Translations under genes and position numbers: made by a program
The notes under the pieces: generated by a model
Seen by the model: only the letters and a program-made list of their open reading frames with translations
Told to the model about the DNA's origin: nothing
Databases searched by the model: none
Shown: positions 1 through 64,000 of the stretch, piece by piece
Position numbering within the stretch: position 1 is the first letter of the stretch
Layout: each line of letters opens with the position of its first letter
DNA from: Mycobacterium cookii
Lineage (GTDB): Bacteria; Actinomycetota; Actinomycetes; Mycobacteriales; Mycobacteriaceae
Reading direction: 5' to 3'
DNA length: 64,000 nucleotides
Assembly (NCBI RefSeq): GCF_010727945.1
Contig: NZ_AP022569.1
Coordinates: 3,348,001-3,412,000, forward strand

Positions 1-113
1 ACGTCGAGGCTGTCCTGGGCGGCCAGCCACAATACATGCAGGCGGGCCGCATTGCTCAGCAACGCGAATGTGCTGGCTGCAGAATCGAGTTGCGGCCTGG
101 TCGGCTCAGGCAA
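1..113 (-). CDS. ArsR/SmtB-family regulator, 5' end only
   Basis: Partial gene cut by the window edge. Reading the minus strand from a TTG at 113 gives about 37 residues with an ArsR-type first helix: LDSAASTFALLSNAARLHVL, then WLAAQDSLD. This fits the 'fkaLsdptRlriL' entry into the winged-helix fold of metal-sensing ArsR repressors. A GAGGG lies 4 nt before the TTG, and an in-frame stop further upstream limits the N-terminus. The gene is divergent from the cation exchanger at 317, a common arrangement for a metal sensor and the transporter it controls. The metal-binding residues would lie outside the window, so the ligand is unknown. The family call rests on a short match. Confidence 0.6.
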   Translation of the reverse strand, partial: MPEPTRPQLDSAASTFALLSNAARLHVLWLAAQDSLD

Positions 114-316
114 TGGGCCCTCGATTCGAGGTTTCGGTCAGCCGATCTTTTTGTTGCGCCATAGCGGCATCCATTCTGGCGTGTTCCCCACGTCACACTT
201 CGCTCAATCGAAACATTTTAACATTTGCGAAACTATCGAAATAAGTGCAGCATGTTCTGCGGTCGTAGCGAGCGATTCACCATTCGCTCCCGCGAAGTGA
301 GAAGGGTGGGACTCAC
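114..316. promoter_or_regulatory. divergent arsR / exchanger promoter region
   Basis: 203 bp between the ArsR start and the exchanger. The stretch at about 205-250 is clearly more A+T-rich than its surroundings. It holds CGAAA three times in the same orientation (209, 228, 237) and AACATTT twice in tandem (212-226). This is a plausible operator/promoter site for the ArsR-type regulator. The A+T-richness and the repeats are directly visible; the operator role is inferred. Confidence 0.4.
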
Positions 317-1375
317 ATGGCGCACATCGTGATCCTGATCGCCTGCGCGGTCGCGATCTATCTCTCCTGCGAGTGGTTCGTCAACGCCGTGGAATGGCTC
401 GGGCGGCGACTCAACCTTGGCTCGATGGCCGTCGGCACCGTGCTGGCCGCCTTCGGGACAGCACTCCCAGAATCGGTGGTCACCCTCGTCGCAGTCACCA
501 CCGGCCCTACCGCCGAGGTCCGCAATATCGGCGTCGGCGCGGCAATGGGCGGTCCCTTGGTGCTGGCAACCGTCGCTTACGGGGTGACCGGCGCCATGCT
601 CCTGCTGCGACGCCGCGAGAAGGTCTTGGTCGGCGTCGGGGCCGCACTCCTCGTCGAACGCTCCGTGGTCGAGGCCGACGCCCAGGACCCGGCCTGGGCG
701 ACGACGTCTCAGATCGAGCGGCTCGCTCGCGACCAACGCTGGTTCATGGCCGTGTTCGTCGTCAAGGTCGCGCTGGGTCTGGTGGCCTTTGCGCTGAAGC
801 CGTGGCTGGGGTTGTGGTTCTTCGCGGCCTACGCCATCTACGTCTGGCGCGAGATTCGCGGCGGGCAGGCCTGTGACGCCGACGAAGAACTCGAGCCGCT
901 CAAGCTGCAACGACGCGCCGCCCGGCCGGCCACTGTGGCCGTGCTGACCCAGCTACTGGGTGCGTTGGCGGTCATCTTCGTGTCCTCACAACTGTTCGTC
1001 CACCAACTTGACGCCATCGGTCCGATGCTCGGACTGTCGGGCGCGGTGACCGCGCTGCTGTTGTCCCCGATTGCTACCGAATTGCCCGAGATCATGAACG
1101 CGATCATCTGGGTCCGGCAGGGCAAAACCCAACTCGCGCTTGCCAATATCTCGGGCGCGATGATGATTCAAGCCACCGTCCCCAGCGGGCTGGGCCTGCT
1201 GTTCACCGACTGGCGGCTCGACCACGCCCTGCTGTGGTCCGCTGCGATCACCATCGTCGCCATCGCCTACCTGCTGACCACGATTCGCGACCGCAAACTC
1301 ACGCCGACGCGGCTTGCCTTCAGCGCGCTGCTCTACCTCGTCTTCGCCGCCGGCCTCGTCCTCATCTTGACCTGA
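317..1375 (+). CDS. CaCA-type sodium/calcium (cation) exchanger-like membrane protein
   Basis: 352-aa integral membrane protein with about ten hydrophobic segments in two halves and a charged central loop (about residues 110-200). Each half carries a CaCA-like alpha motif: FGTALPESVVT near residue 50 and SPIATELPEIMNA near residue 255. The conserved Glu would bind the cation. The segment after the first motif (NIGVGAAMGGPL) departs from the usual GSNIFN, so ion specificity cannot be assumed. Start is the ATG at 317 with a purine-rich stretch upstream (GAGAAGGGTGGG). It is divergent from an ArsR-type regulator, suggesting metal-responsive expression. Family call good, substrate unknown. Confidence 0.75.
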   Translation: MAHIVILIACAVAIYLSCEWFVNAVEWLGRRLNLGSMAVGTVLAAFGTALPESVVTLVAVTTGPTAEVRNIGVGAAMGGPLVLATVAYGVTGAMLLLRRREKVLVGVGAALLVERSVVEADAQDPAWATTSQIERLARDQRWFMAVFVVKVALGLVAFALKPWLGLWFFAAYAIYVWREIRGGQACDADEELEPLKLQRRAARPATVAVLTQLLGALAVIFVSSQLFVHQLDAIGPMLGLSGAVTALLLSPIATELPEIMNAIIWVRQGKTQLALANISGAMMIQATVPSGLGLLFTDWRLDHALLWSAAITIVAIAYLLTTIRDRKLTPTRLAFSALLYLVFAAGLVLILT

Positions 1376-1424
1376 TCAGACAACGCAGCACCCAACAACT
1401 ACTCATCGCAGATCGGAGGCTGAT

Positions 1425-1802
1425 ATGACAACCCACTTCGCACAGGCACCCACCACGGTCGTTGCACGAGAACGGCATTCGTCCAGCCCTCCGCGATCGC
1501 TACTGGCCGGGCTTGTCCTGGCAGTCGCACTGCTCGGCGTGGTGGCCGAGGCCATTCCCACCGCTCACGCGGACGCAGACGACAGCAACTTCGTGAACGC
1601 CCTGACCTCGAAGGGCATCACCTACGGGTCGCCGCAAGCCGCGCTCTCCGCCGCCCACGAGGTCTGCAGCGAACTCGACCAGGGGCGGCAGGCAAGCGAC
1701 GTCGCGAACGACGTAATGACGCGGAGCAGCCTCGACGGCTACCACGCGGGGTTTTTCGTCGGAGTCAGCATCGCCGCAATGTGCCCCCGGCACAGCCGGT
1801 AG
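1425..1802 (+). CDS. DUF732-family secreted protein
   Basis: 125 aa. After about 22 polar residues there is a hydrophobic segment (LLAGLVLAVALLGVVAEA) ending in AHA|DADD, a likely Sec signal with cleavage near residue 47. The mature part (FVNALTSKGITYGSPQAAL ... VCSEL ... YHAGFFVGVSIAAMCP) is the short helical DUF732 domain common in mycobacteria. Its two Cys (about residues 84 and 120) probably form a disulfide. Start is ATG 1425 with GGAGG 6 nt upstream. Function unknown. It lies 49 bp after the exchanger and could be cotranscribed with it. Confidence 0.75.
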   Translation: MTTHFAQAPTTVVARERHSSSPPRSLLAGLVLAVALLGVVAEAIPTAHADADDSNFVNALTSKGITYGSPQAALSAAHEVCSELDQGRQASDVANDVMTRSSLDGYHAGFFVGVSIAAMCPRHSR

Positions 1803-1834
1803 AAGCTGCCGGCGGCCGATTCCACTCAATTCTG

Positions 1835-1917
1835 TGGGCGAAGGGGGACTTGAACCCCCACGTCCCGAAGGACACTGGCACCTGAAGCCAGCGCGTCTGC
1901 CATTCCGCCACTCGCCC
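1835..1917 (-). tRNA. leuT: tRNA-Leu (CAG)
   Basis: 83-nt class II tRNA on the minus strand. The acceptor stem GGGCGAG pairs with TTCGCCC. The anticodon loop TTCAGGT gives CAG. A long variable arm (GTGTCCTTCGGGAC) and a GTTCAAGTC T-loop follow. The 3' CCA is not encoded. It sits directly upstream of fhaA in opposite orientation, as I recall for leuT in M. tuberculosis. Confidence 0.95.
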
Positions 1918-2140
1918 TAAACAACCGGTGGAGCCTATCACTGTGCTGGCCGCCGTCCCCAACCGTGCCGACGCCCATCGAGCCCCCGCCCTGAATGGAA
2001 TCGGCGCGATTCTCAGAGTTCTGTAGGTGCCGCTGCGCTGTGCTGGGCCGATAGCATTCTGGGGTACGACACGCGTGCCGCGACACGCCGGAGAACCGTC
2101 CGCCGTGCAGCCGAGAAACCGAAGGACTGAGCGTTTGAAC

Positions 2141-3646
2141 ATGGGCAGCCAGAAAGGGCTAGTTCAACGCATCGAGCGCAAACTCGAAGTGTCCGTCGGC
2201 GATGCGTTCGCCCGAATGTTCGGCGGATCGATCGTTGCCCAAGAGCTCGAAACGATGCTGCGCCGTGAAGCCGCCGAGGGAATTCGCCCGATCACCGGCA
2301 ATCGCCTTTTGGCTCCCAACGAATACATCATTACCCTCGGTATGCACGACTACCAGAAAGTGGGCGCCGACCCGGACCTCACTTCGGACGCTTTCGCCAA
2401 GCAGTTGGCGGGATACATCGGCGAACAGGGGTGGCAAACATATGGTGACGTGGTCGTCCGGTTCGAGCAGTCGGCGAACCTGCACACCGGCCAGCTCCGC
2501 ACCCGCGGTGCTGTCAACCCCGATGTCGAGCCCCGGCGAACAGCCGGCGAGCTCGCCCCGCCACAATCAGACCGTGCGTTCAGCGCAGAACCAGGAGTAC
2601 CAGCGATGACCGAGAATTCGAGCTACCGCGGCGGCCCGGGGCAGGGCCGGCCCGGCGACGACTACTACGACGATCCCTACGCGCCGCCGCAGGACGACCC
2701 GCACGCGGCGCCCGAGGCGCGTAGTCCGTATCCGCCGGAGCCGGGCGGCTATCCCGAGCAAGGCGGCTACGACCAGCGCGGCGGCTACCCCGAGCAAGGC
2801 GGCTACGACCAGCGCGGCGGCTACCCCGAGCAAGGCGGCTACGACCAGCGCGGCGGCTACCCCGAGCAAGGCGGCTACGACCAGCGCGGCGGCTACCCCG
2901 AGCAAGGCGGCTACGACCAGCGCGGCGGCTACCCCGACCAACGTGGCGGCTACCCCGAGCAAGGCGGCTACGACCGACCCGCCTACCCCGACCAGCGCGG
3001 TGGCGGCCAAGGCTACGACCCGGGCTACCGCCAGGGCGGCTACGGCCAGCCGGGCGGCCAGGGTTATGGCGAATACGGCGAATACGGCCGCGGCCCGGCC
3101 CGCCCCGACGAGGGCGGCTACGGCGCGCCCGAGCAACGCGGCTACGACCAGGGCGGCTACCCCGACCAGGGCTACGGCCGGCAGGACTACGGGCAGCAAC
3201 CCGACTACGGCCGTTACGGTGAGGCCCCCGCGCAGAACTACGCGGCGCCGGCCGCCGGCGGATACGCCGAGCCCGGCCGCGGCGGCGACTACGACTACGG
3301 CCAGCCCGCCGAGGCGGGCTACGGCGGCGGCTACGGACAGGGCGGCTACCCGTCGGGCGGCTCCGCTGTCACTCTGCAGCTCGACGACGGCAGCGGGCGC
3401 ACGTACCAGTTGCGGGAGGGTGCCAACGTCATCGGCCGCGGCCAGGACGCGCAATTCCGGCTGCCGGACACCGGTGTCTCGCGCCGGCACCTGGAGATCC
3501 GGTGGGACGGTCACGTCGCGCTGCTGTCCGACCTGAACTCGACCAACGGCACCACCGTCAACAACGCGCCGGTGCAGGAATGGCAGTTGGCCGACGGCGA
3601 CGTGATCCGGCTCGGACACTCGGAGATCGTCGTCCACATCCATTGA
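2141..3646 (+). CDS. fhaA: FHA-domain protein FhaA
   Basis: 501 aa. Order: N-terminal DUF3662 domain (about 1-125: MGSQKGLVQRIERKLEV ... YGDVVVRFEQS), a long disordered Gly/Tyr/Gln/Pro-rich linker (about 165-405), and a C-terminal FHA domain (about 415-500) with the phosphothreonine-binding elements GRGQDAQ, SRRHLEI and NSTNGT. In M. tuberculosis FhaA binds phosphorylated targets of PknB, notably the MurJ pseudokinase domain, and tempers late peptidoglycan synthesis at poles and septum. Start ATG 2141 matches the M. tuberculosis N-terminus; longer in-frame reading is unsupported. First gene of the fhaA-pknB cluster. The linker carries a near-perfect 36-bp tandem repeat (2744-2923). Confidence 0.96.
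   Translation: MGSQKGLVQRIERKLEVSVGDAFARMFGGSIVAQELETMLRREAAEGIRPITGNRLLAPNEYIITLGMHDYQKVGADPDLTSDAFAKQLAGYIGEQGWQTYGDVVVRFEQSANLHTGQLRTRGAVNPDVEPRRTAGELAPPQSDRAFSAEPGVPAMTENSSYRGGPGQGRPGDDYYDDPYAPPQDDPHAAPEARSPYPPEPGGYPEQGGYDQRGGYPEQGGYDQRGGYPEQGGYDQRGGYPEQGGYDQRGGYPEQGGYDQRGGYPDQRGGYPEQGGYDRPAYPDQRGGGQGYDPGYRQGGYGQPGGQGYGEYGEYGRGPARPDEGGYGAPEQRGYDQGGYPDQGYGRQDYGQQPDYGRYGEAPAQNYAAPAAGGYAEPGRGGDYDYGQPAEAGYGGGYGQGGYPSGGSAVTLQLDDGSGRTYQLREGANVIGRGQDAQFRLPDTGVSRRHLEIRWDGHVALLSDLNSTNGTTVNNAPVQEWQLADGDVIRLGHSEIVVHIH
2744..2923 (+). repeat. 36-bp x5 in-frame tandem repeat in fhaA
   Basis: Five consecutive 36-bp units each encode GGYPEQGGYDQR. They are identical apart from one TAT/TAC change in the first unit. 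They are followed by a shortened GGYPDQR unit (2924-2944) and a degenerate sixth unit (2945-2980). Identity at synonymous positions indicates recent expansion, so copy number probably differs between strains. Confidence 0.95.
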
Positions 3647-3760
3647 GCCCGTAGGTCGCCAAGCGTTCAGCTTCACCACGCGTTGACCGCCGTCCAAGTA
3701 TCGTGACGTAGCTAGATCCGGGCACGTGGCCCGTGGCAGCAGGACCGAAAGGGACGCCAG

Positions 3761-4228
3761 ATGCAGGGACTACTACTGCAGCTGACGCGTGCCGGCTTCC
3801 TGATGCTGCTGTGGTTGTTCATCTGGTCGGTGTTGCGAATCCTGCGCACTGACATCTACGCGCCGACCGGTGCGGTCATGGTGCGACGCGGATTGACGTT
3901 GCGCGGGACGCTGCTGCCGTCGCGGGAACGGCGCAGCGAAGCGCGCTATCTCGTTGTGACCGAAGGGGCGTTGGTCGGTGCACGTATCACGCTCAGCGGC
4001 CAGCCGGTGCTGATCGGGCGCGCCGACGACTCCACGTTGGTCCTGACCGACGACTATGCGTCGACGCGGCACGCGCGGCTCTCGCAGCGAGGCACGGAAT
4101 GGTACGTCGAGGATCTAGGATCGACCAACGGCACATACCTTGACAGGGCGAAGGTGACGACGGCGGTACGGGTTCCCATTGGCACGCCGGTGAGTATCGG
4201 CAAAACGGTGATCGAGTTGCGCCCGTGA
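3761..4228 (+). CDS. fhaB: FHA-domain membrane protein FhaB (FipA)
   Basis: 155 aa. One N-terminal membrane segment (about 9-27: AGFLMLLWLFIWSVLRIL) is followed by a cytoplasmic FHA domain (about 65-150) with IGRADDS, STRHARL and GSTNGTYLD, the phosphothreonine-recognition loops. The M. tuberculosis orthologue FipA is a PknA substrate that links to FtsZ/FtsQ and supports division under oxidative stress. Start ATG 3761, 114 bp after fhaA, with GAAAGGGACG upstream. The stop TGA (4226-4228) overlaps a GTG that opens a short coupled ORF in the duplicated linker to pstP. Confidence 0.95.
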   Translation: MQGLLLQLTRAGFLMLLWLFIWSVLRILRTDIYAPTGAVMVRRGLTLRGTLLPSRERRSEARYLVVTEGALVGARITLSGQPVLIGRADDSTLVLTDDYASTRHARLSQRGTEWYVEDLGSTNGTYLDRAKVTTAVRVPIGTPVSIGKTVIELRP

Positions 4229-4341
4229 CCCGCGCTAACGACGATGATGCCGGCGTAGCCGGGATCGAGGAGTTGCGCCCGTGACCCGCGCTAACGACGA
4301 TGATGCCGGCGTAGCCGGGATCGAGGAGTTGCGCCCGTGAC
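4214..4341 (+). repeat. 56-bp tandem duplication at the fhaB-pstP junction
   Basis: The sequence starting GAGTTGCGCCCGTGAC occurs at 4214, 4270 and 4326, giving two complete 56-bp units plus a 16-bp third start. The unit spans the end of fhaB, its stop and a short linker. The repeated units carry GAGGAG before TTGCGCCCGTG, whereas the original fhaB end has only one GAG. So the repeat places a Shine-Dalgarno 8 nt before the pstP start. The period is not a multiple of three. Confidence 0.95.
4225..4340 (+). other. two chained 19-codon ORFs coupling fhaB to pstP
   Basis: Because of the duplication, a GTG at 4225 opens the frame VTRANDDDAGVAGIEELRP and stops at 4282-4284. A second identical ORF runs 4281-4340. 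Each start overlaps the previous stop as GTGA: fhaB to ORF1, ORF1 to ORF2, and ORF2 to pstP at 4337. The arrangement would hand translating ribosomes from gene to gene. Whether the peptides accumulate or are only a by-product of coupling is unknown. Confidence 0.45.
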
Positions 4342-5779
4342 TTTGGTTATGCGCTATGCGGCGCGCAGCGATGTCGGCTTGGTGCGATCCAACAACGAAG
4401 ACTCAGTCTATGCCGGTGCGCGATTGCTGGCGCTGGCCGACGGGATGGGTGGCCACGCCGCCGGTGAAGTGGCTTCGCAGTTGGTCATTGCCGCATTGGC
4501 CCACCTGGACGACGACGAGCCCGGCGGCGACCTGCTGGCCAAGCTCGAGTCCGCGGTGCACTCCGGCAACTCGGCCATCGCCGCGCAGGTCGAGATGGAG
4601 CCCGACCTTGAGGGGATGGGCACCACGCTGACCGCAATCCTGTTCGCGGGCAACCGGATTGGGATGGTGCACATCGGCGACTCGCGGGGCTATCTGCTGC
4701 GCGACGGCGAGCTGACGCAGATCACCAAAGACGACACGTTCGTCCAGACGTTGGTCGACGAAGGGCGGATCACCAAGGAAGAGGCGCACAGCCACCCGCA
4801 GCGGTCGCTGATCATGCGCGCGCTGACGGGCCACGAGGTCGAGCCGACCCTGACGATGCGGGAGGTCCGGCTCGGCGATCGCTACCTGCTGTGCTCCGAC
4901 GGGCTCTCCGACCCAGTAAGCGACGAGACCATCCAGGACGCGCTGAAAATTCCTGACGTCACCGAAAGTGCCGACCGGCTCATCGAATTGGCGTTGCGCG
5001 GCGGCGGACCCGACAACGTCACCGTGGTGGTCGCCGACGTCGTCGACAACGACTACGGGCCCACCCAGCCGATCATCGCCGGCGCGGTCTCCGGCGACTC
5101 TGATGGGCAAGACCAGATGACCCGGCCCAGCACCGCTGCGAGCCGGGCCTCGGCGCTGACGCCGCGCAAAGAGGTCACCAAACGCGTTGTGCCGCAGTTC
5201 GAAACACCTCCGCCGCCGCAGCGGTCGCGGCGACGGATCCTGATCGGCGTCACCCTCGCCATCCTGTTGGTGCTCGCGGCGCTGGCCGTCGGCCGGACCG
5301 TCGTGCGCAGTTACTACTACGTCGCCGGCTTCAACGGCGCGGTGTCGATCATGCAGGGCATCCAGGTGTCGATCCTGGGCATGCCGTTGCACCAACCGTT
5401 CTCGCAGGGTTGTCTGAACAGCCGCAACCAGTTGTCGGTCATCCGCTACGGGCAGACCGCCAGCGGTTGCCAGCTGATGAAGCTGTCCGATCTGGCCGAG
5501 TCCGCACGCGCGCAGGTGGCCGCCGGGCTGCCGGCCGGCACACTCGACCAGGCCGACGCGCAGCTGCGCCGACTGGCCGCCGAATCGTTGTTGCCGCTGT
5601 GCCCGCTGGCCCGCGCCCAATCGCCGCCCACCGCGACACCGACCCCCGGACCGACTGCGGAGACCTCGGTTTCCGAAGAGCCGCAGGCAAGCTCGTCACC
5701 GACGTCCACCGCGCCGACTGTCACCGCACTCTCCCCGCCGCCGCCCCAGCCGGGAACCACCTGCCGGACTCCGGAATGA
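4337..5779 (+). CDS. pstP: PP2C-family Ser/Thr phosphatase PstP
   Basis: 480 aa. Residues 1-235 form the PP2C catalytic domain. The metal-binding motifs are NNEDS (about 19-23), DGMGGHAAGE (Asp35), GDSRGY, SDGLSD and GGPDNVTVVV. Then come a linker, one membrane segment (about 300-318: ILIGVTLAILLVLAALAVG) and an extracellular region ending in a Pro/Thr/Ser-rich tail. PstP dephosphorylates PknA, PknB and their targets, including CwlM and FHA proteins. Start GTG 4337, which begins TLVMRYAARSD like the M. tuberculosis protein minus about three residues. The stop overlaps rodA as ATGA. Confidence 0.95.
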   Translation: MTLVMRYAARSDVGLVRSNNEDSVYAGARLLALADGMGGHAAGEVASQLVIAALAHLDDDEPGGDLLAKLESAVHSGNSAIAAQVEMEPDLEGMGTTLTAILFAGNRIGMVHIGDSRGYLLRDGELTQITKDDTFVQTLVDEGRITKEEAHSHPQRSLIMRALTGHEVEPTLTMREVRLGDRYLLCSDGLSDPVSDETIQDALKIPDVTESADRLIELALRGGGPDNVTVVVADVVDNDYGPTQPIIAGAVSGDSDGQDQMTRPSTAASRASALTPRKEVTKRVVPQFETPPPPQRSRRRILIGVTLAILLVLAALAVGRTVVRSYYYVAGFNGAVSIMQGIQVSILGMPLHQPFSQGCLNSRNQLSVIRYGQTASGCQLMKLSDLAESARAQVAAGLPAGTLDQADAQLRRLAAESLLPLCPLARAQSPPTATPTPGPTAETSVSEEPQASSSPTSTAPTVTALSPPPPQPGTTCRTPE

Positions 5780-7185
5780 CCACGCAGCCGCAGGCACCGG
5801 TCACCGTCACGCCTCCGTTGCCCAACCGGCGTAATGCCGAGTTGTTGCTGCTGGGGTTCGCCACGGTGATCACCGCGGCTGCTTTTGCCATCGTGCAGGC
5901 CAATCAGGAACGCAGCGTCGGCTGGGCTCTGCTCGACTACACGGCGGGATTTCTGGCAGTGTTCGGTGTCGCGCATCTGGCCATCAGACGCTATGCGCCG
6001 TACGCGGATCCGCTGCTGCTGCCGATCGTGGCGCTGCTCAACGGGTTGGGCCTGGTGATGATTCATCGCCTCGACCTCGACGAGCGGCTCGCCGAGGGGA
6101 GTGGCCGCGCGGTCACCAATCCGCAGATTCTGTGGACGCTGGTCGGCGTCGGCGCCTTCTCCTTCGTGGTGATCGCGTTGAAAGACCATCGACAACTTGC
6201 GCGGTACGGATACGTCTGCGGGCTGACCGGACTGGTCTTCCTGGCGATACCGGCGCTGCTGCCGCGGTCGCTGTCCGAGCAGAACGGCGCGAAGATCTGG
6301 ATTCGGTTGCCGGGCTTCTCGATTCAGCCCGCCGAGTTCTCCAAGATCCTGCTGCTGATTTTTTTCGCCGCAGTGTTGGTGGCCAAACGCGGCCTGTTCA
6401 CCAGCGCGGGCAAGCATGTGCTCGGCATGGATCTGCCGCGGCCGCGTGACCTTGCCCCACTGCTGGGCGCCTGGGTGGCCTCGATCGGCGTGATGGTCTT
6501 CGAAAAAGATTTGGGCACTTCGCTTTTGCTGTACGCGTCGTTCTTGGTGGTGGTGTACCTGGCGACTCAGCGGTTCAGCTGGGTGGTCATCGGGTTGGTG
6601 CTGTTCACGCTGGGAAGCATTGCGGCGTACCATATTTTCGACCACCTGCGGGTCCGCGTACAGACCTGGCTCGACCCGTTCGCCGACCCCGACGGTGCCG
6701 GCTATCAGATTGTGCAGTCGCTGTTCAGCTTCGCCACCGGAGGCGTCTTCGGCACCGGCCTGGGCAACGGGCAACCGGACACCGTGCCCGCCGCGGCGAC
6801 CGACTTCATCACCGCCGCGTTCGGCGAGGAGCTTGGATTAGTTGGGCTGGCAGGCATTCTCATGCTGTACACCATTGTGATCGTGCGCGGGATGCGCACC
6901 GCGATCGCGGTGCGTGACAGCTTCGGCAAACTGCTGGCCGCGGGTCTGGCGTCCACGCTGGCCATCCAGTTGTTCATCGTGGTCGGCGGCGTCACCAATC
7001 TCATTCCGCTGACCGGTCTGACCACGCCGTGGATGTCCTACGGTGGCTCGTCGTTGCTGGCGAACTATGTGCTGCTGGCGATCCTGGTGCGCATCTCGCA
7101 TGCGGCCCGCCGCCCGTTCCGGCCCCGATCGGGTAACACCGCACCGATCGCGACGACGAACACCGAGGTGATCGAGCGGGTATGA
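5776..7185 (+). CDS. rodA: SEDS peptidoglycan glycosyltransferase RodA
   Basis: 469-aa polytopic membrane protein of the FtsW/RodA/SpoVE (SEDS) family with about 12 membrane segments. Family features include GAKIWIRLPGFSIQPAEFSK, EKDLGTSLLLYASF, PFADPDGAGYQI and the C-terminal TGLTTPWMSYGGSSLLANY. It polymerises lipid II into glycan strands together with a class B PBP, here PbpA encoded next. Start ATG 5776 is chosen because it overlaps the pstP stop (ATGA) and gives the family-like N-terminus MTTQPQAPVTV. The stop also overlaps pbpA, so the two partners are translationally coupled. Confidence 0.95.
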   Translation: MTTQPQAPVTVTPPLPNRRNAELLLLGFATVITAAAFAIVQANQERSVGWALLDYTAGFLAVFGVAHLAIRRYAPYADPLLLPIVALLNGLGLVMIHRLDLDERLAEGSGRAVTNPQILWTLVGVGAFSFVVIALKDHRQLARYGYVCGLTGLVFLAIPALLPRSLSEQNGAKIWIRLPGFSIQPAEFSKILLLIFFAAVLVAKRGLFTSAGKHVLGMDLPRPRDLAPLLGAWVASIGVMVFEKDLGTSLLLYASFLVVVYLATQRFSWVVIGLVLFTLGSIAAYHIFDHLRVRVQTWLDPFADPDGAGYQIVQSLFSFATGGVFGTGLGNGQPDTVPAAATDFITAAFGEELGLVGLAGILMLYTIVIVRGMRTAIAVRDSFGKLLAAGLASTLAIQLFIVVGGVTNLIPLTGLTTPWMSYGGSSLLANYVLLAILVRISHAARRPFRPRSGNTAPIATTNTEVIERV

Positions 7186-8657
7186 ACACCTCCCTGCGTC
7201 GCATTTCGATGAGCGTGATGGCGCTGATCGTGCTGCTGCTGCTCAACGCCACCCTCACCCAGGTCTTCACCGCCGACGGGCTGCGGTCCGACCCGCGCAA
7301 CCAACGGGTGCTGCTCGACGAGTACTCCCGGCAGCGCGGCCAGATCACCGCGAGCGGCCAGTTGCTGGCCTACTCGGTGGCCACCGATAGCCGGTTCCGT
7401 TTCCTGCGGGTGTATCCCAACGCCGCGGTGTACGCCCCGATCACCGGCTTCTATTCGCTGCGCTATTCCAGCTCCGGCCTGGAGCGGGCCGAGGATCCGC
7501 TGCTCAACGGATCCGATCAGCGGCTGTTCGGCCGCCGGCTGGCCGACTTCTTCACCGGCCGCGATCCCCGCGGCGGCACTGTGGACACCACCATCAGCCC
7601 GCGTATCCAGCAGGCCGGCTGGGATGCGATGCAGCAGGGGTGCAACGGGCCGTGCCGCGGCGCGGTCGTGGCACTGGAACCGTCGACCGGAAAGATCCTG
7701 GCGATGGTGTCCTCGCCGTCCTACGACGTCAACCTGCTCGCGTCGCACGACCCCGAACAGCAGGCACAGACCTGGCAGCGACTGCGCGACGACCCGCGCT
7801 CGCCGCTGACCAACCGCGCGCTGTCCGAGACCTATCCGCCCGGGTCGACGTTCAAGGTGATCACCACCGCGGCGGCGTTGCAGAACGGCGCCACCGAGGA
7901 CGACGAGTTGACCGCCGCGGCGAAGTTCGCGCTGCCGGACAGCACCGCCAGCCTGGAGAACTATGGCGGCGCCCCCTGCGTCGACGCAGAAACCGTCACG
8001 CTGCGCGAGGCGTTCGCACGGTCGTGCAACACCGCCTTCGTCCAGTTGGGCATGCTCACCGGCGCCGACGCGCTGCGCAGCGCCGCACGGTCGTTCGGCC
8101 TGGACACGGTGCCCGATCCGACCCCGCTGCAGGTCGCCGAATCCACCGTCGGCCCGATTCCCGACGCCGCGGCGCTGGGCATGACGAGCATCGGGCAGAA
8201 GGATGTGGCGCTGACCCCGCTGGAGAATGCTGTCATTGCCGCTACCATCGCCAATGCCGGCATCACGATGCAGCCCTACCTGGTCGACAGCCTGCAGGGT
8301 CCCGACTTGGCGAACATCAGCACCACCGCGCCGCGCCAACAACGCCGTGCGGTGTCCCCGCAGGTCGCGGCTAAGCTAACTGAGTTGATGGTCGGCGCCG
8401 AGAACGTCACACAGCAGAAAGGGGCGATCCCCGGCGTGCAGATCGCATCCAAGACTGGTACCGCAGAGCACGGCACCGACCCGCGCCATACTCCGCCGCA
8501 CGCGTGGTACATCGCGTTTGCGCCCGCGCAGTCCCCGAAAGTGGCCGTGGCCGTGCTCGTGGAGGATGGCGCCGATCGACTGTCCGCGACAGGCGGTGCG
8601 CTGGCCGCACCGATCGGGCGCGCCGTCATCGAGGCCGCGCTGCAGGGAGGACCATGA
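7182..8657 (+). CDS. pbpA: class B penicillin-binding protein PbpA
   Basis: 491 aa. N-terminal membrane anchor (about 10-25), a short dimerisation region, and a transpeptidase domain from about residue 150. The active-site motifs are PPGSTFK (SxxK serine), RSCN (SxN) and SKTGTAEHG (KTG). It cross-links peptidoglycan at the septum as partner of a SEDS polymerase. M. tuberculosis PbpA is a PknB substrate. Start ATG 7182 overlaps the rodA stop and its own stop overlaps pknA, both as ATGA. All three catalytic motifs are intact, so an active beta-lactam target is expected. Confidence 0.95.
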
Positions 8658-9961
8658 GCCCGCGAGTAGGTGTGACGCTGTCTGGCCGCTACCGCCTGCA
8701 GCGCCTGATTGCCACCGGCGGCATGGGGCAGGTCTGGGAGGCCGTCGACAGCAGGCTGGGTCGGCGCGTCGCGGTCAAGGTGCTCAAGCAGGAGTTCTCC
8801 CAGGACCCCGAGTTCATCGAACGGTTCCGCGCCGAGGCGCGTACCACCGCGATGCTCAACCATCCCGGCATCGCCAGCGTCCACGACTACGGCGAGACGC
8901 AAATGGACGGCGAGGGCCGCACCGCTTATCTGGTGATGGAGTTGGTCAACGGCGAGCCGCTCAACTCGGTGCTCAAACGCACCGGCCGGCTGTCGCTGCG
9001 GCACACCCTGGACATGCTCGAGCAGACCGGCCGCGCGCTGCAGGTCGCGCACGCCGCCGGTTTGGTTCACCGTGACGTGAAGCCAGGCAACATCCTCATC
9101 ACCCCGACCGGTCAGGTGAAGATCACCGACTTCGGCATCGCCAAGGCGGTCGACGCCGCCCCGGTGACCCAGACCGGCATGGTGATGGGCACCGCGCAGT
9201 ACATCGCGCCCGAACAGGCCCTGGGCCACGACGCGTCTCCGGCCAGCGATGTCTACGCATTGGGAGTGGTTGGCTACGAGGCAGTTTCGGGCAAGCGTCC
9301 GTTCACCGGCGACGGCGCGTTGACGGTCGCGATGAAGCACATCAAAGAACCCCCGCCGCCGCTGCCGTCCGATCTGCCGCCCAATGTGCGCGAGCTGATC
9401 GAGATCACCCTGGTCAAGAATCCCGGCGCGCGGTACCGCAGCGGGGGACCGTTCGCCGACGCCGTCGCCGCGGTGCGGGCCGGTCGTCGGCCGCCGCGAC
9501 CCAGCGGAGCGCCCGCGAGCGGGCGCGCCACCCCAGCGGCCATTCCGTCAGGTCCGCCGACGCGGGCCGCAGCCGCCGCCACCACCCGCGCACCCGCGGC
9601 CAGGCGCTCCCGGCCTACCACCGGTGGACACCGCACGCCGCCGCCCCGCCGCACCTTTTCCTCCGGGCAGCGGGCGCTGCTGTGGGCGGCCGGCGTTCTC
9701 GGGGTGTTGGCGATCATCATCGCCGTCGTGATCGTGATGGACCACAAAAGCAATTCCCAGCAGCAATCGCCCGCACCGACCGTGACCGACACCGGAAGCC
9801 CTCCCAGCAAGTCGGAATCGGCTCCGGCGCATCCAACTAATTGGACGAATCGGGGGTCCTCGGGTCATCCTGGAGGGCAATGCACGCTGCCCACACCCAG
9901 GCGGGCGTCCGCGCTGACGATCTATTGCGCGCCGATGCCCCGACACGAGACACCACGATGA
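8654..9961 (+). CDS. pknA: Ser/Thr protein kinase PknA
   Basis: 435 aa. The kinase domain (about 12-275) is complete: Gly-rich loop [12 protein letters not shown], Lys42 in [15 protein letters not shown] (Asp141), DFGIAKA (Asp159) and activation segment [15 protein letters not shown] Pro/Ala/Arg-rich juxtamembrane linker and one membrane segment (about 339-358) follow, with a short extracellular tail and no PASTA repeats. PknA phosphorylates division and wall proteins such as FipA, Wag31 and PknB. Start ATG 8654 overlaps pbpA and the stop overlaps pknB. Length is close to the 431 aa of M. tuberculosis PknA. Confidence 0.96.
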
Positions 9962-11838
9962 CCACCCCGCAGCACCTGTCCGACCGCTACGAACTGGGCG
10001 AAATTCTGGGCTTCGGCGGCATGTCCGAAGTCCACCTGGCCCGGGATGTCCGCCTGCACCGGGACGTGGCGGTCAAGGTGCTGCGAGCCGACCTGGCTCG
10101 TGACCCGAGTTTCTATCTGCGGTTCCGGCGCGAGGCGCAGAACGCCGCCGCACTCAATCACCCGGCGATCGTCGCGGTCTACGACACCGGCGAAGCCGAA
10201 ACTACCGCCGGCCCGCTGCCCTACATCGTCATGGAATACGTCAACGGTGTGACGCTGCGCGACATCGTCCACGGTGACGGGCCGATGCCGCCCACCCGGG
10301 CCATCGAGATCATCGCCGACGCCTGCCAGGCGCTGAACTTCTCGCACCAGCACGGCATCATCCACCGTGACGTCAAGCCGGCCAACATCATGATCAGCAG
10401 CACCAACGCGGTCAAGGTGATGGACTTCGGTATCGCGCGGGCGCTCTCCGACAGCGGCAACAGCGTCACCCAGACCGCCGCGGTAATCGGTACCGCACAA
10501 TACCTTTCGCCCGAGCAGGCCCGCGGCGACACCGTCGATGCCCGCTCCGATGTCTACTCTCTGGGCTGCGTACTCTACGAAATCCTTACCGGCGAGCCAC
10601 CTTTCGTCGGCGACTCACCGGTCGCGGTGGCCTATCAGCATGTCCGGGAAGACCCGGTTCCGCCGTCGCGCCGGCACGAGGGCATCTCCGCGGACCTCGA
10701 CGCCGTCGTGCTCAAGGCGCTGGCCAAGAATCCCGAGAACCGCTACCAGACCGCCGCCGAGATGCGCACCGATCTGGTCCGGGTGCACAACGGGGAGCCG
10801 CCGGAGGCGCCGAAGATTCTCACCGACGCCGACCGTTCGTCGCTGATGGCCGCGCCGCATTCGCACGACTCCACCGGTACGCAGACCGATGCGCTGCCGC
10901 GCCAGCAACTCGACTTCATCCGCGAACGAAGCCCCGGCTCGATCAGCCGCTGGGTGATCGCGGTGGCGGCGCTGGCGGTGTTGACGGTGGTGGTCACCCT
11001 CGTGATCAACACCTTCGGCGGCGGCATGCGCAACGTCCAGGTTCCTGACGTGCGTAACCAGGCGTCGGCCGACGCGATCGCCGCATTGCAGAACCACGGC
11101 TTCAAAACCCGCACGTTGCAGAAGCCCGACTCGACCGTCCTGCCCGACCACGTCATCGGCACCGACCCGGGTGCCAACTCCAAAGTCGGCGCCGGCGAAC
11201 TCATCACCGTCAACGTGTCCACTGGCCCCGAGCAGCGCGAGGTGCCGGACGTGTCGTCGCTGAGCTACGCCTCGGCGGTCAAGAAGCTCAAGTCCGCCGG
11301 GTTCGGCCGCTTCAAACAGGTCAACTCGCCGTCCACGCCGGAGATGAAAGACCGCGTCATCGGCACCAACCCGCCCGCCAACCAGACGTCGGCGATCACC
11401 AACGAGATCGCCGTGATCGTCGGTTCCGGCCCGTCCAGCAAGCAGGTGCCCGATGTCGCCGGACAGACCGCCGATGAGGCTCAGAAGAACTTGACGGTCT
11501 ACGGATTCTCCAAGTTCGCTCAGGCCGCGCTGGACAGCCCCCGTCCGGCCGGGTCCGTCATCGGCACCAATCCGCCTGCCGGAGCCAACGTTCCGGTCGA
11601 CACCGTGATCGAGTTGCAGGTGTCCAAGGGCAACCAGTTCGTGATGCCGGACGTCACCGGAATGTTCTGGACCGACGCCGAGCCGCGACTGCGCGCGCTG
11701 GGCTGGACCGGTGGGCTGGACCGGGGCGCCGACGTCGACGCCGGCGGCTCGCAACACAACCGCGTGGTGTTCCAGAGCCCGTCGGCCGGTCAGGGCGCAA
11801 ACAAAGACGGCAGCATCACGCTGAAGTTCGGTCAATAG
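9958..11838 (+). CDS. pknB: PASTA Ser/Thr protein kinase PknB
   Basis: 626 aa, the same length as M. tuberculosis PknB. Kinase domain 1-275 with GFGGMSEV, Lys40, [16 protein letters not shown] and activation loop [18 protein letters not shown] carrying the two autophosphorylated Thr. One membrane segment lies near 333-352, followed by four extracellular PASTA domains (for example [57 protein letters not shown]). It senses lipid II/muropeptides and controls peptidoglycan precursor supply through CwlM, MurJ and others. Start ATG 9958 overlaps pknA. Its 3' end overlaps the convergent trpG-like gene by 23 nt. Confidence 0.97.
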
Positions 11839-12505
11839 CCGAGTCGTAGCCACGCACTGCGGACAGGCTGTCGGCGACCTCGGTCTCTAGCCGGTGCACC
11901 AGCGCCTCGTCGCGAGGCTGGCCACAGTCGGCCAGCCAGTTGGCCAGCATCCGGTGACCGCCCTCGGTGAGGATCGACTCCGGGTGGAACTGCACGCCGT
12001 GGATCGGCAAGTCCCGGTGCCGCACGCCCATGATCACGCCGCTGCTGGTGTGGGCAGTGACCTCCAACTCGGCGGGCAACGTCTCGGGCAGGATGGTCAG
12101 CGAGTGATACCGGGTCGCGGTGAACGGGTCTGGAAGTCCTTGCAGCACACCGGTATTGGTGTGGAACACGCTGCTGGTCTTACCGTGCAGAAGTTCGGGG
12201 GCCCGATCGACCGTCCCGCCGAACGCCACCCCGATGGCCTGATGTCCGAGGCATACGCCGAGCAGCGGGGTGCGTGACTCCGCGCAGGCCCGCACCAGAT
12301 CGATCGACGCTCCGGCACGCTCCGGGGTGCCCGGGCCGGGGCTGAGCAGGATCCCGTCGACCTCGTCGGCGACGGCGGCCGCGTCGGACAACCGGTCGTC
12401 GTCGTTACGCCACACCTGCGCCGCCACGCCTAACTGGCCGAGGTACTGCACCAGGTTGAAGACGAAGCTGTCGTAGTTGTCGACGACCAAGATCTGCATC
12501 GTCAC
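11816..12505 (-). CDS. trpG: class I glutamine amidotransferase (TrpG/PabA, anthranilate or ADC synthase component II)
   Basis: 229 aa. Triad-type glutamine amidotransferase: nucleophile Cys in LLGVCLGHQAIG (about residue 84), oxyanion motif LLSPGPGTPE, and His/Glu in HGVQFHPES. It supplies ammonia from glutamine to a chorismate-using partner (TrpE or PabB), which is not in the window. The orthologue in M. tuberculosis is annotated TrpG but could serve both tryptophan and folate synthesis. The first codon gives MTMQILVVDNYDSFVFN; an ATG two codons later is an alternative start. Convergent with pknB and overlapping its last 23 nt. Confidence 0.9.
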   Translation of the reverse strand: MTMQILVVDNYDSFVFNLVQYLGQLGVAAQVWRNDDDRLSDAAAVADEVDGILLSPGPGTPERAGASIDLVRACAESRTPLLGVCLGHQAIGVAFGGTVDRAPELLHGKTSSVFHTNTGVLQGLPDPFTATRYHSLTILPETLPAELEVTAHTSSGVIMGVRHRDLPIHGVQFHPESILTEGGHRMLANWLADCGQPRDEALVHRLETEVADSLSAVRGYDSAIDRTSA

Positions 12506-12519
12506 AGGTTACCGGTGCT

Positions 12520-13308
12520 TTAGTAGCTGATGGGACCGGCGGGCTGGGCGGAATGCATCCGCACCGGTCCGGTGAAGCCGGCGACGCGGACATCGGACCG
12601 CACCTGCTCGGAATAGCCCAGGCCGAAGCGGACCACGTACTGCTTGTAGAGCACCACCAGGGGAGCGGCGGCCAACGATGCCTGCATGGCGGTGGCATCC
12701 CCGATCGCGGTGACGGTGTAGGGCGGACTGTACGTTCGCCCGTTCAGCAGCAGCGTATTGCCCACACAGCGCGGTGCCGAGGTGGCAATGATGCGCTGAT
12801 CCTGTAGCTGGATCGCCTCGGCGCCGGCGGTCCACAGCGCGTTGAGCACGGCTTGGATGTCCTGCTGATGCACGACGAGGTCGTCGGGCGAGGCGTCGCG
12901 CGGGAAGCGGCCGTTCGCGTCGCGCTGCGCATCGGTCAGCGTCGCCACCAGCCCGGGCCCGTGCACGGCATCCAGCCCCGCGTCGGCTCCCAACTCCGCG
13001 GACCGCCGCAGCATCGCCGCCAACGCAGCGTTCGCGGACCGACCGTGCGTCGAGTCGATGGTGGTGGCCAAGCGGTCCCGTTCGGCGTTCAACCGGCCGA
13101 CCTCGGCCTGCTCGCCGCGCACGAGATCCACCAGCCGCGGCGCATCGCTGCGCCGGATCTCGCCGCCCCGGGACACCCCGTGGGTCGCTCCGAGCAGCAG
13201 CCCAGCCAGCAGACACACCACCGGAACGCCCACGCGCCACAGCGACGGGCGCGGTCCCTCCTCGGGGCGACGCCGTGCCGGCATCAACCGGGAGATCCGT
13301 ATCGCCAC
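12520..13308 (-). CDS. DUF881-family membrane-anchored protein
   Basis: 262 aa from a GTG at 13308. This start has GGAGAG 5 nt upstream and gives the length I recall for M. tuberculosis Rv0012; an ATG at 13284 is a weaker alternative. One N-terminal membrane segment ([19 protein letters not shown]), a coiled-coil-like stretch ([19 protein letters not shown]) and a DUF881 domain with [27 protein letters not shown] and [11 protein letters not shown]. Likely faces outside the cell. Function unknown; the position between crgA and trpG is conserved. The stop lies 14 bp from the trpG start on the same strand. Confidence 0.88.
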
Positions 13309-13399
13309 TGGCTCTCCATTCCTCGCTGGTACGTGCGTTACGCTCGTCGTTGCACCTGCTGATGAATACCGTAATCGCCGAGGGATCCCCGAGTCAGAC

Positions 13400-13681
13400 A
13401 TGCCGAAATCCAAAGTCCGTAAGAAGAGCGACTTCACCGTCAGCGCGGTGAGCCGCACCCCGGTCAAGGTCAAGGCCGGCCCGTCGAGTGTGTGGTTCGT
13501 GGCGCTGTTCTGCGGCCTGATGCTGTTTGGTCTGGTCTGGCTGATGGTGTTCCAGTTGGCCGCCACCGGTACCGACGCCCCGTCGTTCCTCAATTGGATG
13601 GCCGAACTCGGGCCGTGGAACTACGCCGTCGCGTTTGCTTTCATGATCAGCGGCCTGTTGCTCACGATGCGGTGGCGGTAG
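13400..13681 (+). CDS. crgA: cell division protein CrgA
   Basis: 93 aa with two membrane helices: about 30-52 ([20 protein letters not shown]) and about 71-89 ([17 protein letters not shown]). A basic N-terminal tail ([11 protein letters not shown]) comes first. CrgA recruits FtsZ, FtsQ, FtsI and CwsA to the mycobacterial septum. Start ATG 13400 is preceded by a purine-poor leader; length equals the M. tuberculosis protein. Its known partner cwsA lies about 1.3 kb downstream. Divergent from the DUF881 gene. Confidence 0.95.
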
Positions 13682-13752
13682 TGGCGTCATCGCTCTATCG
13701 AGCCCGATTCCGGGACGCGGCATTGCTGGGCCGGCAACGACAGGGACGGTAG

Positions 13753-13768
13753 ATCACACGCGTGTGAT
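13753..13768. promoter_or_regulatory. perfect 16-bp palindrome upstream of the PH-like gene
   Basis: ATCACACGCGTGTGAT is a perfect inverted repeat in the 153-bp gap between crgA and the membrane protein at 13835. There is no T-run after it, so it looks more like a dimeric-regulator operator than a terminator. No regulator can be named. Confidence 0.4.
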
Positions 13769-13791
13769 TCATCCCCATTGTGCATAGCGCT

Positions 13792-13800
13792 TGTGGATAA
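13792..13800 (-). promoter_or_regulatory. isolated consensus DnaA box
   Basis: TGTGGATAA, i.e. TTATCCACA on the minus strand, is a perfect 9-mer DnaA box in non-coding DNA. It lies 35 nt before the start at 13835 and about 11 kb from oriC. It could tie expression of the downstream gene to DnaA or titrate DnaA. Confidence 0.4.
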
Positions 13801-13834
13801 CTCCATCGACAGTGGTAGACCCCTTAGGAAATCC

Positions 13835-14251
13835 ATGCAGCAAACTCAGTGGGCGCCGCCTTCGGCCGGGATCGCAGCTTGCGGGCTTGTGGGCGTTGTG
13901 ATGGCTATCTCATGTGTGACCGTCGTCACAGACACGCCCGGCCGGCTTTTGCTCGGCATCGCCGGGGTCGGATTGATCTTGTTTGCGGGAATTACCTGGC
14001 GCGCACGCCCAAAGCTGGCAATCACGCCCGACGGCCTGCTGGTCGGTGGGGTGCTGCGGTCGCATCTGCTGCGACGAGCCGACATCAAGATCATTCGGAT
14101 CACCGAATTTCGGCGGATCGGACGCAAAACGCGTCTGCTCGAGGTCGACGCCGCCGGTGACCAGTTCTACATCTTCTCGCGCTGGGACCTCGGCACTGAT
14201 CCGCTGGACGTGCTCGACGCGCTGACCGCTGCCGGCTACGCCGGGTCCTGA
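13835..14251 (+). CDS. PH-like domain membrane protein (Rv0010c family)
   Basis: 138 aa. Two hydrophobic helices at the N-terminus (about 12-32 and 39-54) are followed by a compact PH-like beta domain (KLAITPDGLLVGGVLRSHLL ... IKIIRITEFRRIG ... YIFSRWDLGTDPLDVLDAL). The ATG at 13835 is preferred over an upstream in-frame start because AGGAA lies just before it and MQQTQWAPPSAGI matches the family N-terminus. Function unknown. Its neighbours are division genes. A perfect palindrome and a consensus DnaA box lie in the promoter region. Confidence 0.88.
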   Translation: MQQTQWAPPSAGIAACGLVGVVMAISCVTVVTDTPGRLLLGIAGVGLILFAGITWRARPKLAITPDGLLVGGVLRSHLLRRADIKIIRITEFRRIGRKTRLLEVDAAGDQFYIFSRWDLGTDPLDVLDALTAAGYAGS

Positions 14252-14273
14252 GTCGACGCGGTCGCGCGAACCG

Positions 14274-14316
14274 GACGCCAGGGTCGTGGATTGGCGAAGA
14301 CGACAGCCCTGGCGTC
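14274..14316. terminator. bidirectional hairpin terminator
   Basis: GACGCCAGGG (14274-14283) pairs perfectly with CCCTGGCGTC (14307-14316); the loop can also pair through GTCGT/ACGAC. It is followed by TGTTT on the plus strand. It sits between two convergent genes, the PH-like gene and ppiA, so it can end both transcripts. Confidence 0.75.
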
Positions 14317-14345
14317 TGTTTCGCGGCCGCTAAGCCGGGCAGCCG

Positions 14346-14894
14346 TCAGGAGATGGTGATCGACTCGATCACCACGGGCTCGGTCGGCCGGTCGCCCGGG
14401 CCGGTGGCGGTGGTGGCAATGGCGTCGACCACGTGCTGTGAGTCCGCGTCGGCGACCTCACCGAAGATGGTGTGCTTGCGGTTGAGGTGCGGGGTCTTGC
14501 CGACGGTGATGAAGAACTGTGAGCCGTTGGTGCCCGGGCCCGCGTTGGCCATCGCCAACAGGTAGGGCTTGTCGAACTGCAGCTCGGGATGGAACTCGTC
14601 GGCGAACTTGTAGCCCGGCCCGCCGCGCCCGGTCCCGGTGGGGTCGCCACCCTGGATCATGAAGCCGTTGATCACCCGGTGGAACACCGCGCCGTCGTAG
14701 AACGGGCCGGAGCTACCTCCGGAGGCGTTCTCGGTCGAATACTCCTTGGTGCCTTGGGCCAGGCCCACGAAGTTCGCCACGGTCTTGGGGGCGTGGTTTC
14801 CGAACAACGCGATCTTGATGTCGCCGCGGTTGGTGTGCAGCGTGGCAGTGGCAGTCTGAATCGGGCTGGTAGTCACGGGATCACAGTCTGCCAT
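14346..14894 (-). CDS. ppiA: cytoplasmic peptidyl-prolyl isomerase (cyclophilin) PpiA
   Basis: 182 aa, the length of M. tuberculosis PpiA. A complete cyclophilin fold with active-site motifs FHRVINGFMIQGGDPTGTG (catalytic Arg, Phe, Met, Gln) and MANAGPGTNGSQFFIT, plus HTIFGEV. It catalyses cis-trans isomerisation of prolyl bonds. No signal peptide. The ATG at 14894 gives MADCDPVTTSPIQTATA, matching the family start; the longer in-frame reading has no support. Convergent with the PH-like gene across a strong hairpin. Confidence 0.95.
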   Translation of the reverse strand: MADCDPVTTSPIQTATATLHTNRGDIKIALFGNHAPKTVANFVGLAQGTKEYSTENASGGSSGPFYDGAVFHRVINGFMIQGGDPTGTGRGGPGYKFADEFHPELQFDKPYLLAMANAGPGTNGSQFFITVGKTPHLNRKHTIFGEVADADSQHVVDAIATTATGPGDRPTEPVVIESITIS

Positions 14895-14991
14895 CACGGT
14901 CCGGCCCGCCGGACATCCGGTGCCCGAACACCGTGTGGCAGTCTGAAAGCTTCGGAGCACGGTCTTGCGGCAGGGCCGGGAAGGGCGAGAG

Positions 14992-15417
14992 ATGAGCGCT
15001 GAGAACGACACCCGACTGACCCCCCGGCAGCGGCTGAACCGCGGCCTGGCGAACACCGCGGTCGGGCCGGTGGACGTGACCCGCGGGCTCGTCGGTCTCG
15101 GCGTGCACTCGGCGCAGAGCGGCGCCTCGAGCCTGCGCCGCCGCTACCGCGAGGGACAGCTGGCCCGCGATCTGCGCAACGCGCAGGAGGCGCTCGTGCA
15201 GGAGCTGGCCGCCGCCCAGGACGTTGTCAGCGGTCTGCCCGAAGCGCTGCAGCAGGCCCGGCGTTCGCGACGCCGCGGGCCGCGGCCCTGGGTACTCGTC
15301 GGTGCGGCCACGGTTGTCGTCGCCGGGGGAGCCGTCGCGTTCTCGATCGTCCGCCGCTCCCGGCAGCAGGAGCCGTCGCAGCTGCCGCCGAGCGTCGAGG
15401 TGGAACCGCGGATCTAG
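14992..15417 (+). CDS. cwsA: cell wall synthesis protein CwsA
   Basis: 141 aa. A cytoplasmic N-terminal part with a helical, coiled-coil-like segment (about 45-90: RRRYREGQLARDLRNAQEAL), one C-terminal membrane helix (about 103-121: WVLVGAATVVVAGGAVAFSI) and a short outside tail ending SVEVEPRI. CwsA interacts with CrgA and Wag31 and affects septum and pole growth. Start ATG 14992 with GGGCGAGAG upstream; family members begin with the same acidic segment followed by TRLTPRQRL. Its stop shares one base with the GTG of the SRPBCC gene (TAGTG), so the two are coupled. Confidence 0.93.
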   Translation: MSAENDTRLTPRQRLNRGLANTAVGPVDVTRGLVGLGVHSAQSGASSLRRRYREGQLARDLRNAQEALVQELAAAQDVVSGLPEALQQARRSRRRGPRPWVLVGAATVVVAGGAVAFSIVRRSRQQEPSQLPPSVEVEPRI

Positions 15418-15857
15418 TGGCTGTCACCGAGTCGCGCGAGGTACTGATCGAGGCGACGCCGCAGCAGATCATGGACGTGCTGTTGGACCTCGATTCCCTG
15501 CCGTCATGGTCCTCGTCGCACAAAAAGGTCGAGGTCATCGAGCGCGACGAGCAGGGTCGGCCGACCAAGTCCAAACAAATCGTGAAGGTCGCCGGCATCA
15601 GCGATGAGCAGGAGCTGGACTACACCGTGCACGACGACGGTGTCAGCTGGACTCTGGCAAAGTCCAAGCAGCAACGCGGCCAGCAGGGCCGCTACACCTT
15701 CACCCCCGATGGCGATGCGACCCGGGTGCGGTTCGAGCTGACCGTCGACCTTGCTGTCCCGGTGCCCGGATTCCTGGTCAAGAGGGGCGCGAAGGGATTG
15801 ATGGAAACCGCCACCACCGGCCTGCGCGAGCAGGTCCTCAAAGTGTGTGGAGCCTAG
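15417..15857 (+). CDS. SRPBCC-fold (START/polyketide cyclase-like) protein
   Basis: 146 aa. The helix-grip fold is visible as ESREVLIEATPQQIMDVLLDLDSLPSWSS at the N-terminus, then beta strands and a long C-terminal helix (AKGLMETATTGLREQVLKV). Mycobacterial relatives such as Rv0164 bind unknown hydrophobic ligands; no catalytic residues can be named. GTG start at 15417 overlaps the cwsA stop by one base. The last ten bases of the gene, including the TAG stop, lie in the 3' end of the convergent tRNA-Ala. I do not recall this gene next to cwsA in M. tuberculosis. Confidence 0.85.
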   Translation: MAVTESREVLIEATPQQIMDVLLDLDSLPSWSSSHKKVEVIERDEQGRPTKSKQIVKVAGISDEQELDYTVHDDGVSWTLAKSKQQRGQQGRYTFTPDGDATRVRFELTVDLAVPVPGFLVKRGAKGLMETATTGLREQVLKVCGA

Positions 15858-15920
15858 GAGATTCGAACTCCTGACATCTGCCTTGCAAAGGCAGCGCTCT
15901 ACCAACTGAGCTAAGGCCCC
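15848..15920 (-). tRNA. alaT: tRNA-Ala (TGC)
   Basis: 73-nt tRNA: acceptor GGGGCCT with AGGCTCC plus discriminator A, D-arm GCTCAGTTGGTAGAGC, anticodon arm CTGCC-TTTGCAA-GGCAG (anticodon TGC) and T-arm AGGAGTTCGAATCTCCT. CCA is not encoded. The 3' end overlaps the convergent SRPBCC gene by 10 nt. The 5' end overlaps the stop of the small DLW-39-like gene by 10 nt. Confidence 0.97.
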
Positions 15921-16054
15921 TCGTGTCGACCAGTGCTCTGATCGGCGGCCACATGCCAGACCTCGACGCCGCGCCGAGACCGGACCACCACCGCCAGCAC
16001 AGCGATCGCTGCCAGCGGTAACACCAGTCTCACGAAACGTCTTGGCGAACACAT
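15911..16054 (-). CDS. DLW-39-like small membrane protein
   Basis: 47 aa. A basic start (MCSPRRFVRLV), one hydrophobic helix (LPLAAIAVLAVVV) and a tail RSRRGVEVWHVAADQSTGRH. Actinobacterial DLW-39 proteins are about 40 aa, begin with a membrane helix and end around a conserved Trp in a D/E-hydrophobic-W motif (here EVWH). From memory they sit in this gyrA/DUF3566/tRNA neighbourhood. The ATG is only 5 nt after the end of tRNA-Ile, and the TAG stop lies inside the 5' acceptor of tRNA-Ala. No Shine-Dalgarno is visible, so translation would need a processed or leaderless message. Function unknown. Confidence 0.6.
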   Translation of the reverse strand: MCSPRRFVRLVLPLAAIAVLAVVVRSRRGVEVWHVAADQSTGRHEGP

Positions 16055-16059
16055 GGTTG

Positions 16060-16133
16060 TGGGCCTAGGAGGACTCGAACCTCCGACCTCTTCGTTATCA
16101 GCGAAGCGCTCTAACCGCCTGAGCTATAGGCCC
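16060..16133 (-). tRNA. ileT: tRNA-Ile (GAT)
   Basis: 74-nt tRNA: acceptor GGGCCTA with TAGGCCC plus A, D-arm GCTCAGGCGGTTAGAGC, anticodon arm CTTCG-CTGATAA-CGAAG (anticodon GAT) and T-arm GGAGGTTCGAGTCCTCC. CCA is not encoded. Same strand as gyrA and the DUF3566 gene; probably part of the gyrBA-distal transcript. Confidence 0.97.
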
Positions 16134-16188
16134 GTACGCAGGTACGACCGAGCGAGATTACCGCACCGGGCGGCCTGCTCCCAAACCG

Positions 16189-16956
16189 CTAGTCGCGGTC
16201 GGCCAGCGTCACCTCGACACCGCCGATCAGGTCGGTCGTCAGGTTGTAGATGAACGCGCCGATGGTGGCCGCGGCGGTGAGCAAGACGATGTTCACCAGC
16301 CCGATCAGGAACGCGCCGCCGAAGATCGTCCCGGCCGACACCAGCTCGGCGCTGCCTCCGGTGTTGTTCAACAGATCCCCGACGTTGCTGTTGAGCTTGC
16401 TCCACACACCCATACCGCCGAGCACCAGATACAGGAACGCCACGGCGATCATCCAGACGAAGAACAACGCCACCGACAGAATCAGTGACACCTTCAAGGT
16501 GCTCCATGGATCGATGTGCCGGATCTGCATGCTGGCGCGCAGCGGGCCGACCGGGCGCGACGAAACCTGGGTCCGTACCCGCGACGTCGGCAGGTCCGCC
16601 GACTCGTCCACCGCCGGTTTGCGTTGTGCCGCACGGGGAATGGGCCCGGACAGGTCGGGCAACTCGCTGGGGTAGGCGTCGTTCTCCTCGGCCTCGGGTG
16701 CCGGCGACTTCGCCGGGCCCGGTGCCGCGGAGCCAGAGATGAACCGGTTCAACCGGGCCTCAGCGTTGGGGCTGGCTGCGGGCCGGGCAGCCGGCCGCGG
16801 TGCGGGCCCGTCCGCCTGACGCTTCGGTGGTTGCGACGGCCGGGGAGCGCTGCGCTTCCGCGGCGTCGCGGCGCTCTCAGCGGTCCGCTCGACCGAGCCG
16901 TTCCCGTTCGGGGTGTCGCCCGGGCCGGCGTAGCCCGGCTCGTTCGGTGAAGTCAC
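16189..16956 (-). CDS. DUF3566 membrane protein (Rv0007 family)
   Basis: 255 aa. A long disordered Pro/Ala/Arg-rich N-terminal half precedes a conserved C-terminal DUF3566 domain with two membrane helices: about 159-185 ([20 protein letters not shown]) and about 217-245 ([20 protein letters not shown]). Family signatures are [13 protein letters not shown] and [12 protein letters not shown] 16956 is chosen because AGGAG lies about 9 nt upstream and VTSPNEPG matches the family start; an ATG at 16977 is the alternative. It follows gyrA by 41 bp on the same strand. Function unknown, conserved beside gyrase across actinobacteria. Confidence 0.88.
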
Positions 16957-16997
16957 CCTCAGCTCCTCACTGTGCATTCGGCCGCCGAGGCGGTCGC

Positions 16998-19502
16998 TTA
17001 GGCCTCAGGCTCGGCGTCCGCGTCGGCTGCCTCGGCCTCTTCGGCGTTGCGGGCGATGGCTAACAGTGTGTCGCCCTCACCCAAGTTCATCAACCGAACA
17101 CCCTTGGTCTGCCGGCCGGCCTTGCGGACCTGCTTGGCCATCGTCCGGATCACTCCGCCGCCGGAGGTGATCGCGAACACCTCGCTGTCGTCGTCGACGA
17201 TCAGCGCTCCCACGAGCTTGCCACGACGGGTGTCGTACTGAATCGTCAAGATGCCCTTACCGCCGCGGCCCTGCGCCGTGTACTCCTCGATCGCGGTCCG
17301 CTTGGCATAGCCGCCGGCCGTCGCGACCAGCAGATATGTGCCCTCGCGGACCACATTCAGCGACAGCAGGTAGTCGTCTGTGTTGAACCGCATGCCCTGC
17401 ACACCCGAGGTGGCCCGGCCCATCGGCCGCAGCGCGTCGTCGGTCGCGGAGAACCGGATCGACTGGCCGTTGGCCGAGACCAGCAGCAGATCCTCCTCGG
17501 CGGAGCAGAGCACCGCACCGACCAGCTCGTCGCCGTCGCGCAGGTTGACCGCCACGATGCCGCCCGACCGGTTCGAGTCGAAGTCGGTCAGCTTGGTCTT
17601 CTTGACCAGGCCGTTGCGGGTGGCGAGCACCAGATACGGCGCGTCCTCGTAGCTCTTGATCTGGATGACCTGCGCAATACGCTCCTCGGGCTGGAAGGCC
17701 AGCAGGTTGGCGACGTGCTGGCCGCGCGCGATCCGCGACGCCTCCGGCAGGTCGTAGGCCTTGGCGCGGTACACCCGGCCCTGAGTGGTGAAGAACAGAA
17801 TCCAGTCGTGCGTCGAGCAGACGAAGAAGTGCCGCACGATGTCGTCCTGCTTGAGCCCGGCGCCCTGGACGCCCTTGCCGCCGCGCTTCTGGCTGCGGTA
17901 CAGGTCGGTCTTGGTGCGCTTGGCGTAGCCGGTCTCGGTGATCGTGACGACGACGTCCTCGCGGGCGATCAGGTCTTCGTCGTTGACGTCGCCGTCGGCG
18001 GCGATGATCCGGGTGCGCCGATCGTCGCCGTGCTTGTCGACGAGCTCCTTGAGCTCGTCGTGCACGATCCCGCGCTGACGCTCCGGCTTGGCCAGGATGT
18101 CTTCCAGGTCGGCGATCTCGGCTTCGATCTTGGCCAGGTCGTCGATGATGCGTTGGCGTTCCAGTGCGGCCAGCCGTCGCAGCTGCATGTCGAGGATGGC
18201 CTGCGCCTGGATCTCGTCGATGTCGAGGAGCTCGATCAGCCCGGCCCGGGCGATGTCGACGGTTTCCGACGCGCGGATCAACGCGATCACTTCATCAAGG
18301 GCGTCAAGGGCTTTCACCAGACCGCGCAGGATGTGGGCCCGCTCGTTGGCTTTACGCAACCGGTAGGTGGTGCGCCGGATGATCACGTCGAGTTGATGCG
18401 CGACGTAGTAGCGGATCATCTGGTCCAGACGCAGAGTGCGCGGCACGCCGTCGACGATCGACAGCATGTTGGCGCCGAAGCTTGTCTGCAGCTGAGTGTG
18501 CTTGTAGAGGTTGTTCAGCACCACCTTGGCGACGGCGTCGCGCTTGATCTCCACCACGATGCGCAGGCCGACCCGGTCGCTGCTCTGGTCCTCGATGTTG
18601 GAGATGCCGGCCAGCTTGCCGTCGCGAACCTGCTCGGCGATCGAGGTGATGAAGTTGTCGTGGTTGACCTGATACGGCAACTCGGTGATGACCAGCGACG
18701 TGCGGCCGCGCGAATCCTCTTCTACCTCAACGACTCCGCGCATCCGGATCGAACCTCGGCCGGTGGTGTAGGCGTCATTGATCCCTTGTGAGCCGACGAT
18801 CAGACCGTGCGTCGGGAAGTCGGGGCCCTTGACCCGCTGGCAGACCGCGGCCAGCGTGGCTTCCTCGTCGGCTTCGTGGTTCTCCAGGCACCAGTAGACG
18901 GCCTCGGCGAGTTCGCGCAGGTTGTGCGGCGGAATGTTGGTGGCCATTCCGACCGCGATACCGCCGGAACCGTTGGCCAGCAGGTTGGGGAACCGGCTCG
19001 GCAGCACCGTCGGCTCTTGTACCCGACCGTCGTAGTTGGGGATGAAATCGACTGTCTCCTCGTCGATTTCACGTAGCATCTCCATCGCGAGCGGAGTCAG
19101 CCGTGCCTCGGTGTACCTCATGGCGGCTGGGGGGTCGTTGCCCGGCGAGCCGAAGTTGCCCTGCCCGTCGACCAGCGGGTAGCGCAGCGACCACGGCTGC
19201 GCCATCCGGACCAAAGTGTCGTAGATCGACGAGTCACCGTGCGGGTGGTAGTTACCCATCGTCTCGGCAACGGAGCGTGCGGATTTCGCGTGACCTCGAT
19301 CCGGCCGGAAACCTGAGTCGAACATCGCGTACAGCACCCGGCGGTGCACCGGTTTGAGGCCGTCGCGTACCTCCGGCAGCGCGCGGCCCACGATCACGCT
19401 CATCGCGTAGTCGATGTAGCTGCGCTGCATCTCGTGCTGAATATCTACCGGTTCGATGCGGTCGCCGGCTTCGTCGCTCGGCGGCAACGTCGTGTCAGTC
19501 AT
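16998..19502 (-). CDS. gyrA: DNA gyrase subunit A
   Basis: 834 aa. N-terminal breakage-reunion domain with catalytic Tyr130 in [10 protein letters not shown] and a quinolone-resistance region [11 protein letters not shown] (residues 89-99). The coiled-coil tower follows. The C-terminal DNA-wrapping beta-pinwheel carries the GyrA box QKRGGKG and a second box-like QGRGGKG. With GyrB it introduces negative supercoils. Residue 91, equivalent to Ala90 of M. tuberculosis and Ser83 of E. coli, is Ser. Residue 96 is Thr, as in most mycobacteria. It follows gyrB by 38 bp, so a gyrBA operon is expected. Confidence 0.98.
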
Positions 19503-19540
19503 GTATTCCTTCGGTCGTCGGAGCTAACCGCCCCGATTTT

Positions 19541-21634
<2,094 letters not shown>

Positions 21635-21793
21635 TCAGTCTACCGTCAAGACGGCCCAGCACCGATTCTGCGCGGGCGTTTCTGCACAGCTATCTGCGCC
21701 GTGTGCGGAATTTTTTGCTATTGGCTGCGTCCAGACGCTTGACAAAGCGATTTGCGTCCTTGTGACGGCCCTCAGCGGATCTCCCGGAGCGGG

Positions 21794-22357
21794 TCATCCG
21801 TACGTGTCGCGCGGCCCTCGTCCGGCGATGTGCAAGCGGCCTTTGCGCCACGACGGAGCGACCGGACCGGTGATCTTCAGACTTGTCACCACTCCGTCGC
21901 CGACCTCGGCCGCGATTTTCGCCAACACCTGCGCCTGGATCATCCGCAGCTGGGTGGCCCAGGCCGTCGATTCCGCCGATACGCTCAGCACCCCGTCCCG
22001 CAGCGCGGTCGGGGTTGCGTGCTCGGCGATGTTGGCACCGACCACCGTCGGCCATCGGCCGAACACTGCACCCTCGGCGACGCGGGGGGTCCACCCTTGT
22101 TTCTTCGCCAATTCGCGGGCGGCACCACCCAGCGGCTGCGGATCACGCGAATCCGGGCCGGGGCCAGACCAGCGCCGCCGGGAGCCCGCGCCGGCGACCC
22201 GGCGGGCGGGCGGCAGCCGGCGGCCGCGCCCGACGTCTTTGCCTTGCGTGCGCGCGGCGCCGCGGGCTTCCTCCAGAACGCGCCGAACCAGATCCATGCC
22301 GCTCAGCCCGCCCAACTGCTCGGGCGGTTCGGTCTTGTCGTTGTCCTGGTCCGTCAC
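21794..22357 (-). CDS. DUF721/DciA-like protein (Rv0004 family)
   Basis: 187 aa. An N-terminal basic, disordered part ([20 protein letters not shown]) precedes a C-terminal DUF721 domain (about 85-185: [20 protein letters not shown] ... [20 protein letters not shown]). DUF721 proteins include DciA, which loads the replicative helicase DnaB in bacteria lacking DnaC. In mycobacteria the position between recF and gyrB is conserved, supporting a role in replication start. ATG overlaps the recF stop (ATGA). Family call strong; helicase-loading role inferred from the family. Confidence 0.9.
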
Positions 22358-23499
22358 GATTGCACCGCCGATGTCGGTCCGCTGTCGTCGTCGTTCAGGG
22401 TGATACGCACAAGTGTGGCATCCCAGTCACGCGGGATGTCGTCGAGAACGGCGGCGGTCACCAAGACCTGTTCTGCCGATGCAGCGGCCGCGGCCAGCGC
22501 CTCTCGCCGCGCGGTGTCGAGTTCGGCGAACACGTCGTCGAGTATGAGCACCGGATCGCTGCCGTCGGCTCGCAACAATTCGTACGACGCCAGCCGCAAG
22601 GCGAGTGCCATCGACCACGATTCGCCATGGCTCGCAAAGGCTTTCGCGGGTTGCTCGCCGAGCCGCAGTTCCAGGTCGTCGCGGTGGGGACCGACGAGAC
22701 ACACGCCGCGCTCGAGTTCGGCGTCGCGTCGCGCGGCCATCTTCGCCAGCAGCGCTTCCCGGAGCACCTCCACCTCCGGGTGCTCGGATTCGATGTCGAT
22801 GCCGGCGTGGTAACCGATCGACGCCGGCCGCGACGCCGGCGCCAACACTTGGTAACTCTTCTGCAGTTCCGGGGCCAGCTCGTTGACCAGGTTCATCCGT
22901 GCGGCCATCAACTCGGCTCCATGTGTGGCCAGGTGCCCGTCCCACACATCGAGGGTCTCCAGCGCGCCACGGTCTCCCCGAAAACGCGCTCCTGAAGCGG
23001 ATTTCAGCAAGGCCGCGCGCTGGCGCAGAACTTTGTCGTAGTCCGCCCGGATGCCGGCGACCCGCGGGCGGCGAACCGCAGCCAGGTCGTCGAGATACCG
23101 CCGGCGATCCGAGGGGTCTCCCCGGACCAGTGCCAAGTCCTCGGGGGCGAACAGCACCGCCCGCAGCACCCCGAGCACCTCGCGGGGGCTGCGGACCGGG
23201 GAGCGGTTCAGCCGCGCCTTATTGGCCCGGCCTGCCGCGATCTCCAAATCGACCGCGCATTCCCGGCCCTCGTTGACGACGATGGTCGAGACCACCGCGC
23301 GCTGCGCGCCCACTCGGATCAGCGGGGCGTCCGTGGCGACCCGGTGCGACCCCAACGTCGACGAATACCACAGCGCCTCAACAAGATTCGTTTTACCGAA
23401 GCCGTTTGACCCGATAAACACCGTTCGCCCGGGCGTCAACTCGAGTTCGACGTTCGCCCACGAGCGGAAATCCTGTAAGCCCAGGTGGCGGACGTACAC
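22354..23499 (-). CDS. recF: DNA replication/repair protein RecF
   Basis: 381 aa, SMC-like ATPase. Walker A is [15 protein letters not shown] near residue 31; the C-terminal half has a signature-like region ([17 protein letters not shown]) and Walker [12 protein letters not shown]. RecF helps load RecA at stalled forks with RecO and RecR. Follows dnaN by 7 bp and overlaps the DUF721 gene, so dnaN-recF-DUF721 read as one unit. Length is close to the 385 aa in M. tuberculosis. Confidence 0.97.
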
Positions 23500-23506
23500 C
23501 TAACCG

Positions 23507-24706
23507 CTAACCGGGCAGACGAACCGGCATCAGCAGATACACGTAATCCGTCTCCGCCGCCGGGAACGGTCCGCTACCACTGGCCTGCGCGTCGTCATCG
23601 GTGGCCGGCCGCAACACCGCCGGACGGCTGGGCGTGGTGAACCCGAACGACACCCGGCCAGAGTGCAACGAGCCCAACCCGTCGGTGAGATACGTCGGGT
23701 TGAACGCGATCGTGAGGGGCTCGCCGGCGAATTCCACCGGGACTTCCTCTTCGGCCCGACCCACGTCGTCGGCGCCGGCCGACAGCCGCAGCACGTCGCC
23801 GGAGAATTCCATCCGGACCTGAGCGCCGCGGTCGGCCACCAGCGCCACGCGCTTGATCGCCTCGGTCAGCTCGGCCACCCCGATGGTGGCCACCGCCGTG
23901 TGCTCGGTGGGCAGCAGTTGGCGGAACTTGGGGAACTCCGCGTCCAGCAACCGGGTTGTGCTGCGCTTGCCATTGCCACTGATTCCGAGCAGTCCGTCCT
24001 TGCCCACGGCGGGCCCGGCTCCCAGCGACAGGTGGACTTCGGCGCCGTCGGTCCCGCTCTTGGCCGCCTCGGACAGGGTCTTGGCCGGCACCAGCACGGC
24101 GGCCTCGACATCGGGTGCGGCCGCCGACCAGGTCAGCTCGCGAACCGCCAACCGGAACCGGTCGGTGGCAGCCAAAACGACCGATTCACCGGATATTTCG
24201 ACTCGAATCCCGGTCAGCATCGGCAGCGTGTCGTCGCGGCCGGCGGCGACGGCGACCTGGCCGATCGCTTCGGAGAACACCTCCGAGGACAAGGCGCCCG
24301 TCTCGTCGGGCAGCGTCGGCAGCGTCGGGTAATCCTCGACGGCCATCGTCGGCAACGAGAACTTCGCGTTTCCGCACGCAATCGACACCCTGGTCCCTTC
24401 GACGTGCACGTCGACGGGCTTGTTCGGCAACGCCCGGGTGATGTCAGACAACAACCGCCCTGACACCAAAGCGGTTCCAGGAGAGGCGATTTCGGCTGCC
24501 AACCGAACTTCGGCGGAGACTTCGTAGTCGAAACCGGAGATCGTCAGGCCGTCATCTGAGCCGGTCAGCAGCACGCCGGCCAGTACCGGCACCGTGGGCC
24601 TGGCCGGCAGCGTTCGCGCCACCCACGCCACCGCCTCGGCGAAGTCGTCCCGCACCAAGCGAAACTTCAAGTCGGTCAAGCCGACTGTGGTCGTCGCCAC
24701 GTCCAT
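23507..24706 (-). CDS. dnaN: DNA polymerase III sliding clamp (beta)
   Basis: 399 aa with three clamp domains. N-terminal [20 protein letters not shown], mid-protein [20 protein letters not shown] and [14 protein letters not shown], and the C-terminal peptide-binding end [12 protein letters not shown]. It forms the ring that tethers replicative polymerase. The start gives [13 protein letters not shown], as in other mycobacteria. It is separated from dnaA by the oriC region and leads into recF 7 bp later. Confidence 0.98.
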
Positions 24707-25226
24707 TGCGTCCCTTCATCACCCCGAACAGCAAGGCCAACGTCGGCGGCCTCACCCAGTGAAGTGCGGTGGTACCGCCGATGGACGCCCGTGCCCGTAA
24801 ACCGTTCCGACGACCGAAACGGAAGTCGAACCACAACGTTAGAGCGTCGGACGCCAACTTGAAAGCTAATCGAAATCAGTGACACTCGGGTGTTTCGGAC
24901 GCCTCGACGAGGGTGTGGAACGCCGCTTCCCCAGGGCCCTTTTCTGAAGAAGAAACTATGTAGAGATTTCAATAACAGTATTAGGGCCTGTGCACATTGG
25001 GGATAGCTGGAAGTCTGCGCTGTTCGAAGGGCCGGCCCGGGTGTGGATGATCGGACGACGGCTTGTGTGGTTCGTGTGCAGCGGATGGGGATCGGCAGCG
25101 GCTGTGCACTGACGGGGTCGTCGACCGCAGATGTGTGAGCAGTTTCCGCACAAGGGTATCCACAGCCGATTGTGTGACACGTGTGGTGAAGAGGGACAGA
25201 AGTTCTTCAGAAAATTTTGTGCGGGA
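24707..25226. other. chromosomal replication origin oriC (dnaN-dnaA intergenic)
   Basis: 520 bp without a gene between dnaN and dnaA, the position of oriC in mycobacteria. An A+T-rich stretch at 24944-24986 (GAAGAAGAAACTATGTAGAG, then TTTCAATAACAGTATTA) is the best unwinding-element candidate. DnaA-box-like 9-mers with one mismatch occur at 24988-24996 (CTGTGCACA), 25042-25050 (TGTGGATGA, minus) and 25156-25164 (GTATCCACA). Weaker ones are near 25102 and 25182. No perfect box is present, as is usual for mycobacterial origins, which use many low-affinity sites. Confidence 0.88.
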
Positions 25227-26729
25227 TCAGCGCTTGGAGCGCTGTCGGATGCGAGTGGTGAGTTCTTTGACGTGATCGAAGACCTCACGGCGCTCGGCCA
25301 TCTCGGACAGGATCTTCTTCTGCGCATACATCACGGTGGTGTGATCCCTACCGAATGCCTGCCCGATCTTGGGCAGCGACAGGTCGGTGAGTTCGCGGCA
25401 GAGATACATGGCGATCTGTCGCGATTGAGCCAGGGCCCGCGTTTTTCCTGGGCCACGCAGCTCCTCGACCGTGGTGTCGAAGTATTCCGCGGTGGCGGCC
25501 ATGATCGTCGCGGCACTGATCTGCATGGTGCTGGCGTCGGCGATCAGATCACGCAACACGATCTCGGCCAGGGCTTTGTCGATCGGTGCTTTGTTGAGCG
25601 AGGCGAACGCGGTCACTCGGATGAGCGCGCCTTCCAGTTCGCGGATGTTGCGTTCGATGCTGCTGGCGATCAGCTCGAGCACATCATCGGGAACGTTGAG
25701 TCGTTCCATCTGAGCTTTCTTGCGCAGGATCGCGATTCGGGTTTCGAGCTCCGGCGGCTGAACGTCGGTGATCAGTCCCCACTCGAAGCGAGTGCGTAAC
25801 CGGTCCTCGAGGGTGGCCAGCTGTTTGGGCGGCCGGTCGGAGGAGATGACGATCTGCTTGTTGGCGTTGTGCAGCGTATTGAAGGTGTGGAAGAACTCCT
25901 CCTGGATACCTTCTTTGCCTTCGATGAATTGAATGTCATCGACCAGGAGCACATCGACGTCGCGGTAGCTGCGCTTGAACGCCACCTTGCGGTCGTCGCG
26001 CAGCGAGTTGATGAAGTCGTTGGTGAACTCCTCGGTGGATACATACTTCACCCGCATCCCCGGGAACAGCCGCTGCGCGTAGTTGCCGGCCGCGTGCAGC
26101 AGATGGGTCTTGCCGAGACCGGATTCACCCCAGATGAAAAGCGGGTTGTAGGCCCGGGCCGGTGCCTCGGCGATCGCCAGGGCCGCGGCGTGGGCGAACC
26201 GATTGGACGCACCGATGACGAACGTGTCGAAGGTGTAGCGCCGGTTCAGGCTCAGGCCGGCGGCCGCATCCGCTGCGGTGCTGTGCGGGCGTTCGGAGAA
26301 ATACGACGGCCAGTTCTGGTGGGCGCTCGCCAGGGCTTCGCTGTCGTCGTCGACCTCGTCGAAGTCGGCGAGTTGTTCCTCCAACCCGGAAGCGGTGCCG
26401 TCGTCGGGTTCGTCGGCAGCCATCGCCGAGATGCGGACACCGAGTTCGATCTGTTGCCCGAGCCGGCGACTCAACGCCTCGGTGATCTGGGTGCGCAGGT
26501 GTCGTTCGATCTCGTTCTGGACGAAGCTGCTCGGCACCGACAGCAGAGCGAAGCCTTCGACGATCTGCAGCGGCTGGACGAGGTTGAGCCACGCGCGTTG
26601 TTGGGGAGTCAGCGGCGCAGCGTACTGCTCGCCGTTGGTGGTGGGGCCGTCGGGAGAGATTTCGCCGTTGAGTTCCGAGACGACCGCGCTCCAGACCGAT
26701 GCGAAGCTTGATCCGGGGTCCTCGGTCAC
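25227..26729 (-). CDS. dnaA: chromosomal replication initiator DnaA
   Basis: 500 aa. Domain I (1-90: [15 protein letters not shown] ... [12 protein letters not shown]), an acidic variable linker (about 100-145), AAA+ ATPase with Walker [11 protein letters not shown], Walker [10 protein letters not shown] and SSDRPP sensor, and the C-terminal DNA-binding domain IV with [14 protein letters not shown] contacting DnaA boxes. Slightly shorter than M. tuberculosis DnaA (507 aa) because of the linker. Oriented away from rpmH and toward dnaN, the usual actinobacterial order. Confidence 0.98.
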
Positions 26730-27299
26730 CGACGGGTCCCCCTGCTACGACTTCGAAGTGCAACCGTTGTTGGCGACGACGAACTGTCCACATGGTTATC
26801 CACACGTGTGGACAGGACAGCCACCACCGCGCCGCAGGTTGCCCCCGACGGCACGCGGGACCGGTTCGTGAGACAGCCAACAAGAGTCAGTTGGTGAGGA
26901 ACCGGTCTGCCATCCTCGCTTCGTTGTCGAGCGCCGCTTCGGTCTGGAACGGCACTGCCCGAAATTAACAGCTTTCCCGGCGGACGCCAACCGTTCTGCA
27001 ACATTGGCAAGGCAATTCGTGAGATTGCTCGCCGGACCGGGTGCGGGTGTGACATCAGTTAAGGATCGGCGTTCGGCGGCGGCTCACGCAAGCCAGGTTT
27101 GACCCGGCGAACAGCGGTCAGTACCCTCGTACAGTCGCCCGAAAGTCGGCGATACGGCTGCGATCCGAGCATCACGCCCGGGGGCCGCGCCGGTTACCAC
27201 CGAGACACAAAGCCCAACGGGGCTACGTGAGGGCAAGCGCGACCACACCGGCACGGCGACCGGGCGGCGCACGATGCCAGATGTAACGAGGAGAGAGTC
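26730..27299. promoter_or_regulatory. dnaA-rpmH divergent intergenic region
   Basis: 570 bp with no convincing gene. It contains the divergent promoters of dnaA and of rpmH-rnpA. Near dnaA lie three closely packed strong DnaA boxes (26784-26815). The rpmH side ends in AACGAGGAGAGAGTC before the GTG. No open frame with a recognisable product was found. Confidence 0.7.
26784..26815. promoter_or_regulatory. cluster of three strong DnaA boxes upstream of dnaA
   Basis: CTGTCCACA at 26784-26792, TTATCCACA at 26796-26804 and, on the opposite strand, CTGTCCACA (TGTGGACAG) at 26807-26815. They lie 55-86 bp upstream of the dnaA start. Their quality exceeds that of any box in the dnaN-dnaA gap, which suggests autoregulation of dnaA or an origin-accessory role. 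Confidence 0.8.
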
Positions 27300-27443
27300 G
27301 TGGCAAAGGGCAAGCGGACCTTCCAGCCGAACAACCGGCGCCGAGCCCGCGTGCACGGATTCCGGCTGCGGATGCGCACCCGGGCCGGCCGGGCAATCGT
27401 GTCGGACCGGCGTCGTAAGGGACGTCGCTCGCTGACTGCCTGA
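27300..27443 (+). CDS. rpmH: 50S ribosomal protein L34
   Basis: 47 aa: [20 protein letters not shown] then [20 protein letters not shown]. It is the small, extremely basic L34 of the large ribosomal subunit, of the same length as in M. tuberculosis. GTG start with GAGGAG 7-8 nt upstream. It is followed by rnpA after 13 bp, the conserved rpmH-rnpA pair divergent from dnaA. Confidence 0.97.
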
Positions 27444-27456
27444 TTCCAATTTCGGT

Positions 27457-27822
27457 GTGACAGCGGTGCTTTCCGCACGAAACCGTATGACGCGGTCAAC
27501 GGATTTCGATGTCACGGTGAAGCACGGGGCTCGAGCCGTGCAGCCGGACATGGTGATCTACGTCCACCGCGGCGATGACGCGACGGCGGATGCACCCAGG
27601 GTGGGTCTGATCGTCTCCAGGTCGGTCGGATCGGCAGTGCAACGGCATCAGATGTCGCGACGATTGCGCCACGCCGCCCGCGACGTCCTTGACGGCCTGC
27701 GTCCGTCGGAGCGATTGGTGATCCGCGCATTGCCCAGCGGCCGCGACGTCGGCTCCGTTCGGTTGGCCGAGGAATTGCGAGCCGGCTTGCGACGGGTGCA
27801 GAAGCCGGGGTCCAGGCGGTGA
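27457..27822 (+). CDS. rnpA: ribonuclease P protein component
   Basis: 121 aa. Carries the RNase P protein signature: the N-terminal [20 protein letters not shown] strand, [28 protein letters not shown] (the RNR-type motif) and a basic C-terminus. It assists the catalytic RNA in tRNA 5' maturation. GTG start at 27457 shortly after rpmH. Its stop overlaps the yidD GTG (GTGA). Confidence 0.95.
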
Positions 27823-28133
27823 CGCGGCGCTTACGTGTCGTGGAGACCGCGGTGGTGCGCTCGTTGATCTACCTCATTCAGCTTTACCGGCACATGATTT
27901 CGCCGCTGCGATTGCCGACGTGCCGGTTCACCCCGACCTGCAGCCAATACGCGGTGGACGCGCTGGCGGAGTACGGGTTGCTGCGCGGGAGTTGGCTGGC
28001 CGCCGTCCGGCTGGCCAAGTGCGGGCCGTGGCATCGGGGAGGATGGGATCCGGTACCGGAGCGCCGGGGAGCCGGGATCCAAGTCTGGGAAACCCCAGCG
28101 ACGCTAGGGGAGAGTGATTCTGTTGTCTTTTGA
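27819..28133 (+). CDS. yidD: membrane protein insertion efficiency factor YidD
   Basis: 104 aa. Membrane-associated amphipathic N-terminus and the three conserved cysteines: [18 protein letters not shown] and [14 protein letters not shown]. YidD aids insertion by YidC. GTG start overlaps the rnpA stop, and the 3' end runs past the start region of yidC, so rnpA-yidD-yidC are tightly coupled. Confidence 0.93.
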
Positions 28134-29151
28134 TCCGTTCAGCCTGGACTACTTCTATTACCCGGTCTCGGCGATCATGTGGCTCTGGTACAAGGCGTTC
28201 GCGTCGTTCCTGGGCCCGACGAACTTCTTTGCGTGGACGCTGTCGGTGATGTTCCTGGTGTTCACCCTGCGCGCGATTCTGTACAGCCCGTTCGTTCGCC
28301 AGATCCGGACCACCCGGCAGATGCAGGAGCTGCAGCCGCAGATCAAGGCACTGCAGAAGAAGTACGGCAAGGACCGGCAGCGGCTGGCGCTGGAGATGCA
28401 GAAGCTGCAGCGCGAACATGGGTTCAATCCGGTCCTGGGCTGTCTGCCGATGCTCGCGCAGATCCCGGTGTTCCTCGGTCTCTATCACGTGCTGCGGTGC
28501 TTCAACCGGACCAGCACCGGGATCGGGCAGCTGGGTCTGTCGCCGGAGCGCAACCGCGAATTGGGTAACTACGTCTTCTCGGCCACCGATGTCGCGCACT
28601 TCTTGGACGCCAACTTCTTCGGTGCTCCGCTTGGCGCGAGCATGGTGCAGCGCGGATCGAGCCTCGAGGCGTTCACTCACTTCAGCCGGCTGTCCGTCGT
28701 GGCCGTCGGTGTGCCGGTGATGATCCTGGCCGGCGTGGCCACCTACTTCAACAGCCGGGCGTCGGTGGCCCGGCAGAGTCCGGAGGCCGCGGCCAACCCG
28801 CAGACCGCGATGATGAACAAGCTCTCGCTCTACGTGTTCCCGCTCGGGGTCGTGGTCGGCGGACCGTTCCTGCCGCTGGCGATCATCTTCTACTGGTTCT
28901 CGAACAACATCTGGACATTCGGCCAGCAGCACTACGTGTTCGGCATGCTCGAGAAAGAAGAAGAAGAAAAGAAGCGCGAAGCCATCGAACGGCGCGCGGC
29001 CAACGCGCCGCCACCGGGTGCCAAGCCCAAACGATCCGCAAAGAGTACGAACAGTCCGGCGGCGATCGGAAGCGGTGAAGCGACGACGGACAACGGGTCG
29101 GATAGCCGCGCGCCGCGGCCGGGCGCCAAGCCCAAGAAGCGCGGGCGCTGA
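28123..29151 (+). CDS. yidC: membrane protein insertase YidC
   Basis: 342 aa from TTG 28123. This start is preferred because GGGGAGA lies about 9 nt upstream and [14 protein letters not shown] matches the M. tuberculosis start. A GTG at 28114 in the same frame lies only a few bases from that Shine-Dalgarno. Five membrane segments of the Oxa1/YidC core, with the conserved Arg in [20 protein letters not shown] and the coiled-coil cytoplasmic loop ([19 protein letters not shown]). It has a charged basic tail (KPKKRGR) as in other Gram-positive-type YidC. Inserts Sec-dependent and -independent membrane proteins. Confidence 0.95.
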
Positions 29152-29224
29152 CCATCGGTCCGGCGGGACCGGACAACAGACTTAGCCGGGCGAGGACCCG
29201 GGCGACGGGAAGGGAAAGACAGGC

Positions 29225-29800
29225 ATGACAGACGTCGATACCAACGGACACGAGGCACTTGAGGTGACCGCCGAGGAGTCACCATCGGACACCGCCGAGA
29301 CGACGGCGGCGGAGAACGGTGAGCCGGAGGGCGACCTCGAAGAGCGGTTGGTTGCCGAGGGCGAGATCGCCGGCGACTACTTGGAAGAACTGCTGGACCT
29401 GCTTGACTTCGACGGCGACATCGACCTCGACGTCGAGGGCAGCCGGGCGATCGTCAGCATCGACGGCAGCGACGACCTCGCCAAGCTGGTCGGCCGCAAG
29501 GGCGAGGTGCTCGACGCGCTGCAGGAGCTGACCCGCCTCGCGGTCCACCAGAAGACCGGAGTGCGCAGTCGCTTGATGCTGGATATCGCGAGCTGGCGCC
29601 GCCGCCGCCGCGATGAGCTGGCGGCGTTGGGCGACAAGGTGGCCCGACGGGTGCTGGAGAGCGGTGAGCGCGAGGAGCTGTCGCCTATGACCCCGTTCGA
29701 GCGCAAGATCGTGCACGACGCCGTCGCAGCCGTGAACGGTGTGCACAGCGAGAGCGAGGGCGTCGAGCCCTCGCGCCGGGTCGTCGTCCTCGTCGACTGA
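29225..29800 (+). CDS. Jag/KhpB-like KH-R3H RNA-binding protein
   Basis: 191 aa. Acidic N-terminal tail (about 1-50), a KH domain (about 65-125: YLEELLDLLDFDGDIDLDVE ... KLVGRKGEVLDALQELTRLA) and a C-terminal R3H domain (about 130-190: LSPMTPFERKIVHDAVAAV ... SEGVEPSRRVVV). Related proteins (Jag, KhpB, SpoIIIJ-associated) bind RNA and affect division and elongation in Gram-positives. ATG 29225 has GGGAAGGGAAAG upstream. Fixed neighbour of yidC. Its target RNAs are unknown. Confidence 0.92.
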   Translation: MTDVDTNGHEALEVTAEESPSDTAETTAAENGEPEGDLEERLVAEGEIAGDYLEELLDLLDFDGDIDLDVEGSRAIVSIDGSDDLAKLVGRKGEVLDALQELTRLAVHQKTGVRSRLMLDIASWRRRRRDELAALGDKVARRVLESGEREELSPMTPFERKIVHDAVAAVNGVHSESEGVEPSRRVVVLVD

Positions 29801-31511
<1,711 letters not shown>

Positions 31512-31515
<4 letters not shown>

Positions 31516-32501
31516 GCCAACCGTCGCGGAGAAAAGGCGGCCTCGGCCGAGGCCTCGCATCGCTGATTCCGACCGGGCCGGCCGATGCGGGCGAGGACCC
31601 GACGCCGCAGGGACCGCGGCTCGGCGCCGCGGCCGCCGACGTGATGTTCGGCGGACCCACACCCGCCGGCGTCCCGACCGACATCGGCGCGGTGTACCGC
31701 GAGATCGACCCCGGCCTCATCGAGCCGAATCCGCGCCAACCGCGGCAGGTGTTCGACGAGGAAGCCCTCTCCGAACTCGTGCACTCGATCCGCGAGTTCG
31801 GCCTCATGCAGCCGATCGTCGTTCGCGCGCTGGACGCGGCGTCGGGCGGACCGCGCTACCAACTCGTGATGGGGGAGCGGCGGTGGCGCGCCGCCCAGAC
31901 CGCGGGCCTGACCGCCATTCCCGCGATTGTCCGGGAGACGGCCGAAGACAACCTGTTGCGCGATGCCCTGCTGGAAAACATCCATCGAGCGCAACTGAAT
32001 CCTTTAGAAGAGGCGGCGGCGTATCAGCAGCTGCTCGACGAGTTCGACGTCACCCACGACGAACTAGCAGCACGCATCGGCCGATCGCGTCCGTTAATCA
32101 CCAACATGATCCGCTTGCTGCGCCTGCCGATCGCCGTGCAGCGCCGGGTCGCGGCGGGCGTGCTGTCCGCCGGGCATGCCCGGGCGTTGCTGTCGCTGGA
32201 GGGCGGCGCCGAGGCGCAAGAGGCGCTGGCCGCGCGGATCGTCGCTGAGGGACTGTCGGTCCGGGCGACAGAGGAGGCCGTCACGCTCGCCAATCGAAGC
32301 GAGCCGAGCCAGCCGGCGGCGCCACGACGTAAGCCGATCAGCATGCCCGGACTACAGGATGTCGCCGAGCGGCTCTCCAGCGCGTTCGACACCCGCGTCA
32401 CGGTCAGCCTCGGCAAGCGCAAGGGCAAGATCGTGGTCGAGTTCGGTTCGGTGGACGATCTGCAACGCATCGTTGACTTGATGAACTCGTCGAAGCGCTG
32501 A
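31512..32501 (+). CDS. parB: chromosome partitioning protein ParB
   Basis: 329 aa. N-terminal CTPase/sulfiredoxin-like domain (about 60-150) with [12 protein letters not shown] and the CTP-binding [12 protein letters not shown], then a central helix-turn-helix that reads parS ([20 protein letters not shown]), a linker and a C-terminal dimerisation domain ([20 protein letters not shown]). It clamps on DNA at parS and spreads with CTP. ATG 31512 overlaps the parA stop. Slightly shorter than M. tuberculosis ParB. Confidence 0.96.
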
Positions 32502-32828
32502 CCGCCCATACCGGACTGTTACGTCACTGTGACATTCCGCGACATCGGGCCGTTCTGAGATGCCCCGTCCAGCCGAATCCATCTGTGCGCCAGGCATTTT
32601 CATCGCCGAGGCGATAAGAGCACCGATCCGGGCCGCCGCCGGGCCAGAAATCGCCGCGGGACCGTCCGATGGCAGGCCCGAAGCGCGGTCGCGCGGGTAT
32701 CGCGGTCGGCCCCGTCCGGGGGGTACGCTCGGCTGCGGGGTGGGGGTACCACCCGCTCGCGGGGAAGCCGGACCCACAACAATCTTGCGGGTTCCGACGG
32801 CCGCACCGCTCGGAGGCCCAGGAGTCCA
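32502..32828. promoter_or_regulatory. parB downstream gap with a complex hairpin element
   Basis: 327 bp without a convincing gene. At 32730-32770 an outer stem CGGCT/AGCCG encloses two competing inner hairpins: GCGGGGTGG (32735-32743) with CCACCCGC (32749-32756), or CCCG (32752-32755) with CGGG (32760-32763). It lies about 60 bp before the next gene. It resembles G+C-rich palindromic elements that I associate with mycobacterial intergenic regions, but I cannot confirm family membership. The rest shows nothing recognisable. Confidence 0.4.
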
Positions 32829-33572
32829 GTGACCGCTCGAATCACACCGTTGCGGCTCGAAGCTTTCGACCAGCTCCCGAAGCATGCCCGCCGCTGTGTC
32901 TTTTGGGAAGTGGACCCCGCGACCCTCGGCCACGACGACCAACTCGCCGATCCGGAGTTCGAGAAAGAAGCGTGGCTGTCGATGGTCATGCTGGAGTGGG
33001 GATCGTGCGGCCTGTTGGCCACGGCGCCGCCACCCGAGTCTGCGCACAGCGAACCGGCCTGCCTGGGTTACGCGTTCTACGCGCCGCCGCGCACGGTCCC
33101 GCGGGCACACCGCTTTCCGACCGCGCCGGTGTCGGCTGACGCCGTGCTGCTGACCTCGATGCGGGTGGAGCCGGGGCCCGGCGCCGACGAGTTGCCCTAC
33201 AGCCTTGTCGCGCGGGTCGTCGATGAGCTGGTTCGTCGCGGCGTGCGCGCGCTGGAGGCGTTCGGCCGCACCGACAGCGTCACGGAGCTGATCAACGCGC
33301 CGTCGGCCGAGCCGGACCTGCAACCAGTGCTCGAGGTGCTCGGGGACTGTTCGGCGGAGCACTGCGTGATCGCCGCGGACTTCCTGCTCGACGTGGGATT
33401 CGTTGTGGTGGCGCCACATCCGTACTTTCCGCGGCTGCGGCTGGAACTCGACAAGGGTTTGGGCTGGAAAGCCGAAGTCGAAGCGGCGTTGGAGCGGCTG
33501 CTGGAGGTGGCGGCGCTGCAGCAGCCCGTCGCCGCGGGATCTCCGGCGGGATCGTCGGCTAGGAGCCGCTGA
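32829..33572 (+). CDS. GNAT-like protein (Rv3916c family)
   Basis: 247 aa. Contains a GNAT-like N-acetyltransferase layout: a strand with substrate-side residues, VLLTSMRVEPGPGADELPYS (possible acetyl-CoA strand and loop), helix VARVVDELVRRGVRALEAFG, and a late LLDVGFVVVAPHPYFPRLRL. No canonical Q/RxxGxG/A loop is present, so coenzyme binding is uncertain. GTG start at 32829 after GGAGTCCA. Conserved between parB and cwlM in mycobacteria, with no known function. The last 14 nt overlap the convergent cwlM. Confidence 0.82.
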   Translation: MTARITPLRLEAFDQLPKHARRCVFWEVDPATLGHDDQLADPEFEKEAWLSMVMLEWGSCGLLATAPPPESAHSEPACLGYAFYAPPRTVPRAHRFPTAPVSADAVLLTSMRVEPGPGADELPYSLVARVVDELVRRGVRALEAFGRTDSVTELINAPSAEPDLQPVLEVLGDCSAEHCVIAADFLLDVGFVVVAPHPYFPRLRLELDKGLGWKAEVEAALERLLEVAALQQPVAAGSPAGSSARSR

Positions 33573-34779
33573 GCCGGCCGGCCTGTTCGACCGCCAACTC
33601 GTGCGCCAGCAATTCGGCGAAGGTGAACGTCCCGGTGGGCCGGTCGTTCTTGCCGAGCAGATACAGCCGTTTGACCGCCGCGAGGATGCCCTCGGCGATC
33701 GCGTCGCGGGTCTGCGTGGTGATCAGCAACTCTCGATCCCGCGGGTTGGTGATGTAGCCGACGTCGACCTGGACCGTGGGCATCCGGGTCAACCGCAGCA
33801 GATCCCAGGTACGGCCATGCGTGCGACAGTCGCGTAAACCGGTGCGCGCCACCACTTCTCGCTGAATGAAGTCGGCCAGGTTGCGGCCGATGGTGGATAC
33901 CGAGCCGTGCGAGTTGCCGAAGTGGAAGGAGGCCACCCCGTTGGGCGACGGACTGGCCTGTGTTTCACAGCGCAGGCTGATCATCAGGTCGGCGCCGACG
34001 GCGTTGGCGGTCGCGGCGCGTTCGGCATCGGACGGGCTGCGGTTGGTCGGCCGGGACAGGAACGTCTCCATGCCGATCGCCGTCATCCGGCCCTCGAGCC
34101 GACTTGCCAAGTCCCACAAGATGTCTGACTCGCTTATCGGCCCGGCGGACCCGTGCGCGATCAGACCGTGGTCGGTGCCGCCGCGACCCGGATCGATGAT
34201 GATCCGCTTACCCGACAGTTTCGGGCCCGACCGGCGGACGAGTTCCTCTTCGCGGATCGCGTGCAACGAACCGCCGGTAACCCGGGAACTGAGAAAGTAC
34301 AAGGAGCGCAACGTTTCCGGGCCGCAGATACCGTCGGCGTACAAGCCGTACTCGCGCTGATACGACATCAGGCCGTTGTGGGTCTGCAGGCCGAAATACC
34401 CGTCGACCAGGCCGGTGTAGAAACCGAGATCCTGCAACCGGGCTTGCAGCGTGGCGACGTCGTCGCCGTACATCGGTGCACCGAACTGGTGATTCAGCGT
34501 CCGGGCGCCCAGCCGGTAGGACGCCTCTTTTAGCGCGCGGTAGGTGGCTTCGCCGACGACGCCGTCCACCAGCAGACCGCGGTGCTGCTGAAACGCGCGT
34601 ACCGCGTGGTCGAGTTCGGCGTCGAACACATCGAGCGCGACGTGTCGTCCGGTGTTCAGATCGGCGTCGGCGCCGTCCAGATGCCCAAGCGCGGTCAGCG
34701 AAGCCCGGATCTCGGTGACTGCGGCACTGCGGTCACCGCAGCGCAACGCTTCACCAGCGCCGCGATGCGGTTTCGACAT
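33559..34779 (-). CDS. cwlM: CwlM, amidase-fold regulator of peptidoglycan synthesis
   Basis: 406 aa, the length of M. tuberculosis CwlM. Two peptidoglycan-binding-like domains (about 10-85 and 95-165) are followed by an amidase_3 fold (about 190-370). The first zinc-ligand motif reads IIIDPGRGGTDHG: Arg replaces the usual His of DPGHGG, so catalysis is unlikely. No signal peptide. In M. tuberculosis CwlM is cytoplasmic or membrane-linked, is phosphorylated by PknB and then activates MurA, the first step of peptidoglycan precursor synthesis. Last gene of the trxB-trxA-cwlM direction, 123 bp after trxA. Confidence 0.95.
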   Translation of the reverse strand: MSKPHRGAGEALRCGDRSAAVTEIRASLTALGHLDGADADLNTGRHVALDVFDAELDHAVRAFQQHRGLLVDGVVGEATYRALKEASYRLGARTLNHQFGAPMYGDDVATLQARLQDLGFYTGLVDGYFGLQTHNGLMSYQREYGLYADGICGPETLRSLYFLSSRVTGGSLHAIREEELVRRSGPKLSGKRIIIDPGRGGTDHGLIAHGSAGPISESDILWDLASRLEGRMTAIGMETFLSRPTNRSPSDAERAATANAVGADLMISLRCETQASPSPNGVASFHFGNSHGSVSTIGRNLADFIQREVVARTGLRDCRTHGRTWDLLRLTRMPTVQVDVGYITNPRDRELLITTQTRDAIAEGILAAVKRLYLLGKNDRPTGTFTFAELLAHELAVEQAGRLSGS

Positions 34780-34902
34780 TCCAAGGCCTCCGGTGAGCCG
34801 GTGGGAGAACCCTGCCGCTTCTTTGACAGGCTCGGCGCTATTGTCTCAGACGCTCAACGATTTCCGGAAAACGCCAGGCAAACCGCGCCGATCTACAGCG
34901 AA

Positions 34903-35256
34903 CTACGCCAGGCCGGGAACAGCGTCGGAAAGCTCTCGCAACAACGCCGCCTTGCCCTTGGCGCCGACGATCCGTTTGACCGGTTTGCCGTCCTTGAACA
35001 AGATCAGCGTCGGGATCGACACCACGTCGAAGTTGCGGGCCGTCTCGGGATTGGCGTCGACGTCGAGTTTCGCGACGGTCAACTGGCCTGCCGAGTCGGC
35101 GGCGATCTCGGTCAGCACCGGTGCGATCATCTTGCAGGGCCCGCACCAGGTTGCCCAAAAGTCAACCAGCACAGGCGTATTGCTGGACAGCACGTCGCTG
35201 TCGAAGGAGGCGTCGGAGACATCCACGGGTGCGCCGGTGGACTCGGTGTGTGTCAT
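34903..35256 (-). CDS. trxA: thioredoxin
   Basis: 117 aa with the classic fold and active site [13 protein letters not shown]. The cis-Pro is in [13 protein letters not shown]. It reduces protein disulfides with electrons from TrxB. Corresponds to M. tuberculosis TrxC (Rv3914). It lies 14 bp after trxB on the same strand, so the pair is an operon. Confidence 0.96.
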
Positions 35257-35270
35257 CGTTGGTACTCCAA

Positions 35271-36266
35271 TCAGAGTGTCGCCGTCGCCGGAGATCCGGC
35301 GGGTTGAGTCTGGGTCCGTTCGGCCGGTTCGGCGTGTTCGGCCAGCCAGCGTTCGGCGTCGATGGCCGCTGAACAGCCGGTGCCTGCGGCGGTGACGGCT
35401 TGCCGGTAGGTGTGGTCGACGAGGTCGCCGGCGGCAAACACGCCGTCGACGGAGGTATAGGTCGTGTTGCCGGTGACCCGCACGTAGCCGTCCTCGTCGA
35501 GATCCACCGCGTCGCGCACCAGTTCGGAGCGCGGGTCGTGGCCGATGGCGACGAACACGCCGGTCACCGGCAGGGTGGACACCTTGCCGGTCTTGGTGTT
35601 CTTCAGCCGCAGGCCGGTCACGGTGGTGTCGCCTTCGACGGCTTCCACCACGCTGTTGGTGACGAAGGTGATCTTTTCGTTGGCCTGCGCCCGCTCGAGC
35701 ATGATCTTGGAGGCGCGAAACTCGTTGCGGCGGTGTACAAGTGTGACGCTGCGCGCGAACTTGGTCAGGAAGGTGGCCTCTTCCATCGCCGAGTCGCCGC
35801 CGCCGATCACAGCGATGTCCTGGTCGCGGAAGAAGAAGCCGTCGCAGGTGGCACAGGAGCTCACGCCGCGGCCCAGGAGGTCCTGCTCACCGGGCACATG
35901 CAGGTAGCGCGCGGCGGCACCCATCGCCAGGATGACGGCGCGGGCCCGCAGCGTCTCGCCTTCGGCGGTGGTGACTGATTTGACGGGGCCGTCCAGCGAC
36001 ACCGATTCCACGTCGTCCATCCGCAGATCGGCGCCGAACCGCAGCGCCTGCTCGCGCATCTGCTCCATCAACTCGGGCCCCAGGATGCCCTCGCGGAAAC
36101 CGGGGTAGTTCTCAACCTCAGTCGTGGTCATCAAGGCTCCACCGAAGGACGTGCCTTCGAACACCACCGGTGCGAGCTGCGCACGCGCGGCGTACAGCGC
36201 TGCGGTGTACCCCGCAGGTCCGGAGCCGATGATGATCACATCGTGGACAGTGGATGACGGGGTCAT
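35271..36266 (-). CDS. trxB: thioredoxin reductase
   Basis: 331 aa, low-molecular-weight FAD/NADPH enzyme. FAD site [16 protein letters not shown], redox pair CATCDG (about residue 144), NADPH site GGGDSAMEE and C-terminal FAD motif [16 protein letters not shown]. It transfers electrons from NADPH to thioredoxin. It is followed by trxA, and preceded by the anti-sigma gene on the same strand after 74 bp. In M. tuberculosis this cluster is linked to SigM. Confidence 0.97.
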
Positions 36267-36340
36267 ACGAGCCTTTCGTGCCTTGTCGATGCCTTCGCAG
36301 CGCTAGAACGCCAGGGTAGGCGGTGCTGTTCCCGCGAACA

Positions 36341-37054
36341 CTACGGCCGGAGCACAATCCTGTCAGCCAACAGGCCGGTGTCGGCGGAACTGCAGGTCGG
36401 GGTCACCGCAAGCGCCGAGACGGCGCCGGGCGTGTCGCCCGGTAACAGCAACAGGATCGCCGGTCGACCGCCGATGTCGACGGGCCGCGCGCCCAGCGGA
36501 CGGGCGTCGGCCGGATACCCCAACCCGGTCAGGCACGAGGCGCGACGGTGTGGATCGGTCAGCGCCCCGAAGTCCGGGCGGATGTCGAGCAGGGCGAGGA
36601 TCTGCTGATCCGACAGCGGGATCGCCGCGGGCGGTCGTGACACGGTGATGTGTTCGATGGTGGTAGGCCGGCTCGGCGTCGACTCCGGGGCCGTGATCAG
36701 CGCCCTGGTGCCCAGCCAGATTGCGACGGCGACCGCCGCCAGCCCGGTCGCCGCGACGGCCAACCGCGCCGAGCGGGGCAGGCCGCCGCGGTGTACGGCG
36801 TGCTGTTTACCCAGCGTGGCCCGGATCCGGTCGACGGCAGCGGGGTCGACCTCGGGTGCCGACGACGGATCGGAGCCCAGCGCGGCGACATCACGACGGA
36901 CCCGGTTCAGCGCGCGCATGGTGTTCTGGGCATCCGGATCGCTGCGGACTCGTTTACGCAGCTGAGCGGCAGTATCGTCATCGACCAGACCGGCCTGCAG
37001 GTCGGCGAGGGCGTCCACGCTCGGCGCCGAATCATCGTACCGGTCGTCGCCCAT
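36341..37054 (-). CDS. rsmA: anti-sigma-M factor RsmA (Rv3912 family)
   Basis: 237 aa. A cytoplasmic N-terminal part (about 1-95: DALADLQAGLVDDDTAAQLR, VRRDVAALGSD) that would hold SigM, one membrane segment (about 103-121: LAVAATGLAAVAVAIWLG) and an extracytoplasmic domain (about 140-237) with two Cys. No HxxxCxxC zinc motif, so it is not a zinc-type anti-sigma domain. In M. tuberculosis it lies directly next to sigM. Here 1.9 kb containing a PAS-GGDEF gene on the other strand separates the two. Confidence 0.85.
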   Translation of the reverse strand: MGDDRYDDSAPSVDALADLQAGLVDDDTAAQLRKRVRSDPDAQNTMRALNRVRRDVAALGSDPSSAPEVDPAAVDRIRATLGKQHAVHRGGLPRSARLAVAATGLAAVAVAIWLGTRALITAPESTPSRPTTIEHITVSRPPAAIPLSDQQILALLDIRPDFGALTDPHRRASCLTGLGYPADARPLGARPVDIGGRPAILLLLPGDTPGAVSALAVTPTCSSADTGLLADRIVLRP

Positions 37055-37253
37055 TAGCCCCAGTGTCCGACATTTTGGATGAATATTCCATGAGGATCAC
37101 CCGCTGAGCCTACGAAAATGAGCCGTTGAGTTTAGACTCAGACGAAGCTGAGGAATTTTCAGTTAAGGGGCGAACTGAGCGGCGTGGGGATATCGGACCC
37201 CCACTGCCGCGCCGACGCGGGACAACTCTGGCAGACCACGTCAGGAGAACGCG
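37055..37253. promoter_or_regulatory. A+T-richer divergent region before the PAS-GGDEF gene
   Basis: 199 bp between the anti-sigma gene and the GGDEF gene. The part at 37070-37170 is clearly lower in G+C than its surroundings. It holds short inverted repeats: GAGT-TTAG-ACTC (about 37128-37139) and CTGA-GGAATTT-TCAG. The anti-sigma gene must now use a promoter here, because sigM is no longer directly upstream of it. Confidence 0.45.
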
Positions 37254-38996
37254 GTGACGGTAAGCGCCCTGAAACAGATCGACCACACGCAGCGTCATAC
37301 TCCGGCCGAACTGGCTATCGCCGGCGCGGGCGGACAGCAGTATCAATTGCTGGTCGATCACAGCCCGGTCGCCATTTGTGTGCACGTCGACGGTCGCTAC
37401 GTCTACGTCAACGAGACCTTGGTGCGCAACATGGCGGCGCGGTCGGCAGACCAGCTGCTCGGGCGCAAGATCACCGACTTCGTTCATCCGGACTCCCTGG
37501 CCGCGGTGCGTCAGCACATAGCGTCACGGCGGGAGTACGGCGACAGGACCCCACCCCTGGAGATGATGATCGTCACGCTCGACGGCGCCACCCGTGCGGT
37601 AGAGGCGCTGGCGATCCGGACGCGGTGGGAGGGCCGGCCCGCGCACAAGGTGGTCTTCCGGGACCTCACGATGCAGAAAGCCACCGAGGCGAATCTGCGC
37701 TTCCAGGCCGCTTTGGTGGCCCACGTCAGCGACGCCATCATCTCCACCACCACCTCCGGGTATGTGACCAGCTGGAATCCGGCGGCGGAGGTGATCTACC
37801 GGCGGCCGGCTGTCGACGCGTTGGGCCTGCCGATCGGCGGGGTCCTGGGGGCCGATCTCGACCTGGCGGCGATCGTCGCGAGCGGAGGAGTGGTACACAC
37901 TACGCACCGGGTCGGTGACGGATCGGAGCTGACGGTGCGGGTCTCGGTGTCCAGGATGGACGACGGATTTGTGGTGTCGTGCGCGAATCAGACGGCGCTG
38001 CGGCGCGCTGAGCGGCAGTGCCAGATGGTGGTGGCGTCGCTGCAAGAAGGTGTCGTCGTCATCACGGCAGACGGCACGGTGGAATCGGTCAACCCGGCGA
38101 CGCTGCGTATTTTCGGCGCGCCGGTGGCGGGCGTCGATATCGTCGAGTTCGCGAAAGTGGCGGAGGTGTCGGTATACGACGCGAACGGTCGGCTGCTCAG
38201 CTGGGACGAGCGCCCGGTCATGGAGACCCTCAAGCGCTCTCCGCGCCGAGGATGCATCTACGGCCTCGATCGACTGAGCGACGGTGAACGGATCTGGGTG
38301 TCGATCAACTGGTCGCTGCTGGACCCCGCCGATCCGGAGCGGTCGTCGGTGTTGATGTCGATCGTCGACATCACCGAGCAACACAATGCCCATCAGCAGC
38401 TGGCGTACCAGGCCACCCACGATGTCCTGACCGGGTTGCCCAACCGCGCCCACCTGGTGGCGTTGATCAACGATGCGATCGGGTCTGCCGAATATCGCTG
38501 GGGTGCAGTCCTTTTCATCGATCTCGACAAGTTCAAAGTCATCAATGACGAGCTGGGCCACCACGCCGGCGATACGGTTCTCGAGGTGGCGTCGCAGCGG
38601 CTCCGGGCAGCGTTGGGCCCCGACGACATCGTCGGCCGGGTCGGCGGCGACGAGTTCGTCGCGTTGTTGGCCGCTCCGATACAGCGCGTTAAAGTCAATG
38701 CCCTTGTCCGGCGGTTACATACGGCGCTGCGCAAGCCGATCCGCATCCGCGATGAAGGCCCCTGCGCGCCGACGATCCGCGCCCACGTCAGCGCCAGCAT
38801 CGGCGTCGTCGCGGTGCAACCCGACGAGCAGCGCTGCGCCGCAGAGATGTTGCGCGCCGCCGACGCCGCGATGTACCGAGCCAAGGAGACTGGTGCGGCG
38901 ACGTGCCACTCCAGTGACGCCGCCGATGTGGTGGTGCGACGCCAGAAGCCCAACCGCCGTGCCGCGCAGCCGGTTCGGGCGGGAATGACGGGCTAG
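37254..38996 (+). CDS. PAS-PAS-PAS-GGDEF diguanylate cyclase
   Basis: 580 aa, soluble. Three PAS-like sensor domains: about 29-140 (YQLLVDHSPVAICVHVDG, YVNETLV), about 155-245 (HVSDAIISTTTSGYVTSWNP) and about 260-375 (SLQEGVVVITADGTVESVNP). A GGDEF domain follows (about 390-545) with HDVLTGLPNRAHL, FIDLDKFKVINDELGHHAGD and an intact RVGGDEF. The GGDEF motif is preceded by GPDDIVGRV, so the RxxD inhibitory site is absent. There is no EAL domain. It should make cyclic di-GMP in response to a cytoplasmic ligand or redox signal. GTG start with AGGAGA upstream. It ends in a CTAG shared with the convergent sigM stop. Confidence 0.93.
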   Translation: MTVSALKQIDHTQRHTPAELAIAGAGGQQYQLLVDHSPVAICVHVDGRYVYVNETLVRNMAARSADQLLGRKITDFVHPDSLAAVRQHIASRREYGDRTPPLEMMIVTLDGATRAVEALAIRTRWEGRPAHKVVFRDLTMQKATEANLRFQAALVAHVSDAIISTTTSGYVTSWNPAAEVIYRRPAVDALGLPIGGVLGADLDLAAIVASGGVVHTTHRVGDGSELTVRVSVSRMDDGFVVSCANQTALRRAERQCQMVVASLQEGVVVITADGTVESVNPATLRIFGAPVAGVDIVEFAKVAEVSVYDANGRLLSWDERPVMETLKRSPRRGCIYGLDRLSDGERIWVSINWSLLDPADPERSSVLMSIVDITEQHNAHQQLAYQATHDVLTGLPNRAHLVALINDAIGSAEYRWGAVLFIDLDKFKVINDELGHHAGDTVLEVASQRLRAALGPDDIVGRVGGDEFVALLAAPIQRVKVNALVRRLHTALRKPIRIRDEGPCAPTIRAHVSASIGVVAVQPDEQRCAAEMLRAADAAMYRAKETGAATCHSSDAADVVVRRQKPNRRAAQPVRAGMTG

Positions 38997-39544
38997 CCAG
39001 CCGGGCGACGCGTGTCGCTGTGTAGATGGCCCAGTATCGCGGCGAGTCGCGCCCGCGCGCGGGCGCAGCGGCTCTTGACGGTGCCTTCGGCCACACCGAG
39101 CATCCGGGCGGTGTCGGCAACCGAGTAGCCGTGCATGTCGACCGCCACCACCGCTGCGCGCTGCTCGACGGGCAGGTGCATCAGTGCCCGCTGCACCGCG
39201 ATGGCCGTCTCGACCTGTGCGGTCCGGTCCGACACCGGGTACACGTCGTCGAGCGCGACGGTGGGATGGATCTTGTTCCGCCGCAGCCGATCCAGGCACG
39301 CATTCACCACGATGCGATGCAACCAGCTGCTGACCGCGGCGTCGTGGCGGAACGAGCCGGCGCCGCGATGCGCGGACACCATCGCCTCTTGCAGAGCGTC
39401 TTCGGCGTCCTCGGCGCTACCACTGGTCAACCGGGCGAGCCGGTGCAGGTGTCGGTGGTGGCGATAGAAGAGCTGCTCGAAGGCGTAGCGGTCGCCCGCG
39501 ACATGAGCAGCCAGCAGTTCTGCGTCGCTGCGTTGTTCTGCCAC
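38993..39544 (-). CDS. sigM: ECF sigma factor SigM
   Basis: 183 aa, group IV sigma factor. Region 2 (about 20-90: DRYAFEQLFYRHHRHLHRLA, DALQEAMVSAHRGAGSFR, SWLHRIVVNACLDRLRR) and region 4 (about 112-170: LPVEQRAAVVAVDMHGYSVA, GVAEGTVKSRCARARARLAA). It directs RNA polymerase to stress and cell-surface genes and should be held by RsmA. Downstream of murJ on the same strand (44 bp gap). The usual downstream anti-sigma gene is displaced; instead the PAS-GGDEF gene converges, and the two stops share CTAG. Confidence 0.93.
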   Translation of the reverse strand: MAEQRSDAELLAAHVAGDRYAFEQLFYRHHRHLHRLARLTSGSAEDAEDALQEAMVSAHRGAGSFRHDAAVSSWLHRIVVNACLDRLRRNKIHPTVALDDVYPVSDRTAQVETAIAVQRALMHLPVEQRAAVVAVDMHGYSVADTARMLGVAEGTVKSRCARARARLAAILGHLHSDTRRPAG

Positions 39545-39588
39545 GGCCGGACATTAACCAATCCCCGTTGACCCGGCACTTCACCCTG

Positions 39589-42500
39589 TTACGACTTGGC
39601 CTGCACGGTGAGTTCGGAGATGCTGGTGCGGCTTTGCCCGTTGGTGGTGCCCAGCGTCGGGATCCACACCAGCAGGTAGGACGTCGGTGACGATGCGTTG
39701 ACCGCAATGGTGTTGTGGCCCGGATGCATTGCGACAGGCTGGCCCAGTGCGGTGGTGTCGTCGAGCTTGCCCGGTGAGGCCGTCGCCGCCGAGCGGATCT
39801 GGATCTTGGTTCCGGTGCTGGGGACGTCGACGCTCACGGTGCCGACCACGGTGGGTTGGGGCAGCTGCAGCAGCAGGCCGACACCGCTCTTGAAAGCGGG
39901 GAACGGAACGGCGTCGTGATAGGTATCGGTGTCCCACGCGGTCGCCGGGTTGCCGTCGATCGCCTGGCGGGCCTGACCCGGATTGTCGGGTTCCTGGCCG
40001 GGCGAGAACACCGTGACGCCAACCGGTTTGACGACGCTGCCGGCCGCCGCTGGACTGGCGGTCGAGCTCGCCGACGGCCCATTCAGGCCCAGCTGGTCTT
40101 TGTCCAAGCCACCGACGTCGCCGAAAATGCGGCTGAGCACCGAAGCCAGGACTACCAGCGCGACGACGATCACGGCGGCCCCCACACCGATCCCGATGGT
40201 CACGGCGCGGCGCCTGCGCAGGTGGGCCTGCTCTTCCTCGAATAACGGCGAGGGCGTCCGGACCGGCGGTGCGGACGTCGGCGGCGGCGTCTCCTCGGCG
40301 ACGGGGCTTAGCAGCTCGGTACGATCGGCTACCGCCGTCGCCTGCTGCAGCAGGTTCAAAAGGGTTGCCGCGCTGCGTATTCCGCCGTCACCGTGCAAGG
40401 AGTGGGTGGCCGCTGCGGAGATCTGGAAGGGGATGTCGCCGTCGAGGGAACTCGGTTCGACGGGCTGACCGCCGGGACCTCGCGGGGCCGGGTCCATGCC
40501 GCTGGGCTCGCCGGATTCGGGCAGCGGCCACCGGTTGACCAGCAGGGCGTACAGCGCAGCGCCGATACCGCGGATGTCGTCTTCGGGGTTGGCGTCCGGG
40601 ATCGTCGCGGGAAACGCCAGCACCACGTCGCCTTCGATGCTGACCCGTACTCGGCTGGGATGGTCGATCGACAGCGCGACGCCGGCGTGGTGGGCACTTT
40701 CGGCCGCAGCGGCCAGGGTCTGCATCGCGCGTGCTGCGCCCACCGCCGACGGCGACGTCTCGGCCACTTCCTGCAACGACCCACCGCGAACCCACTCCGA
40801 GACCACCAAGCCACCGGTGCCGGTATGCACGACGTCGAGCACCCGGGCGATGCCGAGCTTGTCGAGGCGGCTCAAGCGCATCGTGCGAGAAAGGATTTCG
40901 CGGACGTACTCGTCGGACAGCGCGCCGTCCGGGTCCACGAACGTCAACGCCACCTGTCGGTTCAGCGCGGTGTCCAGCGCCTGCCAGAACTGCAGGTGCG
41001 GCGCCCCGCCATGGAATACCAACAATCGATAACGACCGCGGGCGATGCTCGCGCCGGGAACCAGGTGCTGTTCGTCGGAGGGGCCTGGCGATGCCGCGAC
41101 GGCGTCACCGCGCGGTGGATCGGGGGACGGTCCGCCATTGGGCGGAGTCGGATCCTCCGGAGCCGCGACGGTGCCGACGTGCAGATCGGTGGGGACGTCG
41201 GGGTGGAATTCGTCGGCAACGGACGACGAAAAAGGGTCGGGGGCAGCCTTGGCTGACGTGCTGTCCGATGGGCCGTCGGTCATCCCCGGTCCTCTCCTCA
41301 GCCCCTCCCCGGTCAAGTGCTCGGGACGCCCGTGCCGAACGGGCTCCCGTGCCGGATAGTCCGCCCGATCGGACGAATTCCTGTGCTCAGGGTACGTGAC
41401 GTTACTGGAGCGCAACAGCTGATCGCTGCCCATTGGGTTGCCTGCGGCAACGGGTGCTGACCTGCCGGAAGCGGGCGGCGGGGCGGCCTTACCGCGGGCC
41501 GGCGTCGCGCCGATCCAGCGGCGGAGGACGGCCCACGCCGCCTGCGCCTCCGGCACCTGCCCGCGGACCATGACGACGGCCAGGATCGGCAGCATGATCA
41601 CCGCGAGCACGAACAGCCGCAGCAGCGAGCCGGCGCCGCCCCCGTAGGCGGTCAGCCGCTGCATGCCCAACAACACGTCCACCACGTAGGCGATCAATCC
41701 GGCGAGCAGCGACGCGGTGATCGTCACCAGGATGGTCCGCAACTCCGGCACGCCGATCAGATGACCGCCCGGCGGCCGTAGCGCCTTGCGCAGCAGGATG
41801 TAGCCGGCGATCGCGCCGGCCAGGAAACCCAGGCCGTTGGCCAGTCCCAGGTAACCCGCGACCAGCTCGGGCTTGTCGGTGACGTGCGGCGCGACCAGCG
41901 ACGCGGCGATCTTGACGGCCGTGATGATGACGATGATCACGATCGGTATCCAGGGCTGCTCGCGGGCATAGAAGACCCGCAACTGCAGCAACACCACCGC
42001 GTAGGGGAGCAGCGTGAACGCCGATAAAGCGATCGCCGAGCCCAGGTAGCCGGCGTCGACGTCGCCGAAGTGGCCGTAGGCGAACAGCGCGCTGCCCATC
42101 GCCGACCCGCCGACGGTCATGAACGCGACAACAGGGATCAGCGTGATCATCGTCAACCGAATAGCCAGCGACAGGTCGGCGAGCACCGCGGCGGTGTCGT
42201 CGGCGGCGGCGTTGCGGCTCAGCCGCGGCATCACCACCGTCAGCACGGTCACGCCGATCATGCCGAACGGCAGCATCAACACCAGCCAGGTGTAGTTGTA
42301 GATCGCCGGACCGGACGCGGCCGCGGTGCTGGCGATCTGGTTGGTGACGATCAGACCGATCTGGCTGATCAGCACGTAGAACACCATGGCGGCGGCCATC
42401 GTGCCGAAGCGCTTGAGGCGGTCGTCGATTCCCCACAGCGGGCGCAGGCTGATGCGTTGGCGCCGGATGGCGACCAGCAGGACGGCGGTCTGCGCGAACA

Positions 42501-43266
42501 CGCCCAGCGTCGTGCCGATCCCCAGCACCAGCAGCTTGGCGTTGCCCATTTTCACCGGGTCCACCGACAGCTCACCCGGTGCGAGCAGGTAGGCGCCTAG
42601 TGTCGCGATCGCGACGACATTGTTGATCACCGGCGCCCAGGCCGGTGGCCCGAACACGTTGCGGGTGTTCAGGATTGCCATGAACACCGAGGACAGGCCG
42701 TAGAAGATCACCTGCGGAAGGAGCAGGTAGGCGAACGCCGTGGTCAGCGGCTCGTTCACCTGAGGGCTGCGGCCCAGCATCAGCTGTACCAGTAACGGTG
42801 CGGCGGCCACCGACAGCAGGGTGGCGGCCAGCAGCACTGCGGTCGCCAGCGTCACCAGCCGGCGCATGAACGCCGCGCCGCCGTCGGCGTCGTCCTGCTC
42901 GGCGCGGGCGAGCACGGGTACGAAGATCGCGGTGAACGTGGCCTCGAGCACCAGCGCGGCGACCAGATTCGGCAGCTGGTTGGCCACCGAGAACGCGCTG
43001 GACAACGCGGCGCCCAGGATCGCGGCCAGCACCACGATCCGGGCGAATCCGGTGACGCGGCTGACCAGGGTCGCCAACGCCATTCCCCACGACCGCGACA
43101 CCAAGGCGGCGTCGGACAGCTCGGGACGCGGCTGCGGCGACGTGCCCTGCGACGGGACGTGCCCGGTCGGCGGCAGCGGGCCGGTGGGAGGGCCCGGGCT
43201 GCGCTTCGAGCGGGGTTTCTGGCGGGTAGCGCCGCCGTGCGGTGCGGACCGGCCGGCGGGGTTCAT
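39589..43266 (-). CDS. murJ: lipid II flippase MurJ (MviN) fused to a pseudokinase and extracellular domain
   Basis: 1225 aa. A Pro-rich N-terminus, a MviN/MurJ core of about 14 membrane segments (about 50-590: WGMALATLVSRVTGFARIVV, NAAADDTAAVLADLSLAIRL), a disordered linker and a cytoplasmic kinase-like domain (about 770-1010: RGRYRLLVFHGG, SRLDKLGIARVLDVVHTG). The kinase-like domain lacks HRD and DFG motifs. One more membrane helix and a C-terminal discoidin-like beta domain follow. It flips lipid II. In M. tuberculosis PknB phosphorylates the pseudokinase, which then binds FhaA. ATG 43266 overlaps the DUF6049 stop; the long upstream open frame is antisense-type noise. Confidence 0.94.
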   Translation of the reverse strand: MNPAGRSAPHGGATRQKPRSKRSPGPPTGPLPPTGHVPSQGTSPQPRPELSDAALVSRSWGMALATLVSRVTGFARIVVLAAILGAALSSAFSVANQLPNLVAALVLEATFTAIFVPVLARAEQDDADGGAAFMRRLVTLATAVLLAATLLSVAAAPLLVQLMLGRSPQVNEPLTTAFAYLLLPQVIFYGLSSVFMAILNTRNVFGPPAWAPVINNVVAIATLGAYLLAPGELSVDPVKMGNAKLLVLGIGTTLGVFAQTAVLLVAIRRQRISLRPLWGIDDRLKRFGTMAAAMVFYVLISQIGLIVTNQIASTAAASGPAIYNYTWLVLMLPFGMIGVTVLTVVMPRLSRNAAADDTAAVLADLSLAIRLTMITLIPVVAFMTVGGSAMGSALFAYGHFGDVDAGYLGSAIALSAFTLLPYAVVLLQLRVFYAREQPWIPIVIIVIITAVKIAASLVAPHVTDKPELVAGYLGLANGLGFLAGAIAGYILLRKALRPPGGHLIGVPELRTILVTITASLLAGLIAYVVDVLLGMQRLTAYGGGAGSLLRLFVLAVIMLPILAVVMVRGQVPEAQAAWAVLRRWIGATPARGKAAPPPASGRSAPVAAGNPMGSDQLLRSSNVTYPEHRNSSDRADYPAREPVRHGRPEHLTGEGLRRGPGMTDGPSDSTSAKAAPDPFSSSVADEFHPDVPTDLHVGTVAAPEDPTPPNGGPSPDPPRGDAVAASPGPSDEQHLVPGASIARGRYRLLVFHGGAPHLQFWQALDTALNRQVALTFVDPDGALSDEYVREILSRTMRLSRLDKLGIARVLDVVHTGTGGLVVSEWVRGGSLQEVAETSPSAVGAARAMQTLAAAAESAHHAGVALSIDHPSRVRVSIEGDVVLAFPATIPDANPEDDIRGIGAALYALLVNRWPLPESGEPSGMDPAPRGPGGQPVEPSSLDGDIPFQISAAATHSLHGDGGIRSAATLLNLLQQATAVADRTELLSPVAEETPPPTSAPPVRTPSPLFEEEQAHLRRRRAVTIGIGVGAAVIVVALVVLASVLSRIFGDVGGLDKDQLGLNGPSASSTASPAAAGSVVKPVGVTVFSPGQEPDNPGQARQAIDGNPATAWDTDTYHDAVPFPAFKSGVGLLLQLPQPTVVGTVSVDVPSTGTKIQIRSAATASPGKLDDTTALGQPVAMHPGHNTIAVNASSPTSYLLVWIPTLGTTNGQSRTSISELTVQAKS

Positions 43267-45629
43267 GCCCGCTGCTCGTCGTTCACGTAGTCGTCGGCGT
43301 CGGACGGATCCGGGCGGTCGAGGTCGGCGGGGTCCGGCTGGCCGCGGAAGCGGTGCCAAAGCCGACGCCCCGCGAGCGCAAACAGCACCGCGCCGGCGCT
43401 CATCGTGATCGCGAACAGCACCTTGCCGTATGCGTTGGAGTGCACTGACAACCGCACCGGCTCGCCCAGCGGCACCCCGGCCGGAGTGTGCAGGGCGACG
43501 TCGATCGCGACCCGCTGGGTGAAGTTCACCTCGATCGGGACCCGCAGCGGCAGGTATCCCGGCGGCAGCTCCATCTCGCCGAGGTCGGTCACCGTCATGC
43601 CGGGCGGCGCGTCGATGGACAGCCGCACCCGGATCGGCACGGCCAGCCCGTTGTGCAGGGCCAGCGGCAGCGGACTGTGTTCGGTGGCCAGGGTGTAGGA
43701 GCCGGCCGGTTTGACGATGGTGACGGCGCCGAACAGGTCGTTGATCGCGTCGCCGACGACCTGTAGCCGTTGCTGAGCCAGCCCGTTGCGGGTATCGGGC
43801 CCGTTGGCCTGGCTGATGGCGCGCAGCGTGTCTTCCCGCAGCGGCGCGGTGTAGTTGACACCGGTGAGGCCGGTGCGGATGTCGGTGGTCAGCGCCACGC
43901 TGAGCCCGGAGAGCCGGCCCACCTCGGCGGAGATCTTGGCGATGACGGCGTCGGTGAACCGGCCGCGCGCGCCGGCGGCTTCGATATCGGGCTGCTTGGT
44001 GCCGTTGACCGGCGGGACGGCGGAGGCGTCGGCGATCAGCGCGGGCAGCGGCCGTGGCACGGCCAGGCCGGACCGGATCGCTGTCGCCAGCGTGGTCAGG
44101 ATGGCGCCAGCGTCGTCGGAGCTGAGCTTCCAGCTGGTAGGAGGCAGCAGAATCTGGTTGCGCGGCAGCGCTTTGGGCTGCAGCGCTCGCCACAGCATCG
44201 AGCCCAACGCGTCCTGGCGGCGGGCGATCTCGGAGTCGTGCTGCAGCCGGATCGCCAGGGCGGCGTTCAGGTAGGGGGGCGCGACGGGGTCCGAGCCGGT
44301 CGCCCCGAATGCGGCGCCGACGGCAGGGTCGAACGGCGCCAGCACCACCTGCGGCGACAGCCGTCGCGGTGTGGTGTCGGCGGTCGGCGGTGTCGGGGTG
44401 TTCGAGTCGCCGGTCGAGGAGTCCGCGGCGGCGATCACCACGGTGCTGTTGTTGGCGCTCAACAGGTCCACGGCCCGCTGCGTCAGCGAGCCGTCGGGGA
44501 TCAGGGTGGCGCCGCGGACCGCGGCGACGCCGAGGATCTGGTCGACGATGTCGGCGGCCCCGCCGGTGGCGGTCGCGGTGAGTCCGACGTCGCCGATGCG
44601 CTGCACGGCGTCCAGGTCGGCCTGGGCGTAGGGCAGCGGCGCGACGCACATCCGGTGCGCCAGGGCGCGCAGCCGGTTCAACCAGTTCAGCGCCGCCGCC
44701 TGCCCGGTGCCCGGATGGGTGGGGGTGCCCGGCAGCTGGGCGGGGCCGCTGGGGGAGTCGGAGACGACGTAACCCGCCATCATCGCGTTGACGGTGACCA
44801 ACAGGTCGGGGTCGATGGCCAGGCACAGCGCGCGGCCGATCGCGCCGTCGGGGTCGACGTCGCGGTTGGTGGTGAACTCGGCGGCGGACAGCAGCACGTC
44901 GAGTCGGCCGCCGCCGGCCAGCGATGTCGCCAGTTCGTCGTCCGTGAGGCGCACCGGGATGGTCCCGCCCGGCACACCGGGCGCCAACCGGGGCTTGTCG
45001 GCCAGCGGCCACAGCATGGTCACCGGCACCGGTTTGGAGGTGTCGGGTGCGACGACGGCCAGCGCGTCACCGGCCACGCCCTGCGGATCGGGCGGCACCC
45101 CAACCACGGGCAGCAGGAAGCGGGCGTTGTCCAACCGCGCCGGTGCACCGTAGTCGGGGGTCCCGTTGACGTTGACCAGCATCGGGTAGACGCCGGGCGC
45201 GGAGATGTCGAGCGAATGCTTGGCCGCCGATCGCATCGGGGCCGACAACGAGAAGCCGATCTTCTGACCGCGCTTCAGTTCCGGCGCCACCGTCACGAAA
45301 TCCTCGGCGGCCTCGTACTGGTCGGTGTCGCCGTCGAGGTTGGTGCGCAAGCCGATCGACGCGGTCACCGCCGCGGCGTGCTCGAGCCGGACCATCACCT
45401 CACGGACCGGTCGGTCGCCGATGTTGGTGACGGTGCCCTTGACGGTCACCACCGGCTCGCTGGTCGTCGTGGCGACTTGCGGGGTCACCTGATCAATGCG
45501 CACCTGGACGAACGGCGTTGCGCCGGGCTCGCCCGCTGCGGCATGCGGCGCGACCCCTGAAACAGTCAGGATGCCGGCCACCGCGACGAGGCGCAGCAAA
45601 GCGGCCCGCCGGAGCCGGGACCTCGTCAC
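43263..45629 (-). CDS. DUF6049 secreted/membrane protein (Rv3909 family)
   Basis: 788 aa. N-terminal signal peptide ([22 protein letters not shown]), a large extracytoplasmic part and one C-terminal membrane helix (about 742-762: [20 protein letters not shown]) with a short acidic cytoplasmic tail. Function unknown. It is conserved between mutT4 and murJ in mycobacteria and coupled to both by ATGA overlaps, which points to a role in envelope assembly with MurJ. Confidence 0.9.
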
Positions 45630-46369
45630 GGGCCTGAACCGCGACCGTTCTGGCGGCCGCGCACAGATTCGTCGGGCCGGCGAATTCGGGTGCGCGAGTG
45701 GGTCTGCGGCCGGCGCCGCGGAGAACTGGGCGGCAGCGGTGGCAGCGCCGCCGGGCCGTCGGTCTGCAGCTTGCCGATCAGCTCGTCAGCCACCTCGGCG
45801 AGCTTGCGCTCGTCGGCGTAGGCCAGCCGCGACGGCAGTTCGGGGATCGGCACCCACGCCACCTCGGCGACCTCGAGATCCTCGTCGGACAGCTCTCCGC
45901 CCGAGCAGCGCATCAGATAGTGGTGCACGGTCTTGTGCACCCGGCGTCCGTCTGTGACGAACCAGTAGTCGATGCGGCCCAGTGCGGCCAACACGCTGCC
46001 TTGAATCCCGGTCTCCTCGGCGACCTCGCGGATCGCGGTCTCCTCGGCCGTCTCGCCGAGTTCGATGTGGCCCTTGGGCAGCGACCACAGCATCCGGCCG
46101 CGCCGGTCGACGCGGCCGATCAGCGCGGCGACCTGCTCTTCACGCGGACCGTCGAGGCCGTCGATCACCAGCCCGCCCGCCGACGTCTCGTGCACCGTGC
46201 GCAGCCGCTCCGGCCCGCGACGGCGTTGGCCGGGCTTGGCGGCGTTGGCGGGCGTGCCGCCGGCGGCTATCTCTTTGCCGGTGGTTTGGCTTTCGCTCGA
46301 TCCCGCTGAGCGCCGACCGCGGCGCCTCCCCCGACGCCGACGCGGTTGCGATTTTTCGCCGTCGGACAC
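45626..46369 (-). CDS. mutT4: Nudix hydrolase MutT4
   Basis: 247 aa. An Arg-rich N-terminus ([15 protein letters not shown]) and a Nudix domain (about 60-190) with Nudix box [20 protein letters not shown] (Gx5Ex5UxREUxEE form complete). A Pro/Arg tail follows. A house-cleaning nucleotide hydrolase; MutT4 of M. tuberculosis limits mutation. GTG 46369 is chosen because VSDGEKSQ matches the family start and a TACTAT -10 element lies 7 nt upstream, consistent with a leaderless message; no Shine-Dalgarno is visible. The stop overlaps the DUF6049 start. Confidence 0.92.
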
Positions 46370-46457
46370 CCAAGCGATAGTAGCTGGCGTGCTCATACGC
46401 ACTAGCCGCACTCGCCGGTAGTGACACGTCCGAGACCTCAGCGGCCGCGGCCGGCCG

Positions 46458-46561
46458 GATGGTCGGGCTCCTCAACGGCCGCGGGCGGACGCATCGTCGC
46501 CCGACTGATTTCGATGGTCGGGCTCCTCAACGGCCGCGGGCGGACGCATCGTCGCCCGACT
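46458..46561. repeat. 49-bp direct repeat in the mutT4-pcnA promoter region
   Basis: A 49-bp sequence beginning GATGGTCGGGCTCCTCAACG is present at 46458-46506 and again, identical, at 46513-46561, spaced by GATTTC (period 55). Each copy has internal ends GTCGGGC and GCCCGAC that can pair. The second copy ends one base into the TACGCT -10-like element of pcnA, so the duplication involves regulatory DNA. Confidence 0.95.
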
Positions 46562-46572
46562 ACGCTGCTTCC

Positions 46573-48018
46573 GTGCCGGAACCCACTGACGATGCGGAGC
46601 TGCTGGCCGCCGCCGCGGTCGCCTTGCACAGGCACGCCGACGTCCTGAGCGGGCTCGGCTCGCTGTTCGCGACGGCCGGCCACCAGCTCTACCTGGTCGG
46701 CGGCTCGGTGCGCGACGCGGTGCTGGGCCGACTCGACACCGGGGACCTGGATTTCGCCACCGACGCACGCCCCGAGCAGGTGCAGAAACTGCTGCGGCCG
46801 TGGGCCGACGCGTTGTGGGACACCGGGATCGAGTTCGGCACCGTCGGCGCCGAGAAGGACCACCGTCGCCTCGAGATCACCACCTTCCGGGCCGATCGCT
46901 ACGACCGGGTGTCCCGCAATCCGCAGGTGGCCTTCGGCGACTCGCTCGACGACGACCTGGTGCGTCGGGATTTCACCGTGAACGCGATGGCAGTGCGCGT
47001 CGCCGCCACCGGCGCGGCCGAATTCGTCGACCCCCTGGGCGGCTTGGCCGCGGTGCGGGCCGGGGTGCTGGACACGCCCGCCAAGCCCGCCGATTCGTTC
47101 GGCGACGACCCGCTTCGGATGCTGCGGGCAGCGCGGTTCGTCTCGCAACTCGGTTTCGCCGTCGCCCCGCGGGTGCGGACCGCGATCGAGGACATGGCGG
47201 CCGAACTCGGCAGGATCACCGTCGAGCGAGTCGCCGTCGAGCTGGACAAGCTGCTGCTGGGCGACAACCCGGTCGCCGGCATCGACCTGATGGTGCAGAC
47301 CGGGATGGGCGACGTGGTGCTGCCCGACGTCGGCGGCATGCAGATGGCGATCGACGAGCATCACCAGCACAAGGACGTCTACCAGCATTCGTTGACGGTG
47401 CTGCGACAGGCCATCGCCTTGGAGGACGAGGGGCCCGACCTGGTGCTGCGCTGGGCGGCGCTGCTGCACGACATCGGCAAGCCGGCCACCCGAAAGCACG
47501 AACCCGACGGCGGGGTCAGCTTCCATCACCACGAGGTCGTCGGCGCCAAGATGGTCCGAAAACGCCTGCGCGCCTTGAAGTATTCGAGACATATCGTCGA
47601 CGACGTCTCGCAACTGGTGTACCTGCATCTTCGGTTCCACGGCTACGGCGACGGCAAGTGGACCGACTCTGCGGTGCGCCGCTACGTCACCGACGCCGGC
47701 CCGCTGCTTCCGCAGCTGCACAAGCTGGTCCGCGCGGACTGCACCACCCGCAACAGGCGGCGGGCGGCACGTTTGCAGGCCAACTACGACGACCTCGAGG
47801 CGCGCATCGCCGAACTGGCCGCCAAGGAAGACCTGCAGCGGGTGCGCCCGGATCTGGACGGCAACGAGATCATGCAGTTGCTGGGCATTCCGGCGGGCCC
47901 TCAGGTGGGGGAGGCCTGGCGTCACCTCAAGGAGCTGCGGCTGGATCGCGGCCCGCTGACCCACGAGGAGGCGACCGCCGAGCTGCTGTCCTGGTGGCAA
48001 GCCCGCGGGAACCGATAG
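46573..48018 (+). CDS. pcnA: CCA tRNA nucleotidyltransferase
   Basis: 481 aa. Class II nucleotidyltransferase head with LYLVGGSVRDAVLGR and LDFATDAR, RRDFTVNAMA, and DDPLRMLRAARF, then an HD-domain half with LLHDIGKPAT and HHHEVVGAKM. It adds or repairs 3' CCA ends. This is needed here because none of the three tRNAs in the window encodes CCA. GTG 46573 gives VPEPTDDAELLAAAAVAL as in M. tuberculosis and lies 6 nt after TACGCT, so the message is probably leaderless. The in-frame ATG further upstream lies in the duplicated repeat. Confidence 0.95.
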   Translation: MPEPTDDAELLAAAAVALHRHADVLSGLGSLFATAGHQLYLVGGSVRDAVLGRLDTGDLDFATDARPEQVQKLLRPWADALWDTGIEFGTVGAEKDHRRLEITTFRADRYDRVSRNPQVAFGDSLDDDLVRRDFTVNAMAVRVAATGAAEFVDPLGGLAAVRAGVLDTPAKPADSFGDDPLRMLRAARFVSQLGFAVAPRVRTAIEDMAAELGRITVERVAVELDKLLLGDNPVAGIDLMVQTGMGDVVLPDVGGMQMAIDEHHQHKDVYQHSLTVLRQAIALEDEGPDLVLRWAALLHDIGKPATRKHEPDGGVSFHHHEVVGAKMVRKRLRALKYSRHIVDDVSQLVYLHLRFHGYGDGKWTDSAVRRYVTDAGPLLPQLHKLVRADCTTRNRRRAARLQANYDDLEARIAELAAKEDLQRVRPDLDGNEIMQLLGIPAGPQVGEAWRHLKELRLDRGPLTHEEATAELLSWWQARGNR

Positions 48019-48041
48019 CGGTCGCAGCGCGTCGCACTGGC

Positions 48042-48557
48042 ATGGAGTATTGCCTGAGCAACGGCGACGGGGCGGCGTCGATGTGGACCCGCGCACCGGA
48101 TCTCGACCTCAACGGTGACGGCCGATTGGACGCGGTCAGCCTGGACTTCGACGGAGACGGCCTGGCCGACGATGCGCTGGCCGACCTGGACGGCGACGGC
48201 GTCGCCGATCATGCCGTGCTCGACGTGCACGGCGCCGGGGAAAGCTACTTCACCGACGACGGCTCGGGCACCTGGACGGTGACCGCCGAAGTCCCCGCCC
48301 GGGCCGGGCCCGCGCTGCGCTGGTTCGGCCTCGACGGCGTCGAGCACACCGGCGGCCCGCCGACCGAGTTCGGCGCCGGCGCGCGTTTGCTCGACAGCGA
48401 CGGCGACGGGCTGGCCGACCGCGTCATCACCTCTGCCGACAACGGGGTGACCGGCTACGTGGACACCGACGGCGACGGTCGGTGGGACCTCAAGCTCACC
48501 GACACCGATGGCGACGGCGCCGCCGACGCCGCCGGCCCCGTCACGCCCAAAACGTAG
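48042..48557 (+). CDS. Asp/Gly-repeat (Ca-binding-like) protein, Rv3906c family
   Basis: 171 aa, strongly acidic. It contains repeated D-x-D-G-D-G loops: DLDLNGDGRLDAV, DFDGDGLADDALAD, DLDGDGVADHAV, DSDGDGLADRV, DTDGDGRWDL and DTDGDGAADA. These resemble thrombospondin type-3/dockerin calcium loops. There is no signal peptide, so the role is unclear. Starts 24 bp after pcnA on the same strand; the ATG at 48042 has a weak upstream GCACTGGC. From memory M. tuberculosis Rv3906c, next to pcnA, has the same repeats. Confidence 0.85.
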   Translation: MEYCLSNGDGAASMWTRAPDLDLNGDGRLDAVSLDFDGDGLADDALADLDGDGVADHAVLDVHGAGESYFTDDGSGTWTVTAEVPARAGPALRWFGLDGVEHTGGPPTEFGAGARLLDSDGDGLADRVITSADNGVTGYVDTDGDGRWDLKLTDTDGDGAADAAGPVTPKT

Positions 48558-48596
48558 GTCCCCGTCCGTTCCGGTGGCCCGGTACTGTCACGGCCC

Positions 48597-48859
48597 ATGA
48601 ACGTCGAGGAGTCACACCCTGACTCGGTAAGCGCCGCGCTGACCGCGATCCTGCGCGACGACCTCAACATCGACACCAGCCGGGTGACCCCGGATTCGCG
48701 GCTGGTGGACGACGTGGGCCTGGACTCGGTGGCGTTCGCGGTGGGCATGGTGGCGATCGAGGACAAACTCGGAGTCGTGGTGTCCGAACAAGAGTTGCTG
48801 GGCTGCGACACCGTCGGCGATTTGGAAGACGTCATCCGGGCAAAGGTCCCGGTCGGCCA

Positions 48860-48863
<4 letters not shown>
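48597..48863 (+). CDS. mbtL: acyl carrier protein MbtL
   Basis: 88 aa. Phosphopantetheine attachment Ser44 in [14 protein letters not shown], with [18 protein letters not shown] before it. The sequence follows M. tuberculosis MbtL rather than AcpA. It carries the fatty acyl chain that is moved onto the lysine of mycobactin. ATG 48597 lies 8 nt after TACTGT, so leaderless or nearly leaderless transcription is likely. The stop overlaps mbtM (GTGA). No IdeR-type iron box is visible upstream. Confidence 0.9.
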
Positions 48864-50446
<1,583 letters not shown>

Positions 50447-50503
50447 CCCGCTGCGCCGGTGGTGGCGCGACATGAAGCCGGCCCTGGTGGGCGCCAGTCC
50501 GAG

Positions 50504-51127
50504 TTAGCGCGCCTCCGGGACATCGGCCGGAGTGCGGGGCAGTGCGTACAACGCCATCCGGCGGTTGCTCATGTCGTGCTCGCCAAGGAACGTGCACCCG
50601 GCGTATTCGCACAGCCGTCGCGCCGCGGTGTTGCGATGGTCGGGGTCGAACATGATTCGGCGGCAACGGGGTTCGACCTCGAAGACGCTGGCGACGATGC
50701 GGGGCAAAAGGAATGGGCCCAGCCCTTTGTTGACGATCGACAGCTCGGCGATGGCCGCGTGCAGCCCGACGTCATACGGGTCGGCGTCATACCGGTTCGC
50801 AATGGAATCCTTTGCGGCGCGGTACACCTCGACATATCCGCCGTCTTCGCCGTGCATGCTGCCGATGTATGGGCGCGAGTAGGTGCCGCCGAGCTGAGCG
50901 CGCAGATAATCCCGCCACCGCGACGGCGGCCAGTCAGACTCCCACGCCTCGACCAGATGCGGCATGTTCATCCACCGCGAGATCATCTCGGCGTCGGCGT
51001 CCGGGTCTACGAGTCGCAGCGCGTAGGGCTCGGCCAGCACCGGCGCAGGGGGCGGGGGAGCAGTGCGGACGTCGTCGCTGAGCCCCTCGGTCAGCTCCCG
51101 CGGCAACACGACAAGTGCGTCAGACAT
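50504..51127 (-). CDS. mbtK: lysine N6-acyltransferase MbtK
   Basis: 207 aa, GNAT-fold siderophore acyltransferase. The active-site His lies in [12 protein letters not shown], then [20 protein letters not shown] and [19 protein letters not shown]. Very close to M. tuberculosis MbtK (Rv1347c). It transfers the long acyl chain from MbtL to the lysine N6 of mycobactin. It lies in opposite orientation to mbtLM, as in M. tuberculosis. It is 7 bp downstream of the TIGR03084 gene on the same strand, so it may be cotranscribed with that unrelated gene. Confidence 0.93.
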
Positions 51128-51134
51128 CGAACGG

Positions 51135-51908
51135 CTAACGGCCCGAGCCGGGCGGACCGGCGAAGGCCTGCGCTATAGGCAGCCAACGCGCCGCGTCGTC
51201 GCCGTCGGCCTTGATGTCCAACTCGCGCAACGGACGACGCTGCGTGACCAGACAGCAGAAGTCCTCGGCCGAGCCGGTGACGCGTTGCGCCGCATCGTCG
51301 GGACCCCACGACCACAGGTCGCCGTCCGGCGCCCGCAACTCCACCCGGAACGTCTCCCTCGGCGGTTGCAGGCCGTTGACTACGAACGCGAAATCCCGGG
51401 TGCGCACACCGATATGCGCGATCGAGCGCAGCCGGGCGGTGGGGGGCCGGGCCACGCCGAGCGCGTCGGCCACGTCGAGCCCGTGCGCCCAGGTCTCCAT
51501 CAGCCGCGCCGTCGCCATCGAGGACGCGCTCATCGGCGGTCCGAACCACGGCAACTTGCGACCGTCGGAGACGGTCAACAGCGCATCGTGCAGCCGTGCC
51601 CGGGTTCGTCGCCAATCGGCGAGCAACTCGCCGGGCGCGACAGCGGCGAGTTCGTCGGCCGCGGTGTCGACGAAGCCGAGCGGGTCAGCACCCGCGGTCT
51701 GCACCACGTCGGCGAACGCCGCCTCGTCGGTCACCGCGAGCAGGGCGACGCGGTCGGTCCACAGCAGATGCCCGATCTGGTGGGCGATGCTCCAGCCGGC
51801 GGCGGGCGTCGGGGTGGTCCAGCGGTCGTCGGCTAGCGGTGCCACCAGCGCATCGAGCTCGTCGCTTTCCGCGCGCAGGTCCTCGACGATCTGCTGCAGG
51901 TCGGCCAT
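51135..51908 (-). CDS. TIGR03084 family (DinB-like) metal-binding protein
   Basis: 257 aa. N-terminal DinB/maleylpyruvate-isomerase-like four-helix part ([37 protein letters not shown]) with His in [10 protein letters not shown] and [20 protein letters not shown], followed by a C-terminal domain. These proteins bind a divalent metal and may act as thiol-dependent transferases with mycothiol. Corresponds by neighbours and length to M. tuberculosis Rv0036c. ATG at 51908, 9 bp after the MFS gene. Confidence 0.88.
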
Positions 51909-51917
51909 CCGTGTACC

Positions 51918-53198
51918 TTAGCGATTCGCGCCGCGCCGCCCGACGACACTGTGCGCAGCCATCCCGCACAGGTAGACCACGGCGCCGGCGGCGATCAGGA
52001 CAGGCGAACGGCCGTCGGCGGGAATGACGAACGCCGCCAGCGTGATCGCTCCGATGAAAGCGACCCAGAACAGCGAATCCTGTACGGCGAACACGTGTCC
52101 GCGCAGCGCATCGTCCACGTCGACCTGAATCGCGGTGTCCGCGCACAACTTCAGTACCTGGCCGACGCCGCCAAGCAGGAAGCCGCACGTCACCAACACC
52201 CACAGCTGCAGGCCGACCCCGGTGACCTCGATGGCCGCTGCGAGCGCCAGCGCTCCGTTGGCGGTGGCGTAGCGACCCCAGCGGCGCACGGTGGCCGGCG
52301 TGACCAGGTTCGCCAGAAATGATCCGATGCCGGCCGCCGCGACGAACAGCACGGCGTTACCGAACGCGGAGACTGCGGCGTTGTCGCGATGACGCACCAG
52401 CAACAGCACCAGCAGCGAGTTGATGCCGAACACCATCCGATGCGCGGCCAACCCGGACAGCGTCGCCGCCACGGTGGGACGGTCCAGCACGGTCCGCACG
52501 CCGTGCATCCAGCCGGTGACGACGGCGTAGAGGACCGAGCCGTGGATCGCCTGCCGGGTGTCGTCGGGACCCAGCACGTGCGCGGGGAACCGCAGTGACA
52601 ACACCAGCGAAATCAGCAGCGGAACGATGACCAGCAGGATGATCGACGCCGATCCGCGGTCGCCGGAGCCGACGAACGCCCGCGGCACGAGCATGAAGTT
52701 GGCACCGAGGAACGCCGCGATCGCGCCGGTCGCCGAGGCGGTCGAGTTCATCGTCACGACCTGCTCACGCGGCACCACATGCGGCAGCGCAGCCGACAGA
52801 CCCGACGAGACGAACCGGGCGAGCCCGTTGACCACCAGCGCCCCGCACAGCACCAACAAGTCGCGGACACCAAACGCCAGGCAGATCCCCACCACCGCGA
52901 CCGACGCCACCCGGCCCACATTGGAAGCGATCAGCACCAGCCGCCGGTCCCAGCGGTCCATCAGCGCCCCGGCGAACGGACCCAGTAGCGAATACGGCAG
53001 GAACAGCACCGCGAACGCGCCGGCGATCTCCAGCGGCCGGGAGGCCCGCTCGGGGTTGAACAGCAGCGCCCCGGCCAGTCCCGCCTGGAACAGCCCGTCG
53101 CCGAATTGGCTGGCCGCCCGCAGTTCCAGCAACCGCCAAAAGTCGGGCAGACCCCGCACCGCGCGCCAGACAACGGCGGGTGCGTGCGGATGAGTCAC
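51918..53198 (-). CDS. MFS transporter (Rv0037c family)
   Basis: 426 aa with about 12 membrane segments. MFS signature between helices 2 and 3: [21 protein letters not shown] large set of small-residue helices follows and a short basic end (GRRGANR). Major facilitator superfamily exporter; substrate unknown. Starts 128 bp from divergent yqgE. The shared promoter region has the inverted repeat CTGTTAACAACAG (53248-53260), a possible operator. Confidence 0.88.
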
Positions 53199-53326
53199 TG
53201 GACCTACTTCCCCTGGAGCCCGGCAAACGTCGGCCGGCCAGCGGACGCTGTTAACAACAGTACAAATTCTTCGATGCGCGCTTCTGGTTCACCACGGCGG
53301 TCGGAGTCGGATGCCATGATGGAAGG

Positions 53327-53932
53327 GTGCCGCAGCCCGAAGACCCGGAGGACTACATTGCCCCCGCCGCACACCGTGTGCGCGCGGGAACGTTGCTTCT
53401 GGCCAACACGGATCTGCTCGAACCGACCTTCCGCCGCAGCGTGATTTACATCGTCGAACACAACGACGGCGGCACGTTGGGCGTGGTGCTGAACCGTGCC
53501 AGCGAGACCGCGGTGTACAACGTGTTGCCGCAGTGGGCCAAGCTGGCGGCCAAACCCAAGACCATGTTCATCGGCGGGCCGGTCAAGCGGGACGCGGCGC
53601 TGTGCCTGGCGGTGCTGCGGGTCGGCGCCGAACCCGACGGTGTTCCCGGCCTGCGCCACGTGGCCGGCCGGATGGTGATGGTCGATCTGGACGCCGACCC
53701 GGAGTCGATCGCCCCGGTGGTCGAAGGCGTGCGGATTTTCGCCGGCTATTCCGGTTGGACGATCGGCCAGCTGGAAGGCGAGATCGAGCGCGACGATTGG
53801 ATTGTGTTGTCGGCGTTGCCATCTGACGTTCTGGTCGAGCCGCGGGTGGATTTGTGGGGCCGCGTGCTGCGACGTCAGCCGCAGCCGCTGTCGATGCTGG
53901 CCACCCACCCGATCGACGTAAGCCGCAACTAG
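53327..53932 (+). CDS. YqgE/AlgH family protein (UPF0301)
   Basis: 201 aa. Conserved UPF0301 features: RVRAGTLLLANTDLLEPTFR, VEHNDGGTLGVVLNR, MFIGGPVKRDAALCL and IFAGYSGWTIGQLEGEIERD. Function not established. GTG start at 53327 with GGAAGG just upstream. Corresponds to M. tuberculosis Rv0038. The TAG stop is part of a CTAG that also ends the convergent SBF transporter gene. Confidence 0.92.
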   Translation: MPQPEDPEDYIAPAAHRVRAGTLLLANTDLLEPTFRRSVIYIVEHNDGGTLGVVLNRASETAVYNVLPQWAKLAAKPKTMFIGGPVKRDAALCLAVLRVGAEPDGVPGLRHVAGRMVMVDLDADPESIAPVVEGVRIFAGYSGWTIGQLEGEIERDDWIVLSALPSDVLVEPRVDLWGRVLRRQPQPLSMLATHPIDVSRN

Positions 53933-54930
53933 TCGACCGGCGCCTCTTCGGGTAGCTCGTCGCGGGCCAGCCTGCTGGCGATCACCGAGCACACAATCAG
54001 TTGGATCTGGTGAAAGATCATCAGCGGCAACATGATCACGCCGACGGTGGCGGCGGGAAAGAACACCAGCGCCATCGGCAGACCCGACGCCAGGCTCTTC
54101 TTCGACCCGCAGAACAGCAGCACGATGCTATCCCCGCGGTCCAGGCCGACGAGTCGACCGATCAGCCAGGTGAAGAGCAGCACCACGGCCAGCAGCACGC
54201 TGTTGACCACGGCCACCGTGACCAGTTGCCACGGATCGACGCTGCGCCAGATGTGTTCGACCACACCCATCGAGAACGCGGTGTAGACGACCAGCAGGAT
54301 CGAGCCGCGGTCGACGGCCTTCGTCAACACGGCGTGCCTGGCAATCCAGTCGGCGATCCAACGCCGCATCAGTTGACCCAGCACGAAGGGCAGCAGCAGT
54401 TGCAGCCCGACGTCGCGGATCGCCGAGGCGTCCATCTTGGCCCCGCCGCTGGTGTTCATCAGCAGCACGACCAACAGCGGGGTCAGCGCCACCCCGATGA
54501 TGTTGGACAGGGACGCGCTGACCAGCGCAGCCGAAACATTGCCCCGCGCAATCGAAGTGAACGCGATCGAGGATTGCACTGTCGACGGGACCAGGCACAG
54601 GAACAGCAGCCCGTTGTACAAGTCGAGGTTCAGCAGCCAGGGAACCAGGCCGCGGGCAGCCAGGCCGAGAACCGGGAACACCACAAAGGTGGTGGCCAAT
54701 ACCAGCAGGTGCAGCTGCCAGCGCTTGACGCCGTGCCAGGCCTGCTGCGGCGATAACCGGGCACCGTATAGCCAGAACAGTACGGCGATAACGACTTTGG
54801 CGGCAACCGACATTGCGGCCGCAGCGCTCCCGCGGGCAGGGAAGAGAGCAGCGAGCGCGACCGTCGCCGCCATGGCAAGCAGGAAGGTATCGATCGGCAG
54901 CGCCGACAGGCGCCTCAGGGACAACTTCAA
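53929..54930 (-). CDS. SBF-like bile acid:sodium symporter family protein
   Basis: 333 aa, about nine or ten membrane helices. Family features: FWLYGARLSPQQAWHGVKRW, LCLVPSTVQSSIAFTSIARG, SLSNIIGVALTPLLVV and LLFCGSKKSLASGLPMALVF. Members of this YfeH-like branch (PF13593) transport unknown organic anions with sodium. The start overlaps the stop of the Rv0039c-like gene (ATGA). Convergent with yqgE, sharing CTAG. I do not recall it at this position in M. tuberculosis. Confidence 0.88.
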   Translation of the reverse strand: MKLSLRRLSALPIDTFLLAMAATVALAALFPARGSAAAAMSVAAKVVIAVLFWLYGARLSPQQAWHGVKRWQLHLLVLATTFVVFPVLGLAARGLVPWLLNLDLYNGLLFLCLVPSTVQSSIAFTSIARGNVSAALVSASLSNIIGVALTPLLVVLLMNTSGGAKMDASAIRDVGLQLLLPFVLGQLMRRWIADWIARHAVLTKAVDRGSILLVVYTAFSMGVVEHIWRSVDPWQLVTVAVVNSVLLAVVLLFTWLIGRLVGLDRGDSIVLLFCGSKKSLASGLPMALVFFPAATVGVIMLPLMIFHQIQLIVCSVIASRLARDELPEEAPVD

Positions 54931-55280
54931 TGGCAGCTGAGCGTGCAGGCCGCGCAGCTACCAGCACAGCTCGCGGCGGCGGCCTCCTCCTGGCGCAGCG
55001 CGAACCGCGCGGTCTGCCACGACCCGGCGGCGACCGTGCCGATCGCGCCGATGATGCAGACGACGACGACCGGCAGAGCGGTGCTGTGATGTCCGGCCAG
55101 CGCGACGGCTCCACCGGCGGCCAGCATGACCGCGGCGGCCAGCTGCGGCGGTGCTACCGAGCGCATCACCAGCATGGCGGTGTCGGTGACCTGGTCCGTT
55201 GTGGGGCGTGCCAGCGACCAGAAGCCGAGCACGGCCATCAGGACGGCCACGCAGACACAGAGCACTCCTGCGATGAGCAT
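54927..55280 (-). CDS. small membrane protein with Cys-rich tail (Rv0039c family)
   Basis: 117 aa. Three hydrophobic helices (about 3-22, 48-68, 72-92) and a C-terminal Cys-rich end CAGSCAACTLSC on the presumed cytoplasmic or outer face. This could bind a metal or form disulfides; neither is known. ATG 55280 starts MLIAGVLCVCVAVLMAV as in M. tuberculosis Rv0039c. It is 50 bp after mtc28 and overlaps the SBF transporter start (ATGA), so the two are translationally coupled. Confidence 0.8.
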   Translation of the reverse strand: MLIAGVLCVCVAVLMAVLGFWSLARPTTDQVTDTAMLVMRSVAPPQLAAAVMLAAGGAVALAGHHSTALPVVVVCIIGAIGTVAAGSWQTARFALRQEEAAAASCAGSCAACTLSCH

Positions 55281-55330
55281 GGGGCCACAATACGAAACCC
55301 GTCCGGCCGCCGCTTGGCGGCGGGTGCGAT

Positions 55331-56233
55331 CTAGTGCGCCAGCGCCTGCGGCGGAGCGACGGCTGCCGGTGGCGCGGGAGGCGGGGCGGCTGCTGGCGGC
55401 GGGGCTGCGGGCTGGGTGGATCCCGGCGGGCCCGCGCGGAACCCGTTGATGATGCCGTCGGTGGAGGGCGCCTCGGCGACGGCCTGGGAGGCGTCGGTCG
55501 TCACTGCCAGCGACACCAGGTATTTGTCCGGCCCGGAGGTCACGATGACGTGGCGCCGAGAGGTGTTGACCGTCATCTGGTCCTGCCGGTAGGTGCCCTC
55601 GATGATCGATGACGGCGAGCCGTTGAAATCGGCCAGCGAGGCGTTGGTGGTGCGCCACGCCGGCTGTTGCTGGCTGTCGATGTAGCCGTGGGTGATGGCC
55701 TCATGCGGGTCGAAGTCGCCGACCAGCCGGTACACCACCAGCTGAGCGTTGGATTTGTAGAAGCTATTGCTGCGACGGTTGGCGGTCACCACGAACGCGT
55801 CCGGGACGTTCGGGTCGGGAACCTGCGTCCACCCGGGCGGCATCGGCAAGACCAGGTCCAGCGCGTTGAAGCCGGGCGCCTTCTGCGGCTCCATCTTGAC
55901 GCCCTTGCTGCCGAAGAACTCACGCAATGTCCCGGCGGCGGCCGGTGCGAGTTCCGGCGGAGGCGGCGGGGCGGGCGGCGCGGCCTGCGGCGGGGGTGCT
56001 GCCGGGGCCACCGCGGGTGCGGCCTGCGGCGCCGGAGCCGGCATGGGGTTGGCGAGGGCCCCGGGGTTCAGCGCGACGGCCTGTGGGGCGGGGGCCGGGA
56101 TCGGCGCGGGGATGGGCCGGGGCGGGAAGACCGGATCGGCCGACGCGGCCGGGCTCGCCAGGCCCAACACACCGCACGCGCCGACGGCGAGACCCGCGAC
56201 CGTTACTCGCCAGCTAGAGGCTGTCTGCTTCAT
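55331..56233 (-). CDS. mtc28: proline-rich secreted antigen Mtc28 (LpqN-like domain)
   Basis: 300 aa. A signal peptide ([20 protein letters not shown] ... ASA|DPVFPP), a Pro/Ala-rich linker (about 30-95), an LpqN/LpqT-like domain (about 100-260: [35 protein letters not shown]) and a Pro/Ala-rich tail. Corresponds to the secreted M. tuberculosis Rv0040c. There is no lipobox, so it is released or wall-associated. ATG 56233; the longer reading lacks a signal at its start. The 200 bp to leuS hold divergent promoters. Confidence 0.9.
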
Positions 56234-56433
56234 GAGAGTCGGTCCTTTCACATCGCGCGGGTCGGTAGAGCGTGACGTCGCAGAAAGCGACTGTAACCAG
56301 GACGAAGTCACGGCTACCAGCACCGGAATCGACCTGGAACACACCTGGGACCAAGCCCTGATCGGTCTGCAATGCAACCGAGACCGTCGGTGGTCGGCGG
56401 GTCGCTCGACTCGGCCCTTATAACCTGTTGGAC

Positions 56434-59313
56434 GTGACCGACTCCCCGACCGCCGCAGCCGGCCAGGCCGCCGAAGGGCAGGCCGACGCGCCGCGGTTTC
56501 GCTACACCGCGGACCTGGCCGGCCGCATCGAACGCACCTGGCAGGACAACTGGACGCGCTGGGGAACGTTCAACGTGCCCAACCCGGTCGGCTCGCTGGC
56601 GCCGACGGACGGCTCGCCACTGCCTGACGACAAGATGTTCGTGCAGGACATGTTCCCGTATCCGTCGGGTGAGGGATTGCACGTCGGTCATCCGCTGGGC
56701 TACATCGCCACCGATGTCTACGCTCGCTACTACCGGATGACGGGCCGTAATGTGCTGCACGCATTGGGGTTCGACGCGTTCGGCCTGCCCGCCGAACAGT
56801 ATGCGGTACAGACCGGCACCCATCCGCGCACCCGCACCGAGGCCAACATCGTCAACTTCCGGCGGCAGTTGGGCCGGTTGGGTTTCGGCCACGACAACCG
56901 GCGAAGCTTCTCCACCACCGACGTCGAGTTCTACAAGTGGACGCAGTGGATCTTCCTGCAGATCTACAACGCGTGGTTCGACACCGCCGCGAACAAGGCC
57001 CGCCCGATCGCCGAGCTGATCGCCGAATTCGACTCCGGCGCACGCACATTGGATGACGGCCGCGATTGGTCGGCGTTGCCGGCGGGACAGCGCGCCGACG
57101 TGATCGACGCGCACCGCCTGGTCTACCGGTCCGACTCGATGGTCAACTGGTGTCCGGGGCTGGGCACCGTGCTGGCCAACGAGGAAGTCACCGCCGACGG
57201 CCGCAGCGAGCGCGGCAACTTCCCGGTTTTCCGGAAACGACTGCGGCAGTGGATGATGCGGATCACCGCCTACTCCGACCGGTTGCTCGACGACCTCGAC
57301 GTGCTGGACTGGCCGGAGAAGGTCAAGACCATGCAGCGCAACTGGATCGGCCGGTCTTCCGGCGCGGCCGCGATGTTCTCCGCATCGGCGGGCGAGATCG
57401 AGGTGTTCACCACCCGGCCGGACACCTTGTTCGGCGCAACGTATCTGGTGCTGTCGCCCGAACACGATCTGGTCGACGATCTGGTCACGTCGAGTTGGCC
57501 GGACGGGGTCGACCCGCGCTGGACCCTGGACGCCGCCACACCCGCACAGGCCGTCGCCGCCTACCGGCAGGCCATCGCGGCAAAGTCCGACCTGGAGCGT
57601 CAGGAGAACAAGACCAAGACCGGCGTCTTCTTGGGCAGTTACGCGGTCAACCCGGCCAACGGCGAACGGGTGCCGATCTTCATCGCCGACTACGTGCTGG
57701 CCGGCTACGGCACCGGGGCGATCATGGCCGTACCCGGCCACGACCAACGGGACTGGGAGTTCGCCCGCGAGTTCGGCCTGCCGATCGTCGAAGTCATTGC
57801 CGGCGGCGATATTTCGCAGGCGGCCCACACCGGCGACGGCGCCCTGGTGAACTCGGACTATCTCAACGGGTTGAGCGTCGCGTCCGCCAAGGAAGCCATC
57901 ACCGCACGGCTGGAGGCCGACGGCCGCGGTACGGCGCGCATCGAATACAAACTGCGGGACTGGCTTTTCGCGCGGCAACGGTACTGGGGTGAGCCGTTTC
58001 CGATCGTCTACGACAGCGACGAACGCGCCCACGCACTGGATGACGCCGCGCTGCCGGTTGAGTTGCCGGACGTCCCGGATTACTCGCCGGTGCTGTTCGA
58101 CCCCGACGACGCCGGCAGTGAGCCCTCGCCGCCGCTGGCCAAGGCCACCGACTGGGTGCACGTCGAGCTGGACCTTGGCGACGGCCTGAAGCCCTACACC
58201 CGCGATACCAACGTCATGCCGCAGTGGGCGGCCAGCTCGTGGTACGAGCTGCGCTACACCGACCCGCACAACACAGAACGGTTCTGCGCCAAGGAGAACG
58301 AGGCCTACTGGATGGGCCCGCGGCCTGCCGAGCACGGTCCCGACGACCCGGGCGGTGTCGACCTTTACGTCGGCGGCGCCGAGCATGCGGTGCTGCACCT
58401 GCTGTACTCGCGGTTCTGGCACAAGGTGCTCTACGACCTCGGCCATGTCAGCTCCCGCGAGCCCTTCCGCCGGCTGGTCAACCAGGGCTACATCCAGGCG
58501 TTCGCCTACACCGACGCCCGCGGGTCCTACGTCACGGCCGCTGACGTCGTCGAACGCGACGGCAAGTTTTTCCACCCGGGTTCGAACGGCGAAGTCGAGG
58601 TCTTTCAGGAGTTCGGCAAAATCGGTAAGAGCCTGAAGAATTCGATCTCACCGGACGAGATGTGCGACGACTACGGCGCCGACACGCTGCGGGTGTACGA
58701 AATGTCGATGGGCCCGCTGGAGGCGTCGCGCCCCTGGGCAACCAAGGACGTGGTTGGGGCGCACCGGTTTCTGCAGCGGGTGTGGCGGCTCGTGATCGAC
58801 GAGGACTCCGGCGAACTGCGGGCCACCGACGGCTCAGATCTCGACACCGAGACTCTGCGGCTGCTGCACAAGACCATCGCCGGTGTCGCCGAAGACTATG
58901 CGGCACTGCGCAACAACACCGCGGTGGCCAAGCTGATCGAATACACCAACCACCTCACCAAGCAGCACCGCGACGCTGTCCCGCGCGCGGCGGTCGAGCC
59001 GTTGATCTTGATGGTGGCGCCGGTGGCGCCGCACTTGGCCGAAGAGTTGTGGCAGCGGCTGGGCAGTACGACGCCGCTGGCGCACGGACCCTTCCCGGTC
59101 GCCGATCCCGACTACCTGGTCGAGGACACCGTCGAGTATCCGGTGCAGGTGAATGGCAAAGTGCGGGGCCGGATTACGGTGGCCGCCGACGCCGATGCCG
59201 ACGCCGTGGAGGCCGCCGCGCTGGCCGACGAAAAGGTGCAGACATCGTTGGCCGGCGCCACGCCTAAGAAGGTCATCGTGGTCGCGGGGCGACTCGTCAA
59301 CTTGGTTGTCTAG
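56434..59313 (+). CDS. leuS: leucyl-tRNA synthetase
   Basis: 959 aa. Class I synthetase: HIGH-type motif in [17 protein letters not shown], editing domain (about 315-500) with [13 protein letters not shown] and [15 protein letters not shown], and a KMSKS variant in [14 protein letters not shown]-terminal anticodon-binding domain follows. GTG 56434 gives VTDSPTAAA as in M. tuberculosis and lies 7 nt after TAACCT, a leaderless -10 pattern. A TTG six bases earlier is possible. The gene points away from oriC. Confidence 0.96.
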
Positions 59314-59337
59314 CCCGCCTCCTCCTCGGGCCGAGGG

Positions 59338-59364
59338 CCCGCATCGTCAGCGTGCGGGTTGTTT
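59338..59364. terminator. hairpin terminator between leuS and the SDR gene
   Basis: CCCGCA (59338-59343) pairs with TGCGGG (59353-59358) across a 9-nt loop and is followed by TTGTTT. The genes on both sides converge here and the element touches the SDR stop. The stem is short, so this is a moderate call. Confidence 0.5.
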
Positions 59365-60031
59365 AGCCACGGGGCCTGAGGACGACTTCATGCAGATGGC
59401 CGTCGGGTGGCGTGGCCACGGCCTGCGCGACCGCTGCGGCAACGGTTTCTGGCTTCAAAAACTTCGAAGCGTCGTACTCGCCGCCTTCGAAGGACACCAG
59501 CGCCCGCTGCATGTCGGTGTCGACGCGGCCGGGGTACACCGTCGTGACACGAAGGTCCGGTTCGCTCTCGCGCAGCGAATCGGCGAACGCGCGGAGCGCG
59601 AACTTGCTCGCCGAGTACGACGCCATGGTCGCCGACGCCTTGCGGCCGGTGCCGGAGTTGACGAAGACGACCTGGCCGCCGGCCCGGCGCAGGGCCGGTA
59701 GCAGCGCCAGCGTAACTGCCACTGCGCCAACCACATTCACGTCGAACGTGGTACGCCAGTCTTCGACGGTCGACTCGGCGACCGGTCCCGGCAGGAAGAC
59801 GCCGGCGTTGTGCACCAGCACGTCGAGCTCACCGATCGCGGCCGTGGTGGATGGGATCGCGTCGGTGTCGGTGACATCCAGCGGCAGCGTCGTGGCGCCG
59901 AGCCGTTCGGCGGTCTGCTGCAATGCCGGCGAGGGCCGTCCGGCCAGCACCAATGTGTGCGTCGGCGCCAAGGCCGCGGCGATGGCAGCGCCGATCCCAC
60001 GGCTGGCACCGGTAATGAGCGCGGTGTGCAT
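59363..60031 (-). CDS. short-chain dehydrogenase/reductase
   Basis: 222 aa. Rossmann NAD(P) site TGASRGIGAAIA, NAG in LVHNAGV, catalytic Ser in FVNSGTG and YSASK (Tyr-x3-Lys). It is shorter than the usual SDR (about 250 aa) but has all catalytic elements. Substrate unknown. It lies 80 bp downstream of the MarR gene, same strand, so MarR may control it. Convergent with leuS. I do not recall it between leuS and the MarR gene in M. tuberculosis. Confidence 0.88.
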   Translation of the reverse strand: MHTALITGASRGIGAAIAAALAPTHTLVLAGRPSPALQQTAERLGATTLPLDVTDTDAIPSTTAAIGELDVLVHNAGVFLPGPVAESTVEDWRTTFDVNVVGAVAVTLALLPALRRAGGQVVFVNSGTGRKASATMASYSASKFALRAFADSLRESEPDLRVTTVYPGRVDTDMQRALVSFEGGEYDASKFLKPETVAAAVAQAVATPPDGHLHEVVLRPRG

Positions 60032-60111
60032 GCCTGAACTCTAGGGCCGATCGCAAGCCCGGTGCAGCCGGGCGCAGCGGGTCGGCCCCAGCAGTCTAGG
60101 GCAGCAAGGAT

Positions 60112-60621
60112 TTACGGGGTCGCGTCCCCATTGGCCGCGGCGGCCGGGCTGGCCACCGACTCGCTGGCGGCCAGGTGCTCCAGCGGCGCCAGCGCCTTCG
60201 TCAGCGAATCCAGCTCGGGCGTGCTGAGCTGACTGAGCAGCGCGACCAGTGCGCTGATCCGGTTGCTCAGCGATTCGCGGTGAACGGCCAACCCCCGCGG
60301 GGTGATGTCGACGAGCACGGCACGTAGATCCGACGGGTCGCGGGAGCGCTTGACCAGGCCGATCTTCTCTAGCCGTCGAATCGCCACCGTGGTGGTGGGT
60401 GTGCGGACGCGTTCGTGTGCGGCGAGATCGGTCATCCGGATCGGTCCCCGGTCCAGCAGGGTGACCAGGATCGACAGCTGCGCCAGGGTGAGGTCGCTGG
60501 CCTGGGCCGCTCCCGCGCTGGGATCGCCGCGCCGCAGGATGGAGAACAGCTTGGAAAGCGTGCGGTGAAGTCCCTCCGCCAGCTCCGTGAGCTCGGGCAC
60601 GGTGGCTTCAGTCTCCGCCAT
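60112..60621 (-). CDS. MarR-family transcriptional regulator (Rv0042c family)
   Basis: 169 aa. Winged helix-turn-helix: LTLAQLSILVTLLDRGPIRM, TDLAAHERVRTPTTTVAIRR, LEKIGLVKRSRDPSDLRAVL. Helical dimerisation ends flank it and a Ser/Ala-rich tail closes it. No ligand known. It sits 54 bp after the ABC ATPase gene and 80 bp before the SDR gene, all on the same strand. A self-operator may lie at 60628-60650 (GTTCGCTAGTCTAACC). Confidence 0.9.
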   Translation of the reverse strand: MAETEATVPELTELAEGLHRTLSKLFSILRRGDPSAGAAQASDLTLAQLSILVTLLDRGPIRMTDLAAHERVRTPTTTVAIRRLEKIGLVKRSRDPSDLRAVLVDITPRGLAVHRESLSNRISALVALLSQLSTPELDSLTKALAPLEHLAASESVASPAAAANGDATP

Positions 60622-60675
60622 AGTTCGCTAGTCTAACCTGTCGCTCTCGCCGCGGCCCATTAATGGCTGTCGGGA

Positions 60676-61413
60676 TCAAAGTACCTGTGACAAGAAGCGC
60701 TGCAGCCGCTCGGTGCGCGCGGCCTCGAATATCTGCGCGGGCGGGCCGGTTTCCAACACTTTGCCGTGATCCATGAAGACCACGGCGTCGGATGTGGACC
60801 TGGCGAAACCCATTTCATGGGTGACCACCAGCATCGTCATGCCTTCCGAGCCCAGATCGGCGATCAACGCCAGGATGCCTTTGACCAGTTCGGGATCCAG
60901 CGCAGAGGTCGCTTCGTCGAACAGCATGACTTGCGGCGTCATTGCCAGTGCGCGTGCGACCGCGACTCTTTGCTGCTGACCGCCGGACAGCGCGCCCGGG
61001 CGGCAGTTCGCTTTGTGCTTCATGCCGACCCGATCCAGCTGTGCCAACGCCAACTCGCAGGCCTCTTCGCCGGACAGCCGTTTGAGCTTGCGCGGCGCCA
61101 GCATCACGTTGTGCAGCACGCTCAGATGTGGATAAAGGTTGAAGTGTTGGAACACCATGCCGATCCGCTGCCGAAGCCGATTGGGATCGTCGCCGAGCAC
61201 CGAGCGTCCGCCGAGCAGGACGTCCCCGCTGTCGGGCTCGTACAACCGGTTCAACGTGCGTAACAACGTCGACTTGCCGGAGCCGGACGGGCCGATGACC
61301 GCGACCGTGTGGCCCGCGGGTACCTCGATGTCGACGCCGCACAGCACCGGGTTGTCTCCGAAGGACAGGTGAATGTCGTTGCCTGCCAACGACACTGGCT
61401 GCGGCGTTGTCAC
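60676..61413 (-). CDS. polar amino acid ABC transporter ATP-binding protein
   Basis: 245 aa. Walker A IGPSGSGKSTLLR, Q-loop FQHFNLYPHLSV, signature LSGGQQQRVAVARAL, Walker B VMLFDEATSALD and switch His in VVTHEMGFA. GlnQ-type subunit. GTG 61413 overlaps the stop of the binding-protein/permease fusion (GTGA), and the product begins VTTPQPVSLAGND. Gives ATP energy for uptake of a polar amino acid or related compound. Confidence 0.94.
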   Translation of the reverse strand: MTTPQPVSLAGNDIHLSFGDNPVLCGVDIEVPAGHTVAVIGPSGSGKSTLLRTLNRLYEPDSGDVLLGGRSVLGDDPNRLRQRIGMVFQHFNLYPHLSVLHNVMLAPRKLKRLSGEEACELALAQLDRVGMKHKANCRPGALSGGQQQRVAVARALAMTPQVMLFDEATSALDPELVKGILALIADLGSEGMTMLVVTHEMGFARSTSDAVVFMDHGKVLETGPPAQIFEAARTERLQRFLSQVL

Positions 61414-63176
61414 ATGATCTCCTGGGCGGTGGCGAGCGGGTCGACGTCGCGCGCGGGCCGGCCATGGCGAAGCCGATCGTCGACATAGTTGACCAGATGG
61501 GTCAGCGGGATGGTCAGCATCAAGTAGAACGCGCCCGCCGCGACCAACGGTGACAGGCTGCCGGTTTGCGCGTTCAGGTCGCGACCGACCTGGAACAGCT
61601 CGCGCTGGCCCGCGATCAGGCCGAGGAAGTACACCAGCGCCGAGGCCTTGAGCAGCGCGATGACCTGGTTGACCAGCGCGGGCAGCACCCGGCGGATGCC
61701 CTGCGGGATCACCACCAGTCGCATCGCGGTCCGGTAACTCAGACCCAACGCCCGGGCGGCCTCCAGCTGCCCGGTTTCCACGCTTTGAATGCCGGAGCGG
61801 AAGATCTCGCCGATGTAGGCGGCCGCAGTCAGCCCCAACGCCGCGATGCCCAGCGGATACGGGTTGTTGTGCGTCAACCCTCCGACGATCGGCCCGAATC
61901 CAAGCCCGATCACGAGGATGATGACCACTTCGGGCAGGCCACGGAACATGTCGGTGTAGATCCGCGCCGGCCAGCGCAGCCAGCGCGATTGCGAAATCCC
62001 TGCTACCGCAAGCGCCATGCCCACCACCAGCCCGATGACGGCGGACGACACAGTGAGGATCAGCGTGTTCGGCAGGCCCGTCGTCAACATGGCCGGGATG
62101 GCTTGCTTGTAGAGGTCCCAGTCGAAGAACTGGTCCCGCAGCTGGGCCAACGTGGATTTCGGCGGTGCGGCCCCGGGCGCCTCGCGGTGGTTGCGTTCGG
62201 CGATCGCCGCGAAATCCGGTAGGTGCGGCGTCGGCGCCGCTTTCGATCCCGGCTTCCAACCCTGCGGCAAGGGCCGTGGAACCCAGTCGGTGTACAGCTG
62301 CGACCAGGTGCCGTCGGCGATGACGGCGTCCAAGCCGGCGTTCAGCGCATCGATCAGCGGCTGGTTGTCCTTGGCGACCGGGAAGGCGATGAAACTGCCC
62401 GGGCTGTAGGTGTATCCGGCGACGGTGGCGCGGTCGCCGGGCCGCATCACTTTGGCCGCCTCCATGGCCGGCGCCACCCACGCGTCGATCTGGTGGTTCT
62501 TCAGGCAGGTGTACAGGGTGGTGAAGTCGGGGAATTTCACTGGCTGCACATGCACGGTTTCGACGGCGTAGGCCTCTTCGACGGTGCCCTGAATAACGCC
62601 GATCCGCTGGCCCGCGCCGAGCTGGTCGAAGCCGTGCAGCGGCGAGCCGGACGGCACGATCAAAGACAGGTAACCGAAGTCGTAGCCGTTGGTGAATCCG
62701 ACTGTGCGGCGGCGCGATTCGGTGGCGACGATCGACGACGACGCGACGTCGAAACGTCCGGTCGCCACTTGTGCGAGCAGGCCGGCGAATTCGGTGCCGG
62801 CGAAGACGACGTTCAGTCCGAGCTTGGCGGCGATCGCGCGCAGCAGCTCGTTGTCATAGCCGGTGTAGCGGCCCGTGCTGTTGAGGCAGCTGGTCGGGGG
62901 ACCGCCCGGCTGGGTGCCGATGGTCAGCGTTCGCGGCGTGCGCAAACCGAGCGCGTCGATGTTCACCGAACTCAACGGCTCGACGTCGGCCGTCGTGTAA
63001 TCGCGTTCCTCCGGCGGGCTGGCGGTGACCAGCTTCTCCGGCAGGGCCATCGCGCCCGCTATGCCCGACGGCTTGCACATGTGGTTGTCGGCCGCCGCCG
63101 GCGCCATCGGAGCCAGACAATAGGTCAGCAGCACGGTGGCGAGCAGCGCGATCAGTTGCGACGAGCGGACTCTCAT
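61410..63176 (-). CDS. ABC transporter substrate-binding protein fused to permease
   Basis: 588 aa. Signal segment (LIALLATVLLTYCLAPMAPA), a periplasmic binding protein-type domain (about 75-325: TIGTQPGGPPTSCLNSTGRY, GTEFAGLLAQVATGRFDVAS) and then a HisM-type permease (about 360-575: TTGLPNTLILTVSSAVIGLV, PEVVIILVIGLGFGPIVGGL, EAARALGLSYRTAMRLVVIP). The EAA-type loop that docks the ATPase is present. It is a single-chain importer for a polar amino acid-like substrate. ATG 63176 overlaps the LLM gene stop, so the three genes are one coupled unit. Fusion is unusual in mycobacteria as far as I recall. Confidence 0.9.
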   Translation of the reverse strand: MRVRSSQLIALLATVLLTYCLAPMAPAAADNHMCKPSGIAGAMALPEKLVTASPPEERDYTTADVEPLSSVNIDALGLRTPRTLTIGTQPGGPPTSCLNSTGRYTGYDNELLRAIAAKLGLNVVFAGTEFAGLLAQVATGRFDVASSSIVATESRRRTVGFTNGYDFGYLSLIVPSGSPLHGFDQLGAGQRIGVIQGTVEEAYAVETVHVQPVKFPDFTTLYTCLKNHQIDAWVAPAMEAAKVMRPGDRATVAGYTYSPGSFIAFPVAKDNQPLIDALNAGLDAVIADGTWSQLYTDWVPRPLPQGWKPGSKAAPTPHLPDFAAIAERNHREAPGAAPPKSTLAQLRDQFFDWDLYKQAIPAMLTTGLPNTLILTVSSAVIGLVVGMALAVAGISQSRWLRWPARIYTDMFRGLPEVVIILVIGLGFGPIVGGLTHNNPYPLGIAALGLTAAAYIGEIFRSGIQSVETGQLEAARALGLSYRTAMRLVVIPQGIRRVLPALVNQVIALLKASALVYFLGLIAGQRELFQVGRDLNAQTGSLSPLVAAGAFYLMLTIPLTHLVNYVDDRLRHGRPARDVDPLATAQEIM

Positions 63177-63961
63177 CCCCGACCACGCCATCGGCATAGT
63201 GCTTCGGCGTTGCTCAGGTCGTAGTCGGGGCCGTTGACGCCGACGGTCAGCAGCGTGACGCCCAGCGCGGTCAGGCCTTCGGCGCTGGGAATCAACTCGT
63301 CGCCTTCCTTGACGCCGGCGGACCGCTCGATCTCTCCCGGGTCGCGACCGACCGCGGCGCAGTGTCCGGCCAGCACCTCGGCGGCGTGCGGGTAGCTGTC
63401 GACCGAGGTGAACCCGTGCCAGATGTCGGCGTGCTCGGCGACCAGCCGCAGCGTCTTCTTCGGGCCCTTGCCGCCGATCAGTAGCGGGATGTCGCGGGTC
63501 GGCGCCGGGTTCAGCTTGGCCAGCCGCGAATTGATCCGCGGCAGCGCCTCGCCCAGGTCGTCGAGCCGGCTCCCGACCGTGCCGAACTCGTAGCCGTACT
63601 CGTCGTAGTCCTTCTCCTTCCAGCCCGACCCGATGCCCAGGATCAGCCGTCCGCCGGAGATGTGGTCGACGGTGCGGGCCATGTCGGCCAGCAGTTCGGG
63701 ATTGCGGTAGGAGTTGCACGTGACCAGTGCGCCGATCTCGATGCGCGAGGTCTGCTCGGCCCAGGCGCCGAGCATGGTCCAGCATTCGTAGTGCGCACCG
63801 TCGGGATCGCCGTAGAGCGGAAAGAAGTGGTCCCAGTTGAAGGCGATGTCGACGCCGATGTCCTCGCAGCGGCGGACGGCGTCACGCAGGTTCTTGTAGT
63901 CAGTGGTGTGCTGGGGCTGCAACTGAACGCCGATGCGGATCGGCCGGCCGGAAGAAGTCAT
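63173..63961 (-). CDS. LLM-class F420-dependent oxidoreductase (Rv0044c family)
   Basis: 262 aa, luciferase-like TIM barrel. Family features: IGVQLQPQHTTDYKNLRDAV, FNWDHFFPLYGDPDGAHYEC, RLILGIGSGWKEKDYDEYGY and LLIGGKGPKKTLRLVAEHAD. Mycobacterial members use coenzyme F420 in place of FMN. Substrate unknown. ATG at 63961; the remaining 39 bp to the window end hold nothing recognisable. Coupled by ATGA to the ABC transporter, suggesting that it acts on the imported compound. Confidence 0.88.
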   Translation of the reverse strand: MTSSGRPIRIGVQLQPQHTTDYKNLRDAVRRCEDIGVDIAFNWDHFFPLYGDPDGAHYECWTMLGAWAEQTSRIEIGALVTCNSYRNPELLADMARTVDHISGGRLILGIGSGWKEKDYDEYGYEFGTVGSRLDDLGEALPRINSRLAKLNPAPTRDIPLLIGGKGPKKTLRLVAEHADIWHGFTSVDSYPHAAEVLAGHCAAVGRDPGEIERSAGVKEGDELIPSAEGLTALGVTLLTVGVNGPDYDLSNAEALCRWRGRG

Positions 63962-64000
63962 GGCCTCTACCGTAGGCGCGGGGATAGGCTGAGCAACATA

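Follow-up and report, generated by a model that had tools for sequence, protein, structure and literature searches.

Genes for sigma factors and their anti-sigma factors usually stay together, an arrangement that should match the amounts of the two proteins. Among mycobacterial proteins of the GGDEF family, Rv1354c is one that we take to be a bifunctional GGDEF-EAL cyclase. The available text of PMC11329110 names Rv3912 RsmA, the anti-SigM factor. In mycobacteria it is paired with sigM (Rv3911). In Streptomyces, according to the accessible part of PMC13232838, RmdB binds sigma-WhiG through its GGDEF domain, with RsiG then absent from the complex, and an interaction with sigma-WhiG is described for the cyclase CdgE as well; the cyclic di-GMP (c-di-GMP) motif of RsiG reads E(X)3S(X)2R(X)3Q(X)3D in the available text of PMC8325347. 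Here we analyzed a window of 64,000 nucleotides from Mycobacterium cookii (contig NZ_AP022569.1, positions 3,348,001 to 3,412,000), in whose sequence trxA, trxB and rsmA lie on the minus strand, followed by a PAS-GGDEF cyclase on the plus strand and sigM on the minus strand. The coordinates and strands of the original prediction, as well as its placement of the cyclase between sigM and the anti-sigma gene, agreed with our check of the sequence. The features are as follows:

34903..35256, minus strand: trxA, thioredoxin (PF00085 and TIGR01068 over cut-off)
35271..36266, minus strand: trxB, thioredoxin reductase (TIGR01292, 414 bits, cut-off 343)
36341..37054, minus strand: rsmA-like anti-sigma gene (homologous and syntenic to the gene that follows sigM in relatives)
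37055..37073, minus strand: native rsmA leader, kept (ATGTCGGACACTGGGGC...), matching the leaders at empty sites in G189, G148, G282, G030 and G339
37074..38992, no strand: insert of about 1.92 kb, with ends placed to within a few bases (empty-site comparison)
37074..37253, no strand: AT-richer divergent spacer (from GC content), with presumed promoters of the cyclase (plus) and rsmA (minus)
37254..38996, plus strand: PAS-PAS-PAS-GGDEF diguanylate cyclase, 580 aa, GTG start after AGGAG
38403..38900, plus strand: GGDEF domain, about residues 384-549 (PF00990)
38993..38996, no strand: CTAG common to the convergent stop codons of cyclase and sigM, which overlap by these 4 bases
38993..39544, minus strand: sigM, ECF sigma factor (NF007225)
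39551..39556, minus strand: TAATGT, a -10-like hexamer 6 nt before the sigM GTG, in a leaderless layout (TANNNT conservation)

Comparison with empty sites sets the limits of the insert, which runs from the sigM stop to a point immediately short of the rsmA leader. Across 106 other mycobacterial sigM loci checked, 60 of them hand-picked from rows among the matches listed rather than drawn at random, no cyclase was found at sigM, ruling out an arrangement that is ancestral and common in mycobacteria. All 45 sigM loci retrieved as best matches (45 of 45) have a co-oriented rsmA after sigM and no cyclase in between, at a distance of -8 to 125 bp in 40 loci and with an rsmA start that could not be placed in 5, and in all five relatives examined trxB, trxA and cwlM follow sigM-rsmA. 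These comparisons mark the arrangement as derived, the product of an insertion of about 1.92 kb. Unrelated insertions occupy the same junction in G064, G023 and G067. Recent foreign acquisition is unsupported, because third-position G+C of the cyclase (0.83) matches that of the flanking genes (sigM 0.83, rsmA 0.84, trxB 0.85). No mobile-element borders were recognised among the repeats listed (20 of 26 direct families and 25 of 44 inverted pairs).

Protein searches, each listing the best 120 of 8000 scored candidates, revealed 68 relatives of the cyclase that stand out among the matches listed, with 72-84% identity. In the cyclase tree, the window's protein and 66 of these 68 form a single clade (67 rows) with 100% SH-aLRT support, and P0004 and P0008 are sister to the window's cyclase, the contig of P0004 matching in length that of no listed RsmA or SigM. 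Five further cyclases of 60-66% identity lie away from sigM, in three other contexts. A search of the cyclase against genome contigs returned no Mycobacterium title among the best 80 of 243, a set from which near records were possibly left out. The host lineage is mostly uncultured mycobacteria.

Linkage in these relatives was assessed indirectly, and 13 of the 68 listed could be tied to sigM or rsmA. For nine, the longest contig has exactly the same size as that of a listed RsmA, and for three that of a listed SigM, where chance predicts about 0.5 matches each (the observed level was reached in at most 4 of 2000 trials); one further relative is linked through consecutive protein names (QOG14_5365/5366). 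Note that this matching covers listed entries only, bearing on 13 of the 68 relatives while staying silent on the other 55 and on orientation, and that the order and orientation sigM-cyclase-rsmA were read in the window alone, linkage in the relatives coming from equal contig sizes or names. The outer group of cyclases, used as a control, gave two same-size matches on contigs of 2,037 and 2,717 bases, and we attribute the former to chance since that contig is too short for both proteins. The protein search and the shared contig sizes of relatives rule out a one-species oddity, and since linked relatives go down to 74% identity, the residence of the cyclase at this junction is therefore old.

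The expectation that the cyclase would be confined to one clade held for the cyclase with its listed close relatives but less cleanly for the locus, as the RsmA tree places three empty-site genomes among the linked rows. There the linked rows do not form one clade (AU p = 0.023), and the history must therefore also allow for the locus having been lost, exchanged or inserted a second time. The two trees also conflict in detail: the cyclases beside which P0011 and P0032 fall have RsmA partners in the other RsmA group, a split that the cyclase/RsmA pair of the window shows too.

The GGDEF domain of the cyclase is recognised well above threshold (PF00990, 130.5 bits, cut-off 23.8, E = 6e-38), and the motif, reported as intact in the original prediction, is indeed complete at residues 464-468. 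Three PAS domains had also been proposed; Pfam alone, with a clear first domain and a weak later one, is insufficient for that count, but it becomes well supported once we add two stretches matched by the NCBIfam sensory_box model and an AlphaFold model with three PAS-like runs of secondary structure ahead of GGDEF (37-sequence alignment, mean pLDDT 81.9, pTM 0.50). These PAS regions match heme PAS proteins and other PAS proteins alike, and we claim no cofactor for them on that basis. GGDEF together with D423, N431, H436, D440 and K544, to which we assign presumed metal and substrate roles, is kept in 69 of 69 clade rows. The inhibitory site, taken here as an RxxD whose arginine and aspartate lie 9 and 6 residues ahead of the start of the GGDEF motif, instead reads G455-P-D-D458 in the window's cyclase; it is broken in 65 of the 69 clade rows, including 13 of 13 linked ones, against only 3 of 51 outer homologues and 3 of 17 others. 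The best reading of the window's protein is thus as a predicted active, feedback-released diguanylate cyclase. Counted in the window's columns, 64 of the 69 rows stop at least 4 residues earlier. The same genome encodes nine other GGDEF proteins, and a search of it for PilZ gave no match.

SigM itself passes its NCBIfam equivalog model comfortably (NF007225, 305.9 bits, cut-off 190), and a TANNNT followed after 6 or 7 nt by GTG precedes the gene in 46 of 46 regions (the window and 45 loci), compared with 4% of shuffles. The rsmA product had no match in the Pfam copy that was searched, and it scored 23.7 bits with the NCBIfam anti-sigma model NF052375, below its cut-off of 100. Its identification comes from homology, as it aligns with the product of the gene after sigM in relatives, and PF27063.1 is precomputed on all 120 RsmA rows among the matches listed. 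Hydropathy suggests an N-terminal part, one hydrophobic stretch (about residues 96-122) and a C-terminal part that carries both of the only two cysteines, 174 and 221. The proposed coupling of c-di-GMP to a redox regulon found no support, as none of the 121 RsmA rows (which include that of the window twice) contains HxxxCxxC, the motif of zinc-type anti-sigma factors, and trxB follows anyway in 59 of 61 loci without the cyclase.

How the split genes are read, and whether the cyclase matters to them, can be considered together. With moderate confidence we favor the reading that an active, feedback-free, three-PAS cyclase inserted in one lineage splits sigM from rsmA and is mainly a passenger at an insertion-tolerant junction, because the cyclases of 60-66% identity sit elsewhere and the junction has taken up unrelated insertions. 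Within one mycobacterial lineage, the cyclase gene entered between sigM and rsmA; once its PAS domains sense a signal, the enzyme would make c-di-GMP without product feedback and presumably feed a pool shared with the other GGDEF proteins. An opposite-strand gene now precedes rsmA, and so a promoter of its own, as originally predicted, is very probably needed; we suggest that sigM is read from its conserved leaderless promoter and rsmA from the spacer, used divergently with the cyclase. With separate promoters the sigma/anti-sigma pair would thus be two transcription units. That spacer is also where an unlikely alternative places the selected change: a new divergent promoter region would tie rsmA to the cyclase's signal and free it from sigM, with SigM output following the conditions that drive the cyclase promoter. 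Insertion left rsmA with a short leader only, the 199 bp before it have a GC of 0.56 vs. 0.67 for the window, TANNNT words overlap on both strands near 37133, and sigM retains its own conserved upstream element, all of which would fit. Yet motif hits in the spacer are no more than chance, and promoter scans of it found nothing above chance. Moreover, in the available text of PMC6917791, sigM and rsmA mRNA change oppositely with growth phase in M. mucogenicum despite direct linkage of the genes, and control of rsmA separate from sigM may therefore not be new. No riboswitch or other Rfam RNA reached gathering score in the region; three tRNAs lie elsewhere in the window.

Two observations pull against the passenger reading: long-kept linkage could mean selection for co-regulation, and the broken feedback site in every linked cyclase hints at a changed role. 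By analogy, control of SigM by c-di-GMP is possible, and it could take the form of a local switch, in which c-di-GMP made on the spot, or a GGDEF domain that contacts SigM and drives off its anti-sigma factor, acts on the pair. The 13 linked clade members, the lost inhibitory site and the RmdB/CdgE-WhiG precedent speak for such a switch, which we nonetheless consider improbable: SigM is an ECF factor and WhiG is not, near relatives retain sigM-rsmA with no cyclase there, and the RsiG-type motif, in strict or relaxed pattern, occurs in 0 of 121 RsmA rows (the window's own again counted twice). It is equally doubtful that the SigM system has gained a third component in the cyclase, as a feedback-free c-di-GMP source whose product or GGDEF surface sets the amount of free SigM; if true, an ECF sigma/anti-sigma pair would be controlled locally by c-di-GMP. 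An artefact of assembly or annotation is extremely improbable, as is a decayed gene: nothing was found in favour of either, and against them stand the facts that the genome is a single contig, that a 561-aa entry on an 80-kb contig (P0001, which counts as the window's own) covers 97% of the query at 100% identity, that other clade members are linked to rsmA or sigM, and that frame and catalytic residues are intact.

Set against described systems, the window holds the same sigma and anti-sigma genes as mycobacterial sigM-rsmA (Rv3911-Rv3912) and adds an opposite-strand cyclase between them. Mycobacteria in which a signalling enzyme has long sat inside the pair offer a natural test of whether one transcript is required, and their cyclase is a specific candidate through which c-di-GMP could act on a mycobacterial ECF sigma factor. 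The cyclase differs from PA0861 and DosP, PAS-GGDEF proteins with solved structures, in its three PAS domains, lack of EAL and lost inhibitory site, and clade-wide loss of that site beside a fully kept active site is a specific biochemical prediction. The mycobacterial GGDEF-EAL protein MSDGC-1, as described in the available text of PMC2994820, shares the GGDEF domain, whereas the window's cyclase has no EAL. As in the RsiG/WhiG and RmdB-WhiG systems of Streptomyces, c-di-GMP enzymes here accompany a sigma/anti-sigma pair, but RsmA lacks the RsiG motif and the linkage is so far genomic only.

The locus holds three genes, all at the coordinates and on the strands given in the original prediction:

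38993-39544, minus strand: sigM, which passes the SigM equivalog cut-off
37254-38996, plus strand: PAS-GGDEF cyclase (580 residues; PAS matches plus a single GGDEF domain)
36341-37054, minus strand: rsmA, which matches the gene after sigM in relatives

An AlphaFold model of the cyclase, built on a 37-sequence alignment (mean pLDDT 81.9, pTM 0.50), exhibits three PAS-like secondary-structure runs followed by a GGDEF fold, and its best structural matches are solved GGDEF and PAS-GGDEF structures. The cyclase probably has no membrane segment, since the top 19-residue hydropathy mean (1.66, residues 190-208) falls inside the second PAS fold.

Comparing the sigM-trxB interval across mycobacteria revealed that the split is derived, rather than ancestral or common, with no cyclase between sigM and rsmA in 106 other mycobacterial genomes. 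In the 45 sigM loci taken as best matches (the window's own left out), rsmA always follows sigM on the same strand without a cyclase; for 40 of them the gap is between -8 and 125 bp, and for the other 5 alignment could not place the rsmA start. In a second set of 61 loci (60 newly fetched genomes picked by hand from the listed rows, plus G165), rsmA was matched in 51, trxB in 59 and a cyclase at sigM in none. Within a genus draw of 396 genomes including the window's own, 5 of the 395 others carry a cyclase homologue at 60-66% identity, in three contexts ({G030, G339}, {G165, G230} and G261) all away from sigM, and 383 genus genomes that are at least 99% complete, a set not labelled as a sample, yielded no nearer one when searched. 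In G261 (L156:9075-12384), the orthologous cyclase lies divergent beside a second ORF ~40% identical to this family's cyclases.

Empty sites in five genomes (G148, G189, G282, G030, G339) have 35 to 75 bp between the sigM stop and the beginning of rsmA, and this spacer closes with a leader resembling ATGxCGGACACTGGGGC. The window's likeness to this leader stops at 37073, and at the other border the cyclase starts right at the sigM stop, the two stops having CTAG in common; the inserted stretch can therefore be placed at about 37074-38992. At its C-terminus, the cyclase is at least 4 residues shorter in 64 of 69 clade rows (in the window's columns), and P0011 alone equals the window's length. 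Third-position G+C does not mark the cyclase as a recent foreign gene, because its value of 0.83 matches sigM (0.83), rsmA (0.84) and trxB (0.85). The 5' end of sigM (~39541-39556, minus strand; AATGTCCGGCCGTGG) also resembles the rsmA leader (37055-37073, minus strand; AATGTCGGACACTGG), possibly by chance.

Among the best 120 matches listed, 68 relatives of the cyclase (P0002-P0069) stand at 72-84% identity, after which identity drops. In a tree from which P0046, P0069 and the outer-group P0119 were left out beforehand, the window's cyclase and 66 of these relatives form one clade of 67 rows (100% SH-aLRT). Linkage was assessed, among listed entries only, as a cyclase and an RsmA or SigM having exactly the same longest-contig size: 9 of 68 clade cyclases share a size with a listed RsmA and 3 of 68 with a listed SigM, each vs. 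~0.5 expected, and in the outer group the count is 1 of 51 for each. On one 3,086-base contig, a cyclase (576 residues) and an RsmA (237 residues) occupy ~2.4 kb and are thus near neighbours, and in another pair the protein names are numbered consecutively, QOG14_5365 for the cyclase (P0042) and QOG14_5366 for the RsmA (P0217). Both main branches of the clade hold linked members, the least similar being P0061 (74% identical). Judged from these comparisons, the cyclase at sigM-rsmA is real, derived, old and spread across a lineage.

The linked rows do not form one clade in the RsmA tree, where the empty-site genomes G189, G030 and G339 fall among them, and constraining the 11 linked rows together against the 10 without gave an AU p of 0.023. 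Three accounts would fit this pattern: the insert was lost, it was inserted twice, or the locus was exchanged within the lineage. The last is favoured, because several cyclases, the window's own among them, fall into a different grouping from their RsmA partners.

Alignment of the 69 clade rows indicates an active site that is maintained and a feedback site that has decayed, as GGDEF, D423, N431, H436, D440 and K544 are kept in all 69 whereas just 4 still have an unbroken inhibitory RxxD (R to G in 59; R kept but D to G in 6). RxxD is broken in all 13 linked cyclases, whereas 48 of 51 outer proteins and 14 of 17 other homologues retain it. The enzyme is predicted, very likely, to be active and feedback-released. 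The inhibitory-site Arg is also gone in outer-group P0104, P0105 and P0110, which group together apart from the clade, pointing to a separate loss.

Upstream of sigM, TANNNT followed by 6 bases (43 loci) or 7 (3) and then GTG is present in 46/46 regions (window 39542-39556 plus 45 loci), a layout that occurs in 4% of shuffles; sigM retains its own conserved upstream element, and the layout suggests a leaderless mRNA. The DNA upstream of the leader has been lost from rsmA, which now faces a 199-bp spacer common to the divergent cyclase (GC 0.56 vs. 0.67 for the window). Promoter motif scans of this spacer found nothing beyond chance, and we infer that the rsmA promoter lies within it.

The junction itself seems permissive. 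G064 (L254, G064:C1:6140500-6152000) carries ~2.8 kb between sigM and rsmA with a DprA-like gene (PF02481), possibly a defence cassette, and another ORF of this insert matches a phosphoribosyltransferase below threshold. G023 has ~1.1 kb there, containing an ORF that matches no Pfam family, and G067 ~0.45 kb; G097 has neither rsmA nor trxB within 9.5 kb after sigM. In 5 of 61 loci (L226, L236, L239, L245, L251), sigM lies 82-109 bp from trxB with no rsmA match between, and so without its usual anti-sigma neighbour. These cases support reading the cyclase as a passenger.

The alternative is a functional link to SigM. The coupling to redox stress in the original prediction is not supported, with the zinc motif absent from 121/121 RsmA rows (the window's own counted twice). 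The window's genome has 10 GGDEF matches, 6 adjoining EAL, and no PilZ match, so any c-di-GMP receptor there would be of another kind. Titles and abstract beginnings, with subscription journals mostly outside the search, yielded no report of a cyclase between sigM and rsmA. RsmA is described as the anti-sigma factor that acts on SigM, to which control of ESX-4 is attributed (PMC11329110), and in M. mucogenicum sigM and rsmA mRNA are reported to shift oppositely with growth phase though the genes are linked (PMC6917791). Streptomyces RsiG is described as a c-di-GMP-dependent anti-sigma factor (PMC8325347); mycobacterial RsmA differs in having no RsiG motif in any of the same 121 rows. Also in Streptomyces, the GGDEF domain of RmdB is described as binding sigma-WhiG (PMC13232838), and with this precedent a link of the cyclase or c-di-GMP to SigM is a good hypothesis.
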